A DNA stretch of 64,000 bases from Nannochloropsis salina CCMP1776. Its lineage: Eukaryota > Sar > Eustigmatophyceae > Eustigmatales > Monodopsidaceae. The stretch lies in contig SDOX01000021.1 in assembly GCA_004565275.1 (NCBI GenBank), positions 1,398,978 through 1,462,977 on the forward strand, given 5' to 3'. Both the position numbers and the translations under genes were made by a program. Shown here piece by piece: positions 1 to 64,000 of the stretch (within the stretch, counting starts at the first letter, position 1; each line of letters begins with the position of its first letter). The notes beneath the pieces were generated by a model. It searched no databases, was not told where the DNA came from, and saw only the letters and a list, made by a program, of their open reading frames with translations.

Positions 1-417
1 GGGCGGGAGGGAAAGGAAGGAAAGTAAAGAGACCGGTTGTAAGGCATAAAAACACGTGTGTGTGACCTGATATGTTTCCTTCCATTGCTGTGCCTCCGAG
101 AAATGGGTGGACAGGACGGGGAGGAGGATTCCAAAGCAAAAGAATACAAGGAGCGAGTAGGTCCCTCGGAGGATCACGCGTCCTGAATGGCCCGAAACGT
201 TCATTTAAACGTTCCGTTCGAAGAGTAAACGCACGGAACACGTCAAAGAAAACTCTGCCCCATGGCGGCCAAAACACAAGACAGTTGCTGCCCCTTTGAA
301 CCTATGGACGCACCACTCTCACGCGTCGTGCTTTCCAGTTTACCTGCAGTTTCATCTCCTTTCTCTCCACACTTCCCTCCCTCCCTCCCGCCCGCCCGCC
401 CTCCTTCCCGCCCTCCT
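1..417. other. Left-edge noncoding stretch
   Basis: No convincing gene. The stretch begins in GGGA-type repeats and has CCCT/CCCG-rich sequence at about 370-415, just downstream of the TLDc gene's stop codon. It is probably the 3' flank of that gene plus intergenic DNA. Confidence 0.6.
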
Positions 418-1945
418 TTATCTACCCTTGCGCGCGTAGACTTTCAGGTCCACAATTTCCGCCATTTTTCCCTCCGAGGGCGCGAAAAGAGAGGTCGCTC
501 CTCCGGGTAGCTTGGCGTAGGCCAAGCCTAGCTTGCTGATGGCTTTTCGGTCCGTGGTGAGTTTGAGGAAAAAGTCTTCATACCTGACGGGGGAACGGGA
601 GGGGGGGAGGGAAGGAGGGAGGGAGGGAAGGAGGGGGGAAGAGAGGCAGGGAGGGAGGGAAGGAGGGAGGGAACAATGGGTGCGTTTCCATGCGTGGACT
701 TGCACGGGCTACCATACAGCCGTCTTGCTGGTCCTCAACAACCAAGGAAAGGAGAATGGATAAAGGGTACAAAAAGCGTCCCCAAAAAAAAGGCGCCGCA
801 CCCAAACTTGACGGCCAGCGCCGGATTGTCGTCGACGGCGTAGGAGGCTCCTCCCACTTTCGGGCACTTTATGGGCCGAGACGCCCGCATCTTGCCCTGA
901 GGCCAAGTGAAAAGAAATGCAGAAATGCACTGGCGCTCGTCCCCGACGCCTTCCCAGCCCTGAGGGAAGGAAGGAGAGAGGGAGGGAGGGAGGGAGGGAG
1001 AAAACTCAGCATTCTCATGCCGGGAGAGGAAGGGGTGCGATGAAAGCCGTTTTCCTTTCGCTGTCTCCTCGTGTGTGTGTGTGCGTAGGTGTGCTCCCCC
1101 TCTTCCTCCTGCGTCCTTCTCTGCAGCATCATGCCCTTCGTCCACCCCCCCGCCCATTCTCCGCCCTCCCCCTCCCTCCCTACCTCCGGGTTGTACCCCC
1201 CGCACACGGCGCCTCCCCGAGTCCGGGCTACGACCAGGGTGGCTCCTCGGTTGTCCACTTTTCGGTGAAAATCCCCTTTTTTCCATCCGTCCCGGACCGC
1301 GTCGTAGATCAGGTTCAGCGGCGCTTTTTCCAAGCGGGTCTGGGCGAGCAACGGGCGCAATGCCGCCACGTCGCGACTTGGAAGACAGGGAGAAAGGAAG
1401 GGGCAGGGAGAGTCCGTCGATGGGTGGTGCATGTGCTTGCACGATTCCGTTCCCGGAGAAAAGAGGCACACCATGCTGAGGGATCAAGCGCGCTACATTC
1501 CCGAGCAAAACACACTCCATGCTAAAGGATCAAGCGCGCTATATTCCGTAGAAATGTGTTGCATGCATAATTTCCTTCTTACCTACCTGTCTCCTGGTAG
1601 GGGGTCCGCGAAGATGCTGGTCGTCGCAGGGTAGACCTCGGGAGAGGACTCGACGGAAATGCGGGCAAATCCCAAAGGTTTCGCCTCCTTGGCCCCAAAA
1701 AAAAGGGAAAACAGCTTGTCGACCAGCGTTGTGGGTGGTGGAGGAGGATCGTCCTCGGATGTGGCCGGACGGTGGATGAGGGAGGGTGCAAGACACGTGG
1801 CCGTGATGATAGAGGAGGAAGGCAGGGTGCACGATGAGGGTACTCGAGCAGGAGAGACGAAGGCACAAACGACCACAGGGAGAACAAGGAGGAGTATGAA
1901 GACAGGCACAGGTCTCCACATGCCAGCTTTCCTGCCGTCCGCCAT
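418..1945 (-). CDS. TLDc-domain protein, probably plastid- or ER-targeted
   Basis: Four exons: complement(418..583, 802..959, 1184..1376, 1587..1945). All splice phases close, giving 291 aa. The N-terminus has a hydrophobic signal (about residues 9-26) ending in C-A-F-V-S-P, resembling the bipartite plastid signal of complex-plastid algae. The C-terminal ~170 residues match the TLDc fold: an LIYDAVRDGW block, FHRKVDNRGATLV, a GGYNPE turn, SAFLFTWPQGK, and the closing LPGGATSLFAPSEG and EIVDLKVY strands. TLDc proteins are linked to oxidative-stress resistance and V-ATPase regulation; no enzymatic activity is established. The start is the ATG at 1945; in-frame ATGs at 1957 and 1921 are alternatives, the latter starting directly at the hydrophobic stretch. 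Family assignment is strong; plastid location is inferred. Confidence 0.8.
1471..1548. repeat. Short direct repeat, two ~32-bp copies
   Basis: Copies at 1471-1503 and 1517-1548 share GGATCAAGCGCGCTA and nearly all flanking bases. They lie in the first intron of the TLDc gene. Confidence 0.8.
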
Positions 1946-2314
1946 CACTATGTACATTTGGTAATTAGACAAGGTGGGGATTAGTGGCACGGCTGTGGTG
2001 TTGTGCTGAATGTCCGGGGGGAACAACCTTGAAGCAGAGGAACTAGCGATGCATATGATCAGAGCGAGCGATGCGCTCCCACGCCCAAAGGACAAAAAGC
2101 CTGGTCCGTATTTAAGGTCACGCTCAAAAGAAGAGTTGGACGGTCACATGGACGGGTATGGAAGTAATGCTGTCAAATTGAGTGGTCTTCGTTGGGGGGG
2201 GCGGCCCATCAGAAAGCACAAGACGCCAAGAACGTGCACGTCAAAAACTACCTCCTCACCCCCCGACGCTTTTTGTGAAGTCGACAGGGCACTTCCTATA
2301 ATACGCAAGGCGCC
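1946..2314. other. Divergent intergenic/promoter region
   Basis: This lies between the TLDc gene start (minus) and the Ku80 start (plus), so it probably holds both promoters. No further gene or clear motif was seen. Confidence 0.5.
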
Positions 2315-2985
2315 ATGCAGCAAGCCTGGTTGTTCCTCCTAGACACAAGCACCAGCATGGGTGACCCGTACGCCCATCCAGCCCTCCTTGATGACCTTCC
2401 TTCAAGTATACAAGTCCCTCCACCCTCCAAACTCCAAGTTGCACAAGAAATAGTAACCTTGCTGGTGGCAGCGCAGGCAGTGGCGGAGTCAGGCAAGTTT
2501 TTTTCTGGGTACAACAAAGCCATGCGTGTGTTGAGAGAAAAGAAATCTGACAAGAAAGCCAGTCTCATGGAAGCATTGGACGAGGGAGGATGGCAAGTCC
2601 TTTTCGTGTCGTGCTTCGTGCTGACATCCTTCGTGTGTCTCGTTTCCCAGGGAGGGCCACTCGAAAGTGCCAAATCGGGGCCTGTGCCTTTGGGACCGAC
2701 GAGACATCTCACCCGCTCGAAGCGTTGGGGGCAGGGTATGAGAATTTGCTCGAGGTCTCCCCCCTCCACCCCCTGGATTTTGGGCGTTTGCTGGACGTGC
2801 TCCACCTCCCTCCCTCCCGTACTGGCGTCAAAGGCGACATACTGGCCGGTCTGATCCTGGCAGTGGACCGGCTGAAAGCCCGGACGGAGGTGTTGGGCAA
2901 ACGCTGCCTCCGGCATTTGGTGGTTGTGACGGACGCGTGCTCGGCTCTGCGGGAGGTGGAGGGCCTAGAGGCGGTGGTGGAACAG
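2315..2985 (+). pseudogene. Ku80 N-terminal vWA half, 3'-truncated
   Basis: Two exons, 2315..2492 and 2651..2985 (171 codons), then a donor with no matching downstream exon. The spliced product is the N-terminal von Willebrand A domain of Ku80/XRCC5: LLDTSTSMGD near residue 8, SKLQVAQEI, IGACAFGTDETSHPLEALG, a GYENLLEVSPL block, GDILAGLILAVDRLK and LRHLVVVTDA. The first intron uses a GC donor (CAG|GCAAGT), required to keep frame. Ku80 pairs with Ku70 to bind DNA ends in non-homologous end joining and at telomeres. The beta-barrel, arm and C-terminal regions (normally ~500 further residues) are absent from this locus. Instead the intron runs into the 5' exon of an opposing gene. This is either a genuine broken copy or an assembly error. 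Confidence 0.75.
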
Positions 2986-3121
2986 GTTGGAGGGAGGGAG
3001 GGAGGGAGGGAGGGGGAACCCGCAGGCTGCGTAAGAAACGAATGGGATCACCCCCAGGTCTTCCCGTCCCTCGTCTCTCCTCCCTCTCTCCCTCCCGTCC
3101 ACCCTCCCTCCCTTCCCTCAC

Positions 3122-3355
3122 CTTATCAATGATCAACAAGTCGTGGCCACAGTACAAGACCTGCACGGGCCCCGCCTCCTCCAGCGTGCTTGGTTCGCTT
3201 CGTCCCCTCCCTCCCCCCCTGCCTCCCCCTCCGTCCTCCACGGTGCCAGAAGCATCCAGGTCCGCTTGTCCACGCGTTGGTATGATGACGCGGGCGAGGT
3301 CGATGCTGTGTGTGCATTTACATGTTGTTGAGCATGGTTCCCACGCGGCAATCAT
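3122..3355 (-). pseudogene. RluA-type pseudouridine synthase 5' exon, 3'-truncated
   Basis: A single exon from an ATG at 3355 to a donor (GATAAG|GTGAGG) at 3122, 78 codons in phase 0. The last ~17 residues, GPVQVLYCGHDLLIIDK, match the conserved opening of RluA/RluD pseudouridine synthases (pattern: V-L-Y-x-D/G-x-D-L-L-V-I-x-K-P). The preceding ~60 residues are low-complexity Gly/Arg-rich, as expected of a poorly conserved N-terminal extension. No catalytic-Asp exon follows on the minus strand: the next 300 bases are intron and then Ku80 coding sequence on the other strand. Family assignment rests on a short motif plus an excellent donor at the expected place, so it is moderate. Confidence 0.55.
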
Positions 3356-4275
3356 CGTGGGGGAAGTGATCAGTCGTTGACTCCTCGTGAGGCTTCGCCT
3401 TGTCGGTCGAAAGCAAACACAGGCATTTAGCGTTCAAAGGCAACATGGAAAGGCTTTTGGCGGTAGAGGAAAAGCACACAGTCCCATAAATCCATTTGTG
3501 CCGACACCTGATCGTCATTCTTCAGGGGATTCATGCGCATGTTTATGCTTCGAGATGTGCAGTACATACCTCGATTGGGAGGGCCTTGATGCCTGTATAA
3601 GCCCACATGCAGGAAAGGGGGCACGAATAGACGAGGACATGCACTTAAATCCCCATTTGTGTCTGTCTGTGTAATTTATTCTCTTGTTGTTGATATGGGT
3701 GTTGTAGACTCGGAGTGTTGTTTCAAGTGGTTGGGGTGAAAAGGAAATATGCCAGGAGGTTAAACGACAGAGCCAGCGTGTAGTCAGTGTACACGTATCG
3801 ACGCGTACGACAGACCGGTATTACAGAGAAAGTAACAAATATGTACATGTGTGATAGACCTGGTATACTCTTTGTTTATCAACGACGCTGTAACGACGAT
3901 TACTGAAGGTGGTAACCAATCACCTTTCCGAATGTCCGCCGCATAGATTAAGTTCCAAATGAAGCAACGATTTTCCACTTTTACACCGCGACACACGACG
4001 AAATCGTTGATTACTTCCTTCGATCAAGACACGATTAATATTCGCAGCTCAAGAGTAAAGCTTCTCTCTCGTTATATCCCTGCACGAGAGACGTGTCATC
4101 ATTCTGCTCTTGCGCCGTGGCGCTCTCAACTCCTGGACACCTTATCCTCATCGATCTTCACGGTGCCAACTGAACTCACAGCCGGAAAGCGAATCTTGAA
4201 CAATAAGGGCCATGTTACGCAAATTTTTCTCCTATAACATAACCAACATCCTCTTTTTTGAGTCCATCGCGGCCC
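3356..4275. other. Noncoding stretch between RluA exon and PreP 3' end
   Basis: No coding pattern, RNA gene or repeat recognised. It probably holds the promoter of the pseudouridine synthase exon and the PreP 3' UTR. Confidence 0.5.
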
Positions 4276-5605
4276 TTACAGCAACTCAATAACTTCCAGT
4301 CCCGCATCTTTACCGAGCTTCGCGTTAGCGTCCTCCAAGGCCTTCTTCGAACCCACTACTGCCGTCGTGGCGCGCTAAAAGGCGAGAAAGATACCCGGAA
4401 GACGGAAGAGGAAGGAGTGAGAAGGGAAGGAAGTAAGGAAATCCCAATGGGGCATATATGATTCCAGGCATGATGATCCGGGGGGGCATGGAATCAGGGA
4501 GGGAGGGTGGGAGGGAGGGAGGGAGGGGAGAGGAGGGGAGGGGGAGGCGAGTGGGGCGCACCGCTTTGAGTCCTTGAAGACGTTCGGCAAATTCTTCAAA
4601 GTCCTTGCTGGACGTGGACAATATCTCGTCGCGCCATCGCTGCCTGTCTTCCGGAGACTCCTCCTGAGGACAGGAGGGAGGGAGGGAGAGAGGGCGGGCG
4701 GGAGGGAAGGAGGGAGAGAGNNNNNNNNNNNNNNNNNNNNNNNNNNNNNNNNNNNNNNNNNNNNNNNNNNNNNNNNNNNNNNNNNNNNNNNNNNNNNNNN
4801 NNNNNNNNNNNNNNNNNNNNGGAGGGAGGGAGGAAAAGAGTCAGAAGGCATGGAAGATCTAAAAGCGCCTTGTGAACGGGACATCAATACAATATACGAA
4901 ACAAATGACAAACCTAGTCTTCAGCCAGGATAGAATCAAATGCCATCGCATCCTCTTGAACCCTCCTTCTTCTCCCTCTTTCCTTTCTTTCTTCCTCCCT
5001 CCCTCCCTCCCTCCCTCCCTCCCTCCCTCCCCACCTTGTTCTCGTCGTCCACGCTCACACTCATCACCTCCGTCTGTGTCTGTCGGTGCCGGTATAGCGT
5101 GACCTTGGCACCGTACTCCTGCACAAATTCAGACTTCACCATTTCATAGCTGGGGAGGGCCCGAGGGAGGGAGGGAGGGAGGGAGGGAGGAGGGGAGGGA
5201 GGGAGAAATACGTGAGCAGAAGCCTCGCTTCGCACCAAGGCCCTTCCAGACTATTCCCTCCCTCACTTCATCCATTCTGTCGTACCAAGGATGATGAGCC
5301 ACGTAGTCCCAGGATTTTTTTTGTTGCTTGTCCCCAAATACGTCACGTGCCTTGTCCAAGCGCGTGACCACACCTCCGCCCAGATCCACGGCGGCGAAGA
5401 CAGAACGGCCCCGATGGAAAGAGGAAGACAGGGCACGCGCGGAGACCGCACCACCACGACGCTGGGCGTTCAGAATGGACATGGGGGTGCCATTGCGGGT
5501 GCTGCGCACTAGGAACGAAGCTGAGGATCGAAGTAGCATCATGAGGGCAAGGGAGCCGAGAAAAAGGCGACAGAAGGCCTGAGTGGGACGAAAGCTTGCG
5601 CTCAT
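4276..5605 (-). CDS. Presequence protease (M16C/PreP), interrupted by assembly gap
   Basis: The N-terminal exons are 5286..5605 and 5035..5149; the C-terminal exons are 4562..4663 and 4276..4374, all in phase. PreP degrades cleaved targeting peptides in mitochondria and plastids. The N-terminus has a signal-like hydrophobic stretch and S-A-S-F, then HHPCYEMVKSEFVQEY, LYRHRQTQTEVMSVSV and DDENK, matching the PreP start. The C-terminus has WRDEILSTSSKDFEEFAERL and ALEDANAKLG before the stop, matching the end of plant PreP. About 900 central residues, including the inverted zinc motif HxxEH, are missing. They should lie between 4664 and 5034, which contains 100 Ns flanked by GGGA repeats, so the gene is probably intact in the organism. 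Donor TTG|GTACGA for exon 1 was chosen because it is the only one that closes the phase. Confidence 0.8.
4721..4820. other. Assembly gap (100 N)
   Basis: Exactly 100 Ns, a conventional placeholder for a gap of unknown length. GGGAGGGA repeats lie on both sides. The gap removes the middle of the PreP gene. Confidence 0.98.
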
Positions 5606-6481
5606 GCGGCTCCGCTGGTCACAGCAATTGCGTTCGAGGGATGTGAGCTGGTCAGTGGACAAAAGAAAGAAGTAGGGCCGTGAAAAATAGGATAGAAGGA
5701 GGGAAGTATCTGACTCGTCTTTCGAGAGCAACGGGACGCAAGGTATTGCAACGAGCTGTGTTTTATGCAGCCAAAGCTATAACGACAGATACGAAAAGTG
5801 CCCCTCGGCAGTCAATGCTAGAATACAGGTGGATCAGGACGCATATCGTTCGTTGGTATCACAATTCCCACGGCAGCATGGTGGCACGCGTCTCATATCA
5901 CGACTTCGCTCAAGCTATCTGAGTCACTTGGGGCGATACGCAGCTTCACTTTTGATGCTTTTTATCCCGAGAAAAAGGTATTGATGCCTTTGCAGTCCAG
6001 CGAAGCATCGGATACGCTCACTTAGGCTTGCGAGGGATTTATGGTTTCAGTGTGCGTGCTTTATATGGGGTACACTTATCGTTTGTGTGGAAGGCAGGTT
6101 TATCCCAGCTCGAACGCAACTACAGGAGCAGGACCCTTCCTTTCCAAACTTTTGGAAGCGTAGCACGTACCAATTTTGGCTAACAACAGTAGTCTACCGA
6201 TATACACGAAGAAAGTGTGGGCGTTTGATTCACTGTCCCTCGCAGCAATATCTTTATTTTTGGGATGGACTGTGTAAGGGGTGCTCTTTCCTCTTAACCT
6301 CCCCCCCCCCGTCCGGAGTGGAAAATAGGAGTGCTTAGGTAATAAAGATAATATGAGTGATTATTTTTACGGGTTGAGAATAAGCATCATACACCTCCGT
6401 TATTTTTCCTTTCTTACAAACCAGCCGGACAAGCCTCTGCATCCATGAGGCAACCTGGGGAATCCAGCAAGCAATGGTAGT
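5606..6481. other. Divergent promoter region, PreP / DPH4
   Basis: Low-complexity-free sequence without a recognisable gene, between two divergent genes. A run of ten C lies at about 6301. Confidence 0.5.
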
Positions 6482-7334
6482 ATGAACAGTACACCTACCC
6501 TGTCTTTATACGATATCTTGGGTGTTTCTCCCGCTGCCTCGCCCTCCACCATCAAACGCGCCTATCAATCAGCTGCTAGAGCCACGCATCCTGATAAGGC
6601 TGCGGCCCATCCGAAAGGTGGTTGTCGGGCCAGACCGGGTCATGTCTCCTCTCCCAGGTAAGGAATGCAGAAGAACCCTTTATCCTTAAGGTTTGGGAGC
6701 AAAGTACTTTGAATGCCTGGCTGTGTGTGTGGGCTTCAAGCCTGTGCCGACGTGTTTCCTCGCAATCCCTTCCTTGGCCTGTCCCGGCTCTCGAAAAGTG
6801 CCGCATGGGACCTCACCACGGAGAACGAGGAAGTTGGCATGGAGGAAGTGAAGCGGGGAGGATGCACGCTGCCGCCACGAATGTTGATACAGAACCGACG
6901 CTGACCTCAATTTACCTGCTTTCCTTCTGGTTTTCAGATTCACTTTCTTGGAGATACAGGCGGCATGGGATGTATTGAGGGCCCCGGATAGCCGCGCCGC
7001 GTACGATGAAGGCTGGGAGCGACAGAGGGATGAGGAGGTTGAGGGCTTCATCGCGGAGGAGGTGAGGGTGGCGGAGATGGAGGAGGAGGGCGGGGGGGAG
7101 GGCAGGAAGGAGGGGTGGCTGCTGTATCCTTGCCGGTGCGGCGATGCCTTCCGTGTCCCGAAGGAGGAGGGACGCTTTCTCGTGAGGGGGGCAGGGAGGC
7201 GAGAGACAGAGGAGGGTGGGACGGAGAAGGTTCAAGTGGATGGAAGTGGAGGAGGGGGAGGTGGCCAAGATGGCGGAGCTGCAGTGGTGGTGACTTGCGA
7301 TGGGTGTTCGTTGCGCATCCGTGTCAGTGGATGA
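6482..7334 (+). CDS. DPH4: Diphthamide biosynthesis protein 4 (J-domain, CSL zinc finger)
   Basis: Exons 6482..6657 (donor CCCAG|GTAAGG) and 6938..7334 give 190 aa in phase. DPH4/DNAJC24 (yeast Jjj3) is a J-protein that delivers electrons/iron for the first step of diphthamide formation on elongation factor 2. The J domain opens with LYDILGVSPAAS, carries the HPD motif (ATHPDKAAAH) and closes with FLEIQAAWDVL and SRAAYDEG. The C-terminal DPH-type/CSL zinc finger has its cysteine pairs in YPCRCGDAF and TCDGCSLRIRV. A ~15-residue insert, encoded up to the splice site, sits between helices II and III. DPH1 of the same pathway is encoded at 38.7-40.3 kb. Assignment is strong. Confidence 0.9.
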
Positions 7335-7741
7335 TGATGGAAAAGGACGCGAAGGAGGCTGTCGTCAGGGGATGATGAGGGAAAGGACCCGGGTCCACGC
7401 CGATTGAAGGGCGAAATTGCCGCCCACTGCGACTACCGCCAAGCTCGTATTGCACATAGATAGTCAGAAAGTAACGTAAAATCTCACGACGCTTCTACTC
7501 GAGCGTTGCCGTCAGAATTTAAACACACGTGATATGTTCGACGCCACACCCACCTAGCCAGACGTCACCACGGGCGCGCAAGCGCATGTTCCTTTCTTCT
7601 TTCTATTCGACGGATTTTCGCCTGCTTCCTCGGCATTTTCCGCCCCCACACCCGACCCTATCACACGAGGCTTGTCATATGTACCTTCCTATACACACTA
7701 CACTCTCACTCACACCACACCTCCCTCTCTACCCCCCCCTT
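7335..7741. other. Convergent 3' flanks
   Basis: Lies between the stop codons of DPH4 (plus) and the unknown protein (minus). No gene seen; C-rich toward the right. Confidence 0.5.
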
Positions 7742-9034
7742 TCAAAGACCCTCCCTCCCCCGCATGCCTCGCTTGCGCCCACGCGGGGTCCGCCGGGCGG
7801 CCTTTCCTCCTCCTCCTTCCTCCTCCTCCCCTTCCATCCCTTCCTCCTTCCCCCCCCCTCCGCGTCCTCGTTTCGGGCACCTGCTACTGCTACTACCACT
7901 TCCCCCAGCCTCCTTCCCCTGCGCCATGGCCTCCCCCTTCCCTTCCTCTCCCTCCCCTTCCCCTCCTTGTGCCCCCACGGCCCCCCTCCCTCCCTTTCTG
8001 GAATGCGTCTTCTTCCCTCCCTCCACGGTCCGGGCGCGCTTCAACCTCTCTAAGTTTTCAACCCCTTTGGGAGATACCCCCGTCCCGGCCACGCCTGTGA
8101 CTGCCGTCGTTTTCAGCTCACGGGCCATCATATTCCCGCAGGCCTTCTCCCCCTCCCTCCCTCCCTCCCCCTCCTGTTTCCCTTTCACTTTCCCTCCGGC
8201 CATGCGCATGCCTCCCTTCCCGACAAGCCTCATTTCCCCGTTTTCAACTTCCGAAGAGGACGATAAGGATGACGACGAAAGACGCTTTCCTCTCCCACGC
8301 TGCCTCGGTGCCCCCATGGACCCTCCCTCCTTCCCTCCCTCCCCCCCTCCCTCCTTCCTCACCACTCCCGCCTGAGAGGGATACCTACTCTCTGTCTGCG
8401 TCGTTGCTGTCCTTCCCATATGCATCCTTCCCTTCCTTTCTGGGGCTCCATCCCCATTCATCTCCTCCACGATTTGCTTTCCTCCTCCTCCCTCTCCCCC
8501 TCGTCTACCGCTGGTCGCCTCCCCCACCACCTCCCGCACCCACCCCGGCTCAACCGACGGAGAGGATGGCGAGGACAGACGTAAAGGCACCATGCGTGCA
8601 GTCAGCTCCATCAAAGCCGTCGATGCGTCCCAGCCTTGTCGCCTTAATTGTCCCAGAGCGCTCTTCACGAGTAAGGCCCGACGGGCTTCCTCAGGTGTGA
8701 GACCATAGCATTCCATCACCGCATGGAGCTCCGACGTGAGCACAGGCTTTGTTTTGTGGTACGGGGATGTCGGCACTGGATTGGATGGGGCATCCGGGGA
8801 GGCGAGTCGCGCCAGTAGCTTCTCCACGGCAGCCGCGCGAGGAAGGCCATCGTGGTGTTGAAGACGCCGCATCTCTTCTTGCACAGCTTGCCGAAAAAGA
8901 CGAGTTTGGGAACGGGCGAGCGTGCCCGTCCAGAAAAGGGACGACGGGCTGCTCAAGGTGGCGTTGGTGAGGGTGGAACACACGGGTTGTGGTTGTTTGG
9001 GGTCACGAGCACCACTCCAGTCGGGCATACTCAT
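7742..9034 (-). CDS. Unknown single-exon protein with low-complexity C-terminus
   Basis: An uninterrupted 430-codon reading frame starting at ATG 9034. I do not recognise the family. Residues ~30-150 look folded and mainly helical (QAVQEEMRRLQHHDGL, AAAVEKLLARLAS, GLTPEEARRALLVKSALGQL, TALMELTARMV), reminiscent of a UBA-like three-helix segment but not assignable. From ~160 onward it is Gly/Glu/Lys/Arg/Ser-rich, with clusters of G-E, S-S-S-S and basic stretches, typical of disordered nuclear proteins. The C-terminal part coincides with purine-rich DNA, so an intron or an earlier true end cannot be excluded. Confidence 0.55.
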   Translation of the reverse strand: MSMPDWSGARDPKQPQPVCSTLTNATLSSPSSLFWTGTLARSQTRLFRQAVQEEMRRLQHHDGLPRAAAVEKLLARLASPDAPSNPVPTSPYHKTKPVLTSELHAVMECYGLTPEEARRALLVKSALGQLRRQGWDASTALMELTARMVPLRLSSPSSPSVEPGWVREVVGEATSGRRGGEGGGGKQIVEEMNGDGAPERKGRMHMGRTATTQTESRYPSQAGVVRKEGGGEGGKEGGSMGAPRQRGRGKRLSSSSLSSSSEVENGEMRLVGKGGMRMAGGKVKGKQEGEGGREGEKACGNMMARELKTTAVTGVAGTGVSPKGVENLERLKRARTVEGGKKTHSRKGGRGAVGAQGGEGEGEEGKGEAMAQGKEAGGSGSSSSRCPKRGRGGGGKEEGMEGEEEEGGGGKAARRTPRGRKRGMRGREGL

Positions 9035-9868
9035 GATCGAGAAGAGGAGGAATTCAAACCCTCCTGTTTGGTAGGGTTGAAAAAAGGATTAAAGTGAGGA
9101 CAACCCGCCGCAAAACTTCCACCATGGTACGGAAACACCTTGTGGCACGCCATGTGGACGTAGTGGGTGCCAGGTTATCCGGCATGTACGCTTTTCTCGT
9201 TTGTTTACGACTGTCTGAAGATAGAGCGCGGGCGACTCTTGGGGTCCTCATCGCGACCGTCACCACTGGCAGTCGTTTCGAGCAAATTTATCCGCACATT
9301 TTACAAATTCCACGAGAGGGTTCATTCCCACACGTGTGTAGCAATGGCTTCACTTCGTGGCGAATCTCGTGCTCCAGGGATGCGTGTGAAGTTTGCGACA
9401 CCACGGAATCGAAAAAGTTACAGTCGTGCGTAGAGAGGTCTCCACCTCACTGGCAAGTAGCTTACCGCCGGTCATCATGAACCGATGATGAAAAAAGAAC
9501 AGATTTCTCACCACAAAACCCTTTGTTATGACACGCATCACAGGCTCACCGCATGCCTTACCCACGCACGGCGACAAAATGCCTCCTACCACGTGCTGGT
9601 GCAGCCGTGGGCATGTACGAAAAGGTCACTCGACGAAGTACATCACAAGCAGCCATTGGAACTGCCGCCTCCCCTCCCTCCACCCCAACATTTATAAAGA
9701 AAACAAGCCCAATTTTGCCCTCCATCACGTCACCTCCCTCAATTGAAGCTAGGTACGTTCAGGGTCTTTCCCTTGTTGCGAAAAAGTTTTTCTAGCGGTG
9801 TTCATCTTTCTCTCCACCGTGGAGATGGGACTAATTCTTTACCCAGCTGGTGCTGATGAATTTTGCAG
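9035..9868. other. Divergent region upstream of mS35
   Basis: No supported gene. It probably contains the promoter of the minus-strand unknown gene and the 5' UTR or a first noncoding exon of mS35; a TTTTGCAG acceptor-like site directly precedes the mS35 ATG. Confidence 0.45.
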
Positions 9869-11134
9869 ATGCACTCACACACACCTCCCTTTGCCACCAC
9901 CACGCACAGATACACGCGCAGCTCTCCTCGTGGGACATCCACGGTTCATGGCAATCACACGACCGTGCTGGGGCGGAGGTACACCTCAGCCACTCGACTC
10001 GTCCCCGCTTGTCACCTTACCTCGGCCGCCTCCTCCTCCTCCTCCTCCTCCTCCTCCTCCCCCGTCTGGGGCGGGCTGAGTCCGGGATTGGACCCAAAGC
10101 TGATGAATGAGCCGTCCTCCCCTTCCTCTGTTCCCCTCCTCCCCCACCGTCAAGTACCTGACCACGCGCTGCGTATCACCACCGTGTCCTACATGGATTC
10201 TTCCACCTACATACCCTTTCCTCACAAGGACGGCATCGACGCCAGGGCCTTTCCCACCAATCCTGCGAATTTTAAGGTACGCTCGTTGGATGTTTTCAAA
10301 TACGGGTAAAGGAAATATGATGGGCGGTGGTTTCTCGGGGACGGCTGGCCGTTTACGCGTTTAAATTCGACATTTTGAACACGAGACGGTTACTCTCAGC
10401 CTGTTTTCGGGGCTTGCGAGACCTTGCGAGCTCTTGCGCTGCCGAGAATCCTCAACCGGGCTTTCTCCTCAATTAACCTCCTCCCCGTCCCTCCCTCCCT
10501 CCCTCCCTCCTTCCTTCCCTCCCTCCCTCCCTCCTTTCCTCTTTCCCTACCTCTCTCCCTCCCTCCCTCTCGCTCTCCCTCCCTTCTTCCCGACAGGTGA
10601 CTCTACAGGTAGCCATGAAGGACCTCGACTGCTCTGAACGCGAGCAGAAACGCCTGCGATGCCTGGTTCGTCCACTTCCGACCCCTCCCTCCCTCCCTCC
10701 CTCCCTCCTCCCTCCCTCCCTCTTTCCTTACTCCTTCCCTCCCTCCCTCGATTGAAGCATGTCTCCTACCGATGTCAGAAAGTGCCTCCTCCCTACCTCG
10801 TGTTGGCTTGAGACCCTACTTCTTCACCCGTTCCGCCCCTCTTTCCCACATGCAACCCTTTGTCCTCCCGCCCTCCCGGTGTCAGGTGGGAAGCCGTTAC
10901 AATCCGGGGCGCGATGAGATCACGCTCGTCTCGAACCGCTTTTTGAGCCGCGAGCACAACAAGCAATACTTGATATACTTGCTGGAAAACCTGGTGAGCG
11001 AGGCGAAAGGGACGGGGGGAAGGGAAGGAGGGAGGGAGGGAGGGAGGGAGGGAGACACGGCGGAGAAAGGAAAGGAATAAAAACGATGCATTGAGGTATA
11101 CTGGAAGGAGCCGGTGAAATTTCTCGGCTTGTAG
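9869..11134 (+). CDS. Mitochondrial small-subunit ribosomal protein mS35
   Basis: Exons 9869..10276, 10597..10665, 10886..10993 and 11096..11134 give 207 aa with every phase closing. mS35 (MRPS35/MRP-S28 family) is a structural protein of the mitochondrial small ribosomal subunit. The conserved core spans exons 2-4: VTLQVAMKDLDCSEREQKR, LVGSRYNPGRDEITLVSNRF, LSREHNKQYLIYLLENL and YWKEPVKF. The first ~60 residues are rich in Arg, Ser, Thr and His with few acids, consistent with a mitochondrial presequence, and end in a poly-Ser run encoded by a TCC microsatellite. The start at ATG 9869 is the first in-frame ATG after an acceptor-like TTTTGCAG, so an upstream exon is possible. Confidence 0.85.
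10021..10065 (+). repeat. (TCC)n microsatellite encoding poly-Ser
   Basis: Ten or so consecutive TCC/CTC units inside the first exon of mS35, read as serine. Confidence 0.85.
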
Positions 11135-11313
11135 CTCATAATGTCGTTTCTTGGCCTTCAATTTCTACAATGTCGTCATTCATGTGTTGGGGAGACAAAA
11201 GCCTCTCTATTTCTGATTCCTGCTTGTCATTCGGATGCAGCGGGGGGATGCCTGCTTTCGCAATGCACACCCTCCCTCCCTCCTTCCCTCCCCCCCTTCC
11301 TCCCTCCCATATC

Positions 11314-13282
11314 CTACTCCTCGTCCACCATCATGCCTAAGCATACCCCATCCTGACACCTTCTTCCTCTCAACCGCCCGATCTCCTCCTCCTCCTCCTC
11401 CTCCCTCCCTTCCTCCCCCCCTTCCTGTCCCCCTTCCTCCGTCACGTCCTCCATCCCTTCCTCTCTCCCTTTCGTCGCTACTTTCCCTTTATTCGCTTTC
11501 CGATGACGGATCCGTTCCTCGATCGCCGCGTACTTGCTCTGAGGGCGGGGGGGAAAGAGGGAGGGAGGAGAGAAAAGAGGGAGGAAGGAAGGGGAAGAGG
11601 GAGGGAGGGAGGCAGAGGTCACGTACAGGGGACAAAAGAAGAAAGACACCAGCTACAGGTAGACTAAATAAAAATCAGGCAAGGTGGGGGCGGAGATAGG
11701 CGGGGAGGGAGTGAGGGAGGGAGGGAGGGAGGGAGGGAGGGAGGGTACCTGGAAGACGCCGTAAGTGTCCTACGTCGAGGAGGGAGGGAGGGAGGGAGGG
11801 TGGTACCTTGAGAGGGCGGTGGGAGAATTTCTTCAGGACGCTCTCTAAGTGCTCCAAATCCACGCCTGTCCGCGGCGCCGCGCGGATGGAGACCACCTGA
11901 GGGAGGGAGGGAGGGAGAGAGGGAGGGAGGGGCAGGTCGGTTGAGGTTTTCAGGGGGAGGAGACCAGGCATACTGCCCAACAGGGCCAGTCAGGTATCAG
12001 CGACAAGCACCTTCAAGACTGCCCTTGTCCTTCCCTCCCTCCCTCCCTCCCTCCTTCCCTCCCTCCCTCACGACCTCGGCCACGCTCTCCCGCCAGGGGA
12101 GGAGGTTGGAGTGGTGGGCGAAGGGCCCGACCAGGACGATGGGCCGGTCTCGGATCGGGTCCGAGCAGGGTGGGAGGGGCTGGTTCAATCCCAATACGTG
12201 CACCTATAAGAAGATAAAAGGAGGGGAAGCACGCGGGCAGAATCGACGAGGCTATGAGTGGGGAGGAAAAAGAGGAGGGAGGGAGGGAGGGAGGGAGGAG
12301 GGAGGGAGGGAAGGAGGGACCACGCACCATTTTGTGGACCGCGGCCGTGCACCCAGCGCCGACGAAGAGGACAACGTCTTCAGCAGCTTTGCCTGTCACC
12401 CGGGCGTTCACGGACTCTGGAAAAGGGCGGGAAAAGACGCGAGTGAGGAAAAACGAGCTAAGGAGGCAAGGAGAGGGGGAGGGGACGCACCCGCGATGAT
12501 TTGACGGGCCTCGTGCCGGTAGAGGGTGGTCTGCATCCCCGTGATGGAGGTGGTGGTGTGGGTGTTCCCGTAGAAGGGCATGACCTCGAGCCGCAGGAAG
12601 TCCTGAAGGAGGGAGGGAGGGAGGGAGGAAGGGAGGGAGGGAGGAAAAGATTTACAGGGGCGGCCTCACGACAGCACTGATACCCTTTCCTTCTCCTTCT
12701 TCGTCCCTCCTCCCTCCCCCTCTCCCTTCCCCCCCTCCCCCCCGACCTCGATGAAGTGCAGCTGCCGTCCTGACGCCGTCCAGTCCGCGTACACGATGGG
12801 CTTCTTCCCGCCTAGGGGGGAGTCGAACGCCTGGAAGCGGCCCACCAAGGAATCCTGAGGCACGGGACACAAAAGAGAGAGGCCGGGAAGTCGAGGATTG
12901 TGTGAGGTTTTGGGTGGATGGCGGTGCATCCTCAAGATTCAGAGGGGGAAGATGTTGCGCGGTGGGTGTGTAGCACAGGGCGAATACCTGAATGCGTTGG
13001 AGGAGTTCGGGTCGTCTCGACAGGCGTTGACTGAGAAGGGAGCCTTCCCGTTCCTTCTCCTCGAGCACCTGGGCGTACAAGAACATGTCCATGTGAACAT
13101 TAATGCCGAGCGGTGGGAGACTCGCACTCATGACCTGTCGATGGACGAGTGCTTACCTCATAGAATTGACGATAGGAGATCGATGGGGTATCGGGCAGCT
13201 CTTTCTCCCCTCTATCTCCGCCCTCCCTGTGCCCGGCACCATTGCTGGTTGTGCTTGTTGTTGGCGGAGCCATCGATATCAT
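11314..13282 (-). CDS. Class-V aminotransferase-like protein, shortened
   Basis: Nine exons: complement(11314..11538, 11749..11769, 11807..11896, 12072..12203, 12328..12416, 12491..12602, 12747..12854, 12988..13134, 13157..13282), 349 aa with closing phases. The body matches a eukaryotic class-V aminotransferase/cysteine-desulfurase-like family: PIVYADWTASGRQLHFIEDF, MPFYGNTHTTTSITG, HEARQIIAESVNA, VVLFVGAGCTAAVHKMV, RPIVLVGPFAHHSNLLPWRES and TGVDLEHLESVLKK. The chain then leaves the family: the expected strand after RPL, the PLP-binding Lys segment and the C-terminal domain are absent. They are replaced by a 21-nt microexon (DTYGVFQ) and a charged tail (SKYAAIEERIRHRK, then Glu/Gly-rich). 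So it is a truncated gene, a repurposed protein, or an assembly collapse. An alternative donor (GAG|GTCGTG) for the exon ending at 12072 shifts by one Val. Confidence 0.7.
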
Positions 13283-14769
13283 GGTGATGGGCGCTGCTGC
13301 GAGATCGAAGTGGTGTTATCCTGTTCCCAACGGTCCCTACGCAACGCGTCCCTTGCCAGCTATTCCAGACCTTATGCTCTCTGTAAGGATGCGGCCCCTG
13401 CAATCCCTGTTAAAGTTTGATCATATGTATGAATATGAGGATATAGAGCACGCTGGGGGTCTTGAAAGCCGGTATTTGCCTACATCCGCGGTGCGAGTAA
13501 TGACGAGGAGAGACCCCACACACCCTACGCGCCAGGAAAACCCATTCCGAATTAAATCGTCTATTTCGACCCCTGTATGGCCTTCTTCACACGTCACGCA
13601 TAGTGAACGAGGTCAGGTGCTCCAGTACACCTCTACTCTATAAGAACGGTCTCGGCAACGGGGGAGACCGTGGTGTTCACATCACTTGCATGAACGAGTC
13701 GTTCCTAGGGGTGGCTAGCAACGGGCAGCACCCCACCAAAAAACCAAAAAATGACTCAAGCACCCTGCCTGCGCCCGAAACATTTCCTAACAAGTCCCTG
13801 CGGACGTGCGACGCATCACACTGACAGCAGGGCTGGCGCCTGAAGGCCGTGCGCCGTTTGGTGGAACAAAATAAAAGAATGGCTTGGACCTGTGCCACGT
13901 CGGTCTTAATTAGGGGACGTAAAGTAATGGCCATATCTACTGCTACCCTCCGCCTTAATGATCAATTTCAAAGATTAGACGGGGCATTTCTTGATGATCG
14001 ATTGTTCACATACCCAGAATATTACTATTTGTCCTTACCGTGTAGATTGGAATAAAGTTGAGTCCTCTCTGCACTAGTTTTCTTCCACAAATTGGCTTAA
14101 GACCGCTCCTCCTTCGTCGAATCTCTTGCCTCCAGAAGTGAAGCACACCAACTTTTTGGCTCGAGTTTGTATCAGCTACCTGCATTATCCTATTTTTTCA
14201 TTAATAGACAAAAGGGAAATTTTGTTGGAATATCATAAGGATGTATTTTCTCCCTCGTCTAACATCCAAACGTCGTATGATTTGCGCTCTTAAGCTACAA
14301 AGTATACTATAAACACTGCTATTCCTTAACCCCAAACCGGCGTCCCGCATGAAAAATGCGAGATTGTGTATTTAATTCATTTTAATATGCAAAGAGGATA
14401 TATATGTCATCTCGAAAAAAGATGTAGCTGAGGAAAGATACGCTTGCATATAGCAGCGAAACCCAATTGTTGACAAGAATTTTGACTTGACAACTCACAC
14501 TGTATGTGTGATAATTGTCTTGGCTACTTACGATTCTCGTAGTAGAAGCACGCTGTTTTTCCATCACTGTTAGTTCGTTATCATGACTGCAAGAATGTGG
14601 TCCACCAGACATGCTTATCGTTATTCATTTCTATGCACGTGCGCTCCATTCATCTATCGGGTTGAATATCTCTTTTTCAAAGATATCCTTTACAAAATAA
14701 GGGTCGAAAGAGGTTACTAAAAATACTTGAATACATGTGGACGTCCTAGCTACGTACAGTGGCAAAGGA
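13283..14769. other. Intergenic, 1.5 kb
   Basis: AT-richer than its surroundings, without supported genes. Short open stretches exist on both strands, but none shows a domain or convincing splice structure. Confidence 0.5.
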
Positions 14770-16647
14770 TCATGCTCCTCTGTCCTCCTTGACCACCGCC
14801 CCCCGCCCGTTACCTCCAATGCTCTCTTCTTTGCTGGTTTCACCAGGCACCGGTGGCGCCACAGAGAGATACAAAAGTCGCATTTGTGCATGCATCTCAC
14901 CCTCTCTAGCGTGCTGCTGACGAGGCGGAGAGGGCAAGTCCGCAAAGTCGATGCCTATGTCTTCCGGTGAATAGACCGCTCGCTCGCTTCGCCTGGACTC
15001 TACGCGAAGCGTCAGCTGCCAGGGCGGGTTCAAGGACGACGTTAGGGACAGCAGAGCCCGACGGACAAATCCCGTGTAGAAAAAAACGTCTTCCGTGTCG
15101 ATTTTCCCCACCTCCTCCTCAAGCCTCCCCCTGCGACGGGCGTGCCCTGCTTCCTCCCTCACTTTGTCCGCCGGCACATTGCCCACCAAGGACTGCAGCA
15201 TGGCGTCCCCCACCCGGACTCGGAGTGCTGGACCTGGAGGGGCAGGGCGGGGAGACGAGGGAGGGAGGGAGGACGGCGGCTCTTCCACGCCCAAGATCAC
15301 GTCCCTGTACATCCAGCCCTCCCGCCACCCTGGCCCCTCCTCCTCCTCCTCCTCCTCCTCCTCCTCCACGGCCGGGCATGTCTCGCGTCTTCTACGCGTC
15401 ACCAGCACAGAGGCGAGCTTGTCCACCTCCGGGACCTCTACCTCTTCCTCCCCCGGACCCTCCCCCCCTCCTTCCAGCACCACGCGGGCTAGGGTTATCA
15501 ATCCTCGGACATTCACCACTTTCCCTCCGCGAGGAGGAAGGTCCAGGTCGCTTCCCACTCCCTCACGCCCCCCCTCCTCCCCATCATCCCCACGACCGTG
15601 CCCACGTTTGTCGTCCGCGAGCAGCCAAGCGCTCTTTCCTCCCTCCTCTTCCACGAGCTCCCGCGCTTCCTGGACGCTCAGCACCCTCCCTCCCTCCCCC
15701 CGCCCTATCCGTCTGCTTCTCACCCTGCGCCCCCGGGGCAAACGCACCACTCTCGTCTTTCCAACCACTACGGGAAGTAGAAATCCTCCTCGTCCCACCG
15801 CACTCCCCAAATTCTCGAAACGCACAGCCTCCCCTCCCTCCCCCCCCCCTTCCTCCCCCTCCTCCCCTTCCTCCTCCGCCTCCTCCCCCCACTCCGCGTC
15901 CTTCCTCCTTGTCAGTGCATCCACTAAGGCCCGAGCCCCTTCAACACTCTTTGTCAGCTCCAAGACATGCACCACGCCAACCTCGTCCACGACCTCGAAC
16001 CTCCCTTTCCCCCCGCCCTCCGTCCTCCTCGCATCCCCTGGGCTCCACTCCCACCTCCTCACTCGCCCTTCCACTCGCCCGTCCTCCCTTCCCATCCTCA
16101 AGCCCTCATCGAACCCTCCCGCCCTCTCATTCCTTCGCTCTTTCTCTCCCGCCCTCCGCAGCTCCTCCACCTCCCTCCACTGCCACACGGCTTCAACCCT
16201 TCTCAACAGCGCCCGGTAGCCTTCCCCGTCCTCCTGACTCCATGCATCCTGCGTCAACATGCTGCGGATAAGACGCGGCGCGTGGCTCCGATTTGGCACG
16301 ACAACCACATGGGAATGCAGCCCGGATGCTTTGAAGCCTTTGACACCCATGAAGCGGTCGACGGTGGCGTGGGAGACGAGGATCAGGTCGCCGATGTTCA
16401 ACCGAGACCCCACCGTTTCCGCCAAACCTCGACCCCAAAGGCTGAGTTTGACCACGCCTCTCTCGTCCTGCATGTAAAGAGCGCGAAGGTAGGACGTGAA
16501 CGTGGATCCATCCCGTTTTCGGCATTCTAAGGCCCGCGCTTCCTGGTCCTTGGCGGTGACAATGCCCACAATCAGCCGTCCAGGCGCTCCGTCGACCCGC
16601 TGGCGGACAGATGTTGTGAGGTCCATACTATCCCAACACTCCCTCAT
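14770..16647 (-). CDS. OB-fold, RPA-like nucleic-acid-binding protein
   Basis: A single exon, 625 aa from ATG 16647. Residues ~20-110 read as an OB fold of the RPA/MEIOB type: RLIVGIVTAKDQEARALECR, SYLRALYMQDERGVVKLSLW, GSRLNIGDLILVSHATVDRF and a closing VVVV strand. The middle is Glu/Arg-rich and probably disordered, including a poly-Glu run from a CTC repeat. A C-terminal module (LRVRVGDAMLQSLVGNVPAD, DVFFYTGFVRRALLSLTSSL, WQLTLRVESRRS) resembles another OB domain such as those of MEIOB, shieldin-2 or RPA1. A role in single-stranded DNA handling is inferred; the subfamily is open. Frame continues upstream of ATG 16647 only through a non-ATG stretch in a duplicated 40-bp unit. Confidence 0.65.
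   Translation of the reverse strand: MRECWDSMDLTTSVRQRVDGAPGRLIVGIVTAKDQEARALECRKRDGSTFTSYLRALYMQDERGVVKLSLWGRGLAETVGSRLNIGDLILVSHATVDRFMGVKGFKASGLHSHVVVVPNRSHAPRLIRSMLTQDAWSQEDGEGYRALLRRVEAVWQWREVEELRRAGEKERRNERAGGFDEGLRMGREDGRVEGRVRRWEWSPGDARRTEGGGKGRFEVVDEVGVVHVLELTKSVEGARALVDALTRRKDAEWGEEAEEEGEEGEEGGGEGGEAVRFENLGSAVGRGGFLLPVVVGKTRVVRLPRGRRVRSRRIGRGEGGRVLSVQEARELVEEEGGKSAWLLADDKRGHGRGDDGEEGGREGVGSDLDLPPRGGKVVNVRGLITLARVVLEGGGEGPGEEEVEVPEVDKLASVLVTRRRRETCPAVEEEEEEEEEEGPGWREGWMYRDVILGVEEPPSSLPPSSPRPAPPGPALRVRVGDAMLQSLVGNVPADKVREEAGHARRRGRLEEEVGKIDTEDVFFYTGFVRRALLSLTSSLNPPWQLTLRVESRRSERAVYSPEDIGIDFADLPSPPRQQHAREGEMHAQMRLLYLSVAPPVPGETSKEESIGGNGRGAVVKEDRGA
15341..15369. repeat. (TCC)n microsatellite
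   Basis: About nine trinucleotide units; on the minus strand it encodes the poly-Glu run of the OB-fold protein. Confidence 0.8.
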
Positions 16648-16653
16648 GGTCAA

Positions 16654-16730
16654 TAGACTGCCTTCAGCAGGCAATGGAAAGAGGATGGGGGACTAGACTG
16701 CCTTCAGCAGGCAATAATAAGAGGATGGGG
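16654..16730. repeat. 40-bp tandem duplication
   Basis: Two copies (16654-16690 and 16694-16730) share TAGACTGCCTTCAGCAGGCA and AAGAGGATGGGG. The left copy is the 5' leader of the OB-fold gene; the right copy contains the stop codon of the upstream small gene. Confidence 0.9.
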
Positions 16731-17167
16731 CACGTGTCCGAAAGTCGAGGCGGAGAGGGACGGCCACAGCTTCATTTGAACCTTCCACCGCGTACCGCTG
16801 CAGTACCTGTCGTACACATGGATGATGAAAAACAGAATTATTAGAACACATACATGCTCGGTGACATGAACAAGGTGGCATTCGTTACATATAATAGCAA
16901 ACTTGCATTCGTTCTCCTTAGTGCGGAAAAATACCAGACCCCCGTCACAGACGTGTCTGCATTATGTCTCTCATGCGGTTTCCATGTTATCCAAGAGAAA
17001 GCCATGAGAAACCAAAGCAACAGAATAAATATGGAAATTGTGGCAAATTTAGTGTACAAGGGAGGGATTTTCTGAGACACGTTCGACGGGAGGTTATCAA
17101 GCGTGCGGCGGCGAATTTCTGACAAAGCCTCGACCCCTGACATGTCTTCAGATATTAATTGCAAGTC
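16693..17167 (-). CDS. Small unknown gene (5' end unresolved)
   Basis: Two exons, complement(16693..16806, 17081..17167), join in phase to about 66 residues, with an internal ATG at 17143. The last exon (VLQRYAVEGSNEAVAVPLRL, then DFRTRAPSSYYCLLKAV and stop) looks like folded protein with alternating hydrophobic strands and has a good acceptor (TACGACAG). The upstream exon (MSGVEALSEIRRRTLDNLPS) is helical and preceded by an acceptor-like GATGTTCAG, so more exons may lie between 17170 and 17680. I do not recognise the family. It ends only 45 bp before the OB-fold gene's ATG on the same strand. Confidence 0.4.
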
Positions 17168-17682
17168 CTGAACATCAAATCAGTGTGCCTATATCAGTAT
17201 GAAGCTTAGGCGTGAGTACAACTCAAGCCCCTCCGCAAGGTGATAATGGTGCAGTTTCTTTTCAACCCTTGCGGTGAACCGTTAAAATGTGTTTACTGAC
17301 ACAACTACGTTGATGATAAAATCACCTTCTACGGCAAAACTGGAATATTCAATTTTTTTAGGGAGTGCCTGTTCAATACCCTGCAGCCTGTGCTGCCACT
17401 CGTTGAACTTGGAAAATATTTCTCACGCTGATTTAAGAAATTTATGAAATCGGAAGACCTCATGTGGCTCTTCGCGATGCTGGAGAAGCTCCTTTTCCGA
17501 ATTTGTATTTGCAGCCAACAAATCGTGCATGACCTATGTACAAATCATTGTAACATGCTGCACTTTACTGACACTCCCACGGTTATGATCTCATCACATT
17601 GGTGTTACGCGTTCGTCCACACAAAGTTCCCTCTCAACGATTGTATGATATTCCGTTCATGCGCGTTTTTCAGATCACAAAG
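17168..17682. other. Intergenic, 0.5 kb
   Basis: 3' flank of the double aquaporin gene and possible 5' part of the small unknown gene. Nothing else recognised. Confidence 0.4.
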
Positions 17683-19659
17683 TTACTGCGACTCTCCCAA
17701 CTGGTTTGCTTTTCCCTCACGATCCTCCACGCTTCCTTCCCACCCCTCTTCCATCGACGCCTCCCCGCCCTCGACCTTCCCACCCTCCCCCCCATTGTCT
17801 TCCTTCTCTTCCTCCCTGTCTCCACCCTTTTTTTCGGTGGCTCCCTCCCACCTGCCCTTCTTTTCCTCCCGTATGCTCCGCCCGCTCGTACCCAGGGTCC
17901 AAGCACTCAACACCGCGCCTATAGAACCACACATCGGGCCTAGCCAATAGACCCAAAGCCCCTTCCCCTGCTCCTTGTCCGCACTCCAAGCATAGAGGCC
18001 CGTGACGACGGCGGGATTCAACCCTCCCCCCGAAATGGAGGCGGATGCGAGCAAGCCGCCCGTCAAGACAGCCCCGACCGCCAGTCCAAAGTATGCCTGT
18101 TGCTGAGTCCCGGGGGGGCGCTGGGAGAGGATGGTCAAGACCAAGAGGGTGGTGAACACGGCTTCCGCGCCCCACGCGTCTGGGTATCCGTGAGAGACCC
18201 CGCGGTGTGGAAGGGCCTTCTTACAACGGCCACGACCGAGGGCGGACCGAGCCAGCCCCCCCGCGAACAGAGCGGCGAGGAGTTGCACCGTTACGTAGGC
18301 CAGGGCCCTGGGAATTTTTTTCGTCCGAGGCCGGAAAAGAAAAACCCCGAGGGTAACGGCTGGGTTGAAGTGGCCGCCGCTGACGTAGGCCCCGGCAAAG
18401 ACAAGGCCGGCCAATAAAAGACCGCTGGAAACGGCCAAGGTAAGGGGGGAGGCTGGGGTGGAGGAGCTGCTGCTGAGGGCGAGAACTAGGGTGAGGAGGA
18501 AAGCTCCCTGGAACTCCGTCACGTAGGCCCTGGCACGGCATGATACCCGGAGAAGTGTCCGCGCATAGGCAGGTGGGGAGGTAGCTGGGTAGGGCGGGAA
18601 GGAGGTCGCCTCGGAAAGAAGGGCTTCTCGGTCCTCTGTCACTCCTTCCCTCTGCGCTCTCTCCCCCTGGGAGGGTCTCCTCCTGTGTTGACCGTCCGAC
18701 GCCCTTCCATACGGGTACAAGGCTTCTGCTGCATTGACCACGTAAAATGCACAAGCCGCGATTAAACCGCCCGCCATCGGCAACATCCAACGGACCCACA
18801 GCCCCGCCTCCCCCTCCCCTTGCCCCCCTCCCTCCCCCTCGTCCTTGTGCCTGGCAGCCACATAAAGCCCAGAAGACACCGCCGGATTCATGACCGCCCC
18901 CAGAGAGGCCCCTGTCACCAACGTCGCACATATCGCCACGCCCGCATAGGCATTGGGTTGCTGTGCTCGGGCAAAAGCGGTGTGGATCACCACCATGACC
19001 AAGGCGTATGTAAAGCTGATCTCGACCAGGGCTAGCTCCCCGGTAACTCCCTCCGGCAAGAATGGATCTGCTAGTTGATCAGAGGCAGCCAGACCTCGGG
19101 CCAGGTAGGCTCCCCCGATGGCCCCGACGGTTTGGCTGGCTATGTAAACCAGGGCCCGGAAAGGGGAGACTCGTCCGATGAGAAGTAATGCGAAGGTCAC
19201 CGCCGGGTTGTAATGCGCACCCGATATCGGAGCGCCTGTGTTGATCATGGCCAATAAGACGGCGGCGACTCCAATGGCGGTCGTAAGGCTGTCTACGCCT
19301 GCGGCGGGACGGGAGAGCAGACCAACTACCAGCGTAAGGGTGAGGGTACCAAGAGCTTCCGTCATGGGAACAGCTAGAAGATTTTGCAGGACCGTAAATG
19401 TTTGAGAGCAGCATTGCGCACCCGCTGTGAGGTATCGGCGATGCTTGCGATGACCCTCTAAGACCTTCTTGTCACCGTGCTCTTCTGATAAATGACTTGT
19501 ATTTCTTTCAGCGTTGCTATGACCAGCCGACGCAGTTTCCTCTTCTGACATGGCCTGCGACTCTATGTCATTGTCTTTACCCTTGTTATCCTGGGCAGGC
19601 ATCAATGGCTGCTTCGACTCGTCCTCTACTTGGTGAGGTGCTGAGGATGTCCGCGGCAT
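17683..19659 (-). CDS. Tandem double aquaporin (two fused MIP domains)
   Basis: A single exon, 658 aa from ATG 19659. Major intrinsic proteins form water or small-solute channels with two NPA half-helices per ~250-residue unit. Here there are four NPA motifs: GAHYNPAVT near residue 151, AVMNPAVSSG near 258, GGHFNPAVT near 432 and GGGLNPAVVTG near 548. They lie in two complete six-helix repeats separated by a charged ~70-residue cytosolic linker. The ~85-residue N-terminus and ~70-residue C-terminus are hydrophilic. In canonical channels the second NPA of each unit is followed by Arg of the ar/R filter; both copies here have Val instead. GGH-F/Y-NPAVT is typical of the first motif. Frame continues upstream past a TTGGTCAG acceptor-like site, so a short 5' exon is possible. 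Substrate and membrane are unknown. Confidence 0.9.
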   Translation of the reverse strand: MPRTSSAPHQVEDESKQPLMPAQDNKGKDNDIESQAMSEEETASAGHSNAERNTSHLSEEHGDKKVLEGHRKHRRYLTAGAQCCSQTFTVLQNLLAVPMTEALGTLTLTLVVGLLSRPAAGVDSLTTAIGVAAVLLAMINTGAPISGAHYNPAVTFALLLIGRVSPFRALVYIASQTVGAIGGAYLARGLAASDQLADPFLPEGVTGELALVEISFTYALVMVVIHTAFARAQQPNAYAGVAICATLVTGASLGAVMNPAVSSGLYVAARHKDEGEGGGQGEGEAGLWVRWMLPMAGGLIAACAFYVVNAAEALYPYGRASDGQHRRRPSQGERAQREGVTEDREALLSEATSFPPYPATSPPAYARTLLRVSCRARAYVTEFQGAFLLTLVLALSSSSSTPASPLTLAVSSGLLLAGLVFAGAYVSGGHFNPAVTLGVFLFRPRTKKIPRALAYVTVQLLAALFAGGLARSALGRGRCKKALPHRGVSHGYPDAWGAEAVFTTLLVLTILSQRPPGTQQQAYFGLAVGAVLTGGLLASASISGGGLNPAVVTGLYAWSADKEQGKGLWVYWLGPMCGSIGAVLSAWTLGTSGRSIREEKKGRWEGATEKKGGDREEEKEDNGGEGGKVEGGEASMEEGWEGSVEDREGKANQLGESQ

Positions 19660-20212
19660 AATGATATCCACAACACCCCCGGAAGCCGGATCCCTGACCA
19701 AGGAAAGCACATGAAAGATATTGTACCAGGGAGGTCACAGTAAGGTTTGAGCGTGAAGACTGCACAGCTATGCATTGAAAACTATGCCACTTTTATAAAG
19801 TACCATTCGCAGGGCATGTGATACCTACAAGAACAGGGAGGGTAGGCTGCATGAGCGAGATCGCCGCTCAGACTGGATTGTGTCGTGCTTCGGGTTGTAC
19901 GTGCTTCCCGGTCAGAATTCAAAATTGGTTCAAATTCTAACGGAAAGCGCATCTAATCTGTCCATGTCCAATTCATCGACGCTCGCTCTGAGCTCGTTTC
20001 TTTTCGATGTGGTGCTTCAGTTCCATTTCTTTGTGTTTTTCATTTTATGTTTTAGGCCTCAATGTGCAGCAGGACCGCTTCCCAAGACTAACACAACTTC
20101 CGTTTTTTCTCTTTCACTAACAATAAGTGTCCCATCTAGTGAGAAGCGGCTTCCATGCGATATTCTCGCAGACAGCTGATCGGAATTATCAACCTTAAAG
20201 TACAGGAAGAGA
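19660..20212. other. Divergent promoter region, aquaporin / kinesin
   Basis: Between two divergent genes; no other coding pattern. A TATAAAG-like element lies near 19795. Confidence 0.45.
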
Positions 20213-23200
20213 ATGGGAGATTTTCATGTTTGCGACTGGCTCGAGTCCGTCGGTAAGTGTTTCATACTTTTCTAGGCTTATGATTACTTCGCGTGTCTGA
20301 CCGTCACCCTCCTTCCACGATATTTCAGGCCTTGGGTACTCGATTCCTAGATTTCAAGAGCTAGGTATATGTACCCCTGAGAGATTGGCTGCGTTTCCCT
20401 TTTCTGACTATGATCGAGCTGGCGTCGTGGATATCAACCATCGAAGAAAGCTTTTTTTCCTGATCCAGCGCCTCAACCTGGCTCTTGAGGAACAGACGAG
20501 AAAGATTGGGAGAGGGGGTAAGATTAACGCCGTATGCGCGCACATTATTTTTCGAAACCATGCGCACTCTGACGTGTGCTCCCCGATTCTCAGCATGATT
20601 GTTTTATTTCCCATTTCGCATGTCAACACGCTCGCGTACAGTTCCTACAACAAAGCGCGATGAAGACGAAGCCTTATCTGCGTCTCAGTATGCTCAAGTA
20701 ATGAATGTGGATCTATCATCTATTCATCTTAATTGTGAAGTAAACGGACAGACATTGCCGGACAGATTAGATGAGGACGGACACGGAAGCGAACATGAAA
20801 GCCTCCTAATCACGAAAAGAGAAGACGGTAGCTCCTCTAAACCCTCGCGTCGGACCCCATCTGCACAGTCGTTGCCCGCATCCAGAGAGCTAACAGCGCT
20901 CTCCACCCAATCTATCGAAAAATATGGACCCGAGGCAGTGACGCCATTCGAAACAGCACACCTTACCTCCCGAATTCCCTCCGCCCCGCCCTCCTCCCAG
21001 TCCTCCGCCCAAACCTCCACGTCCATTTCCTCTCCTCCTGTCGGCCCGAATGCCAGCTTGCACTCGAAATTCAGCCTTTCTAGGAACTTCCTTTCCGCCA
21101 TAGGTGTCCGTAAGACCAAGACCGGGCCAGTCACGGCAATCGCAGCCTCCCCGTATCAGTTTTCTATCTCCGCGGTGTACGCACGCACGGAAATGGAACC
21201 TTCTGCCATGAGAGAGCCGCAGAGGCAGAGCCCAAATGCCAGCGCTGACCTCAGCTACAGCGGATCAAGTCTTACCAGCACCGACCCGAGCATCTCGCAT
21301 GTCCGACGGAACTCCTCGCCCCTGCACCCGTACCAAGCCCTGGTGGACTGTATCCTGGAGGGGCCCGTGGACGAGACGACGATCCGGGTGGCTGTGCGGA
21401 AGCGTCCGTTGAGCGCCACAGAACGGAGCAATAAGGACACAGACATCATCGAGATCCAACATCCTCGCAACGTGGTCATACACGAGCCGAAGAAGCAGCT
21501 GGATTTGACGCCGGTGACGGAATCCCACTACTTTGCCTTTGACCACACCTTCGGCGCGGAGGTTCCGAATGACCGCGTGTATCACACGGTTTGCCTGCCT
21601 TTGGTCGTGTCCATGTTCCGTGGAGGGAAGTCCACCTGTTTTGCCTACGGACAAACGGGGTCAGGAAAGACGTTTGCGATGATGGGGGACCAAGGCAGAG
21701 AGCGGGCGGGAGGGGGAAAGGGACGGAAGGGCCACCCCACAGGGGAGGGCTGGGAGAACGCAGGACTCTACGCTCTGGCCGCCCGGGATATTTTTCAGGT
21801 CTTGGCCCACCCGGCCTTTGCCTCGCGTGGGTGGACGCTGCATGTGAGTTTCTTCGAGATTTATGGCGGGAAGCTCTTCGATTTGTTGAACCGGCGGGCG
21901 CCTGTCCGATGTTTGGAGGACGCGAGGCAGCACGTTCGATTCCTGGGACTGACGGAAAAAGCGGTGGTAAGCGTGGAGGAGCTTTTGACCACCATGGCGG
22001 AGGGACAGAGCCAAAGGTCGACGGGCTCCACAGCCGCGAATGCCGATTCTTCGCGCTCCCACGCGGTTTTGCAACTCAGCCTGAAAGGTCATGCCTGTGC
22101 AGAAAGGTCAGCGGGCAGGTCCCCGGTGACGTCCGGTCCCGAAGCGAAGAGCATGCTGCAGCACGGCAAACGGAACGTGCGTGTGAAGGATAGCAACCAG
22201 GGGAGGCTAAAAGAGCCGGTCATTGGCAGCTTCTCGTTCATCGATTTGGCAGGTTCGGAACGCGGCGCTGACACGCGCAATACCGAGAAAGCGACCCGGA
22301 TGGAGGGGGCGGAGATCAATACCTCGCTCTTGGCGCTGAAAGAAGTGATTCGAGCGCTGGACCGAAAACAAAACCACACGCCCTTCCGGGGTAGCAAGCT
22401 CACCCAAGTCTTGAAAGACTCCCTTGTTGGTGCCAGGGCAAAGACCGCGATGCTTGCTTGCATTGCCCCCGCCCTCTCCAGTTGCGAGCACACGCTCAAC
22501 ACCTTGCGCTATGCGGATAGGGTCAAGGAAAACGACGCCTCCGCCGTGCCCGGTCCGGAGAACCTCCTCGCTCCCATTGCCACGCCCGTGACCTGGAATA
22601 AAGATAGCCGAGACACCCCAGCCGGGGGGGAGCATAAGCCCTCTTCAATCGGCAGGTCGATGCTCACATCCTCCCTCAGCAATGAAGAGGAGTGCGTCCT
22701 TGCCGTCTCCGCCGAGACGGGGGGCCAGGGTATGAGGAGCGGGAGGAACAGCGAAAACGCGAACTTAAGCGCGACAGTAGATGGCACAGGCAACTGTCGC
22801 TGGCCAGCTGTCTCAGCTTCAAGCCTTAGGAAAGGCCAGCAGCTTGCGTCCTTGTCGCGCACGACCCCGGGAAGGTACTCAGAGAGGTCTTGCAGAGGAC
22901 GAGAGGGAGGGGGAGAGCGTTGTCATCTCCATGGGACTCACATCTTGCCAGAGTCCTCTTTGCCAGAGCTGCCGCAGATACCAAACCAACAAGGGACGCA
23001 AACGGCGCTTCGTGGCCAACAGCCTCCGCTTTGCCCCTCCCCCGCGGTCGAGGCGGGGGACATGCAACGGTACGTAGAGCACTTGAAACAGCTGCGGGAG
23101 ACCGTGTGCGTGGAGCGTGAGGCGCAACGGTGGCGACGACGGCAGCGACGGCGTCAAAAAGGGACGGAACAGGGCGCCGAAACCATCCCAGCGGAAGAGG

Positions 23201-23514
23201 AAGAGGACAATGGCCAGGAAGAAGGAGTCACGCGGAGGCAAGCGGGAAAGGAGGAAAAGGCTGAGAAAGCAGCAGTGTATCGCACGGCCACGCACGTGCT
23301 GATCGGGGCCCACCAGAGTGCGCATGTCCAGCTATTGTCTCTCCTGCGCGAGGAGGTCGACCTGCTGCAGACTGCAGAGGGGGACCGACAAGACCTGATC
23401 CTGTACTTGGCTTCCACGGAGAAGGTTCTAGAAGCTCAGAAGGCACAGACGGAAAGTCTAATGGCCCACGTGCAGCGGGTTAAAGCCGCCCGGTCGGAGC
23501 TCCTGGAGGGCTAG
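20213..23514 (+). CDS. Kinesin-13 family motor with N-terminal SAM-like domain
   Basis: Exons 20213..20252, 20329..20517 and 20642..23514 give 1033 aa in phase. Kinesin-13 motors (MCAK/KIF2/KIF24) depolymerise microtubule ends in spindles and at cilia. Residues 1-75 form a SAM-like module (VCDWLESVGLGYSIPRFQEL, LFFLIQRLNLALEEQ), as in KIF24. The motor spans ~325-706: IRVAVRKRPLS, ESHYFAFDHTFG, P-loop AYGQTGSGKT near 411, FFEIYGGKLFDLLN, switch I NADSSRSHAVLQ, switch II DLAGSERG, INTSLLALKEVIRAL and LRYADRVKE. The position of the neck-adjacent DLT and GGKSTCFAYGQT is kinesin-13-like. A C-terminal coiled coil follows a basic, Arg-rich stretch. If only the last exon were coding, an in-frame ATG at 20620 would start the protein without the SAM module; the spliced start is preferred. 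Confidence 0.9.
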
Positions 23515-23938
23515 GAGGGAAAAGGAGGGGGCTGGAGGCGGGACGCGGACATTCGGGAAAGTGTACTTGGAATGGAGAGGGAAAGGCGAAGGAGGAAAGG
23601 AGGGTTGTTTCCTGGATTGTGACTACTAATGAGCCGCAAAACCAGGAGAGTCAAATCGCCGGCTATGGGCTTGAAGGAATAGTCTATCCGTTATCTAGTT
23701 TGATAAGACATGAGTGACAGCATCTATCTTTCAGCCGAGCTGCCCATCCAAGCTTTACTTTTAGGCGGGCATTACAATTTACCTTCTTTCGGTGTCACGG
23801 CCATCCCAACACGTACACTCCGCATCAAGTACCGCACAAACTTTTGTCTCATCCGGCACGGTGCATTCCCCTGCAATCTAGGGCTCAATGCTTGTAATAT
23901 ATACAAGGATATATGTATAGATATATATGTACTTCTTC
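23515..23938. other. Convergent 3' flanks
   Basis: Between the stops of the kinesin (plus) and rhomboid (minus) genes. AT-rich near 23900 with TATATA runs; no gene seen. Confidence 0.5.
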
Positions 23939-25611
23939 TCACGTAAAACCTCCTTGCCAGGGTTGCCGCCTCCGCACCCAGTTCCCTCGATCCCTCCCTC
24001 CGTCAGCATTAGTTGCCTCCTCGTAGCTGGGTAAATAAGGCTCGCCGCTCCCAGCCACAACCTCCGCCACTGGCACATTCGGGTAGGCGGGTCGGAACAA
24101 GCCCTCCCTCCCTCCCTCCCTCCCCCACTCCGTCCCTTCCCGTGCTTGACGGCGTTGTTCTTCCGCCAATGACTCCCGAAGCGCCTCTTGTAAGACGACA
24201 TCCTCTTCTTCCTGCGTCGTCCACCGCCTGCCCGCCCTCCCTCCCTCCCTCCCGTCCTCGAACCCACCCTCGGTCCTAGATTCCGGTGCGGGCGGGGCTG
24301 ACGGCGTCGGAGCTCGATATCCTGTCGAGGCTCGAGCATACGTATATCTCGTCCGCCTCGCGCTCCATCGTGGCAGGCACCGGAGCCACCCCCACACCCT
24401 CCCACCCTCGACCCACAGCATTCCCGCCAAAATGCCGCACAAATGCCCGAGAAAGGACGCATTAGGAGTCAAGAAGGAGGTTACGACCAGCTCCACCCAG
24501 GAGGCTTTCCCTAAGGGTACCCGGAAGCCGGCAACGGTTGTCCAACCGTCGGGGTCCCTCGCGTAGGATACGTACTTCAAGGCGAAGAGGACGGCCGAGA
24601 AGCCGACGGAGCAGCTATAGAAGGAGGACAAGGGGAAGGAGAGGGAGTGAAGGAAGGTGGCCAGGAGAAGGATGAGTGTGTGGGAGACCCCCCAGACAAA
24701 AAAGACGAGGCGGAGGAAGGGAAGGGAGCCGAGGGCGCGTTCGAGGGTGGCGCCTTTGTAGAGGAGGGAGAGCATGTTGTCTGGTAGGGGGGGGGGGGAT
24801 AGGGGATGGGAGGGAGTGGTGGCTAAGGAACAAGTTCAACGCGTCAGTGAGGAGAGAGGAGAAATAGGCGTGACGCCCAGCAGGGGATCATGACAGGCGG
24901 GATGGAGGAGGGAGAGGACGGTGAGACATGTGCGAGGACGGGAAGGAGGCGTGGTTGAGCGAGAGCAACGACAAAAAGAGACGAAAAAGGGAAGAAAAGT
25001 AGAACGCGATCTGCAGATCTGCAGTGAGTCCAAGCAAGGACGCCTTCGGCAGGAGAGAAAAGAGCGAGGAGGAGAGGAAGGGGAGGAGGAGGCGGGGGTA
25101 ACCTACAGTAAAGGTGCACATCGTCTCCGTGGACGATAGCGGACAGAAAGATGCGAGATGCAGCTTCACGCCAGCGGTCATACATGGAGGGAGACCACCA
25201 GGAGGAGGAGGAGCGATAGGAGGAGAAACAATTACGAATGAACTCCGCCCAGACATTGCCAGAGCGCGGTCGGTTTCTGCCTCCCCGTCCGGGCCCCCGC
25301 CCCAAGGTGTCTCCCTGGAAGCTGGAAAAGAGGGAGGACAAAGAGGGTAGAAGCTCGAGAATATGTGCGGGTAGTAGACAAATGTCGCGGACGCTCCGGA
25401 AGTCGAAGCCCCACGGGAGGAAAAATTCAGGCATGAGGTGGACCATAATATTGAGCGTTAAAAAGGCAATCGTGACTGGAGGTTTGTATTCCAGCTCATT
25501 AATGTACCGAAAGATGGTAGAAAGAAGAATGTAAATGATGTATGAATCATTATTTCGACGTCCTTGACGTGGATATGGTCTTCCGCGTGGCCGGTATGGC
25601 GGGCCGTACAT
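23939..25611 (-). CDS. RHBL4/RHBDD1-like rhomboid protease with UIM
   Basis: Two exons, complement(23939..24780, 25107..25611), 448 aa, phase closing at HLY|YN. Rhomboids are intramembrane serine proteases; the RHBL4 type works in ER-associated degradation of ubiquitinated membrane proteins. Diagnostic segments: FRYINELEYKPPVTIAFLTL as the first helix, DVHLYYNMLSLLYKGATLE, the catalytic serine in GFSAVLFALK, PLGKASWVELVVTSFLTP and the catalytic histidine in FLGHLCGILAGMLW. A C-terminal ubiquitin-interacting motif, EEEDVVLQEALRESLAEEQR, matches the UIM placement of RHBDD1. A Ser/Trp/Arg-rich insert of ~60 residues lies between the first helix and the HLY block. A further PSYEEA segment lies near the end. 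Confidence 0.88.
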
Positions 25612-26678
25612 GAACCTGGAAGGAGGAATGTGGAAGGGGACGAGAAAGAACGAGACCCAATAAGCCGTGCGGCGTCAATGGCCATCAAGCTAGCCCAGGT
25701 ATAAGCACAAAATTTTATAGTTTTCAAATATAGACCGACATTTTCGCGGTCTGGAATGAAGTGGCAGGGTGTGTGTAAAACGACTAGAAGAAAAGATAGG
25801 CCCATTGCATCTAGACGACTCCCGGGTGAGCAAGGAAAAATATGTGGCACACAAAGAGGGGAACAAAGTATTACTGCGCTCGAAAGGTGACAAGTAAACA
25901 TACTTTATCGATGTACACATATCACGATCCACTCAATTGAGAAGTGCAAAATAAAGTTGTGCCTACGGTCTGAAAAGACTCCGCGTCCCCGTACCTCCTC
26001 ACCCCCCCCCAACACTTATCAATTAACCTGAGCCAAACCGAACTACGAAAAGCATTCAACAAGCCCACGCTTCTCGTACCGGCACTAAAGCACTTCTCCG
26101 CCCCAATGGCGTTGCTCTGCGCCGCATGGCACGTTTATCAATGCCACAATCAGACGTGCCCGTGGCGTGCGAGCAATGCCGCTCTCTGGACGGCGATTCA
26201 CGCGTTATATCTCATCCTCCCTCCCTCTGCATTCCACCAATGCCTCCCCTCCACCACTCGCCCCCGCCCCGCCTTCTTCCTGGGATGTCTCACTGTGTAT
26301 CTGGCGTGCCACCGTGCACCATGCTGCGACGGAGAGTTGTGATAAATCTCTGCACACCGTACGCAAGTACAGTGGAATGGTGATAGGTCGTCGCGGGGTC
26401 TGGATGGTGGAGGGGCTCGGGCGAAGCATTGCGCTGACGGACGAAAGCCCTCCTTTCCCAGGAGTGAGCACTTCCATCACGGGGGACAGACATGGAAGCT
26501 GTCCTGGCCCAGCGTGCATGCCTTCTGGTGTCTGTAATGTGGAAGCTCCCATTTTGCTAGTTTGGCGGCTGGGTTGGTGGTCATGACCACTCGTTTTTCC
26601 AGCCTCCTGGGCTCCCATCACTCCCGGACCCCTCCCTCATGTTGTCTTTTTTCTTCCCGTGTTCCCACAGGCTTCACA
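25612..26678. other. Intergenic and eL19 leader
   Basis: Upstream of two genes. TTCCCACAG at 26662-26670, just before the eL19 ATG, looks like the acceptor of a 5' UTR intron, common for ribosomal-protein genes. No separate gene supported. Confidence 0.5.
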
Positions 26679-28348
26679 ATGGTGAACCTCCGCATCCAAA
26701 AGCGCTTGGCTGCAAGCGTGTTGAAGACAGGCAAACGTAAAGTATGGCTTGACCCCAACGAAACAACGGAGATCTCCATGGCCAATTCCCGACAGAACGT
26801 CCGCAAGGTGAGGAGGGGGAGGAGTGAGCAAGGGACGAGGGAAAAAAGGCTCACGAAGGACATGGGAAAACAGAGCAAGCGACGAGCAGTCGCGAAGGAA
26901 CGTACTGGGAATGGTGTGAGAGAGGGGAAGGATGATGCACGGACAAGCTCCCGAGGTTTCGATCGAGCATTTTGGGGTGGCAGAGGGCATGGCCGTGTCC
27001 TTCGCTTCCTATTGCGTGTCGATTGTGAAGGGCTATTCACCTTGTGGTTCTCACGCGGCTTCCTTCATCCATGTTGTCTCGTCCTTGATACACAGCTGAT
27101 CAAGGACGGCTTCGTTTTAAAGAAACCGCAAGTAATCCATTCCCGCTCCCGGTATTTGACCCGCCTGGAGGCCAAGCGCAAGGGCCGTCACACCGGTAAG
27201 CAAGGAAAGGAAAGAGCACGAAAGGGAGAAAAGGGGAAATAAACCGCCTGTGGTTCTGGCAGACGCATGGCAGTGGGAGGGGCTTCTCTCCCAGGACTTT
27301 CCCTTCCCTTGGGGTGAGGGGAGCCCAGGAAGGGGAGAGGCCGCCCCCTCCTTCTCTCAGCCTCGAAAGAGGGGAAAGGGAAGGAGGAGTGAATACTGCC
27401 GAGATAAGCCCCCAGGAGACGCTCCACAGGGCGCGGTAGCTTTGTCGTAGACACCTACTGCTTCGCTCTACTATCACTTGTCTCCACATGACCCTGCCTG
27501 TTGGTTATCCTGGGCTGGAGCGAGGGCTAGGATTGAGGTTAAAATCAGGAGTGGGGTTAGGAGTAGGACCCTGATCACCCTCTGCACGACGAGTCTGGCA
27601 GACAGGGTGTCCGCTTGACTATTTTGGCTCCTCGGTCTTGAAATCCCCTCCCCCCCTCACGCCTCCCCCTCCTACTCACGCCTCAACCTTAGGCTACGGG
27701 AAACGCAAGGGTACGGCCAATGCCCGCCTGCCTATGAAGATCGTGTGGCTCCGACGCACTCGAGTCCTTCGCCGACTCCTCCGCAAGTACCGGGACGCCA
27801 AGAAGGTGGACAAGCACCTCTACCACGACCTCTACCAGCGGTGCGTCTTCCTTCCTCCCTTCCTCCCTCCCTCCCTCCCTCCACGCCGCACCTAGCTCAT
27901 TCACCGTCTCACCTCTATCCCCTCCCTCCCTCTCTGCTTCTTTGTCTCCCTCCCTCCCTTCCTCCCTCCCTTTCTCGCTAGTGCCAAGGGGAACCAGTTT
28001 AAGAACAAGCGCGTGCTCATGGAGGCCATCCACAAGATGAAGGCGGAGAAGGCTCGTCTCACTCAGCTTGCCGCGCAATCAGAGGCGCGCCGGGCAAAGG
28101 TGAGCGAGGGAAGGAGGAGGGGAAGGAAGGAGGGAGGAATAGCACAAATATAACATATGGGGCGCAGGAATCTTGGGAGCTAAGGATGCTTCAATGCCCC
28201 ACTCAAATCCCTTCCCCTTTCCTCCCTTCCTCGCGTCCTCCCTCCCGTCCTCCCGTCCTCCCTCCCGCAGGCCAAGAGCAAGACAGAGCGCAAGGAGAAG
28301 CAAAAAATGGAGGCAGCGGGTCTGGCGGAGGCTGAGGAAGGAAAGTAA
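26679..28348 (+). CDS. RPL19: 60S ribosomal protein L19 (eL19)
   Basis: Exons 26679..26807, 27096..27195, 27693..27840, 27982..28099 and 28271..28348 give 190 aa, the usual eL19 length, with all phases closing. It is a large-subunit protein on the cytosolic ribosome surface near the eB12 bridge. The sequence is near-canonical: [98 protein letters not shown] and a basic helical tail ending in EEGK. Introns 3 and 4 carry CCCT-rich tracts; intron 4 also begins G-rich. The start is the first ATG, directly after a likely leader-intron acceptor. Assignment is certain. Confidence 0.97.
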
Positions 28349-29030
28349 AGGGACGCTAGCTCACGGAGAGATCGGGGAAGGGAGGGAGGGAGGGAGGCTG
28401 GGAGGGAGGGAGGGGAAGAGGCGTATTCTGTTGCTTGCTTTTCGCGGCGCGTCTCTGCCTTGCAGGATGAGACAAGGCGACCCGGAGGAGAGGGGCGTGG
28501 GGTAAGAGCGCATACGGAATAAAGTCTCAATACTATCCTCCTCACTGATTTGGGTAAGGCTTTTTGGGCCCGTCGCCTCGCTTCCAGTCCTGCAGCTGCC
28601 ATTGCTTTTGCACTGTGGTCAAACAAATTTCATTCCTCGTGGAAAGTGGGAGAGGTACGGGTTCGAGTCGGGCCTCTGCCCAGGAACTCCCACAGACATC
28701 ATTTCGTTCATTTTTTGGGGGACCGTTCTCACGAAATTTCGACGGATAATAACTACGCAGGTCTCCGTCCCTTTGAAGCAGGATTTAAAGGGAAGGGCGC
28801 CTCGCCCTCGCCTCTCCCACTTGATACCAACCTCGCAGTCACGCCTTGGCCTGGCTCTAATCTAATCACAGGGTGATACTAAATTCAATTGCGTGACATG
28901 ACAAAGCGTAGAATGCTCCTACAGGACTCCTGTCGCAGCAGGACCGATTTCCCTCCTTTCTACTGACGCTACCTACACAACAAACAGTCCCTCCCTCCCT
29001 CCTCCCCTCCCTCCCTTCCTTCCCCTTCAC
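28349..29030. other. Convergent 3' flanks
   Basis: eL19 3' UTR (GGGA repeats at 28380-28415, AATAAA at about 28518) and the 3' flank of the HAD gene. No gene seen. Confidence 0.5.
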
Positions 29031-31643
29031 TCACACCTCCCATTCCGAACGCCCTCCCGCCTCCTCCTCCCTTTCCTGTACAATACTCGCCATCACGCTC
29101 TCCAAGTCCTTCCTCTCCCACTCTCGCTCCGACCAACTTGACCCCCTTCCTTCCCGCACGACTGCCTCTGCCCTCTCTCCTTCCCCGCCTCCCTCGCGCC
29201 CTCCCTCCCCGGCCTCCGCCATCGTGTAGACAGGGGAAGGGGGGGGTTCGGACTGAAAAACGATCTTTTCTACAGCTTGATTGTTGCCACTGCTTCCACA
29301 CGACGGGGTACAGGCAGCTTGGAGACAGGCGAAGGAGCAGGAGCTGAGGGAGGGAGGAGCGATGGGGGGAGGGAGGGAGGGAGGGAGGGAGGGAGGGAGC
29401 GAGGGAGGGGCAGCGATGTTACGGTTGTGGACCTGGGCCTAAGGCGGGCATCAAAGTTCTGTTGCAGTAATACGAGATGAAAGGCTCTCGTCCCTTCGCA
29501 GGAGAGAGAACAAACGATTACCGCCCGTCACGCGATCCCTCACGGCTTTGCAGTCCAGGGGAGCAGACACGCCTCATATCCCCTTTCGAGCTTCCTTTCC
29601 CTCGGCCTCCCTCCCTCCCTTCCTCCCTCACCTGCGCTCCCCCCCCCCCTCTCCCTCCCTCGCGCCCAGGGCCTGGCACATGCAGGCAAAGTCGGCGAGC
29701 TGCAGGATCTGGATGCGAGGGTTCAGCATCGCCCTTTCCCGCGCCGCGTCCGTGGTGTAGCCCCAGTCTGCCAGGTAGAGTTGGACGTTCTGAGGGAGGG
29801 GTGGTGGGGAGGGAAGGGAGGGGTGAGGATGGGAGGGAGGGCGGGAAAGAGGGCGGGAGGGAGGAAGGGCGGACGGACCTGCAAACGGGGATCTCCGCAC
29901 ACCTTTTCCAATGTCTCGACCCGATCTTCCACGAAGTGCAACTGTAGGAAACAAGGGATGCATCATGAATGATGAGGGAAAAGGACTCGGGGTCCCCAAC
30001 GAGGACAAGAAGAGGAGCATGATGGAACTTGAATGCCAGAGGCTCAACCCCACGGGAGGCCAATGACAGACAAAATATTCTAAACGACATCAATCTTTAA
30101 GAGAAAAGGCCAAAATGCGACCCCTCCCGCCCTCCCTCCCTCACCGTTGGCTCCCTGTCCATGCTCGGGTCCTGCGCCGCCCTCTCTCTGTTCAAACGCA
30201 CCATGCGTGCCAATATATCCGTCTTGGGGCCAGAGCCTAGACCGTAAATACGCTCGCGCGGGAGATCAATGCCTGGGAGCGGAGTGAGGGAGGGAGGGAG
30301 GGAGGGAGGGAGGGGGGGAGGGGAGCACGGGCAGGAAGATGAGCGTTGTTGTCGAAATGCAATACACCAGGTTGTTCAGAGTACCTCCCCCCCTTCCCTT
30401 CCTCCCTCCCTCCCCCCCGCCCTCACCCTTGGCCCCTATCAGAGCCTCCACAAAGCGCGTCTGTTTCGTGGTGACTACGTAGCTCTCGAAGCGAGGACAG
30501 TGGAGGGAGAGGTCGGTACCCGCGTAGAAGGCGTTGGCCTTCACCCAGCCCTCCGCGTCCGTCCCCAGCCACTCATCCCGCACCGAGCCATACAGCTGTC
30601 CGAAAGAATAGTTTTTAAGCCATTGATAAGGTGATGAAGACCACATGGATGTGCAGGCATTAAATCTATATCCCTCCTTCCCTCCCTCCCTCCCTCCCTC
30701 CCTCCCTCCCATCCCCCTCGCACGTCAACTAACTCCTGCGCCGTCACCCCGTAACGGTGCAGCAAGGCGGAACGCATGTGTGTTTGCCATTTCCCGGCAA
30801 GATCTGTGATGTGGATGTCGGGCGTGGACCCCTGCCCCTGCAGGTACTGCACAAAGGCGGGAGGGAGGAAGGGAGGGAGGAAGGGGGTAGGTATGGACGC
30901 CTGCTGGGCAAGAATTCCCTTTGGATGGCAGGCATTACCTTCTCCATGCAAAGACGTGCCAGAAGGACGTTCTCGTAGCCCGTCTCGACCAGCGGGCGGA
31001 GGTGTCGTAAGCTGCAGGGCGTGCGGACAGGGTGTATGTGGGGGGGGGAGCAGAGAGGGATGACAAAGAGAGGGGGGCGCGGTGAGAGCCATGCTGGACC
31101 GTCTGAAAGCTGGAGATTGGCGCTCAATCTCTATTTTGGGAAAGAACCTAACCCTTCAAACCCGTGCACTTTGCTTTCCAAGGCCTTCCTAGGGTGAAGG
31201 TTAACGTCCCAATCCACACACCTGTCACTCAGCCACCCCGGGCATTCGTTCGCGGAAGCGCCCCCCACAGGCGCACAATACGTGGCCAATTGCGGCCACA
31301 TTTTCTTGACGCTCCTGAAGGCGGCTTGACTACTCTCCTCGACACTGTTGCACAGGACCCCGTCGAAATCGAGGGCTAAAATGTCCTTCACTGTGCGAGG
31401 AGGAGGCATTGGAACCGATGCTTCTGGCCTGCTTTCCGTCGACGTACGGAAGGGAGGTGGATAGCTCTGAGGTTTGATTTCTGTGGCTGCTGGATCGATG
31501 GACGAAGGATGCCAGAAGGAGGGTGGGAGCGGGCCAAACGCACGAGCATGGTGTAGCGTCGATGCCAGCAGGCAGAGAAACGCTACGTTAGTAGGGCTGC
31601 GGCCGCCCGAAAACGCTCTTTTACGGGATGTTCTTTGAAACAT
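29031..31643 (-). CDS. Plastid-type HAD phosphatase (CbbY-like plant family)
   Basis: Eight exons: complement(29031..29343, 29632..29789, 29879..29941, 30145..30272, 30427..30595, 30724..30846, 30939..31011, 31222..31643), 482 aa, phases closing throughout. An ER-type signal ending in ARAFGP suggests plastid import. HAD motif I is ALDFDGVLCNS, with the nucleophile Asp. Family-specific blocks follow: LRPLVETGYENVLLARL, SVRDEWLGTDAEGWVKANAF, VVTTKQTRFVEAL with motif II Thr and III Lys, RERIYGLGSGPKTDIL and HFVEDRVETLEKV with motif IV acids. The body ends with LYLADWGYTTDAARERAM and PRIQILQLADF. The matched plant family normally stops here. A strong donor (CGCAG|GTGAGG) and a phase-compatible ~104-codon open exon add an acidic/basic tail; ignoring that donor gives a stop at 29628 and 379 aa. 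Substrate unknown. Confidence 0.82.
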
Positions 31644-32352
31644 GAGCTGTTGGTGTTGTACGGAGAAGCACTGTCAAGATGAGGATACACTTCGACACAT
31701 TCACGTTTTTCCCAGATGAAACGCCGCCGAAAAAATAACGCGTGGGGAGAAAGACGTAAAAAAAACAAGGAAAAAGATCTGAAGCCCCGGGTGCCAGAAG
31801 GCGCGTCGTTGTCTTGAGAGCACCAGCCACCAAGGAGTTCCAAAACCACGAATATAAGCGCCAACCCTCGCACACCACATTTTAAACACGTCTGCTCGCA
31901 CACCTGACCTCATGCAATCAATTATCTTCCGCGTGTTGGCTTCATTTCCCCTTGAGGTCTCGCTGTAAAGGCGTCACGGAGGTCCCAACACGTACGTGGT
32001 GTTTCTTCGATCTTTCTGAGCCCTACAGATTGAGGCCGATATCACCTTTTTATTCGAGGCAAGCCCGCACTTACAATTGTAAAGACTCTCAAATCGGCAC
32101 ACTTCAAGGGGGAAGCACAGAAACGGGATGTGTTGGGTTACAAGCGGCTTAATTTGCGTTGGCACGCTCTCTGCGTGTGACAGCTGTTGGCACGTTTTTG
32201 AGAGGTACCTGAAGATCGATAAATTCGCTGTCTATGCGTCGAACCCCAGCAACCCAACAACACCACGGCATCCCCCAAAAGTTTGCAACAAATCAATAAA
32301 AATATATAGTTGTTACCAACGACCTGTTATGATAAATATCTATCTGCTACAG
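31644..32352. other. Divergent promoter region between two HAD genes
   Basis: Carries the promoters of both HAD genes. The plus-strand frame of the next gene stays open upstream of its ATG but shows no protein-like sequence there. Confidence 0.5.
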
Positions 32353-33480
32353 ATGCCGCCCTTTATAACACGGTTTCCCGGTTTAACGAGGTCCCTCGGC
32401 ACCCTTGCCACTGGTATAACATTTCTCGCTTTGATTCCCTCCTCTTGTAACGCCTTCCTCGCCCCGGGGTCACCGGCTCGATACCATATGAAAGCAACAT
32501 CAACTCAAGCTATGAAGGCCGGCACCAGCATCGTCCGCCGCAGTCAGGGGCTTCGTGAGATAGTCGACCAATATGATGTGTTTCTCATCGATCAGTGGGG
32601 TGTAATGCACGACGGTCACGCCGCCTATCCGGGGGCGGTGGAGTGCATGCAGTCAATTTTGGCCGCCGGCAAGTATGTTATCCTCCTGTCTAACTCCTCG
32701 AAACGCAAAGCCGGCTCGCTCGCGCGTCTTAAAGACATGGGTTTTCAGCCTGAAAAGTACTTGGACATTATCACGTCGGGCGAGCTCACTTACCTTGGCC
32801 TCAAGCCACCACGCAATTCCCCTTCTTACGCAAATATACGAGGCACAAATGTCCTTGTCTTCGGATCCGGAGATGAAGACCGGGAGTACGTGAAATCGTT
32901 GGGCTGTCGGCTTTCTCCGGTGGAGGCGGCCGACTTTCTCTTGGCCCGCGGTCCGTTCACAATACTGGATTCACCCGACCCTGCCACGCCGCCTCAAACG
33001 TTTGGACCGGGTCGAAACCTGCACGAGAGCGCAGAGTTTGAAGCGGTGGCCGCCAAAGCCGTAGCACGGGGGCTGCCCATGATTGTGTCCAATCCCGACA
33101 TCGTCCGACCTGGCGGCGACAACGACCCCATGCCCGGGCTTCTCGGGCGTGCCTATGAGGAGAAAGGGGGCCAGGTCATGTATGTAGGCAAACCATACCC
33201 TTTGGTGTATCAAGAGTGCCGAAAACGTCTCGTGGGGCTGAAGCCGGCCGGGGGAAAGGCGGATTGGAGGATATGCGCAATCGGAGACTCGATGTGGAAC
33301 GACGTGAAGGGCGCAGTGGACGAGGGCTGGGCGTCTGTCCTGGTCACGGATGGGATCCACGCTGAATCTTTGGGGGTACGACAGGGCTCTGGGAAGGAAG
33401 TGCCTGGTGAAAGCCTAGATTTCTTCCTGGAAGGCTTCGCATACCGGCCAAGCCACACAATACCATGTTTTCGATGGTAA
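32353..33480 (+). CDS. HAD-IIA hydrolase (TIGR01459/NagD-like), plastid-targeted
   Basis: A single exon of 375 aa from ATG 32353. The N-terminal hydrophobic stretch (ATGITFLALIPSSCNAFLAP) ends in N-A-F-L-A-P, a plastid-type cleavage motif. HAD-IIA features: VFLIDQWGVMHDG (nucleophile Asp with the W-G-V loop), ILLSNSSKRKAGSLARL (motif II Ser and conserved Lys/Arg), the C2-type cap from about 75 to 230 including VLVFGSGDEDREYVKSLGC, VSNPDIVRPGG, YVGKPYPLVYQECR with motif III Lys and ICAIGDSMWNDVKGA with motif IV acids. The family resembles pyridoxal-phosphate or phosphoglycolate phosphatases; the substrate is not predictable. It is divergently paired with an unrelated HAD subfamily member. Confidence 0.88.
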   Translation: MPPFITRFPGLTRSLGTLATGITFLALIPSSCNAFLAPGSPARYHMKATSTQAMKAGTSIVRRSQGLREIVDQYDVFLIDQWGVMHDGHAAYPGAVECMQSILAAGKYVILLSNSSKRKAGSLARLKDMGFQPEKYLDIITSGELTYLGLKPPRNSPSYANIRGTNVLVFGSGDEDREYVKSLGCRLSPVEAADFLLARGPFTILDSPDPATPPQTFGPGRNLHESAEFEAVAAKAVARGLPMIVSNPDIVRPGGDNDPMPGLLGRAYEEKGGQVMYVGKPYPLVYQECRKRLVGLKPAGGKADWRICAIGDSMWNDVKGAVDEGWASVLVTDGIHAESLGVRQGSGKEVPGESLDFFLEGFAYRPSHTIPCFRW

Positions 33481-33823
33481 GATCACGGGGAAAAAGCGAT
33501 AAAAGGGCGGGAGCAAGATAACATAGGCTTGAACAGTGTGGCGCAACAACAAAGAATCCTTTGGTTCCATTTTTGATACATGCGTACCCTGAGATTACTA
33601 CCAAGGCTACTTCCATGGTGACGAATTATTGTCATGTACAAAACATTGACACTCAAAGCACATGTAGCTAGTAACGGCTCGTTTACTTTATGAATGAAAA
33701 ACTAATCTGCAAATATATTCGGACATTAAGTCTGGAGGCTTGCTCTATATGCGAGTAATCGAAAAGTTCTATGGAGGCGTTTAACAACGTCTTACGTTCG
33801 CACTTCTCCTCCCTTGCGCCTCT
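33481..33823. other. Convergent 3' flanks
   Basis: AT-rich sequence between two convergent stop codons; nothing recognised. Confidence 0.5.
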
Positions 33824-34408
33824 CTAATCTCTGGCACGATGTAAAAGACGTCGATTTGCTTGTTCCCTTCGTGTCTCTTCCTTCAGTACGGCCATTTTGC
33901 CATAGATGAACCCATGCAATTGGTCGCCGGAAGCGAACGCGGCTTTCTCCCCCTCCTCGAGCATCCTGTCAAACCTTGCCTTCCTGTGCAGGGTCACCCT
34001 GTCGAACTGCTCCTTTGCTGTTTGGTACGCTATGACGATGAAAAGAAAGAACAATTTGTCAGAGAAATCTATGAGAATGAGATTTCGAAATAGGGGTTTT
34101 TCCGAAAGAACCGTTGTGACATTACCAGGCAAGGCTGCTTGTCGATGTAACATAAGGGCCTTAATTTCTTCCTCGGACGGTTTTCGTTCAAACTGAACTT
34201 CTTGCTGTTGTTGTTGCCTTTTGTCTTGTTGTTCTTGTTGTTGTTCGGACAATTTATAATCGACGTGCTTTTGTGTCGAGACGGCTCCTGCTGTGCTTTT
34301 CCCAGCCCGAAGCTTGGAACTGTTCCCTGAGAGGTCTGCGGCGTTTCCTCCTCGAACGAGTATTAACACAAACGCGACGATAGTCGTTGAAAATAGAAGC
34401 TTGCGCAT
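33824..34408 (-). CDS. Secreted/ER Q-rich coiled-coil protein, unknown
   Basis: Two exons, complement(33824..34029, 34126..34408), 162 aa in phase. A clear signal peptide (MRKLLFSTTIVAFVLILVRG, cleavage near NAAD) is followed by a Gln-rich helix (EQQQEQQDKRQQQQQEVQF) and EEIKALMLHRQAAL. The second exon is a charged helix (AKEQFDRVTLHRKARFDRML, EEGEKAAFASGDQLHG) ending in Arg-rich sequence. The 96-nt intron is a multiple of three and has no in-frame stop. If retained, it would add 32 residues with a hydrophobic run (DKLFFLFIVIAYQ), changing the protein to a possible membrane form. Family not recognised. Confidence 0.6.
   Translation of the reverse strand: MRKLLFSTTIVAFVLILVRGGNAADLSGNSSKLRAGKSTAGAVSTQKHVDYKLSEQQQEQQDKRQQQQQEVQFERKPSEEEIKALMLHRQAALPGNVTTVLSEKPLFRNLILIDFSDKLFFLFIVIAYQTAKEQFDRVTLHRKARFDRMLEEGEKAAFASGDQLHGFIYGKMAVLKEETRREQANRRLLHRARD
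34030..34125 (-). other. Stop-free 96-nt intron
   Basis: It begins GTAATG and ends TCATAG, has length divisible by three and no stop in frame. Retention would keep the gene open. Confidence 0.55.
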
Positions 34409-35095
34409 TCCTAGTCAACTAGTGAGTCGCTTTACTGAAATCTTATGGCCTGTATGTGAAAAGAAAGGGTTGCTGAATTGCGTAAGTGTGCCCAAAAGGA
34501 CGCATTACGTCTGTCCGTCATTCAAGATATCCGGCCGCCACATGGGCCGAGGGGGGAGGTCAAATTTTGAAATCTGGAATTGGCGTGGTGGCAGTGCGCA
34601 CAGGCCAGTCAATGTAACCACCTACTTGGCAGAGCATGTATGCATTTGAATGAGGAGAATATAAATCGAGATGTTGTACGGCGTGTGCTGGATGGAACCA
34701 TGCTAGGCTTTCTGAGAGGCTCATTTCAATCCATGCTACCCTGTTGAAAAGCTGGCTTCATCATATACGGATGTTCAATAATAGTGACAATAAATTAGTC
34801 CAATACTTGAATTATGAATATCAAAAGGACAAATTTTCGTAAGCAACGCTACAGCTTCGTCGAAGAGACGACTTTATATATATAACCTCTCACGCATGCA
34901 AACTTGAAGTGACTTGAGCTGTTTGCGTGCTTAAATTCGTGTGCGTGCCAGCCGTGTCTAGCCTGAGCACCCGAAAGTAGAAACACTTCCGACGAGTGAA
35001 GCCGAAAGTGAAGATATTGCAAAGGCTTCAAATAATTTTTCGATTCATTTTGATTTTTAAAAAGACTGTATGCGTTGCGTTCAAGAAAACATCGA
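34409..35095. other. Intergenic, 0.7 kb
   Basis: No gene supported; TATATATA at about 34876. Confidence 0.5.
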
Positions 35096-36493
35096 TCATG
35101 TTACTACTTTGCTATGCAATCCCCAGGTCTCTGCGTACATCGTAGGGTCGTACGTGCCTGCAGCTTTATCCTTCGCTTCGTGACGCAAAGCTGATAAACT
35201 ATTTTCCATGCTTGTAATGTAGGGATGGCCTGATGGGACTGCTCTTTTCACCCAAGCAACAGCCTCTTCCAGTTGTTGTTCGGCTTGCGTATACTTATCC
35301 ATCGCCCGATAAAGCAGTGCCAAATTATTCAGAATACCAGCCATGCTCATAGGGCTTATGCCCTCGAGGCTGTCTTTTCCCGTCGCCAAGCCCGCTCCCC
35401 GTGCCCGTTGCATGGCTAGAGATGCCTGAAACAGTTTGAGAGCACGGTCATGATCTTCCAGGCGCCGATAAACTTCCCCCAGGTTGCCCAAAGCTTGTGC
35501 TATTTGAGGATGGGCTTCCGGAAGCACCATTCTGAGGATGTCTAAAGCTTCCTCTTGGAATGGCAAAGCTAAGGCACAGTTTCCTGCCTCCGTGTGCATG
35601 GCTCCCACGTTCGTCAGCGCCTGCGCCAGTTTGATATAATTTGGAGGGTCCTCATTGCGCCTCCGCGCGATCAGCTCGGTATAAATCGGCTGTGCCAGAG
35701 TGTACTCTGCATTTTTGGCATAAGTGGAAGCAAGGCCGTACATCATTTCCATGAGTACCTCTTCTTCCTCTTGTCCTTCCTCCACGGTATCATCCTTCTC
35801 GCTTTCCTCGGTCGTCGCATCCTTTACTTCTTCCACGCGACTTCCCCCTTTCCCGCTTCTTGTGCTCGCAATTAAATTCTGTTTCAGTTCCAAGGCATCC
35901 TTCAAAAAAGGAATCGCTCGTTCAAACTCCCCACAAAGGTGGTAAGTGGTCCCAACATCGTGAAGTGCTTCCGCCAATTTCGCCACCTCCTTCTTGCCGG
36001 CATCAGGCTTTGCAATCGATCGACGCAAAGACAACACTTCTAAGTAGATTTTTAAAGCTTTGTCCAATGAGTCCTGGTCACGGTGCAGATCGCCCATACG
36101 CTTCAAGCAGGCCGTCTGAGATGGATGGGTTTCGAGCATCCCTGCAAGTTCTCGCACCTCGAGGCATTCCTTAAACAAAGAAACGGCTGCCGCTCTGTCC
36201 CCCATCATAGCCCGACATTCTGCCAGGCCTTCTAAGGCATTAGGCAGCGAGAGATTGTGCGAGGGAAGACTGCTTCGGGCCAACTTGACGATCTTCTCCA
36301 AGCAAGCACTCATTTGACTGTATTGATTTAGGGCATCTAAAGCGCGAGCCTTTTTCTCCAAGATTCCGATCAATTTCACATAATCTTCATCACACTGTGG
36401 ATCACTATATTGTGCAATATCTTGTGAGCATTGTCGTAACGTCCGTATGGCTTGCGCGCGGCCGATATTGCAGCTGTCAGGGGTCTTAGTCAT
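35096..36493 (-). CDS. Tetratricopeptide-repeat protein (kinesin-light-chain/nephrocystin-like)
   Basis: A single exon of 465 aa from ATG 36493. At least six TPRs of the 42-residue kinesin-light-chain type are visible: ALEGLAECRAMMGDRAAAVS, CLKRMGDLHRDQDSLDKALK, ALHDVGTTYHLCGEFERAIP, YGLASTYAKNAEYTLAQPIY, ALTNVGAMHTEAGNCALALP, ALGNLGEVYRRLEDHDRALK and ILNNLALLYRAMDKYTQAEQ. An acidic Glu/Asp-rich insert (~200-225) interrupts the array. The protein is a scaffold by fold; partners are unknown. There is no signal peptide. The frame is open upstream of the ATG but only through non-ATG codons, and an acceptor-like ATCTTTAG lies there, so a 5' exon is possible. Confidence 0.8.
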   Translation of the reverse strand: MTKTPDSCNIGRAQAIRTLRQCSQDIAQYSDPQCDEDYVKLIGILEKKARALDALNQYSQMSACLEKIVKLARSSLPSHNLSLPNALEGLAECRAMMGDRAAAVSLFKECLEVRELAGMLETHPSQTACLKRMGDLHRDQDSLDKALKIYLEVLSLRRSIAKPDAGKKEVAKLAEALHDVGTTYHLCGEFERAIPFLKDALELKQNLIASTRSGKGGSRVEEVKDATTEESEKDDTVEEGQEEEEVLMEMMYGLASTYAKNAEYTLAQPIYTELIARRRNEDPPNYIKLAQALTNVGAMHTEAGNCALALPFQEEALDILRMVLPEAHPQIAQALGNLGEVYRRLEDHDRALKLFQASLAMQRARGAGLATGKDSLEGISPMSMAGILNNLALLYRAMDKYTQAEQQLEEAVAWVKRAVPSGHPYITSMENSLSALRHEAKDKAAGTYDPTMYAETWGLHSKVVT

Positions 36494-37174
36494 CTTATTT
36501 GACGATGCGCCTGTGATTGCGATTGTACGTGTGGGATGTGTCTCAGCTAAAGATGAAAAACTTTGAGAACACAATCCTCACTCATCGGAAAGAGCTTTCA
36601 AGATTCTGTTTTGTATCGTACACAAGGAAGAGCATAGCAAAGTACCAATAGCTTGGGTTAGACCGGGCCCATATCGCGCGCGTATGTCTCGTGTTCAAAA
36701 ATTCAAATCAATACATGTGCGCCTGTTCAGAAGGCAACAACTCGGCAGTCTCTCCGCTTCCTGGGCCTCTTTAGGAGGAGAATAGCCTTTATAAAGAGAT
36801 GTCAGAAAAGCATAACCTCAACGTACATATAGTAGCTCTAACCCCACCTGATATCCTATACCTCGCAACTTATAAGCCTATTCGTCGCTGATAGCGTATA
36901 GAGTCTCGGTCGACTGATGAAAGCAAGCTATCTAGTCCGATGAAAGTCCGTTCAAGACATAAATGGTAAAGCCGTATGACAGAAAGAAAATTTCATTAGG
37001 AGCTCCACGACCCCGAGACCGGAAGTGCGTGCTCTCACAAAAGTGCAGCAAAAGTTAATTACAATATTCTTTATACAGTTATTTACGGGTTTCCTTGCGT
37101 GCGTTTACTTTATTTGAGTGATGGTCAGGAATCCTCTTACTATTACAGAGTTTGATAGACTTATGAGTACCGCT
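36494..37174. other. Intergenic, 0.7 kb
   Basis: No gene or repeat recognised. Confidence 0.5.
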
Positions 37175-38104
37175 CTAGATTGGTATATTATTCGCCTCCT
37201 TTACTTCCCAAATGCGGGTGCTCAACCGTTTGTAACCTTCGTCAAGGGGATGTATGCCGTCCCACCCAGTAGGTATGCTTAGATTGCGAGCGTCAGCCAC
37301 ATGGCAGTCTATGGGAGCGCCCTCACAAACCCGTTTGATTCCCTCCATCCCATAATCCACTGCTTCGGTCATGTTAAAAGCGTAATAAAAGCCGAGATAG
37401 ATAACGTGCTCTACGCCGTCATCATGCATGCAAAGCAAAAGCTTTTCAGCAATGTCCATGGCTTCATCTATCTGCTTACGGCATTTGTCGTTGAATGCCC
37501 AGCAATCATCTCGCACGGTGATAACGTCATTTCCTCCGCCATTCAGAACAACTGTAGTGGGCACTGCTGGTGCCGTTTTCTTTCGCATATCGCCATAAAC
37601 CTGCGGTACGCTTTTTACCCATCCGTCGTGTAGGCTTGAGCCGATGAGAGCATAATTGTCAAGTTTTTGGCCCGAGAATTGGTTCAAGTATTTGTTAATC
37701 GCTCCAATACCCCACACACCATCACGGCCCGCCATGATCGAGTCTCCAACAAGGACCTATTAAATTGTATAAGGGACAAAGAAGTTTCAATTGAGTAAGG
37801 TATAAGGATGAATACGTTTGATTCTGGGTGTTGGTAGATGGAACTCTTACAGAAATTTTTGCTCGTTCTGTTTCTACCAGCGCATAGCTACCAATAAATT
37901 CGTAAATGATCCACGTCGTGCTTACTTACTGTGCTGGACATGCCTGTGGAGAGTACAGGTACTGTTGACATGGCTGTCATGCAGACAAGAAGACCGATCT
38001 CTCGCAGATGTGTAGGCATCGTCTAAATCTTGTTTGCGCCCTCCTCCAGCCTTCTCGTCCAGGAGCCAACGATGATGTCCTGCCGTAATGGTTAGCGTAA
38101 ACAT
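37175..38104 (-). CDS. SGNH/GDSL-type hydrolase
   Basis: Exons complement(37175..37756, 37851..37887, 37926..38104) give 265 aa with closing phases; the middle exon is only 37 nt. SGNH hydrolases are esterases/lipases. Block I with the nucleophile is VLVGDSIMAGRDG, block III is LNGGGND and block V with the catalytic Asp/His is WDGIHPLDEGYK. The fold is otherwise short (about 190 residues), like TesA-type or rhamnogalacturonan acetylesterase-like members. The first exon (ATG 38104) has no signal peptide and is the least certain; it was joined because donor AGTAA|GTAAGC and exon 2 restore phase. The domain is certain, the 5' end moderate. Confidence 0.75.
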
Positions 38105-38725
38105 AAGGACGTTTCTATTCGTTCGACACAGGTGCTTCTATTTCTATCTCTTGGGTGTTACGGATAGGAATCAGCAAAGTTCCGTCAAGGACTGGCAAGT
38201 AAGAGGAGGTAATCACGCGTCGCATCGAACAACAAACCACATAGTACTCAAGCAAGGAACGAGCACTAAACTGTAGCACATGCCGGGAGACATTTTTTAT
38301 AAAGTGAGGTCGTTTACACATTAAGTAAGTCATCACCAGCCCAACAGGGCACTTTCTGGAGCGCCTGGCGGGCCATTTAACTTTTTGTTGTCGAAGTATT
38401 CATAATTCAAAAAAACGTTTGAGACGCATCCCTCCACGCCATGATTCCCCGACGCGAGAGGAATAGCCATACGGGCACCGTTTTGAGCTAAAGAGGTCTT
38501 TGAGGGACACACGGCGTCTCTTTTCCCTTTTGCATTGTTATGTATAATTCATTTTAGATTTTCCAGTGGTGCCTATATTTATGCGACTACTTTACTCCGC
38601 TTCCTGGTGTTCGGTCATCTATCCAAGCAAAGGCCCAGACCCCGACAAAGAAATGGTTGCATGGAAGAAAGTAAGACTGTTTAAGGTACATCCAAATATT
38701 CCAAAAGCGATGTCAATGGATGATT
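38105..38725. other. Intergenic, 0.6 kb
   Basis: Includes the 3' flank of DPH1 and the 5' region of the hydrolase. No additional gene supported. Confidence 0.5.
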
Positions 38726-40262
38726 TTACAACATTTGCCGTTTCGCATTAGCTGGGTTAAAATTGCCCCACGCTCCACCGTCTTTAGCATAATAGTCCAT
38801 CGGGTAGCTCGCCTCGGACCAGGCCTGCCCTCCCAAAGCGACTTCAAGCTCGTAGGCTGTCAGTACAGGATTCGGAAAGAAGTGCCCCCAATCAATCGAC
38901 AGCCGGGGACAAGCCACCTGCACCCAGGCGTCTACCTCTTCATGTAAAAGCTCCAACTTCTGAGGCGTAATTTCCGATAAAAGCAAGATAAATGCCTCTC
39001 TCCCTGACCTTTCCAGTAGGTCCATCGCATGTTTTACCAATGCAGGGTTTCCCTGCCTTCCTAATGTACCCAAAATGACACCCCAGCGTTTGGCCACCTT
39101 CCCAGCGGCCACGGCTTGTTTGCGAAGGCGAAGCATTTTCGGGGTGTCGTAGATTTCTCGGGTCAAAGTTTTATCGTAGGGGTCGTAACGGTAGGATTCT
39201 AAGGATGGGTTCGCAATCATCGCTGCTTCCAAGTGGAAGCGCCCGTCGGCAACAAAGATCAATGTATCGAACTTTGTGGCGTCCAGCGTAGGGGATGTGC
39301 ATCCCAGTACCTCTCCTGCTGAGAGGGGCCGCGCCTGAGGGACGTAGACGGAGGCAAAGTGGTCTGACAGCGCTTTGGCCGACTCGTGCACAGCGGAGAT
39401 GAACTGAATCGTTCCCATCAGACAGACCCTCCGAGGCGCTTCCAGGTTCCGACGGAGGCTGTCGATCAAATGGGCGGCGTCCACGCTGATCTCGACGAAG
39501 ACATAGAGCGCCTTGAGCGCGGTGCAGGTGACCGGCACCAGACAGCTGTGTCCGTAGTGGACCAAGAAATCCGCTCCTGCCGCCTTTGCCCCCAGGTCAT
39601 CGATACAGCACGCGCCGTAGGTGACGTCGCCCATCACCACCACCTCCTCCACCGAAGGGACGTAGCGCTCCATGATATCGGCCAACGTGCAGGCGTACAT
39701 CAAGAGTCCCTCGGGAAACTGGAGCGCCACGCATGTGGCTCCCGCTTCTCGGAGCCGCCATATCGTCTTGTGCACCTCAAAATTGTAGTTGGACGGCAGC
39801 TGTGCGATGGCTTGAGCCAAGGCGGGGTCTTCAAGGATATCGACAGGAATGCGTTTGACCTTGCTGACAAAGCGCTGAGGGCAAAGAACGTTAAATTGGG
39901 AGTGCGAGGGTATAAGATATATGTGTATACAAAGTCACTTCGATTGTAAATCGGTTTGGAAAGGCTGTAAGCATGCTTCGTTGATGATACCCCCGCGGGT
40001 GGAGAGGATTGACTTCGAGGCACGTTCACTTCTACAAATCAATCTTCACCGTTTGTGTATCCGATGTCGACAGCAAACACTGCGTTTACACACTACGATA
40101 CTGATTTAAGCCAGGAAACAAATTATTGGCGTTGGAGGGAAGAATCACCTTCAAAGGTCGTCGGGACGCGGGGCCGGAAGAAGAGCTAGGGACGAGTTCC
40201 CCGGACGTCGGCTGTGATATTGAGGTGGCTGGTGTCGTTGTAGGCAAAGGTGCCTCATCCAT
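38726..40262 (-). CDS. DPH1: Diphthamide biosynthesis protein 1
   Basis: Exons complement(38726..39874, 40149..40262), 420 aa, phase 0. With DPH2, DPH1 forms the atypical radical-SAM 4Fe-4S enzyme that transfers the aminocarboxypropyl group from SAM to a histidine of elongation factor 2. Conserved stretches: RFVSKVKRIPVDILEDPALA, LPSNYNFEVHKTIWRLREAG, ALQFPEGLLMYA, DVTYGACCIDDLGAKAAGAD (first cluster Cys), YGHSCLVPV, RVCLMGTIQFISAV (second Cys region), GRQGNPAL and VQVACPRLSIDWG (third Cys). The first exon is a Ser/Thr/Pro-rich N-terminus beginning MDEAPLP, the only in-frame ATG there. The partner-pathway gene DPH4 is 32 kb away, without sign of co-regulation. Confidence 0.93.
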
Positions 40263-42802
40263 TTTGTCAACAGGTGCGGTTATCTCCACGTATGGAGGAG
40301 ATGAAGCTGAAAAGCTTGCCCCTTTCGTGCTATCAAACGCGATTAGCTCTTCCCGATGAGGGCGAATAAGGCCTGAACAAAAGTATCCTGACACTTCCGG
40401 CCACCCCTTGATATTTTCTGCAGCATAATTTGCAAAAAGTGAAGTGAAAGAGATCTGTGTGAGACTTTATCAGAAATCCAGTCCAGGTAATCCCTATGAT
40501 TTTCTTTCCCCTCCTAGCTATAGAAACATGCATCGTGCTTGGACCACGCCTGTGCTACACGTGTGCATACATCGAGCAGATCCCGCTCTCCATCCAGAGA
40601 TAGAAAAGCAAACCACATACGCTGACAAGTGATAAGAATGCCTTCTATAAACAATTATGAGACCTCTTATCATCCATCAATGACTTTGTGAAAGGGCTAG
40701 ACCTGCTTGGAGACGCTAATGCCGAGGGGTTGACCTGGAGGACGTCGGACGTATCCGACTTTTCAACCGAGAAGCTAAACAGGTAAATAGAAATGCATTC
40801 ACTTATCATGATACAACACACTGCAGTATTGCGAATGAGTACAAGGACGAGGGCTTCACTGCCTCAGCGAAGTAGTCTTCCGGGTGTTAAAAAGGTCGTT
40901 TCGCGCTATAAGTGAGAGATGGATGTTTCTCGATGTGTGGACAGAATAGCGCACTTTGGGTATGTGCCAGAATGAGCCGAGCCGATGTACCACCCGGCGG
41001 AATGCACTCAGGGGAGTATAGATTCTCCTTGGAGAAGAAGGTGTTGTCATAGTTTTACTCATCTGGTATTTCCCTGTACCCTTCAACTCCCAATGGGTAC
41101 CGTCAGCCTATAAGGACCTATACTTATAGCTACGGGACGGGTGGCATGAGAGGGTGGGACTCCTGCCAAAAGGTCTGTGTGACCTGGATCTGTTTGCTGC
41201 ACGCGCGCACCGGAGAAAGAAACACGCACGGAGAGATATTCTGCACAATTCTTGTCATTTTGTCTTATGAACTCATAATGTGTGTTAAATCGAGAGTGTT
41301 ACACAACTTCCCCGAGGTCGTTCCCCTCACCCTCGTAGAGCTCGCTGCTAACTTGCTCAAGGGGCGACCCGACGATTTTTACAGTGGTAGCAGCGGTAGG
41401 AAAGTTCGGTCGCGTGCAAGTGCAGAATGTCTCTTCGTGCGTGTTTCTTTGCCCAGTGCGCGCGTGAGAAATACCAGACAGTAAAACTCTGGCAACACCT
41501 ATGTTTTGAAAACGCCGCCTTTTCGATGATCCTGCTCTAGCTCTCTTCCACTTAGATATTGTTACCCAGAGGGGAAATCGCAGCGATGACACAGCGTATA
41601 AGCCAAACAATCCACTTTTCTCGTGAGGGATATGATGAGCGAACCTCTTCCATTTTTTAGAGGAATGAAAACCAAAACCGGCCTTTCTGTAACCAGCACC
41701 TGAAATGGGATTGGGAACAATGCAACGTTTCGTCTTTTCCTCCCATACACTCTTTCCCTAGGATTGCACTACTATGTTAACAATCTATTAAAGAATATTT
41801 ACTGCTACGTAAATATTGGATGACAAGTGCTCAGGCTACACTGCTGCCGAAGCGGCCAACATTTTGGGGATCTACCCTAAACTAGAGCGCGGCAATCAAG
41901 AATTTTCATACTTTACGAATGCATTTTTAAATGATGAAGATGCAAAGTGAAACCTCTTTCTCGTAGGCACATGTTTTGATGCGGACTGGAAAATCGTCTA
42001 CTCAGAAATAATTAATTTTTTTTCCTAGAGCGCCACGCCTACCCCTGTCCTTTCGTGCCCAAGACCTGCCAGAATCATCAAAGATACCATTTTCCCTGCT
42101 TTGCGCTTTCAAAGCTGATTCCTTTGTTTTTCAAGAAGCAAATGAAAGCAATACACTTCCACCAAAAAGTGCCGGTTGCATCCTCCTAACTCATGAACTT
42201 GATAGTTGCAGACAGCCCTTTGATATTACTTGCAGAATATGCGATAGCCCTTGTTACAAACCGTCTGTCCCTGCGAGTTACCTTCGAATAACTTTCCACC
42301 CAAGCTTAAGTCGTATATATCCTTCCGAGGCGTCATTGGTCCAAAGAAAAACATTTTAAGTGAAAATCCAGCACAATGGACCGTCGGATCCAGCTTGACA
42401 TCAGGGGTCTCCAAGAAGATACCTTCGTTTGATATTTCCGCTCACAGCACAACAAAAAGCCGCCAAAAATAGCAGATAAGAGGCCAGGACTGATGCAGGG
42501 CTACCAAAGACAGCTTCGTGCACGTCAGTGCATTCGCGGCCATACGGCCCATCTAGGTTGCGAACGAGCTCTCGAAAAAGTAACGGGAATCAAGAGCTTT
42601 TTCCTGTAGCGCGCACGGGAGGAACGCACCATATTTTTACAAATAGGCACGTGCTATGTCTTGTGCTAGCCTGCTGTAACAACCTGAGTATCGTTCCTTA
42701 TTTTCCGCAAACGTTTCCTTGTAATTTTAACTTCGACAGCTTATCCTACCGACAGGCATCACATAGTACAAGGAGGTTACGCGTTCTACGAAAGCAAATT
42801 AA
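40263..42802. other. Gene-poor region, 2.5 kb
   Basis: The longest stretch without a supported gene. It contains the imperfect inverted repeat at 41201-41466. At 42250-42480 on the minus strand there are short open segments with a donor-like site (CGAAG|GTAACTC) that may be exons of an unrecognised small gene, but I could not assemble one. Confidence 0.5.
41201..41466. repeat. Imperfect inverted repeat, ~46-bp arms
   Basis: The left arm at 41201-41246 and the reverse complement of 41420-41466 share CGCGCGCAC, AAAGAAACACGCACG, AGAGA and ATTCTGCAC with few mismatches. The spacer is about 170 bp. Confidence 0.85.
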
Positions 42803-43024
42803 ATGGCTGACAATTCTCTCTGGTCACTGCTTATCCTTATTCTCCTCATTATTGCCGATATCATTGCTGTCTCTAAAGTTTGTCGGAGCGGGCGCTCCAC
42901 CTTAGTGATTGTACTTTGGACTCTCCTCATATTCTTCTTTCCTGTGGGTGGCCTCCTCATTTGGTTCTTGCTCGGCCCGCGAGAATACAGCGCAAATGCG
43001 CCAGTGCAGAATGCTGTGAGCTGA
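42803..43024 (+). CDS. Small PLDc_N-type two-helix membrane protein
   Basis: 73 aa, single exon. The first helix is WSLLILILLIIADIIAV, then a basic turn (CRSGRST) and the second helix TLVIVLWTLLIFFFPVGGLL, followed by IWFLLGPRE. The pattern (helix, R-S turn, W...P.xG..xWF.LG) is that of the PLDc_N/phospholipase-D N-terminal-like family, which also occurs as free-standing small proteins. Function unknown. The ATG is clear, with AAATTAAATGG upstream. Confidence 0.7.
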   Translation: MADNSLWSLLILILLIIADIIAVSKVCRSGRSTLVIVLWTLLIFFFPVGGLLIWFLLGPREYSANAPVQNAVS

Positions 43025-43244
43025 GAATTGAATGGACGACATGTGGTCCAAGAGAATGACGAGATGAAGTGGGCGAAATGAGGGACAAATCGTGAGGGTT
43101 AGCGGCATCTATTAAAATCAACAAGGACCACAAAAAGTGATATGTGTCGTCCGCAATTTCATCATCTCAAGCTTGAACACTTTTATTTATGTTTGTCTAT
43201 ACAAGTAATTTATCTAATCCCTTCACGTCCTTTGTCAATCTCCA

Positions 43245-45522
43245 TCACGCATTCCCCTCCTCCATCAGTGGGCCATCTCGCCCTGTCCTCTCCCTTTCCT
43301 CATCCTCGTCCTCGCCGACGAGCTGGATCGGACCCATACCCAGCGACTCTAAGAACTGCCAATCACGGATGAGGGCCTGAATCGCTCTGTCACATTTTAT
43401 AATGGGAGTCAGGGCGGAGGACATCCCAAGAGACCAGACATGAGGGTAGACGTGCAATCACAAAGAGACACAAAGGTGGTGGGGGATAGTCGTTAGCCCG
43501 CCATTTGATAAGCTTCCATTTCTACAGAATTACCTGATTTCCTGGCCTGGGGGAGTAGCGCGAATGCCGAACGGGTAAGGAGCGAGGCCAAGGCCCTCTC
43601 GAACCTCCTCAGCAGTCGCCGATGGTCTCCACCTAGAATGAGATCAGAGGAAGGTGCGGCGATGAAAGAGATGACAAAGCCACGATGAGCGGAACATGGG
43701 TAATCATGCCTAGTCCCCCGCAGATATCACGGCCAGGAACGAGTCGTGCCCTTGCTACCTCTTTTTTACAGCATTCCTCTCAGCCGTGCGGGTATTCCTC
43801 AACCCCATCCAGTCTCCTTCCTATTCGACTTTTACAGCCAACCTTTCCGACCCCTGCCTCTCGTGCCCTCCCTGTCTCAGGGCCCTACTTCCACGTACTC
43901 TTCCTCTTCGCCCTCCATGGCGTATATCAAACCGAAGAAAGGGCAGTGCTGCCGCAACCTCTTGTAGTCCCACGACTGGGTGTCAGAGCTGGCCTCAGGT
44001 CCTGGAATAGGATGAGAGAAACAAAGAGCGACAGAAAAGAATGAGTCAGGGCTACGTGTATGAGCTCCTGCCTTTTTCCAATACGCGGCTGACAGCTCCG
44101 CGACTTTCCTCCATGTCATCTTCTGCGAAAACCCACAGTGCACGCCCAACCCCCTCTAAGCTTCACTCGGTCATCTTCCCACTGCATCGCTCCATTCCGT
44201 CTGCCCTCCCTCTTCTACCACCCACCAAGCAGTATGCTCCCCCTCAGTGGGTGCTTTTCCAGGAAGCGAAGGACCTGACCCACGGCGGGGCCGGGAGCGG
44301 CAATGACGAAGGTGGTATTGCGCAACTTGAGTCCCTCCCTGCTCATTCAACAAGAAGAAGGAAGGGAACGGGGAAAAAATGGCTCGCAAATGGGTCAGTG
44401 TGAAAAAAAGATCTTCGGGCGCGCGCAAGGCGCGGAGGCTGACAACGAATAGGAAGGTGATCGGCCGGCACCCTCGCTGGGATCAATGATTGGAATGCGT
44501 GAACGAGCGGGAAGGCCACACTGATATAGACTTCTTCACATGTTTAAAGCGGATGGAGCTTGTGGATAGATTTTCTCAATCGTCGGACCTGACTCTCAGG
44601 AGAGACGCCAGAGAGAAACCCACCGTAGATATGCCATCCATTTCGCCTCGGGGTATGCTTGCGGGGAGGGGACCGGTAGAACTTGAACGCGCTCCTCCAT
44701 CCAACCTAAGACAAGCCGGAAAAGAAAAGGCGTCCACAGGGGACGAAAATGTTGGAGTCTTGGCAGGCGAAAAGACAAGATGGGAGCCATAGACCCCCTT
44801 ATTTTCAAGGCCTGCGCTTCACCCGTAGCGGCCTAGTTACCTTCGCTTATGAGACTTTCCCGCACGCCTTGTCCCCACTCTTCGCTTGGACTGCCCAAGA
44901 TCGCGATGCGGGCCGTGAAGACGGGGGGGCGGGGCGAATTCTTGTTTGCCTTGCGGCTTTTTCCTGGCCAGAATGGTTTGGAAACAGAGCGAGGTTCAGA
45001 GGTCCGTACTCAGTCGTGCGTCCTATCAGTCCTCCTTCCAGTCTTACACGCACCTTTTTGCGGCTTCCTTGGTTTTTCCCCGTCATCATTACCATTCTCT
45101 TTTTTCCTGTTAGACAGGACGACTAAGCTCTTAAGTGACTCCCTACCAATTCCCATCAGTGAAACAAGATGCCCAATTTTCCCTGATTTCTGAGCATGCA
45201 TGTTCTTGTTTCAAAACACAGAACTAAACCATGCTCGCATTTATCCTTTGAGCATTGTATTATCAAAGCCTCCTCCCACCCCCAAGACGCGTACGTATGC
45301 ATTAACCCACCGGACCCAAGCCGCCACCGCCTTCGACTGGGATTCTTTATTTCCGGCAACTTCTTCTCCCCGGAACAGATCACGGGATTGAAAAAGAAAG
45401 CAATCGTTTGAGCGGGCGCCTGTTTTCACCCAGTGTCTGGCCCTGGTGCTGCTGCCCTCACAGACAAGGCAAAGTACAACGAGGGTGAGGAGCGGGCAGA
45501 CGCATACCCGACCAAACCTCAT
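43245..45522 (-). CDS. RBBP9/YdeN-like alpha/beta-hydrolase, catalytic residues missing
   Basis: Phase-consistent exons: complement(43245..43386, 43534..43632, 43899..43988, 44056..44122, 44226..44338, 44624..44705, 44841..~44975); a first exon from ATG 45522 with a signal peptide (CPLLTLVVLCLVCEGSS) is likely but its junction is unresolved. The chain follows the Ser_hydrolase/RBBP9 fold: RIAILGSPSEEWGQGVRESL, VQVLPVPSPQAYPEAKWMAY, NTTFVIAAPGPAVGQVLRFL, EKHPLRGSILL, SWDYKRLRQHCPFFGLIYAM, WRPSATAEEVREGL and IQALIRDWQFLESLG. Where active members have the nucleophile elbow G-H-S-x-G this protein has A-P-G-P-A. The H of the terminal G-H-F/N motif is replaced by G-Q-E. Probably a secreted or plastid pseudoenzyme. 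Exon 5 uses a short 67-nt piece. Confidence 0.65.
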
Positions 45523-46153
45523 GCCGAAGATGATTCTTTAAAGCTTTTGCCACCAAACTGTACAGTGAAAAGAGATTGTAGTCAAGGCCAAGGCTTGGGG
45601 CTACGTTCTAGACCACGAATAGGTGGCAAATTCAATCCATTATTATCCTTTCGAATACCGATCTGTCGTTCTTGTCATTTCCAGCAGGGAGCGGCGCTCC
45701 TCCGGCTTTTTCTTTCTGCCCTCACAAGGTAGTTAGTGTACATCGTACCCGCGCACTGCAAGGCCCTTGTCGTCCATTTTTTATAAAAAGAAAATGAAGT
45801 AGGAAAATAAAAAAGGGGGTTCGGTCGGACCTCGTTTTTGAGGTTTGTGCCTGACCATGGACTGGGGAAGCGAACGGGCGATTCCACTGAGGGGACGATT
45901 GATATCGGCTGCCATCAAATCCACTACTACTGCGAAAATCTTGCTGGGAAACGTTATGCGGTCATTTAGCGAGAACAAAATGAACAGAGTACGAAGAGGA
46001 CGCTCGTCCAGCTTTCGTGGTCGCATTATGGGGAGTTCCTTCACTTTCTATTTTCTTTTTCCTCACTCATTCCTTCGATACTTGCACGCTTCACACTCAG
46101 ACACGCAGCGCAACCAAAAACGCCAGAATTGAGTTCATAGCCCCAATAAAGTC
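45523..46153. other. Divergent promoter region, RBBP9-like / RAD6
   Basis: No supported gene; short open stretches lack ATG starts or domains. Confidence 0.5.
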
Positions 46154-47451
46154 ATGTCCACTGCCGCCCGCCGCCGCCTGATGCGAGATTTAAAACGGCT
46201 GCAAAGCGATCCACCACAGGGGGTGCAAGGCGCTCCGCTGGACAACAATGTAGGTGTTGTGGATGAGGATTGCACTCGATTATGTGTAAGCCCTCTGCGA
46301 AAGAGTGACACGTCCCAGTGAGATAAATATTCAACTTGGATGCACGCTTAGCTTCCTGCATCCACTTCTCATCAGATCATGACCTGGCAAGCAGTCATCT
46401 TCGGGCCCGATGACACGCCATGGGAGGGAGGCACCTTCAAACTGCTTCTCGAGTTCACGGAAGACTATCCGAACAAGGTAGGAGAAGTCTTGGGACGGAG
46501 ATAGGGTCTCCAAGCACGTCCGCAGCTGCGAAATGCACATAGTTTTTTTGCACGCGGATGACCTTTGCCAAGTATGAAGAGTTCCCAATACTTTTTCCAT
46601 CTCCCTTTCCTTCCCGTGCCTTGGTGGCCTTGAAGGCGCCTGCCGTGCGCTTCGTGACCAAAATGTTCCACCCGAATATCTACAACGACGGGCAGATCTG
46701 TCTCGGTAAGTCCTCGCGGGGAAGCAAGGGAGGGTTTTGTGTCTGGGCGGAGTCAGTACGCGGCGTGGGGCGTGGCCGGTGTGGGAGTGCGTAACGGCTT
46801 AGCCTGCGTCCGAACACATACATATATGTATAATTATATGTACATATATCGTATCTCGCCCTCTCCTCTCCCGGTAGATATACTGCAGAATCAGTGGAGC
46901 CCCATCTACGACGTATCGGCCATCCTCACCTCCATTCAGTCCCTCCTTTGTGACCCTAACCCTGCTTCCCCTGCCAACAGCGAGGCTTCCCGCCTGTACC
47001 AGGTACCGCCTCCCTTCCACCCTCTCTCCCTCCCTCCCTCAATCCTGTCCCTCTTTCTCCCGCCCCTCGCGGCTTGATCGTCCTTTGCATTTTTCGTCGC
47101 GCTTGGAGCCTCCGATCTGTATGCCTCCCTTCCACGTTTCTTCCGCCCCGCAGCCTCTATATCTGTCGAGACGATACCTTCGGTTTCTTCGCATAAAACA
47201 TGGTCATCCGAATGTGTTTCCTGTGCCATGCATCAGTCCTGCAATGCCATTCACGCCTTAGTTATTCGAGTTCCCGTTCCACACTTTGGCAGGACAACCG
47301 CCGGGAGTACAACCGCCGGGTGAAGGAGGTGGTGGAGCAGAGCTGGATCGCTGACGACGACGACGATGAGGATGGAGATGAGGAGGGGGAAGAGGAGGCG
47401 GGGGCGGAGAAAGAGAAAGGGGGGGCGGCGGGGGGTGGAGGTCAGGCATGA
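46154..47451 (+). CDS. RAD6: Ubiquitin-conjugating enzyme E2, RAD6/UBE2A-B type
   Basis: Exons 46154..46249, 46376..46477, 46636..46705, 46878..47002 and 47293..47451 give 183 aa in phase. RAD6 ubiquitinates PCNA (with RAD18) and histone H2B (with BRE1). The sequence is almost canonical: [80 protein letters not shown] with the active Cys at residue 88 (same position as yeast Rad6), [19 protein letters not shown] and [16 protein letters not shown]. After the UBC fold comes an acidic tail ([18 protein letters not shown]...) like that of yeast Rad6 and unlike animal UBE2A/B, then a Gly-rich end. Confidence 0.95.
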
Positions 47452-48745
47452 AGAGAGGGATCAAGAGAGATTGGACAGGGGCCGATTTTCCGATGGATGC
47501 ATGGAAGGGAGGGAAGAATGAGGTGTGTGAATGGAGGAGTGTGGAAGCAGACGGTATTTGTGCGGGCGGCAAAAGCCGGGAAGGTGTCGAGGGACTGAGG
47601 GAGAAAAGGAGGGTGCTTTCAGTCACACGGTTCGTCCCCCTATACTTGCCTTCTGATCGCGCTGGTGGCAGACACAGAGAGTGTCCAGGGTAGCAATGTC
47701 GTTTCTCAGATGCAGGGCGCAATGTCGTGCGAAGATTTCGGGAAAGAGCCCCCTTTAAACCAGCCGGGGAGCTGGATGCGGAAAGCACTGCCTCCTTGTG
47801 GTGAATGTACATACAAACACAAGTAGGAGACCGCGATAAAGCGAGGGAAGCAAAGAGGAATATGGTTGGAAGAGAGGCGCTTGTGCCCGCATGTGTCGTT
47901 TCAAGTGATAACCTCCTTGCCATTCCTTCATGCGCAAGCAATCGCGACCTGCCACACGTTTTTGTGCTCAATTCATACAAGCAATACGTTTAATTTGTGG
48001 CAAGTACATGTCTCTTTAGTTCAAAATGGACCCACATGAACCTCATAGACAAGATAGGCATCTACGTATATATCTGTGCAAACGGACTCTTAAGGCTGAG
48101 GCCTGAACCCGTGTTTAAGAGACATCCACAATACATACGACAACAAGACCACTTAGATGCCATCCATGATCGAATTGTTTCCAATCTATAGACCCTATTT
48201 CAACTGTACAAGACGCTCCTCTTTTCGTTCTATTTGCCAACTTATGTCACGCACAATTGCTGCACCGGCGCGTCGCCACCGTCTTCAGGAGATACGTTCC
48301 TCGTTCAGTGCCGCTTCAAGGGGACGGGCAGAGAAATGCCTGGACCTGCGATAATCAACAGAGCGTGCGCAACCTTGGTCACTGTCACGATATGAGCTTT
48401 CTGAAGCTTTTTATTGCGCTATTTTCCGGCGTCCACGAATATGCACTTTTTGGGGACGAGCCGAAGCATGTCATTCGGCACCCGTCCGAGCACGGGTTTA
48501 ACCTTCTCATTTTTAGAATGATTTGCGCATCAATGCACATTACCAGGTGTGCAGAGGTTTTAAAAAGTGTTTCTGCGTGATACATAATCAGAATAGGGAG
48601 AAAGATGTGAGAAAAGAGGTCTCTTCAGACGTATAAACCCCTTCACAGGTGAGCTTCACAAGTTGCACTTATTCCCCATCTCCTCGCCACGCCCTCCATC
48701 AGGCACATAGACTGGCTCTAATTTTTTCTACGGGCTACCAAGACC
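47452..48745. other. Intergenic, 1.3 kb
   Basis: RAD6 3' UTR and the promoter of the phosphatase gene. No coding or RNA gene recognised. Confidence 0.5.
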
Positions 48746-51700
48746 ATGAAAGACGAAGGAAACCCGACGCTGGATCCTTCCCCGCCCCAAAAACTGCATC
48801 GTGTGCCCTCCCTCGTGCTCCCAGAGGAGGCTATCTTCGGCACCTCTACGGCAGCTCCGTGTCTGGAATGTCGTGATTATCACGAGCGGCATCACAAAGT
48901 GACCTTGCAAAGTCCTAGCCAGGCTGGACAAATCGAGTCAGACGGCGAAGCAAGGAGCCTTGGGGAGCAGGCGTCGCGCGCATGGGGGGGGGAGCCTGGC
49001 AACGGCGGAGACAGTGAGGGGCGGAAGGCCGGTGGGCGGTGGGGCCATGCAAGTGCTGGAGGGGGCGTGAAGGGAAAAGGGCCCAGGCTACCTTCTCCCA
49101 CGAACATCTTTGCCCGGAAGCATTTCTCCTTCTTGACGGGGGCAGGCCGGGAGGGCGAGGCGGACAAGACCCCGCGGACGGAGGAGAGCGGGAGCGAGGA
49201 AGCGCCCAAGTTGCTCCTGTCTCAGTCTCTTCTCGCCCCCTCGTGAGTGAAGGGAGGGGGAGAGGGTGGGCAAAAGGGGGAGGAGAAGGGAAGGGGGAGG
49301 GCGGATTGGGCCGGGTTTGGGTGGTGAGGGAGGAAGGGATGGGGTAAGGGAGGAGGTAGGGGGGGGGGGTGGAGAGAGAGGGGAGCAGGCGTGCGGGCGT
49401 AGGCCATGATACAAAGGGCAAATTACGAACACTGGGGATGATTGAGGCCGCCGTCTGATACCCCTGGTGTCTTTGTGCGGGGAAAGAGGCTGACGGCGGC
49501 GTCGCTTATTCTCATTCCCACTCCCTCCCTCCTTTCCTCCCTCCTTCCCTCCCTCTCTCTCCCCCTCCCTCCCTCCCTCCTTCTCTCCCTCCCTTCCGTC
49601 CACCCTTCCTCCCAGGCCCCCTCCGCAGCAGATAACAAAACCCCATCGCATCATCCTCGTGCGGCACGGGGAGAGCACGGGTAATGTCGACGAGCGCGTA
49701 TACGTGGAGACGCCCGATTGGAAGGTGGGAGGGAGGAAGAGGGAGGATGAGGAAAGGTGGAGAGGGAGGCGCTTGGAGGGGACCACAGCTCTCAAAGAAA
49801 GGAGGATCTGGCGGCATCGATGTCTGAGATGTGTAGTAAGGATGACTGCATGGACATCTCAGGATCATGCATTCACAAGCCGACGTCCTCCTTTCCTACC
49901 TCCCTCCCTCTCTCCCTCCCTCCCACCCTCCTCCCTTTCCCCCCCAGGTACCCTTATCGCCAATAGGACACGAGCAGGCGCGCCAGACAGGGCGGCAGCT
50001 TAAGGCTCTTGTCGGAGACGAGCCTCTGTACATCTATACATCGCCCTACAGACGGTAAAGGCGGGAAGGGGGGGACCGAAGGGGAGGGAAAGGGTACGAG
50101 AGGGGATAAGAGTGGTCGATGGGACCGGGGGGGAGGAAGATGTGTCACTCGCCTTGCTCAGGCGTACTGGGTCATGACGATGAGTCACTCGTGTCGTCTT
50201 CTCCTTCCTTCCCTCCCTCCCTCCCTCCTTCCCTCCCTCCTTTCCTCCCGTTCCCGTCTCAGAACGAAGCAAACTCTCAGCAACATCCTTGAGTCCTTCG
50301 AGGACAATCTAAAGGTGGGCGTGAGAGAGGAGCCTCGGATCACGGAGCAGGTTAGTGCGGTAGAGAGAGACGGGGGCTGAGAAAATGAAAGGGAGGGAGG
50401 GAGGGAGGGAGAGAGGGAGGAAGTGAAGAGCATGCACGATTAGAAAAGCAATGGGTGTGGTCATGGAACGGATCTATTCATCGTTTGCGCCTCTGAATGA
50501 CTTGCTCTATCATGCCCCTCCATCCCTTATTCGCCCTCTCCCCCCTCCTTTCTCACCTCCCTCCCAACCGTCCCCTCCGCGTACGCTCGGCTGTCGACTT
50601 AGCAATTCGGCAATTTCCAGTGCCAGCAACTGATGCAACAAGCCAAGAAAGAGCGGTGCAACTTCGGTCGGTTCTATTTCCGGTCAGTCAATGGGGGCAT
50701 GCGGGGGAGGGAAATAGCGAGGGAGGCGAGGCAGGCGACGAGGACCGGGAATGAGCCGAGACGAGCCGAGAAGGGCGGAGAAGAGCCGAGAGGAATGACG
50801 ATACCCGCGTTCCCTCGCTCACGAATCACCTCCCTGTGCCCTCGATCGTCCCCTTCCCGACCCTTAGCTTCCCCAACGGAGAGTCCGGGCTGGACGTGTA
50901 TACAAGGGTCACCTCCTTCATCTCCACCATGTTCAGGTAGGTCCCGTGCTCGTCACACACGACGGAGACGGGCGTGGGACGCGAAGGGGGGGATATGTGT
51001 TGCCCTAACTTCCTCGCGTTGTACAGGGATTTTGCCGACGGGCACATTTGCCGGCCGGATCTAAACATCGTCATCGTCACGCACGGATTGACCTTGCGCC
51101 TGGTGGGGAGGGAGGGAGGGGGGGAGGGAAGGAGGGAAGGAGGCGGGGAGGGAGGGAGAGAAGGAGGCGGGGAAGGAAGGATGAGGGAAGAGAAATGGCA
51201 CAACTACAATTCTCGATTAAAAAGCTAGGGCTAGGAAGTCTCTCATAGTTGCATGAATGGCTGCTCTTCGACCCTCCTATCCGTGCTGCCCAAGCCCCTT
51301 TCCCCGCCTCTATCCTCTCCACTTGTGCTCTCAATGTCGCTTCCCATCCTTCCTCGCGCCTCCCTCATCCCTTTCCCCTTCCCGCATGCAGCTGCTCATG
51401 CGCTGGTTCAAGCTGACGGTAGATACCTTCGAAAGCACGACGAACCCGCCCAACGGCTCTTTTGTCGTGATGACGCGCAAGGAGGGGCCGAGGGGAGGAC
51501 GCTCCGGGGGGGGAGTCTACGAAATGGCGCCCGAATCGGCTGCCTTGATCTCGTTAAGGTAGGGCGTGGGGGTGAAAGAGGGTGATAGGGCGAGTGAGGA
51601 TAGTGGTTGCAAGTTGGGGGGGATAATTGGTCGGGCGTGCTGCCTATCAACTCCTTTCTTTCTGGTTCGATCTCGTACAGCTGTGACTCCGTGCCCGTGG

Positions 51701-51864
51701 GCGCCTCCATCATGACCCCCTGCAGCAATTTTGAGGACAACACCGGCGGAGAGCAAAAGGATGGGGGAGTGGAAAGGGCAATGACACCTCTGTCGAATGC
51801 CGTTGAGCGACTCTCAGTCGACGCGAATGGGATTTCGGAGGCTCAAGCCAGACCTAGTTACTAA
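48746..51864 (+). CDS. Histidine phosphatase / phosphoglycerate-mutase-like protein
   Basis: Nine exons: 48746..49242, 49616..49724, 49948..50054, 50263..50350, 50603..50682, 50868..50936, 51027..51102, 51392..51558, 51681..51864; 458 aa with all phases closing. Histidine phosphatases use an RHG phospho-histidine. The catalytic motif HRIILVRHGESTGNVDERVY is at about residue 175. LSPIGHEQARQTGRQL, YTSPYRRTKQTLSNI, EEPRITEQ, FGNFQ, GESGLDVYTRVTSF, the second His in VIVTHGLTLRLL and MRWFKLTVDTFE follow. This order is that of the Det1/YOR283W-like PGAM branch. The ~165-residue N-terminus is Gly/Ser/Glu-rich and probably disordered, with a possible metal-binding CLECRDYHERHH. Introns 2, 3 and 7 have complementary G-rich and C-rich ends. 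Confidence 0.9.
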
Positions 51865-51986
51865 TAAGATGTTGATGACAAAATCTGCAAATGAAAAGTA
51901 CACATTCGATTACATATTCTATCATGGAATGAAGTTAAGTCTCGCTCTCAAACGACGAGATCTTCCGGTGTCAATACTTTCGTCAT

Positions 51987-52379
51987 TTATTTCTTTTTGA
52001 CATCGTTACCTCCTGTCCCAACTGCATCCTGCAATCGCTTCTCCAGCGCCTTCTGCCGTCGACGTTCTTCCTCGGCCTCCTCCCGCATCACAATGTGATG
52101 ATGGAATCTGACATTGATAAAACAACTGGTGAAATGTTTCTCGTCATATTTTTACGTCTTCCCCTCATCTAAAACCCCCTTTACCCAATCTCATTCCTTG
52201 CGGAGACCTCGGGTATATCAACTCTCTAACGCCGCTCATTCCTCTTCTTGAGATACATTTGATATTCATATAGCGAACTCTCGGCTTACTTCTGCTACTG
52301 ACCTGTCCCTCAGCACCCATGCTCCATAGAGGGCAAACACGCCGACAACAGGAACCACTTGCTTCCACGGCGGGGGCAT
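51987..52379 (-). CDS. 65-aa single-helix membrane microprotein
   Basis: Two exons, complement(51987..52107, 52303..52379), join in phase (GGACAG|GTCAGT donor, ATGTCAG acceptor) to 65 aa. The product starts MPPPWKQVVPVVGVFALYGA, giving one short hydrophobic helix. It continues WVLRDRFHHHIVMREEAEEE as an amphipathic charged helix (RRRQKALEKRLQ) and ends NDVKKK. The layout resembles small subunits or assembly factors of mitochondrial or ER membrane complexes; the terminal K-K-K could be ER retrieval. I cannot name the family. Expression would decide it. Confidence 0.55.
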
Positions 52380-52811
52380 TACTTCCACTCAGATGTACCA
52401 AATGAATCAGGGAAGTTGAGGAAAAATCAAATGTGAAAGAGTTGCTCGACTGTGCTATGTACATCGTTGTCAGCAAGGGGAATGTCTGTCAAAACCTCTT
52501 TTGAAACAAGTCGACGTCAAGAAATGGCGCGATACTTTTGAAGGCGAATTAAGCGAATGGAACCACAGGAGACATCAAATAGGTTCGATGCTCTCTTTCT
52601 CCGAGGAATTATCCAGCCGCCGTGTGCTCGTGACACGTTTCTGCTGCGTTCATCCCTGAATTTGTATGCATGAAAAATATTGAGCATATATTTTGATCCT
52701 ACGTGCGATAACTTCTCTTCGCACGGTAAGACTTGAAAATGTTTTGGTGCTTACGCTTAACCTCCCCACCCCACTTGCAGTCAACGTACCCTTTAAAGCG
52801 ATCTCATTGGA
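52380..52811. other. Divergent promoter region
   Basis: Between the microprotein gene and the LEA_2-like gene; no other gene recognised. Confidence 0.5.
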
Positions 52812-53804
52812 ATGCGCTGGTGGCACCGTTTACTCACTTACTTGAGCAGCAGGCGACGAAACACTGCCTCACACTGTAGCTATTTGACACAGGAGCAGTC
52901 ACCCGTCTTACCCTCCATTTCCATTCCGGCTTTTGTGCTGCAAGAGCGAGGCATTTTATCGCCGGCCAAGCCCCCTCCTTTCGAAAGCCGATCTATGAAT
53001 TTCGATGAAAGAAAATCCAATTTCGGAGAATGTGACAAAGAAACTTCAGAAACTAGAGAGGAGATTTCAGATGGAACTTTATCGTCGGTGGAAGGAGAGC
53101 AGGCACAGAACAGCACTGGTGTTCCGTTACGCGCTCCTTCCTTTTCCACAATTCCAAGCGTCCATTCAGTCATGTCAGACATCCAAAGCCGCCTACACCA
53201 CCTTCCCAGATGGAAGTACAGATTTTTATGCGCAAGCTTGTTGTTGGCTGTCATCCTTTTGGGTCTACTTCTCTGCGTTTCGATTGTGTACGGCTTCGGC
53301 TTGAAATACGTCCATTTGTCAGTCACCGGAACGACGCCGCTGGCTCCAAGCTTAGTAGATGCGGAAGGAAATGCGCCAATCCGAGCAACCATCAGTCTTG
53401 ATAATCCCAATTCTTTCCCTATCACCGCCTCAGCAAGTGAAGTAGTTCTATCATACATGAATGGGACCGACGGTGGTCAACAGTACACTCCCCTGGCATC
53501 CGCCCCTCTGCCCCGCATTCAACTGCATGCCCGTCACAAAGATTGCATGCTCACCATTGATTTTGTCTTGGCGCATTTGCCCACAAAGCCTGAGGGAAAA
53601 GCAATCATGGGGGCGGTCCTTCAGGGCCGGGCTACATTCCTTCATGCGGCCGCCACCCTGCGGCTCCACGTGCGCGCCTTGGGCTTCATACGGATTGTCC
53701 GCAGATTCGAAATAGACTGTTCTGTCGCAACGTTATGGGGGGAGCCAACTAAGGCAGATGGTAGCAAAGACACGGTCTCGGATTGCTTTGGGGCTTTTGT
53801 GTAG
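52812..53804 (+). CDS. LEA_2/NDR1-HIN1-like single-pass membrane protein
   Basis: A single exon of 330 aa from ATG 52812. A ~135-residue cytosolic Ser-rich N-terminus precedes a basic stop-transfer (HHLPRWKYRF) and one transmembrane helix (LLLAVILLGLLLCVSIVYGF). The exoplasmic part looks like a LEA_2 beta-sandwich: LKYVHLSVTGTT, IRATISLDNPNSFPITASAS (the conserved x-N-P-N-x motif), EVVLSYMNG, MLTIDFVLAHLP and AATLRLHVRALGFIRIVRRF. In plants such proteins sit at the plasma membrane in defence and membrane contacts. Here the role is unknown. The family call is by pattern and moderate. Confidence 0.6.
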   Translation: MRWWHRLLTYLSSRRRNTASHCSYLTQEQSPVLPSISIPAFVLQERGILSPAKPPPFESRSMNFDERKSNFGECDKETSETREEISDGTLSSVEGEQAQNSTGVPLRAPSFSTIPSVHSVMSDIQSRLHHLPRWKYRFLCASLLLAVILLGLLLCVSIVYGFGLKYVHLSVTGTTPLAPSLVDAEGNAPIRATISLDNPNSFPITASASEVVLSYMNGTDGGQQYTPLASAPLPRIQLHARHKDCMLTIDFVLAHLPTKPEGKAIMGAVLQGRATFLHAAATLRLHVRALGFIRIVRRFEIDCSVATLWGEPTKADGSKDTVSDCFGAFV

Positions 53805-53919
53805 AGCCGCATCGAAGAAACATTCGAGCTCCTCAGACGGCTCAATGAAAAGTAATGTAAATCGGCCTTATGAAGCGTACTTTAACTTTAATCTTGTCTG
53901 ACCCGCAATGGGCTTCGCG

Positions 53920-56900
53920 TCATGCTTCCTTCGCTAGTTCCTCCACCCCCGCCTCGTTTCCCCCCTCGCCTTCGTCTCCCTCTACCCCCTCCCCTGCCCC
54001 CTCCTCACCATGCTCCCCCCTTTCCCCCTCCCACTCTCTTCTTTCACCGTCTGCGCTCCCTAAATGAGCCGCCCAGTACCTCAAGCGTCGTCGCTGTTTG
54101 GCTGCCCCACCCCCTTCCGCCGCCGCCCCTTCCGCTTCCTCCCCTATGGACAGCACATACTCCCGCAACACGTCCCCTACCTCCTCCAGACCCTCCCTCC
54201 CTTCCATTTTCATCCTCTTCCTCAGGCGTCCCTGGCCCTCCAAGGACCGGCTGTACACAAATCCGAGGATCACAGCCAGACGCTGCAACATGAAGAGGCC
54301 CGCGTCCATCAGCCGCGCCATTCGCCGCTCCCCCTTTTCCTCCGCGGTCTCCCCCTGCTCCCCCAGCCCCTCCTCCCAGTCGCCCGCTCCTTCGTCATTC
54401 AGGCGCAGGCGGGCGCGTCTCACCTACGGGGTGGGAAAAGGGAAGAGAATGGAGAAGGAGACCAGGAATGAGGGTAGGTGTGTGTGCAATCTCTTTCGGT
54501 GAATATCTCAAGGAAGCAATCACGTAACCCCGCATCATCCATCGGACAGAGGGTCGGGGAGGCGATACTCAGTACCGTCCTCATGCTTCCGCCCTTCCTC
54601 CCCGCCCCCCAACCTTCCTCCTCCTCCTAACCCTTGCTCCCCTCCCTTACCTTCTCCTGGTACTTGAGGAAGAGCTCGACTGCGCGATCCACCTTCTCAC
54701 CGCCCCCTTCCACAAATTTGCCCAACAGGCGCGCCTCCTCCACCTCGTGCTTCCTCAACCCCTCCTTCCCTCCCTCCCCTCCTCCGTCTTCGGCGAAGAC
54801 CATCAAATGCAAGCTGAGGGAGGCAATCAGGCTGACCACCTGTGAGACGAGGTCAGGGGTCAGCGTGACTGCGTAGAGTCCCCTCGAAGCGAAAAGAGAA
54901 GGACAAGCACACAGCCAGGCCAGACGAGGTGAAGAAAGCAGAATTACGAACCTGCTCGGTCAACGCCTCCCTCTCTCCCGGCCGCTTGCCTTTCAGGGCC
55001 ACGCCCCAGCCGCGGCCCATATAGAGGGGAAAGAGCGTCTTGAGCCCCCCTAGTTCGATCAACTTTTCGCAGTTGGGGACCTGGGGAAGGGAGGAGCACG
55101 GGTGTCAGAGAGGACAGGTCAGACGGCCGCCACAGCAGATCCGCGCGTCGGAGCTAAAATCGGCACTCCCTGTACCTCCCTGGCGCCCCCGCGAGGGTGA
55201 AGACCGAACAGGACGCACCGAGTTTAGACAGGCCGAGTCCAGCGCCTTGAGCGCGCCCAAGAAGCCTCCCTTCTTCTCCCTAATACAGCGAAGCAGCAGG
55301 TCGAGGCCTTCGCTCTGGCGACCAGGGATGCAGCGTGATGCGCGCCAACATGGGAAGAGGGGGTAAAAAGAGAATGAGTGCAAGGGTCGAGACAGAGCAG
55401 TCTCCCAATACGTGAAAGGGTTGAGACAGAGCACAGTAGTCTCCCGACCTAGGAATAGGTTGTTCCCCCACGCACCTGCCGAAAGCGCGCTTGATTCTCG
55501 GGCAGCAGCAGGCACGAGCAGAGGGCGTCGAAGAGGTTCTCAATGCACTCCTTCTCTTCGGGACAGGACGCGTCCCGCCGACGGTAGTAGGCGATCGCTG
55601 GATGAAATGGAGTGATGTCAGGGAGACGCAAGTGGAGGAGACATGGATTGAAAGGGCCCTGCCCCGAGCCAAAGGCCACGCAATCCGTTCATGATCTCCC
55701 TCAAGTCGAAGACAGCAGCACATATGAAGGGGGTCGTACAAGAGGATGGCTCTTACCTTGAAGCAGCGTATCCATGCCGTTGATATCAGCCAGCTGACCC
55801 AGGCGCCTCTGATTTTCCGTGTCTGCAGCCAGCAGAATGGAGAGGAGCTCCGCGCAGTAGGCCTGTCAATCCCGGGGGTGCGAGCGAGGAGGGAACAGGG
55901 GCGACACGAGGGTCGGGGAAGGAGTATGTGAGGAGCGGGGAAGGCGGAAGAAGATAACAAAGATGGAGTGGGAGCGAGGGAGGAGAAGAGTAACCTTGAC
56001 GTCGTCGAACCGCTTGGCCTTGACGCGCGTGAGGAGCACACGCAGGAAAGACGTCTTCTCGCAGATCAAGGGGGCGAGGGAGGGGCGGACAGTAACCAGG
56101 TTCTCAATGAGCTGGAAGTGGGCGGAAGCAGAGAAAGGGTAGATTGAGAACAAGAGGAGCGAGGGGGATGGGAACCAGAGTCCCGCCTCTCACCCCCCCC
56201 CCTCACACCCGTCCCCACCTGCAGCGTGTAGTTCACGCCCCTCACGTCCTCCTCCCTGCTTTCGTCCAGGCGCTTCAGGTTCTGCACCACCAATTCCAGC
56301 CCATTCTTCTCCACCAGGGCGTCCAGCAGGGTCCCGGCCTCCTTCTCCGTCTCCAGGACCACGTCCGGGTCTGTCATCTCGGCCAGGCAGCCCAGCATGC
56401 TGATACTGTGCGACAGCCGACCGCAAGCACGCGCGCCGGAGGGGAGGATGACGTGATTTCAGCCAAAAAATGGTACAGGACGAACAGTTACATAGTCGAG
56501 GAAATGAGTGCGTACGTCTGTCTGACAGGGAAAAGCTGCCTAGACGAAGAACCTTCCCCCCCACATCCACACACAGCCTCAACCTCGATCAGGCTCAAGA
56601 CTGAGCATTCAGATGCAGGAATAGGAAAAAGGGGATTTTAAAGCAGACCTGATGTCGGTATTTTCGTGCGTGACCAGTCCCAGCAGCGTGTTTGCCACGT
56701 CCAGCTTTACCAGCTCGGGGTAGAGGGAGGGGGCGGCAGCAACCGCCTATTCAAGAAATGGAGTGGAAAGAAACGTGATGAATGATTGTGTCTGGGTGTG
56801 GGCGGATGTACGGAGCATGGAGGGTGCGAGGCAGGGGACAGGGCCCATGTGTAGAGAGGAAGGCCTTTACCTTGAACTGCCCGATCTCCTCATAGAGCTC

Positions 56901-57882
56901 CAGCTCGGACTCCAGGAATTTCGCGGGCTCGTCGGCGAACTTGACGCGCTTCAATAGATTTGCCTTGGGCGGGCGACGACACGAAGAAGAGCGGTGTGAG
57001 GGGAGTGAAATAGAGAGCCGCTAGGGACGGGGCATCTAGGGCATGTCTGGGCCGCGCCTGCCCACGTGTAACGCGACCTCTGCCTCTGACTAGACCCTCA
57101 CCCTCGCCCACCTGAATCCGCCTTTCCAGGCCCAAGAGCAATTTCTTCACGCCGGGTAGGTCGAGCTCGACCACGTCCTGCTGCTTGTCCGCCACTTGGA
57201 GGATCCGCTGGCAGGGGCCCGAACGAGGGCCAGGGCAGGTGAAAAGGTGGGTCAGGGCGTACCGGAGACGGCTTCCACATCTTTCCCCCCCCTGCGTACC
57301 TTGATTGTTTCCTCGTCTATGTCATCGCTTTCTAAAGCTTTCCGCAAGAAAGCCTCCTCGTCCTCTCCTTCCTCCCGATCAGCCTCATCCTCCTTTTCCC
57401 CTGCCCCCCCCCCTCCCCCCGTTGCCGCATCTCTTGCGTCGTCCGTTCTGCGCCTTTTGGCCCCCTTTTCCTCATGTTCCAGCCCCTGGTCTTTCACCTA
57501 TGTTAAAAGCATATATTTGAAATGAGACTCGAATCCCTGCGTCACTGCCTGTGGTTTCCTTCGTTTCCCACCCTGATGTTTTTAGTCTCTCTACCTTCTT
57601 CATTTCGTAAAAATCTTCGTAATAGCCGACGCCTCTTGTTCCTCTTTTGAAGACTAGACCTGGCCGAGGACCCTGAAAGCTTTTTGAAGGCTGAAATATT
57701 TGGCCTGCCCCTTTGTCTTTCAACATAAATGAAGAGGCCGACGCCCTACGAGGGGTCAGGGGGGAAAGGCGGAAGACGATGTGGTGAAGTGAGAGAGCAA
57801 AGCCAAGACACCATATAAAACCAATATGCCAACCAGTAACGTACCTTGAGGGCTCCAACATGCGCTGGAAATGGTCGTCCAT
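53920..57882 (-). CDS. CTNNBL1: Beta-catenin-like protein 1 (Prp19-complex-associated ARM protein)
   Basis: Fourteen exons: complement(53920..54423, 54651..54839, 54952..55080, 55219..55314, 55476..55597, 55757..55862, 55995..56111, 56219..56405, 56649..56746, 56871..56963, 57112..57207, 57300..57497, 57595..57745, 57845..57882), 707 aa, phases closing at every junction. CTNNBL1 is an armadillo-repeat nuclear protein bound to the Prp19/CDC5L spliceosome complex. Matching blocks: EDEEAFLRKALESDDIDEET, GVKKLLLGLERRIQANLLKR, VKFADEPAKFLESELELYEE, ISMLGCLAEMTDPDVV, EKNGLELVVQNLKRLDESRE, YTLQLIENLVTVRPSLAPLI, KRFDDVKAYCAELLSILLA, IAYYRRRDASCPEEKECIEN, LFDALCSCLLLPENQARF, KKGGFLGALKALDSACLNS and EKLIELGGLKTLFPLYMGRG. 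The N-terminus (exons 1-3) is basic and the final exon carries Glu/Gly-rich insertions around MDAGLFMLQRLAVILGFVYS. The first coding exon is 38 nt. Confidence 0.93.
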
Positions 57883-59344
57883 GGTCCTCCAAGTGATAGT
57901 AGGTCTATATGTGACGAGCTCAGACTACGAACGGAGGGGAGGTTGCTGAGGTAGCGAGGTGCACAACACGGTCGATATCACCTGCGCGTTCGGCTGTGGG
58001 GTGGAATGATCTTGAAATTAACACAATCTTGACAAACTTGCACGAACAAAGAGTGCCTTTGAAGCTGCAGATGTTGGTTATTGATCGCTTTGGAAGTGCT
58101 GAAAGAAAGTGATGGGGAGACAAGAGGGCTCTGTGACACCGATTGCCCTGCCTCACGCGTCAGGGCGTTGCCTTCTTGTTTCTTCAAAACAAAACAAAAT
58201 CTCATTCATGTCATTACCTAATGGAACATTTTTTAACGCATTCAAATGATTTATGAGAGTGGAGTTATAGATCTGTTCTCTAACCTGTCTCAACTCTAGC
58301 AATCCTCGTTCATTGACGAACATCGGAAGGGAGTTTGCTCACGTAAACCGGGTATTTATGTGTGACACTTCCGCTCAACATTTCTTTAGAAAGACAACTT
58401 TTCCTTTTTTTCTAGACTACCATTTCTGTTTATATGCAATCAAATAAGCTAGCTGAAAGCCCGGTCATATGTAAATGTCAGACATACAGAAAGGTGCATT
58501 TTTGGCCTTCGCTCGAAGTTAAGCTTTTGATACGAAAGATATGGAGAAGAGTGGTGCCAATCGCATATGATAAAAATAATGGACTATGAAAAAGGTTTGG
58601 AGGCTGAAGATCGTCAGCTTTGCCTGTGAACTCATGAATGAGCTCCAGGAAAAGCTAGAGTGCTGCCGTGGTGCGCAAGATTTCGGGAGGTGGATGAAGC
58701 GGATGTACTAAAAAGACTGGACACTGTTTTGTCTATCCTTTCTTTATACAGATTTCCTTAAAGTCGCTGTCGTACCAATGCTATTTCTTTGCCGCTCGTG
58801 CGTGCTTTCTTCCCTACTGGACGCGTTTCTATTGGACGGGCGCACTTCTACGCGAAAACGACCAGGGCAACGTGATTTCTTTTAACTGACTTGTCGTATT
58901 CAGGCTTCGTATTCATACGTAAAGACTGCAATGAGGGTCCAGGTCACATTAAATGGAACTTTCGCGAAACCTCATGAGAAAACTCAACGACGCTAATGGG
59001 TAGCTGAAATTTTGACTTTGGAGTACGATAACACGTCAAGCCAGTCAAAGAGAGGTTGTATCCAATTCAAGTGTCTCTTATTATATGTTAATTCGAACGA
59101 TTTTACGCTCAGTCCGTGATGTAATGCCTGCAGGCGCGGGCCTACCAGGGGCTGTCAAAGCGAGGGAGAGCGGCGACACGTTTCGCATACCCGGAGGACA
59201 GCCATTCCTCGCTCAACGCTTGACATTTCAAAGAGACTGCTTCAGCGACCACGGCATTGGCACATAGATTGTGAACAGCGTCGTTTTCTGAGCCATAACT
59301 CATTGATTTCGCAATAAAGCACTGCTTGTGCTACGTAGGTGGGT
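57883..59344. other. Intergenic, 1.5 kb
   Basis: AT-rich, with no gene or repeat recognised. GTAGGTGG immediately before the FAM13-like ATG is acceptor-like, so a 5' UTR exon may lie here. Confidence 0.5.
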
Positions 59345-62300
59345 ATGATAGAGCGGTTGCCACAGTCAGAAGCACTAAAAGCGGAGGACTTGTCGCCTTT
59401 GACGGAAACGACGGAAGCAGCTGCACCTTCTCCTATAGCAGCAGGAGGCACGGAAATTAGGCATCAGAAAGAGGCAGAACTCTTATTATCTCAAGGAGAT
59501 AGAATAGAGAGGGAGGAAAATACTCAAGAAAATTTTACAAATGGAGAGATAATGGACCAGGAGACCTCGACAGGCCAGGCTGGGCATGTGAAAACACGGG
59601 AGGATGGAATTGAGGTAGAGGATTGCAGCCACAATATCGCATGTGGTACCAGCGAAGATGGTGGAAACGACGAGCCACATGGAGAAGACAATTTGAATCT
59701 TTCTGACGGCACGGTGGCCCTGTACCCTCATGAAAGATTCCAATACGAGGTCTCGCCCCTGGAGCCTGGCGCACGTCTCCACCATGTAGCAGCGGACATC
59801 ATCTTCGATCGTTGCCTGACTTACCTCCGAAAGGATGACGGTACTATGTACACCGAGGGGCTTTTCATGCTTCAGCCGTCGATGACACGCGTCAGGGAGC
59901 TGCAGCGGCGCATGTCTGTGGGGGAGGCCCTGGAGGGAGCCTCTGCGTGGGGGGCGGAGGGAGCGGAAGGGGAAGAAGAGGGAAGAGCAGGGGGTCGAAA
60001 TCAAGAAGAGACTGGAAAGGCGTCACCGCCGGTGCCCTCATCGCCCCATGAGGTGGCAGCGCTTCTGTTGCAGCATCTCCAAGTGCGAGCCGAGCCGCTC
60101 ATCCCCTCCTCGCTCTACGCCGCCTGGCTCGGCTGTCAGAGGGTGTCGGGCGAGTCCGGGCGAGGCGGGTTTGGCTGCAGCGATGGCATGGCACGCCCAG
60201 ACGGGGTCTCTGTCCACATGCTTGGCCGGGAGGGCCATGCCGGAGAGGCCTCGAGGGAAAGTGCGGCTCCCTCGGAAAGGCGGCCGTTGTCGCCGGTGTC
60301 GCCCAACCACGCTTTGAGCGACCCGCACGATGAGGAGGCCGAGCGAAAATGGGGGGATCGGTGGGGGGAAGGCGGCAAAGAGAACTCGTGGAGTGCCTTC
60401 TACGGAGCGGATGGGGTAGACAAGGAAGTGTGTGAGGTGGAGGTGGCTGCACGCTGTGGCGCCCGAGTCGCCGGGGAGGACCCTGTCCCCCAACCCGCTG
60501 GAGCCCCCTCAGGATCGACCGCCCTTGGCGGCGGAGCTTCTCTCCTCCGCGTCAAGTCTGTGCTTTGCGAACTGACGGAGAAGCAGTGGCGCCAGCTGGG
60601 AAGCCTTTTGGACTTGATGCACGCCCTGGCCAAGGCACCCACAGGGGGGAGCGACCTCCACTCCCCCACCGTCTCTGCCCTGGGTGCTATCCTCGGTCCC
60701 GTCCTGAGTCGGCCGCCCGGCTCCGCTTACCTCTCGATCAGGCACGCCCGAGACGTGCCCGCGCTCGTCTGCTTGGGGGCCACCGTCATCGAGCACGCGC
60801 CAGAGCTGCTGGCGTGCAGGGGGGAGGGGGAGCAGCTCAGTTGCGGGAGTGAGGCACACGAGGCGGGGCAAGGCGCCAGTGTCGTGGGGGCGGGGGACCG
60901 TGCCGAGGGAGAAGCGGGAGGAAGGGGTGCGTCTCCTGTACGGGCCGCTCGGCCTGGGAGCAGTGCCACCGCTTCGAGCCCTGGCCACCGGGGTTCACAA
61001 GACGGACGTGAGAGGCCTCCTCGTGTCCTCTCACCCCCCTGCTCGCCGCCTGTCAGTATCCTTCTCTCCCGGGGGCGTCCTGCCCTCTTCGTCTCTCCCC
61101 TCGGCGACGCCCAGCAGTCCGATGGGTTCTCCTCGAGTCATGGATCATCCCCTCTGCCCCAGCAGAACGCACGGGAAGTAGAGCACCGGCTCCTCCAGCA
61201 GGCGCAGCACCTTGATCGTCAGAGGCAACAGATGGAAGCGGCCAGGGCGGTGCTAACTGAGCGACTGATGCCCGGCCTGAGCAAGAGGCTCTTTTCGGAG
61301 AGAATAGAAGATCGCCTCTCCCAGGGTCCTGGCCTGGTTGCGTGCTTCGAGGGAGACAGCTATCGAAGCCAACATAAGCTTATATGCAATACCCAGAGTG
61401 GACGCAGCGCCCAGCGCAGCGCTTCAGAGCAGCAGCTGCTCGAAGCTGAGCGGTCAAATTCTCCCCCTCCTGCCTCGTCGGACACGCCTGCTCCTCCTCC
61501 TCCTCTTACCGTGCCCTCTGTACCTTGTTCTCCCCCTCTGATTCCTCATCCGTCATCGCCTGATCTCAAGTGTCTACCGCACGGCCCCCCCGTACCCTCA
61601 ACTCCTCTGTCTCAACAACCTGACCTGGACCAAGAGGCGGGGGAGCAAGCCTTGATAGTCGAAAGCAGCATAAATGATGGGGAGCACGAGCCACGCTTGA
61701 GGGAGGACACCGAGGGCTCCAATGTGTCTACACAGACACAGAGAAGGGGATGGAAGATAATTGAGAGAAGTCGAGCGGTCGAGATCCTGCAGCGGTTGGC
61801 GTTGACATTCGTGAGGCGACAGCGAAAGCGGAGACACCTGACAGTCAAGGAGCAAGAAGCAGCGCCTTGCGAGGCTGACGGGGTGATAGAGGTGGCGCCT
61901 GCCCTTGGCTTATCAGAGGCGAGTCTTATTGTGCAAGCGCTAGGTCCATGCTGTGAAGCACGTTCCAGCAGCCCTCTTGCGCATCCTGCCAGTACCGTGA
62001 ACCAGACATGTAACGCTTTTACACCAGAGGGCGATGCGTGGGAGGCCATGAGGTACTGGAAACCTGCGATCCATACGAAAACTAGAAATCTTGAGGAGAG
62101 GAAGCAAGCGTTTGTTCTTCCTCCATTAAAGCACTTATTATCTCAAGCAGCTTCCATTCCGTCCTCCTCGGAATTTCAGGCTTTGCTAAGGGAGAAAAAG
62201 CGGGTGAAAGCTCGTTTGAAAAAGTTCAACGCTGCATTTCTGGCGAATCATGGCCGCCTTCCGAGTATGCACGACAAAGAGCCTATGCGGAGGTTTTACA

Positions 62301-62935
62301 GGGAATACAATTTACTAAAGCTCCAGATAGCCAAGGCCCTGGAGAAGTATCAAGGCAGCCGGCAGGAAGAGTCAAGGGGAAAGGGCGTAGGAGAAACCTC
62401 CGGCAGGCCTCGCGACGGGGCTCAGCCCAAAACGCGTGTCGGGGAAAGCAACGAGGAGGCCTCGATGACCTACTGGGGGATAATAACGCCCGGAAAGGAC
62501 TCTAAGCGCAGCGGCTTGCCTCCTCCAAGCCCTCGGAGAGGAGGCGATCTTCCCACTGTCTACAGTGCGACCCAAGGACAACCGAGCACACACGACAATC
62601 TGATAGGGGGAGAGATGACTTCAATGAACCGTCTCTGCAATCTTTCTCAGAGGTCACACCCGAATTTATCTGAGGCCTCCGACGTGCAAACTTTGCGGAG
62701 AGAAAAAAAGAGGCTTCACGTAGTCCTACGGAAGTTCGAATCATCTTTTCGCGAACAATACGGCAGACGCATTCTCTCTGCGAAAGACATAGCGCCTGTT
62801 GAAAAGCAGTATGAGCGTTACATACACATTAAAAGCAAGCTGGCGACACTTGCATCGATGGAAAAGAGCGAGGAAATCAGCGAACAGAAGGAAACGATAA
62901 AGTGTCAAAATATTTTGAACACTTCCCGCGAGTAA
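59345..62935 (+). CDS. FAM13-like protein with degenerate RhoGAP domain
   Basis: A single exon of 1196 aa from ATG 59345. Residues ~145-490 follow a RhoGAP domain: IIFDRCLTYLRKDDGTMYTE, GLFMLQPSMTRVRELQRRMS, VAALLLQHLQVRAEPLIPSS and LSRPPGSAYLSIRHARDVPA, split by a ~100-residue insert. The catalytic arginine of the GLFR loop is Met, so GAP activity is unlikely. A long Pro/Ser/Glu-rich middle follows. The C-terminus holds two copies of a FAM13-type helical module: LREKKRVKARLKKFNAAFLA with GRLPSMHDKEPMRRFYREYN (about 948-1000), and LRREKKRLHVVLRKFESSFR with EKQYERYIHIKSKLATL (about 1115-1170). FAM13 proteins link Rho signalling and metabolism in animals. The family call rests on domain order and motif pattern. 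Confidence 0.6.
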   Translation: MIERLPQSEALKAEDLSPLTETTEAAAPSPIAAGGTEIRHQKEAELLLSQGDRIEREENTQENFTNGEIMDQETSTGQAGHVKTREDGIEVEDCSHNIACGTSEDGGNDEPHGEDNLNLSDGTVALYPHERFQYEVSPLEPGARLHHVAADIIFDRCLTYLRKDDGTMYTEGLFMLQPSMTRVRELQRRMSVGEALEGASAWGAEGAEGEEEGRAGGRNQEETGKASPPVPSSPHEVAALLLQHLQVRAEPLIPSSLYAAWLGCQRVSGESGRGGFGCSDGMARPDGVSVHMLGREGHAGEASRESAAPSERRPLSPVSPNHALSDPHDEEAERKWGDRWGEGGKENSWSAFYGADGVDKEVCEVEVAARCGARVAGEDPVPQPAGAPSGSTALGGGASLLRVKSVLCELTEKQWRQLGSLLDLMHALAKAPTGGSDLHSPTVSALGAILGPVLSRPPGSAYLSIRHARDVPALVCLGATVIEHAPELLACRGEGEQLSCGSEAHEAGQGASVVGAGDRAEGEAGGRGASPVRAARPGSSATASSPGHRGSQDGRERPPRVLSPPCSPPVSILLSRGRPALFVSPLGDAQQSDGFSSSHGSSPLPQQNAREVEHRLLQQAQHLDRQRQQMEAARAVLTERLMPGLSKRLFSERIEDRLSQGPGLVACFEGDSYRSQHKLICNTQSGRSAQRSASEQQLLEAERSNSPPPASSDTPAPPPPLTVPSVPCSPPLIPHPSSPDLKCLPHGPPVPSTPLSQQPDLDQEAGEQALIVESSINDGEHEPRLREDTEGSNVSTQTQRRGWKIIERSRAVEILQRLALTFVRRQRKRRHLTVKEQEAAPCEADGVIEVAPALGLSEASLIVQALGPCCEARSSSPLAHPASTVNQTCNAFTPEGDAWEAMRYWKPAIHTKTRNLEERKQAFVLPPLKHLLSQAASIPSSSEFQALLREKKRVKARLKKFNAAFLANHGRLPSMHDKEPMRRFYREYNLLKLQIAKALEKYQGSRQEESRGKGVGETSGRPRDGAQPKTRVGESNEEASMTYWGIITPGKDSKRSGLPPPSPRRGGDLPTVYSATQGQPSTHDNLIGGEMTSMNRLCNLSQRSHPNLSEASDVQTLRREKKRLHVVLRKFESSFREQYGRRILSAKDIAPVEKQYERYIHIKSKLATLASMEKSEEISEQKETIKCQNILNTSRE

Positions 62936-63789
62936 ATTACCAACATAACGGCAAATGGCTCTGTCATAGTCATACACATAGAAAAAATATGAAAAATCCC
63001 ATTATTATACATATACTTTACGAGAACTATTTGATGTCCATGTCTATAGACTTTGCAAAGGGTCTTAACAGACTCTTTATTTCCAGAAACCCTTGATTTT
63101 TAAAAATCGTACAATGTGTCGGGTGCGAGGTATGATAAACAATGATACGGGCTACTCTGAAGAGATCGTTTGCCTTGGACGACGAATGATTATATTTCGT
63201 GGTAGTCAATAGTGTTACATCCTGAAAGGATCCCCCTGCCGTTTTTCGCAGGCGATGGCGTCACCCCGCTCTGAACCAAGGTCGCCTCGTGGAGTTTGGC
63301 CACGGTGGGTAACGTGGCTGCGTCCAGCAGCGACTGCGCCCCCAGCCACTGCGCCAATCTCGACACAACCGATCAATACGTGCGCGAAGTCCAATCAGGG
63401 AGCAGGAAGTGAGGGGGGAATAACTGGTAAAAGACTCGAAAAAGTAATACGGATTGCGTGTGGGCCATTTCGCCCATAATATTTTGGGTGCCGAGCTTCG
63501 CTCCTTTGCTTCGCTGGTCAACTGAATTTGTGTTTGTTTTCTTTGCACTACATCGCGTCCACTTACCGCTCGACACATTTTGGACAGAGTTATACCAACT
63601 TAACTTTCGACAATATTTTTTTGGACAGACTTATAACCACCTCGACAACCCCTGTCGAGGGGTTAGGTTGTCTGGCTGTTAGGTGGAGTACAGTAGCTTC
63701 TACTATTGCTGCTGCCCCCCCGTTCACCAACACCCAACAGCTTTACTCACGCGCGTGTATAGATACACACTTTCTCACCACACATACTG
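62936..63789. other. Subtelomeric spacer
   Basis: 0.85 kb between the last gene and the telomere. No subtelomeric gene family recognised. It holds a perfect 8-bp stem-loop at 63640-63660 and two interstitial TTAGG units at about 63661-63668. Confidence 0.6.
63640..63660. other. Perfect stem-loop near telomere
   Basis: CCTCGACA and TGTCGAGG pair perfectly around a 5-base loop, ACCCC. Confidence 0.7.
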
Positions 63790-64000
63790 TTAGGGTTAGG
63801 GTTAGGGTTAGGGTTAGGGTTAGGGTTAGGGTTAGGGTTAGGGTTAGGGTTAGGGTTAGGGTTAGGGTTAGGGTTAGGGTTAGGGTTAGGGTTAGGGTTA
63901 GGGTTAGGGTTAGGGTTAGGGTTAGGGTTAGGGTTAGGTTAGGTTAGGGTTAGGTTAGGTTAGGTTAGGTTAGGTAGGTAGGTAGGTTAGGTAGGTTAGG
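63790..64000 (+). repeat. Telomere, (TTAGGG)n
   Basis: Twenty-four exact TTAGGG units at 63790-63933, G-strand running to the window end, as at the right end of a chromosome. The last ~67 bases are mixtures of TTAGGG, TTAGG and TAGG. The unit is the one used by animals, fungi and many stramenopiles, and differs from the plant TTTAGGG. Confidence 0.99.

Follow-up and report, generated by a model that had tools for sequence, protein, structure and literature searches.

The stretch of DNA analysed here (the window) comprises 64,000 nucleotides of the alga Nannochloropsis salina CCMP1776, positions 1,398,978 to 1,462,977 of its contig, and belongs to an assembly of 26.5 Mb in 103 contigs, all of which was searched. 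Contig and window end together, in a TTAGGG telomere array (63780-64000) that decays to TTAGG and TAGG variants at its last bases. About 61 kb from this chromosome end, near the left edge of the window, two 5' gene parts face each other: (i) the N-terminal part of a Ku80 gene on the plus strand; and (ii) the N-terminal part of an RluA-type pseudouridine synthase gene on the minus strand. Between them lies a short stretch of GGGA and CCCT repeats. Local searches and the count of assembly gaps covered 94 kb, namely the window plus 30 kb of adjoining sequence on its left.

The Ku80 part is made up of two exons. Exon 1 (2315-2599, plus strand) opens with an ATG at 2315 and has its 3' end at approximately 2590-2599, while exon 2 (2651 or 2655 to 2985, plus strand) carries the N-terminal domain and is supported by XRCC5 alignment, by a Ku80 profile and by codon usage. 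When the two exons are joined at a guessed splice, the resulting fragment of 203 amino acids matches XRCC5 chains in a search of PDB sequences (best E-value 3.1e-4), and each of the nine PDB sequences that match at E-values up to 1 is an XRCC5/Ku80 chain; by these matches, its vWA-like N-terminal domain is nearer to XRCC5 than to XRCC6. The profile, which was built from 13 Ku80 proteins (that of Arabidopsis and others sharing 59-85% identity with it), matches the frame of exon 2 at an E-value of 4e-5 with filters off. According to a codon-usage table drawn from nine open reading frames (3,946 codons), the Ku80 frame is the sole positive one over 2314-2590 as well as over 2655-2985. In the assembly the fragment is single-copy, two of the rows returned being the window itself and two others lying at E-values of 1.1 and 2.2.

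Neither in the whole genome nor on the fragment itself does the Pfam Ku_N model detect these exons, which argues that the Ku80 of this alga is divergent. A Pfam scan of the fragment returned a weak vWA match (E-value 0.009, below the curated cut-off) together with two families at chance level, and no protein relatives were found at E-values up to 0.1 among 2,045 candidates, in a search by protein length that short, exon-sized relatives could escape. The proposed Ku80 donor at 2986 (GTTGGA) looks weak by eye, a GTAAGA is present at 3031, and Ku80 coding may continue into the GGGA array instead of splicing at 2986; the last sure Ku80 base is therefore placed at about 2985. The first-pass annotation of this DNA had recognized a plus-strand Ku80 N-terminal part that ends at this point, and that identity stands. 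As judged from sequence, the locus as assembled is an incomplete Ku80 gene.

On the opposite strand, exon 1 of the RluA-type gene (3122-3355, minus strand) ends in VQVLYCGHDLLIIDK and is followed by the donor GTGAGG; the ATG at 3355 is a candidate start only. An 18-residue motif of this exon, scored with a matrix built from seven paralogues of the same genome, reaches 26.2 bits and ranks first among the 77,467 18-mers of the window's six-frame open reading frames, the next scoring 18.5 bits. By codon usage, the RluA frame scores 13.5 bits over 3121-3240 and 11.1 bits over 3121-3330, and none of the other five frames is positive over either stretch. Over shorter pieces it is ahead without being alone, with 6.1 versus 2.7 bits for a plus-strand frame at 3121-3180, 5.6 versus 0.8 bits for a plus-strand frame at 3126-3200, and 3.6 versus 3.2 bits for another minus-strand frame at 3180-3330. 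Motif rank and codon usage thus bear out the original call of a minus-strand, RluA-type exon ending at 3122. Pfam scans of the exon and of a 21-residue spliced RluA peptide gave no match, and a PDB search with the exon returned two low-complexity matches only.

The extent of the first RluA intron was assessed by scoring all GT-AG pairs that lie 40-400 bases apart on either strand of the window with a codon-ending donor phase (n = 156,366). The best of these pairs joins the donor at 3121 to the acceptor TCGTTTCTTACGCAG, whose last base is 3027; the spliced product reads K|P-A-G-S and scores 34.5 bits, a value bracketed by the leave-one-out scores of the seven real paralogues (27.8-38.2 bits). 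The 11 next pairs listed score at most 27.1 bits, and all of them share the donor at 3121. Because the best-scoring pair is also in phase, RluA intron 1 (3027-3121, minus strand, 95 bases, GTGAGG...TTTCTTACGCAG, with a CCCT/GGGA tract inside it) is whole, and exon 2 starts at 3026 with Pro-Ala-Gly (3018-3026, minus strand), which completes K-P-A-G. The N-terminal hydrophobic strand ending in K-P-x-G is therefore present in the gene at the junction; such a motif ending in K-P-A-G is shared with RluA-type pseudouridine synthases (PF00849), and here it is split by the 95-base intron. Past P-A-G-S, the minus strand runs through the GGGA array into sequence antisense to Ku80 exon 2, and no RluA motif is visible in its translation. 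The RluA locus as assembled holds only a 5' fragment. The first-pass annotation had found no acceptor for either gene and no remaining exons within view; for the RluA-type gene both statements give way to the acceptor at 3027 and the exon start at 3026, whereas for Ku80 the latter one holds, as a search of the remaining window detected no further exons.

Since the RluA intron is complete and exon 2 begins at 3026, the unexplained junction shrinks to about 40 bases (2986-3026), within which the Ku80 side gives way to RluA exon 2, in or beside a (GGGA)n array. Tandem Repeats Finder places this array at 2989-3014 on the plus strand (26 bases, 6.5 exact units), and as assembled it is 26-33 bases long. 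The wider stretch (2986-3121) is rich in GGGA at its left end and in CCCT at its right end, as had been described, and is able to pair with itself, as is usual for such arrays; its predicted RNA fold is -76.9 kcal/mol, a value calculated without a shuffle control, and its longest exact inverted match is 12 bases. The earlier picture of two introns joined head-to-head through a palindrome is not borne out, as nothing is missing from the RluA intron and the join falls at a single GGGA array. When 2900-3200 was searched against the DNA of the whole genome, the matches in 61 of 62 rows were confined to array-like parts, whether nearby or elsewhere, and bases 3026-3050 matched only themselves; a DNA search of a phage collection gave no match. 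The sequence runs seamlessly through the join, with no N run. The break sits at the GGGA array.

The 3' parts of both genes were sought in the entire 26.5-Mb assembly, and neither was found. These searches were run exon by exon with a loose first look, after which only the best candidates were scored, so that a divergent, intron-split half could escape them. For Ku80, the models of the Ku N-terminal domain, of the barrel (PF02735, at E-values up to 10) and of the arm (PF03730) each matched Ku70 only, and the model of the PK-binding domain (PF08785) had no match in the assembly. An Arabidopsis Ku80 query reached Ku70 (E-value 0.0025), exon 2 of the window (0.05) and one place at chance level (0.57), and a second plant Ku80 query reached Ku70 and the same exon 2 but nothing else. 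The two plant queries reach exon 2 at E-values of 0.03-0.05 only, and neither of them detected a Ku80 barrel in the assembly. As a control, the best stretch of the Arabidopsis query in human Ku80 was located at residues 223-657, that is, the barrel and the C-terminal side, and the missing part of Ku80 should for this reason be the easier one to detect; split barrel exons elsewhere could be missed, given the divergence of Ku80 here. Nearer to the locus, the Ku80 profile (filters off) was run on the window plus 30 kb of flanking sequence on the left, where exon 2 and the Ku70 control alone stood out; the next match had an E-value of 5.2. In comparison with known Ku80/XRCC5, the N-terminal domain of exons 1 and 2 aligns, whereas the barrel, the C-terminal arm and the PK-binding tail were found neither in the assembly nor, with the Ku80 profile, in the window.

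For the RluA-type gene, a search of the whole assembly with PF00849 returned 13 matches, counted as 10 genes, and none of the 13 lies in the window. Eight of the 10 genes start within profile position 5, and in the other two the N-terminal motif was read from the sequence; each of these 10 genes has its own front part, and no orphan RluA catalytic half was detected among them. The gene at the junction differs from known RluA-type pseudouridine synthases in that its catalytic H-R-L-D segment and the later parts were not found at this locus. Six paralogue frames, chosen by motif, were also compared with these 94 kb and gave nothing below an E-value of 0.4, in what is a weak test, as one of its two control loci had an E-value of only 0.7 and the other was unmatched. 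The whole-genome PF00849 search is the better evidence of the two.

Other components of end joining are present in this genome. The Ku70 gene is an open frame of 621 amino acids (start position provisional) with Ku_N, barrel, arm and SAP domains. A search for protein relatives, with a query of which Ku70 makes up the last 69%, gave eight matches covering 65-73% among 7,994 candidates scored, all with Ku70-like domains and seven with SAP; on the strength of this coverage and domain content, the eight are read as matches to the Ku70 part of the query and not to Ku80. The best Ku70 relative matches at 100% over 618 amino acids, and a relative from Nannochloropsis oceanica has 52% identity. A ligase IV gene is located on contig C15, where 376 residues of the frame match DNA ligase 4 best (E-value 6e-41). 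As genes for both Ku70 (with barrel, arm and SAP) and ligase IV are present, end joining looks retained in this alga. Separately, contig C93 has another gene whose N-terminal ligase region is similar and which also appears ligase IV-like by eye.

Assembly gaps are found close to the junction. The 94 kb covered contain three N runs, two of them 100-N gaps and the third 3,255 N long. The first gap (4721-4820) is 1.6 kb away from the junction, within a GGAG array, and the window has no other N run; the second adjoins a GGGA array 7 kb to the left of the window, and the run of 3,255 N lies approximately 18 kb to the left. Of the four edges that flank the 100-N gaps, three are array-like, versus 3.8% of 90,476 12-mers, so that arrays of the GGGA type are places where the assembly breaks. 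The 3,255-N run, which may be a withheld stretch of sequence, is not array-like at its visible edges, although an array of 80 bases comes to within about 20 bases of it on the left. The join between the two genes thus lies inside a repeat of the kind where the assembly also breaks. Such a join in a GGGA array, with nearby gaps in the same kind of array, resembles repeat-induced assembly collapse or scaffold misjoin, but differs from them in that no N run is present at the join.

We propose that the Ku80 and RluA-type genes are convergent neighbours, and that a single segment between them, which would have held both 3' parts, has been lost from the assembly. Going by the normal lengths of the two proteins, this segment would measure at least about 2 kb. 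Its loss would have occurred at the array (2989-3014), where the assembler would have joined the flanks across the repeat, and we infer that the living alga carries the segment. Any convergent pair without its middle would show facing 5' halves, so that one deletion or one assembly drop suffices, and because a single segment would have held both 3' parts, one event would explain both absences. That the assembly dropped this segment at the GGGA array, and that the convergent pair thereby lost its middle, is probable. Against this reading stand the size of the array in the assembly, which is shorter than a common short read, so that a collapse would need longer arrays in the real DNA, and the lack of an N run to mark the join. 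The divergence of Ku80, through which 3' exons could be missed, and the array-free edges of the 3,255-N run also speak against it. On balance, an assembly hole is the most likely explanation of the feature, which is probably not a broken repair gene.

On the other hand, a real deletion between repeats could have removed the 3' halves of both genes from the strain, which would then have no classical Ku-dependent end joining. This is unlikely; the failure to find either 3' half in the assembly, the seamless join in a window whose single N run lies elsewhere, and the distance of approximately 61 kb to the telomere array are all compatible with a deletion, but the Ku70 and ligase IV genes are present, the frames of the surviving exons are open, and nearby assembly gaps occur at the same kind of array. 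That the strain truly lost the DNA-gripping part of Ku80 and kept Ku70 and ligase IV is more doubtful still. Were it so, Ku70 would work by itself or serve a different function, and repair would depend more on homologous recombination. Efficient gene targeting has reportedly been achieved in some Nannochloropsis, and a loss of Ku80, if true, might bear on that.

The first-pass annotation had offered either an inversion breakpoint or an assembly misjoin, and it is the misjoin side that is favoured here. An inversion, a translocation or a misjoin of distant places would leave the 3' halves elsewhere, where they might be too divergent or too split by introns to be detected, as could happen with exon-by-exon searches that score the best candidates only and with a weakly conserved Ku80 of which even the exons present escape the Pfam Ku_N model. 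It too is improbable, as Ku80 exon 2 was itself recovered by both plant Ku80 queries, and as the 10 other PF00849 genes include no orphan catalytic half and each have an N-terminal part of their own. With neither 3' half found within the limits of the searches, and with one event sufficing, the inversion reading is unnecessary.

Finally, it is very improbable that 2986-3140 is an ordinary intron of Ku80 alone (donor, GGGA, CCCT, acceptor) with Ku80 exon 3 following on the plus strand and the RluA exon an antisense accident, a reading rejected by codon usage (less clear on short pieces) and splice scoring: plus-strand AG sites do follow the CCCT tract at 3140 and 3152, and one plus frame is weakly positive over the short pieces given above, but the RluA frame is higher there, all plus frames are negative over both 3121-3240 and 3121-3330, the RluA motif with its spliced P-A-G ranks first among all pairs scored, and no Ku80 continuation was found in the window with filters off.

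Taken at face value, the locus would mean that the alga lost Ku80; the evidence points instead to an assembly hole at a GGGA array. Claims of gene loss in this genome hence need read support, as parts of neighbouring genes may be lost at GGGA arrays with no N run to mark the place. A literature search on Nannochloropsis and Ku80 returned, as judged by title, nothing on these genes there, and a search on assembly and GGGA arrays returned nothing decisive. A proposal to interfere with Ku genes is cited in PMC10641005, and PMC5814478 describes a different assembly, of 30.7 Mb.

Two further genes to the right of the junction were read in the window. An apparent multi-exon gene on the minus strand (4260-5600) has introns that carry GGGA/CCCT arrays, one of which is broken by the 100-N gap. 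On the plus strand, 6480-7335 begins with a J-domain, followed by a segment resembling a CSL-type zinc finger; read from the sequence by eye, it resembles an intron-containing gene of the DPH4/DNAJC24 type.
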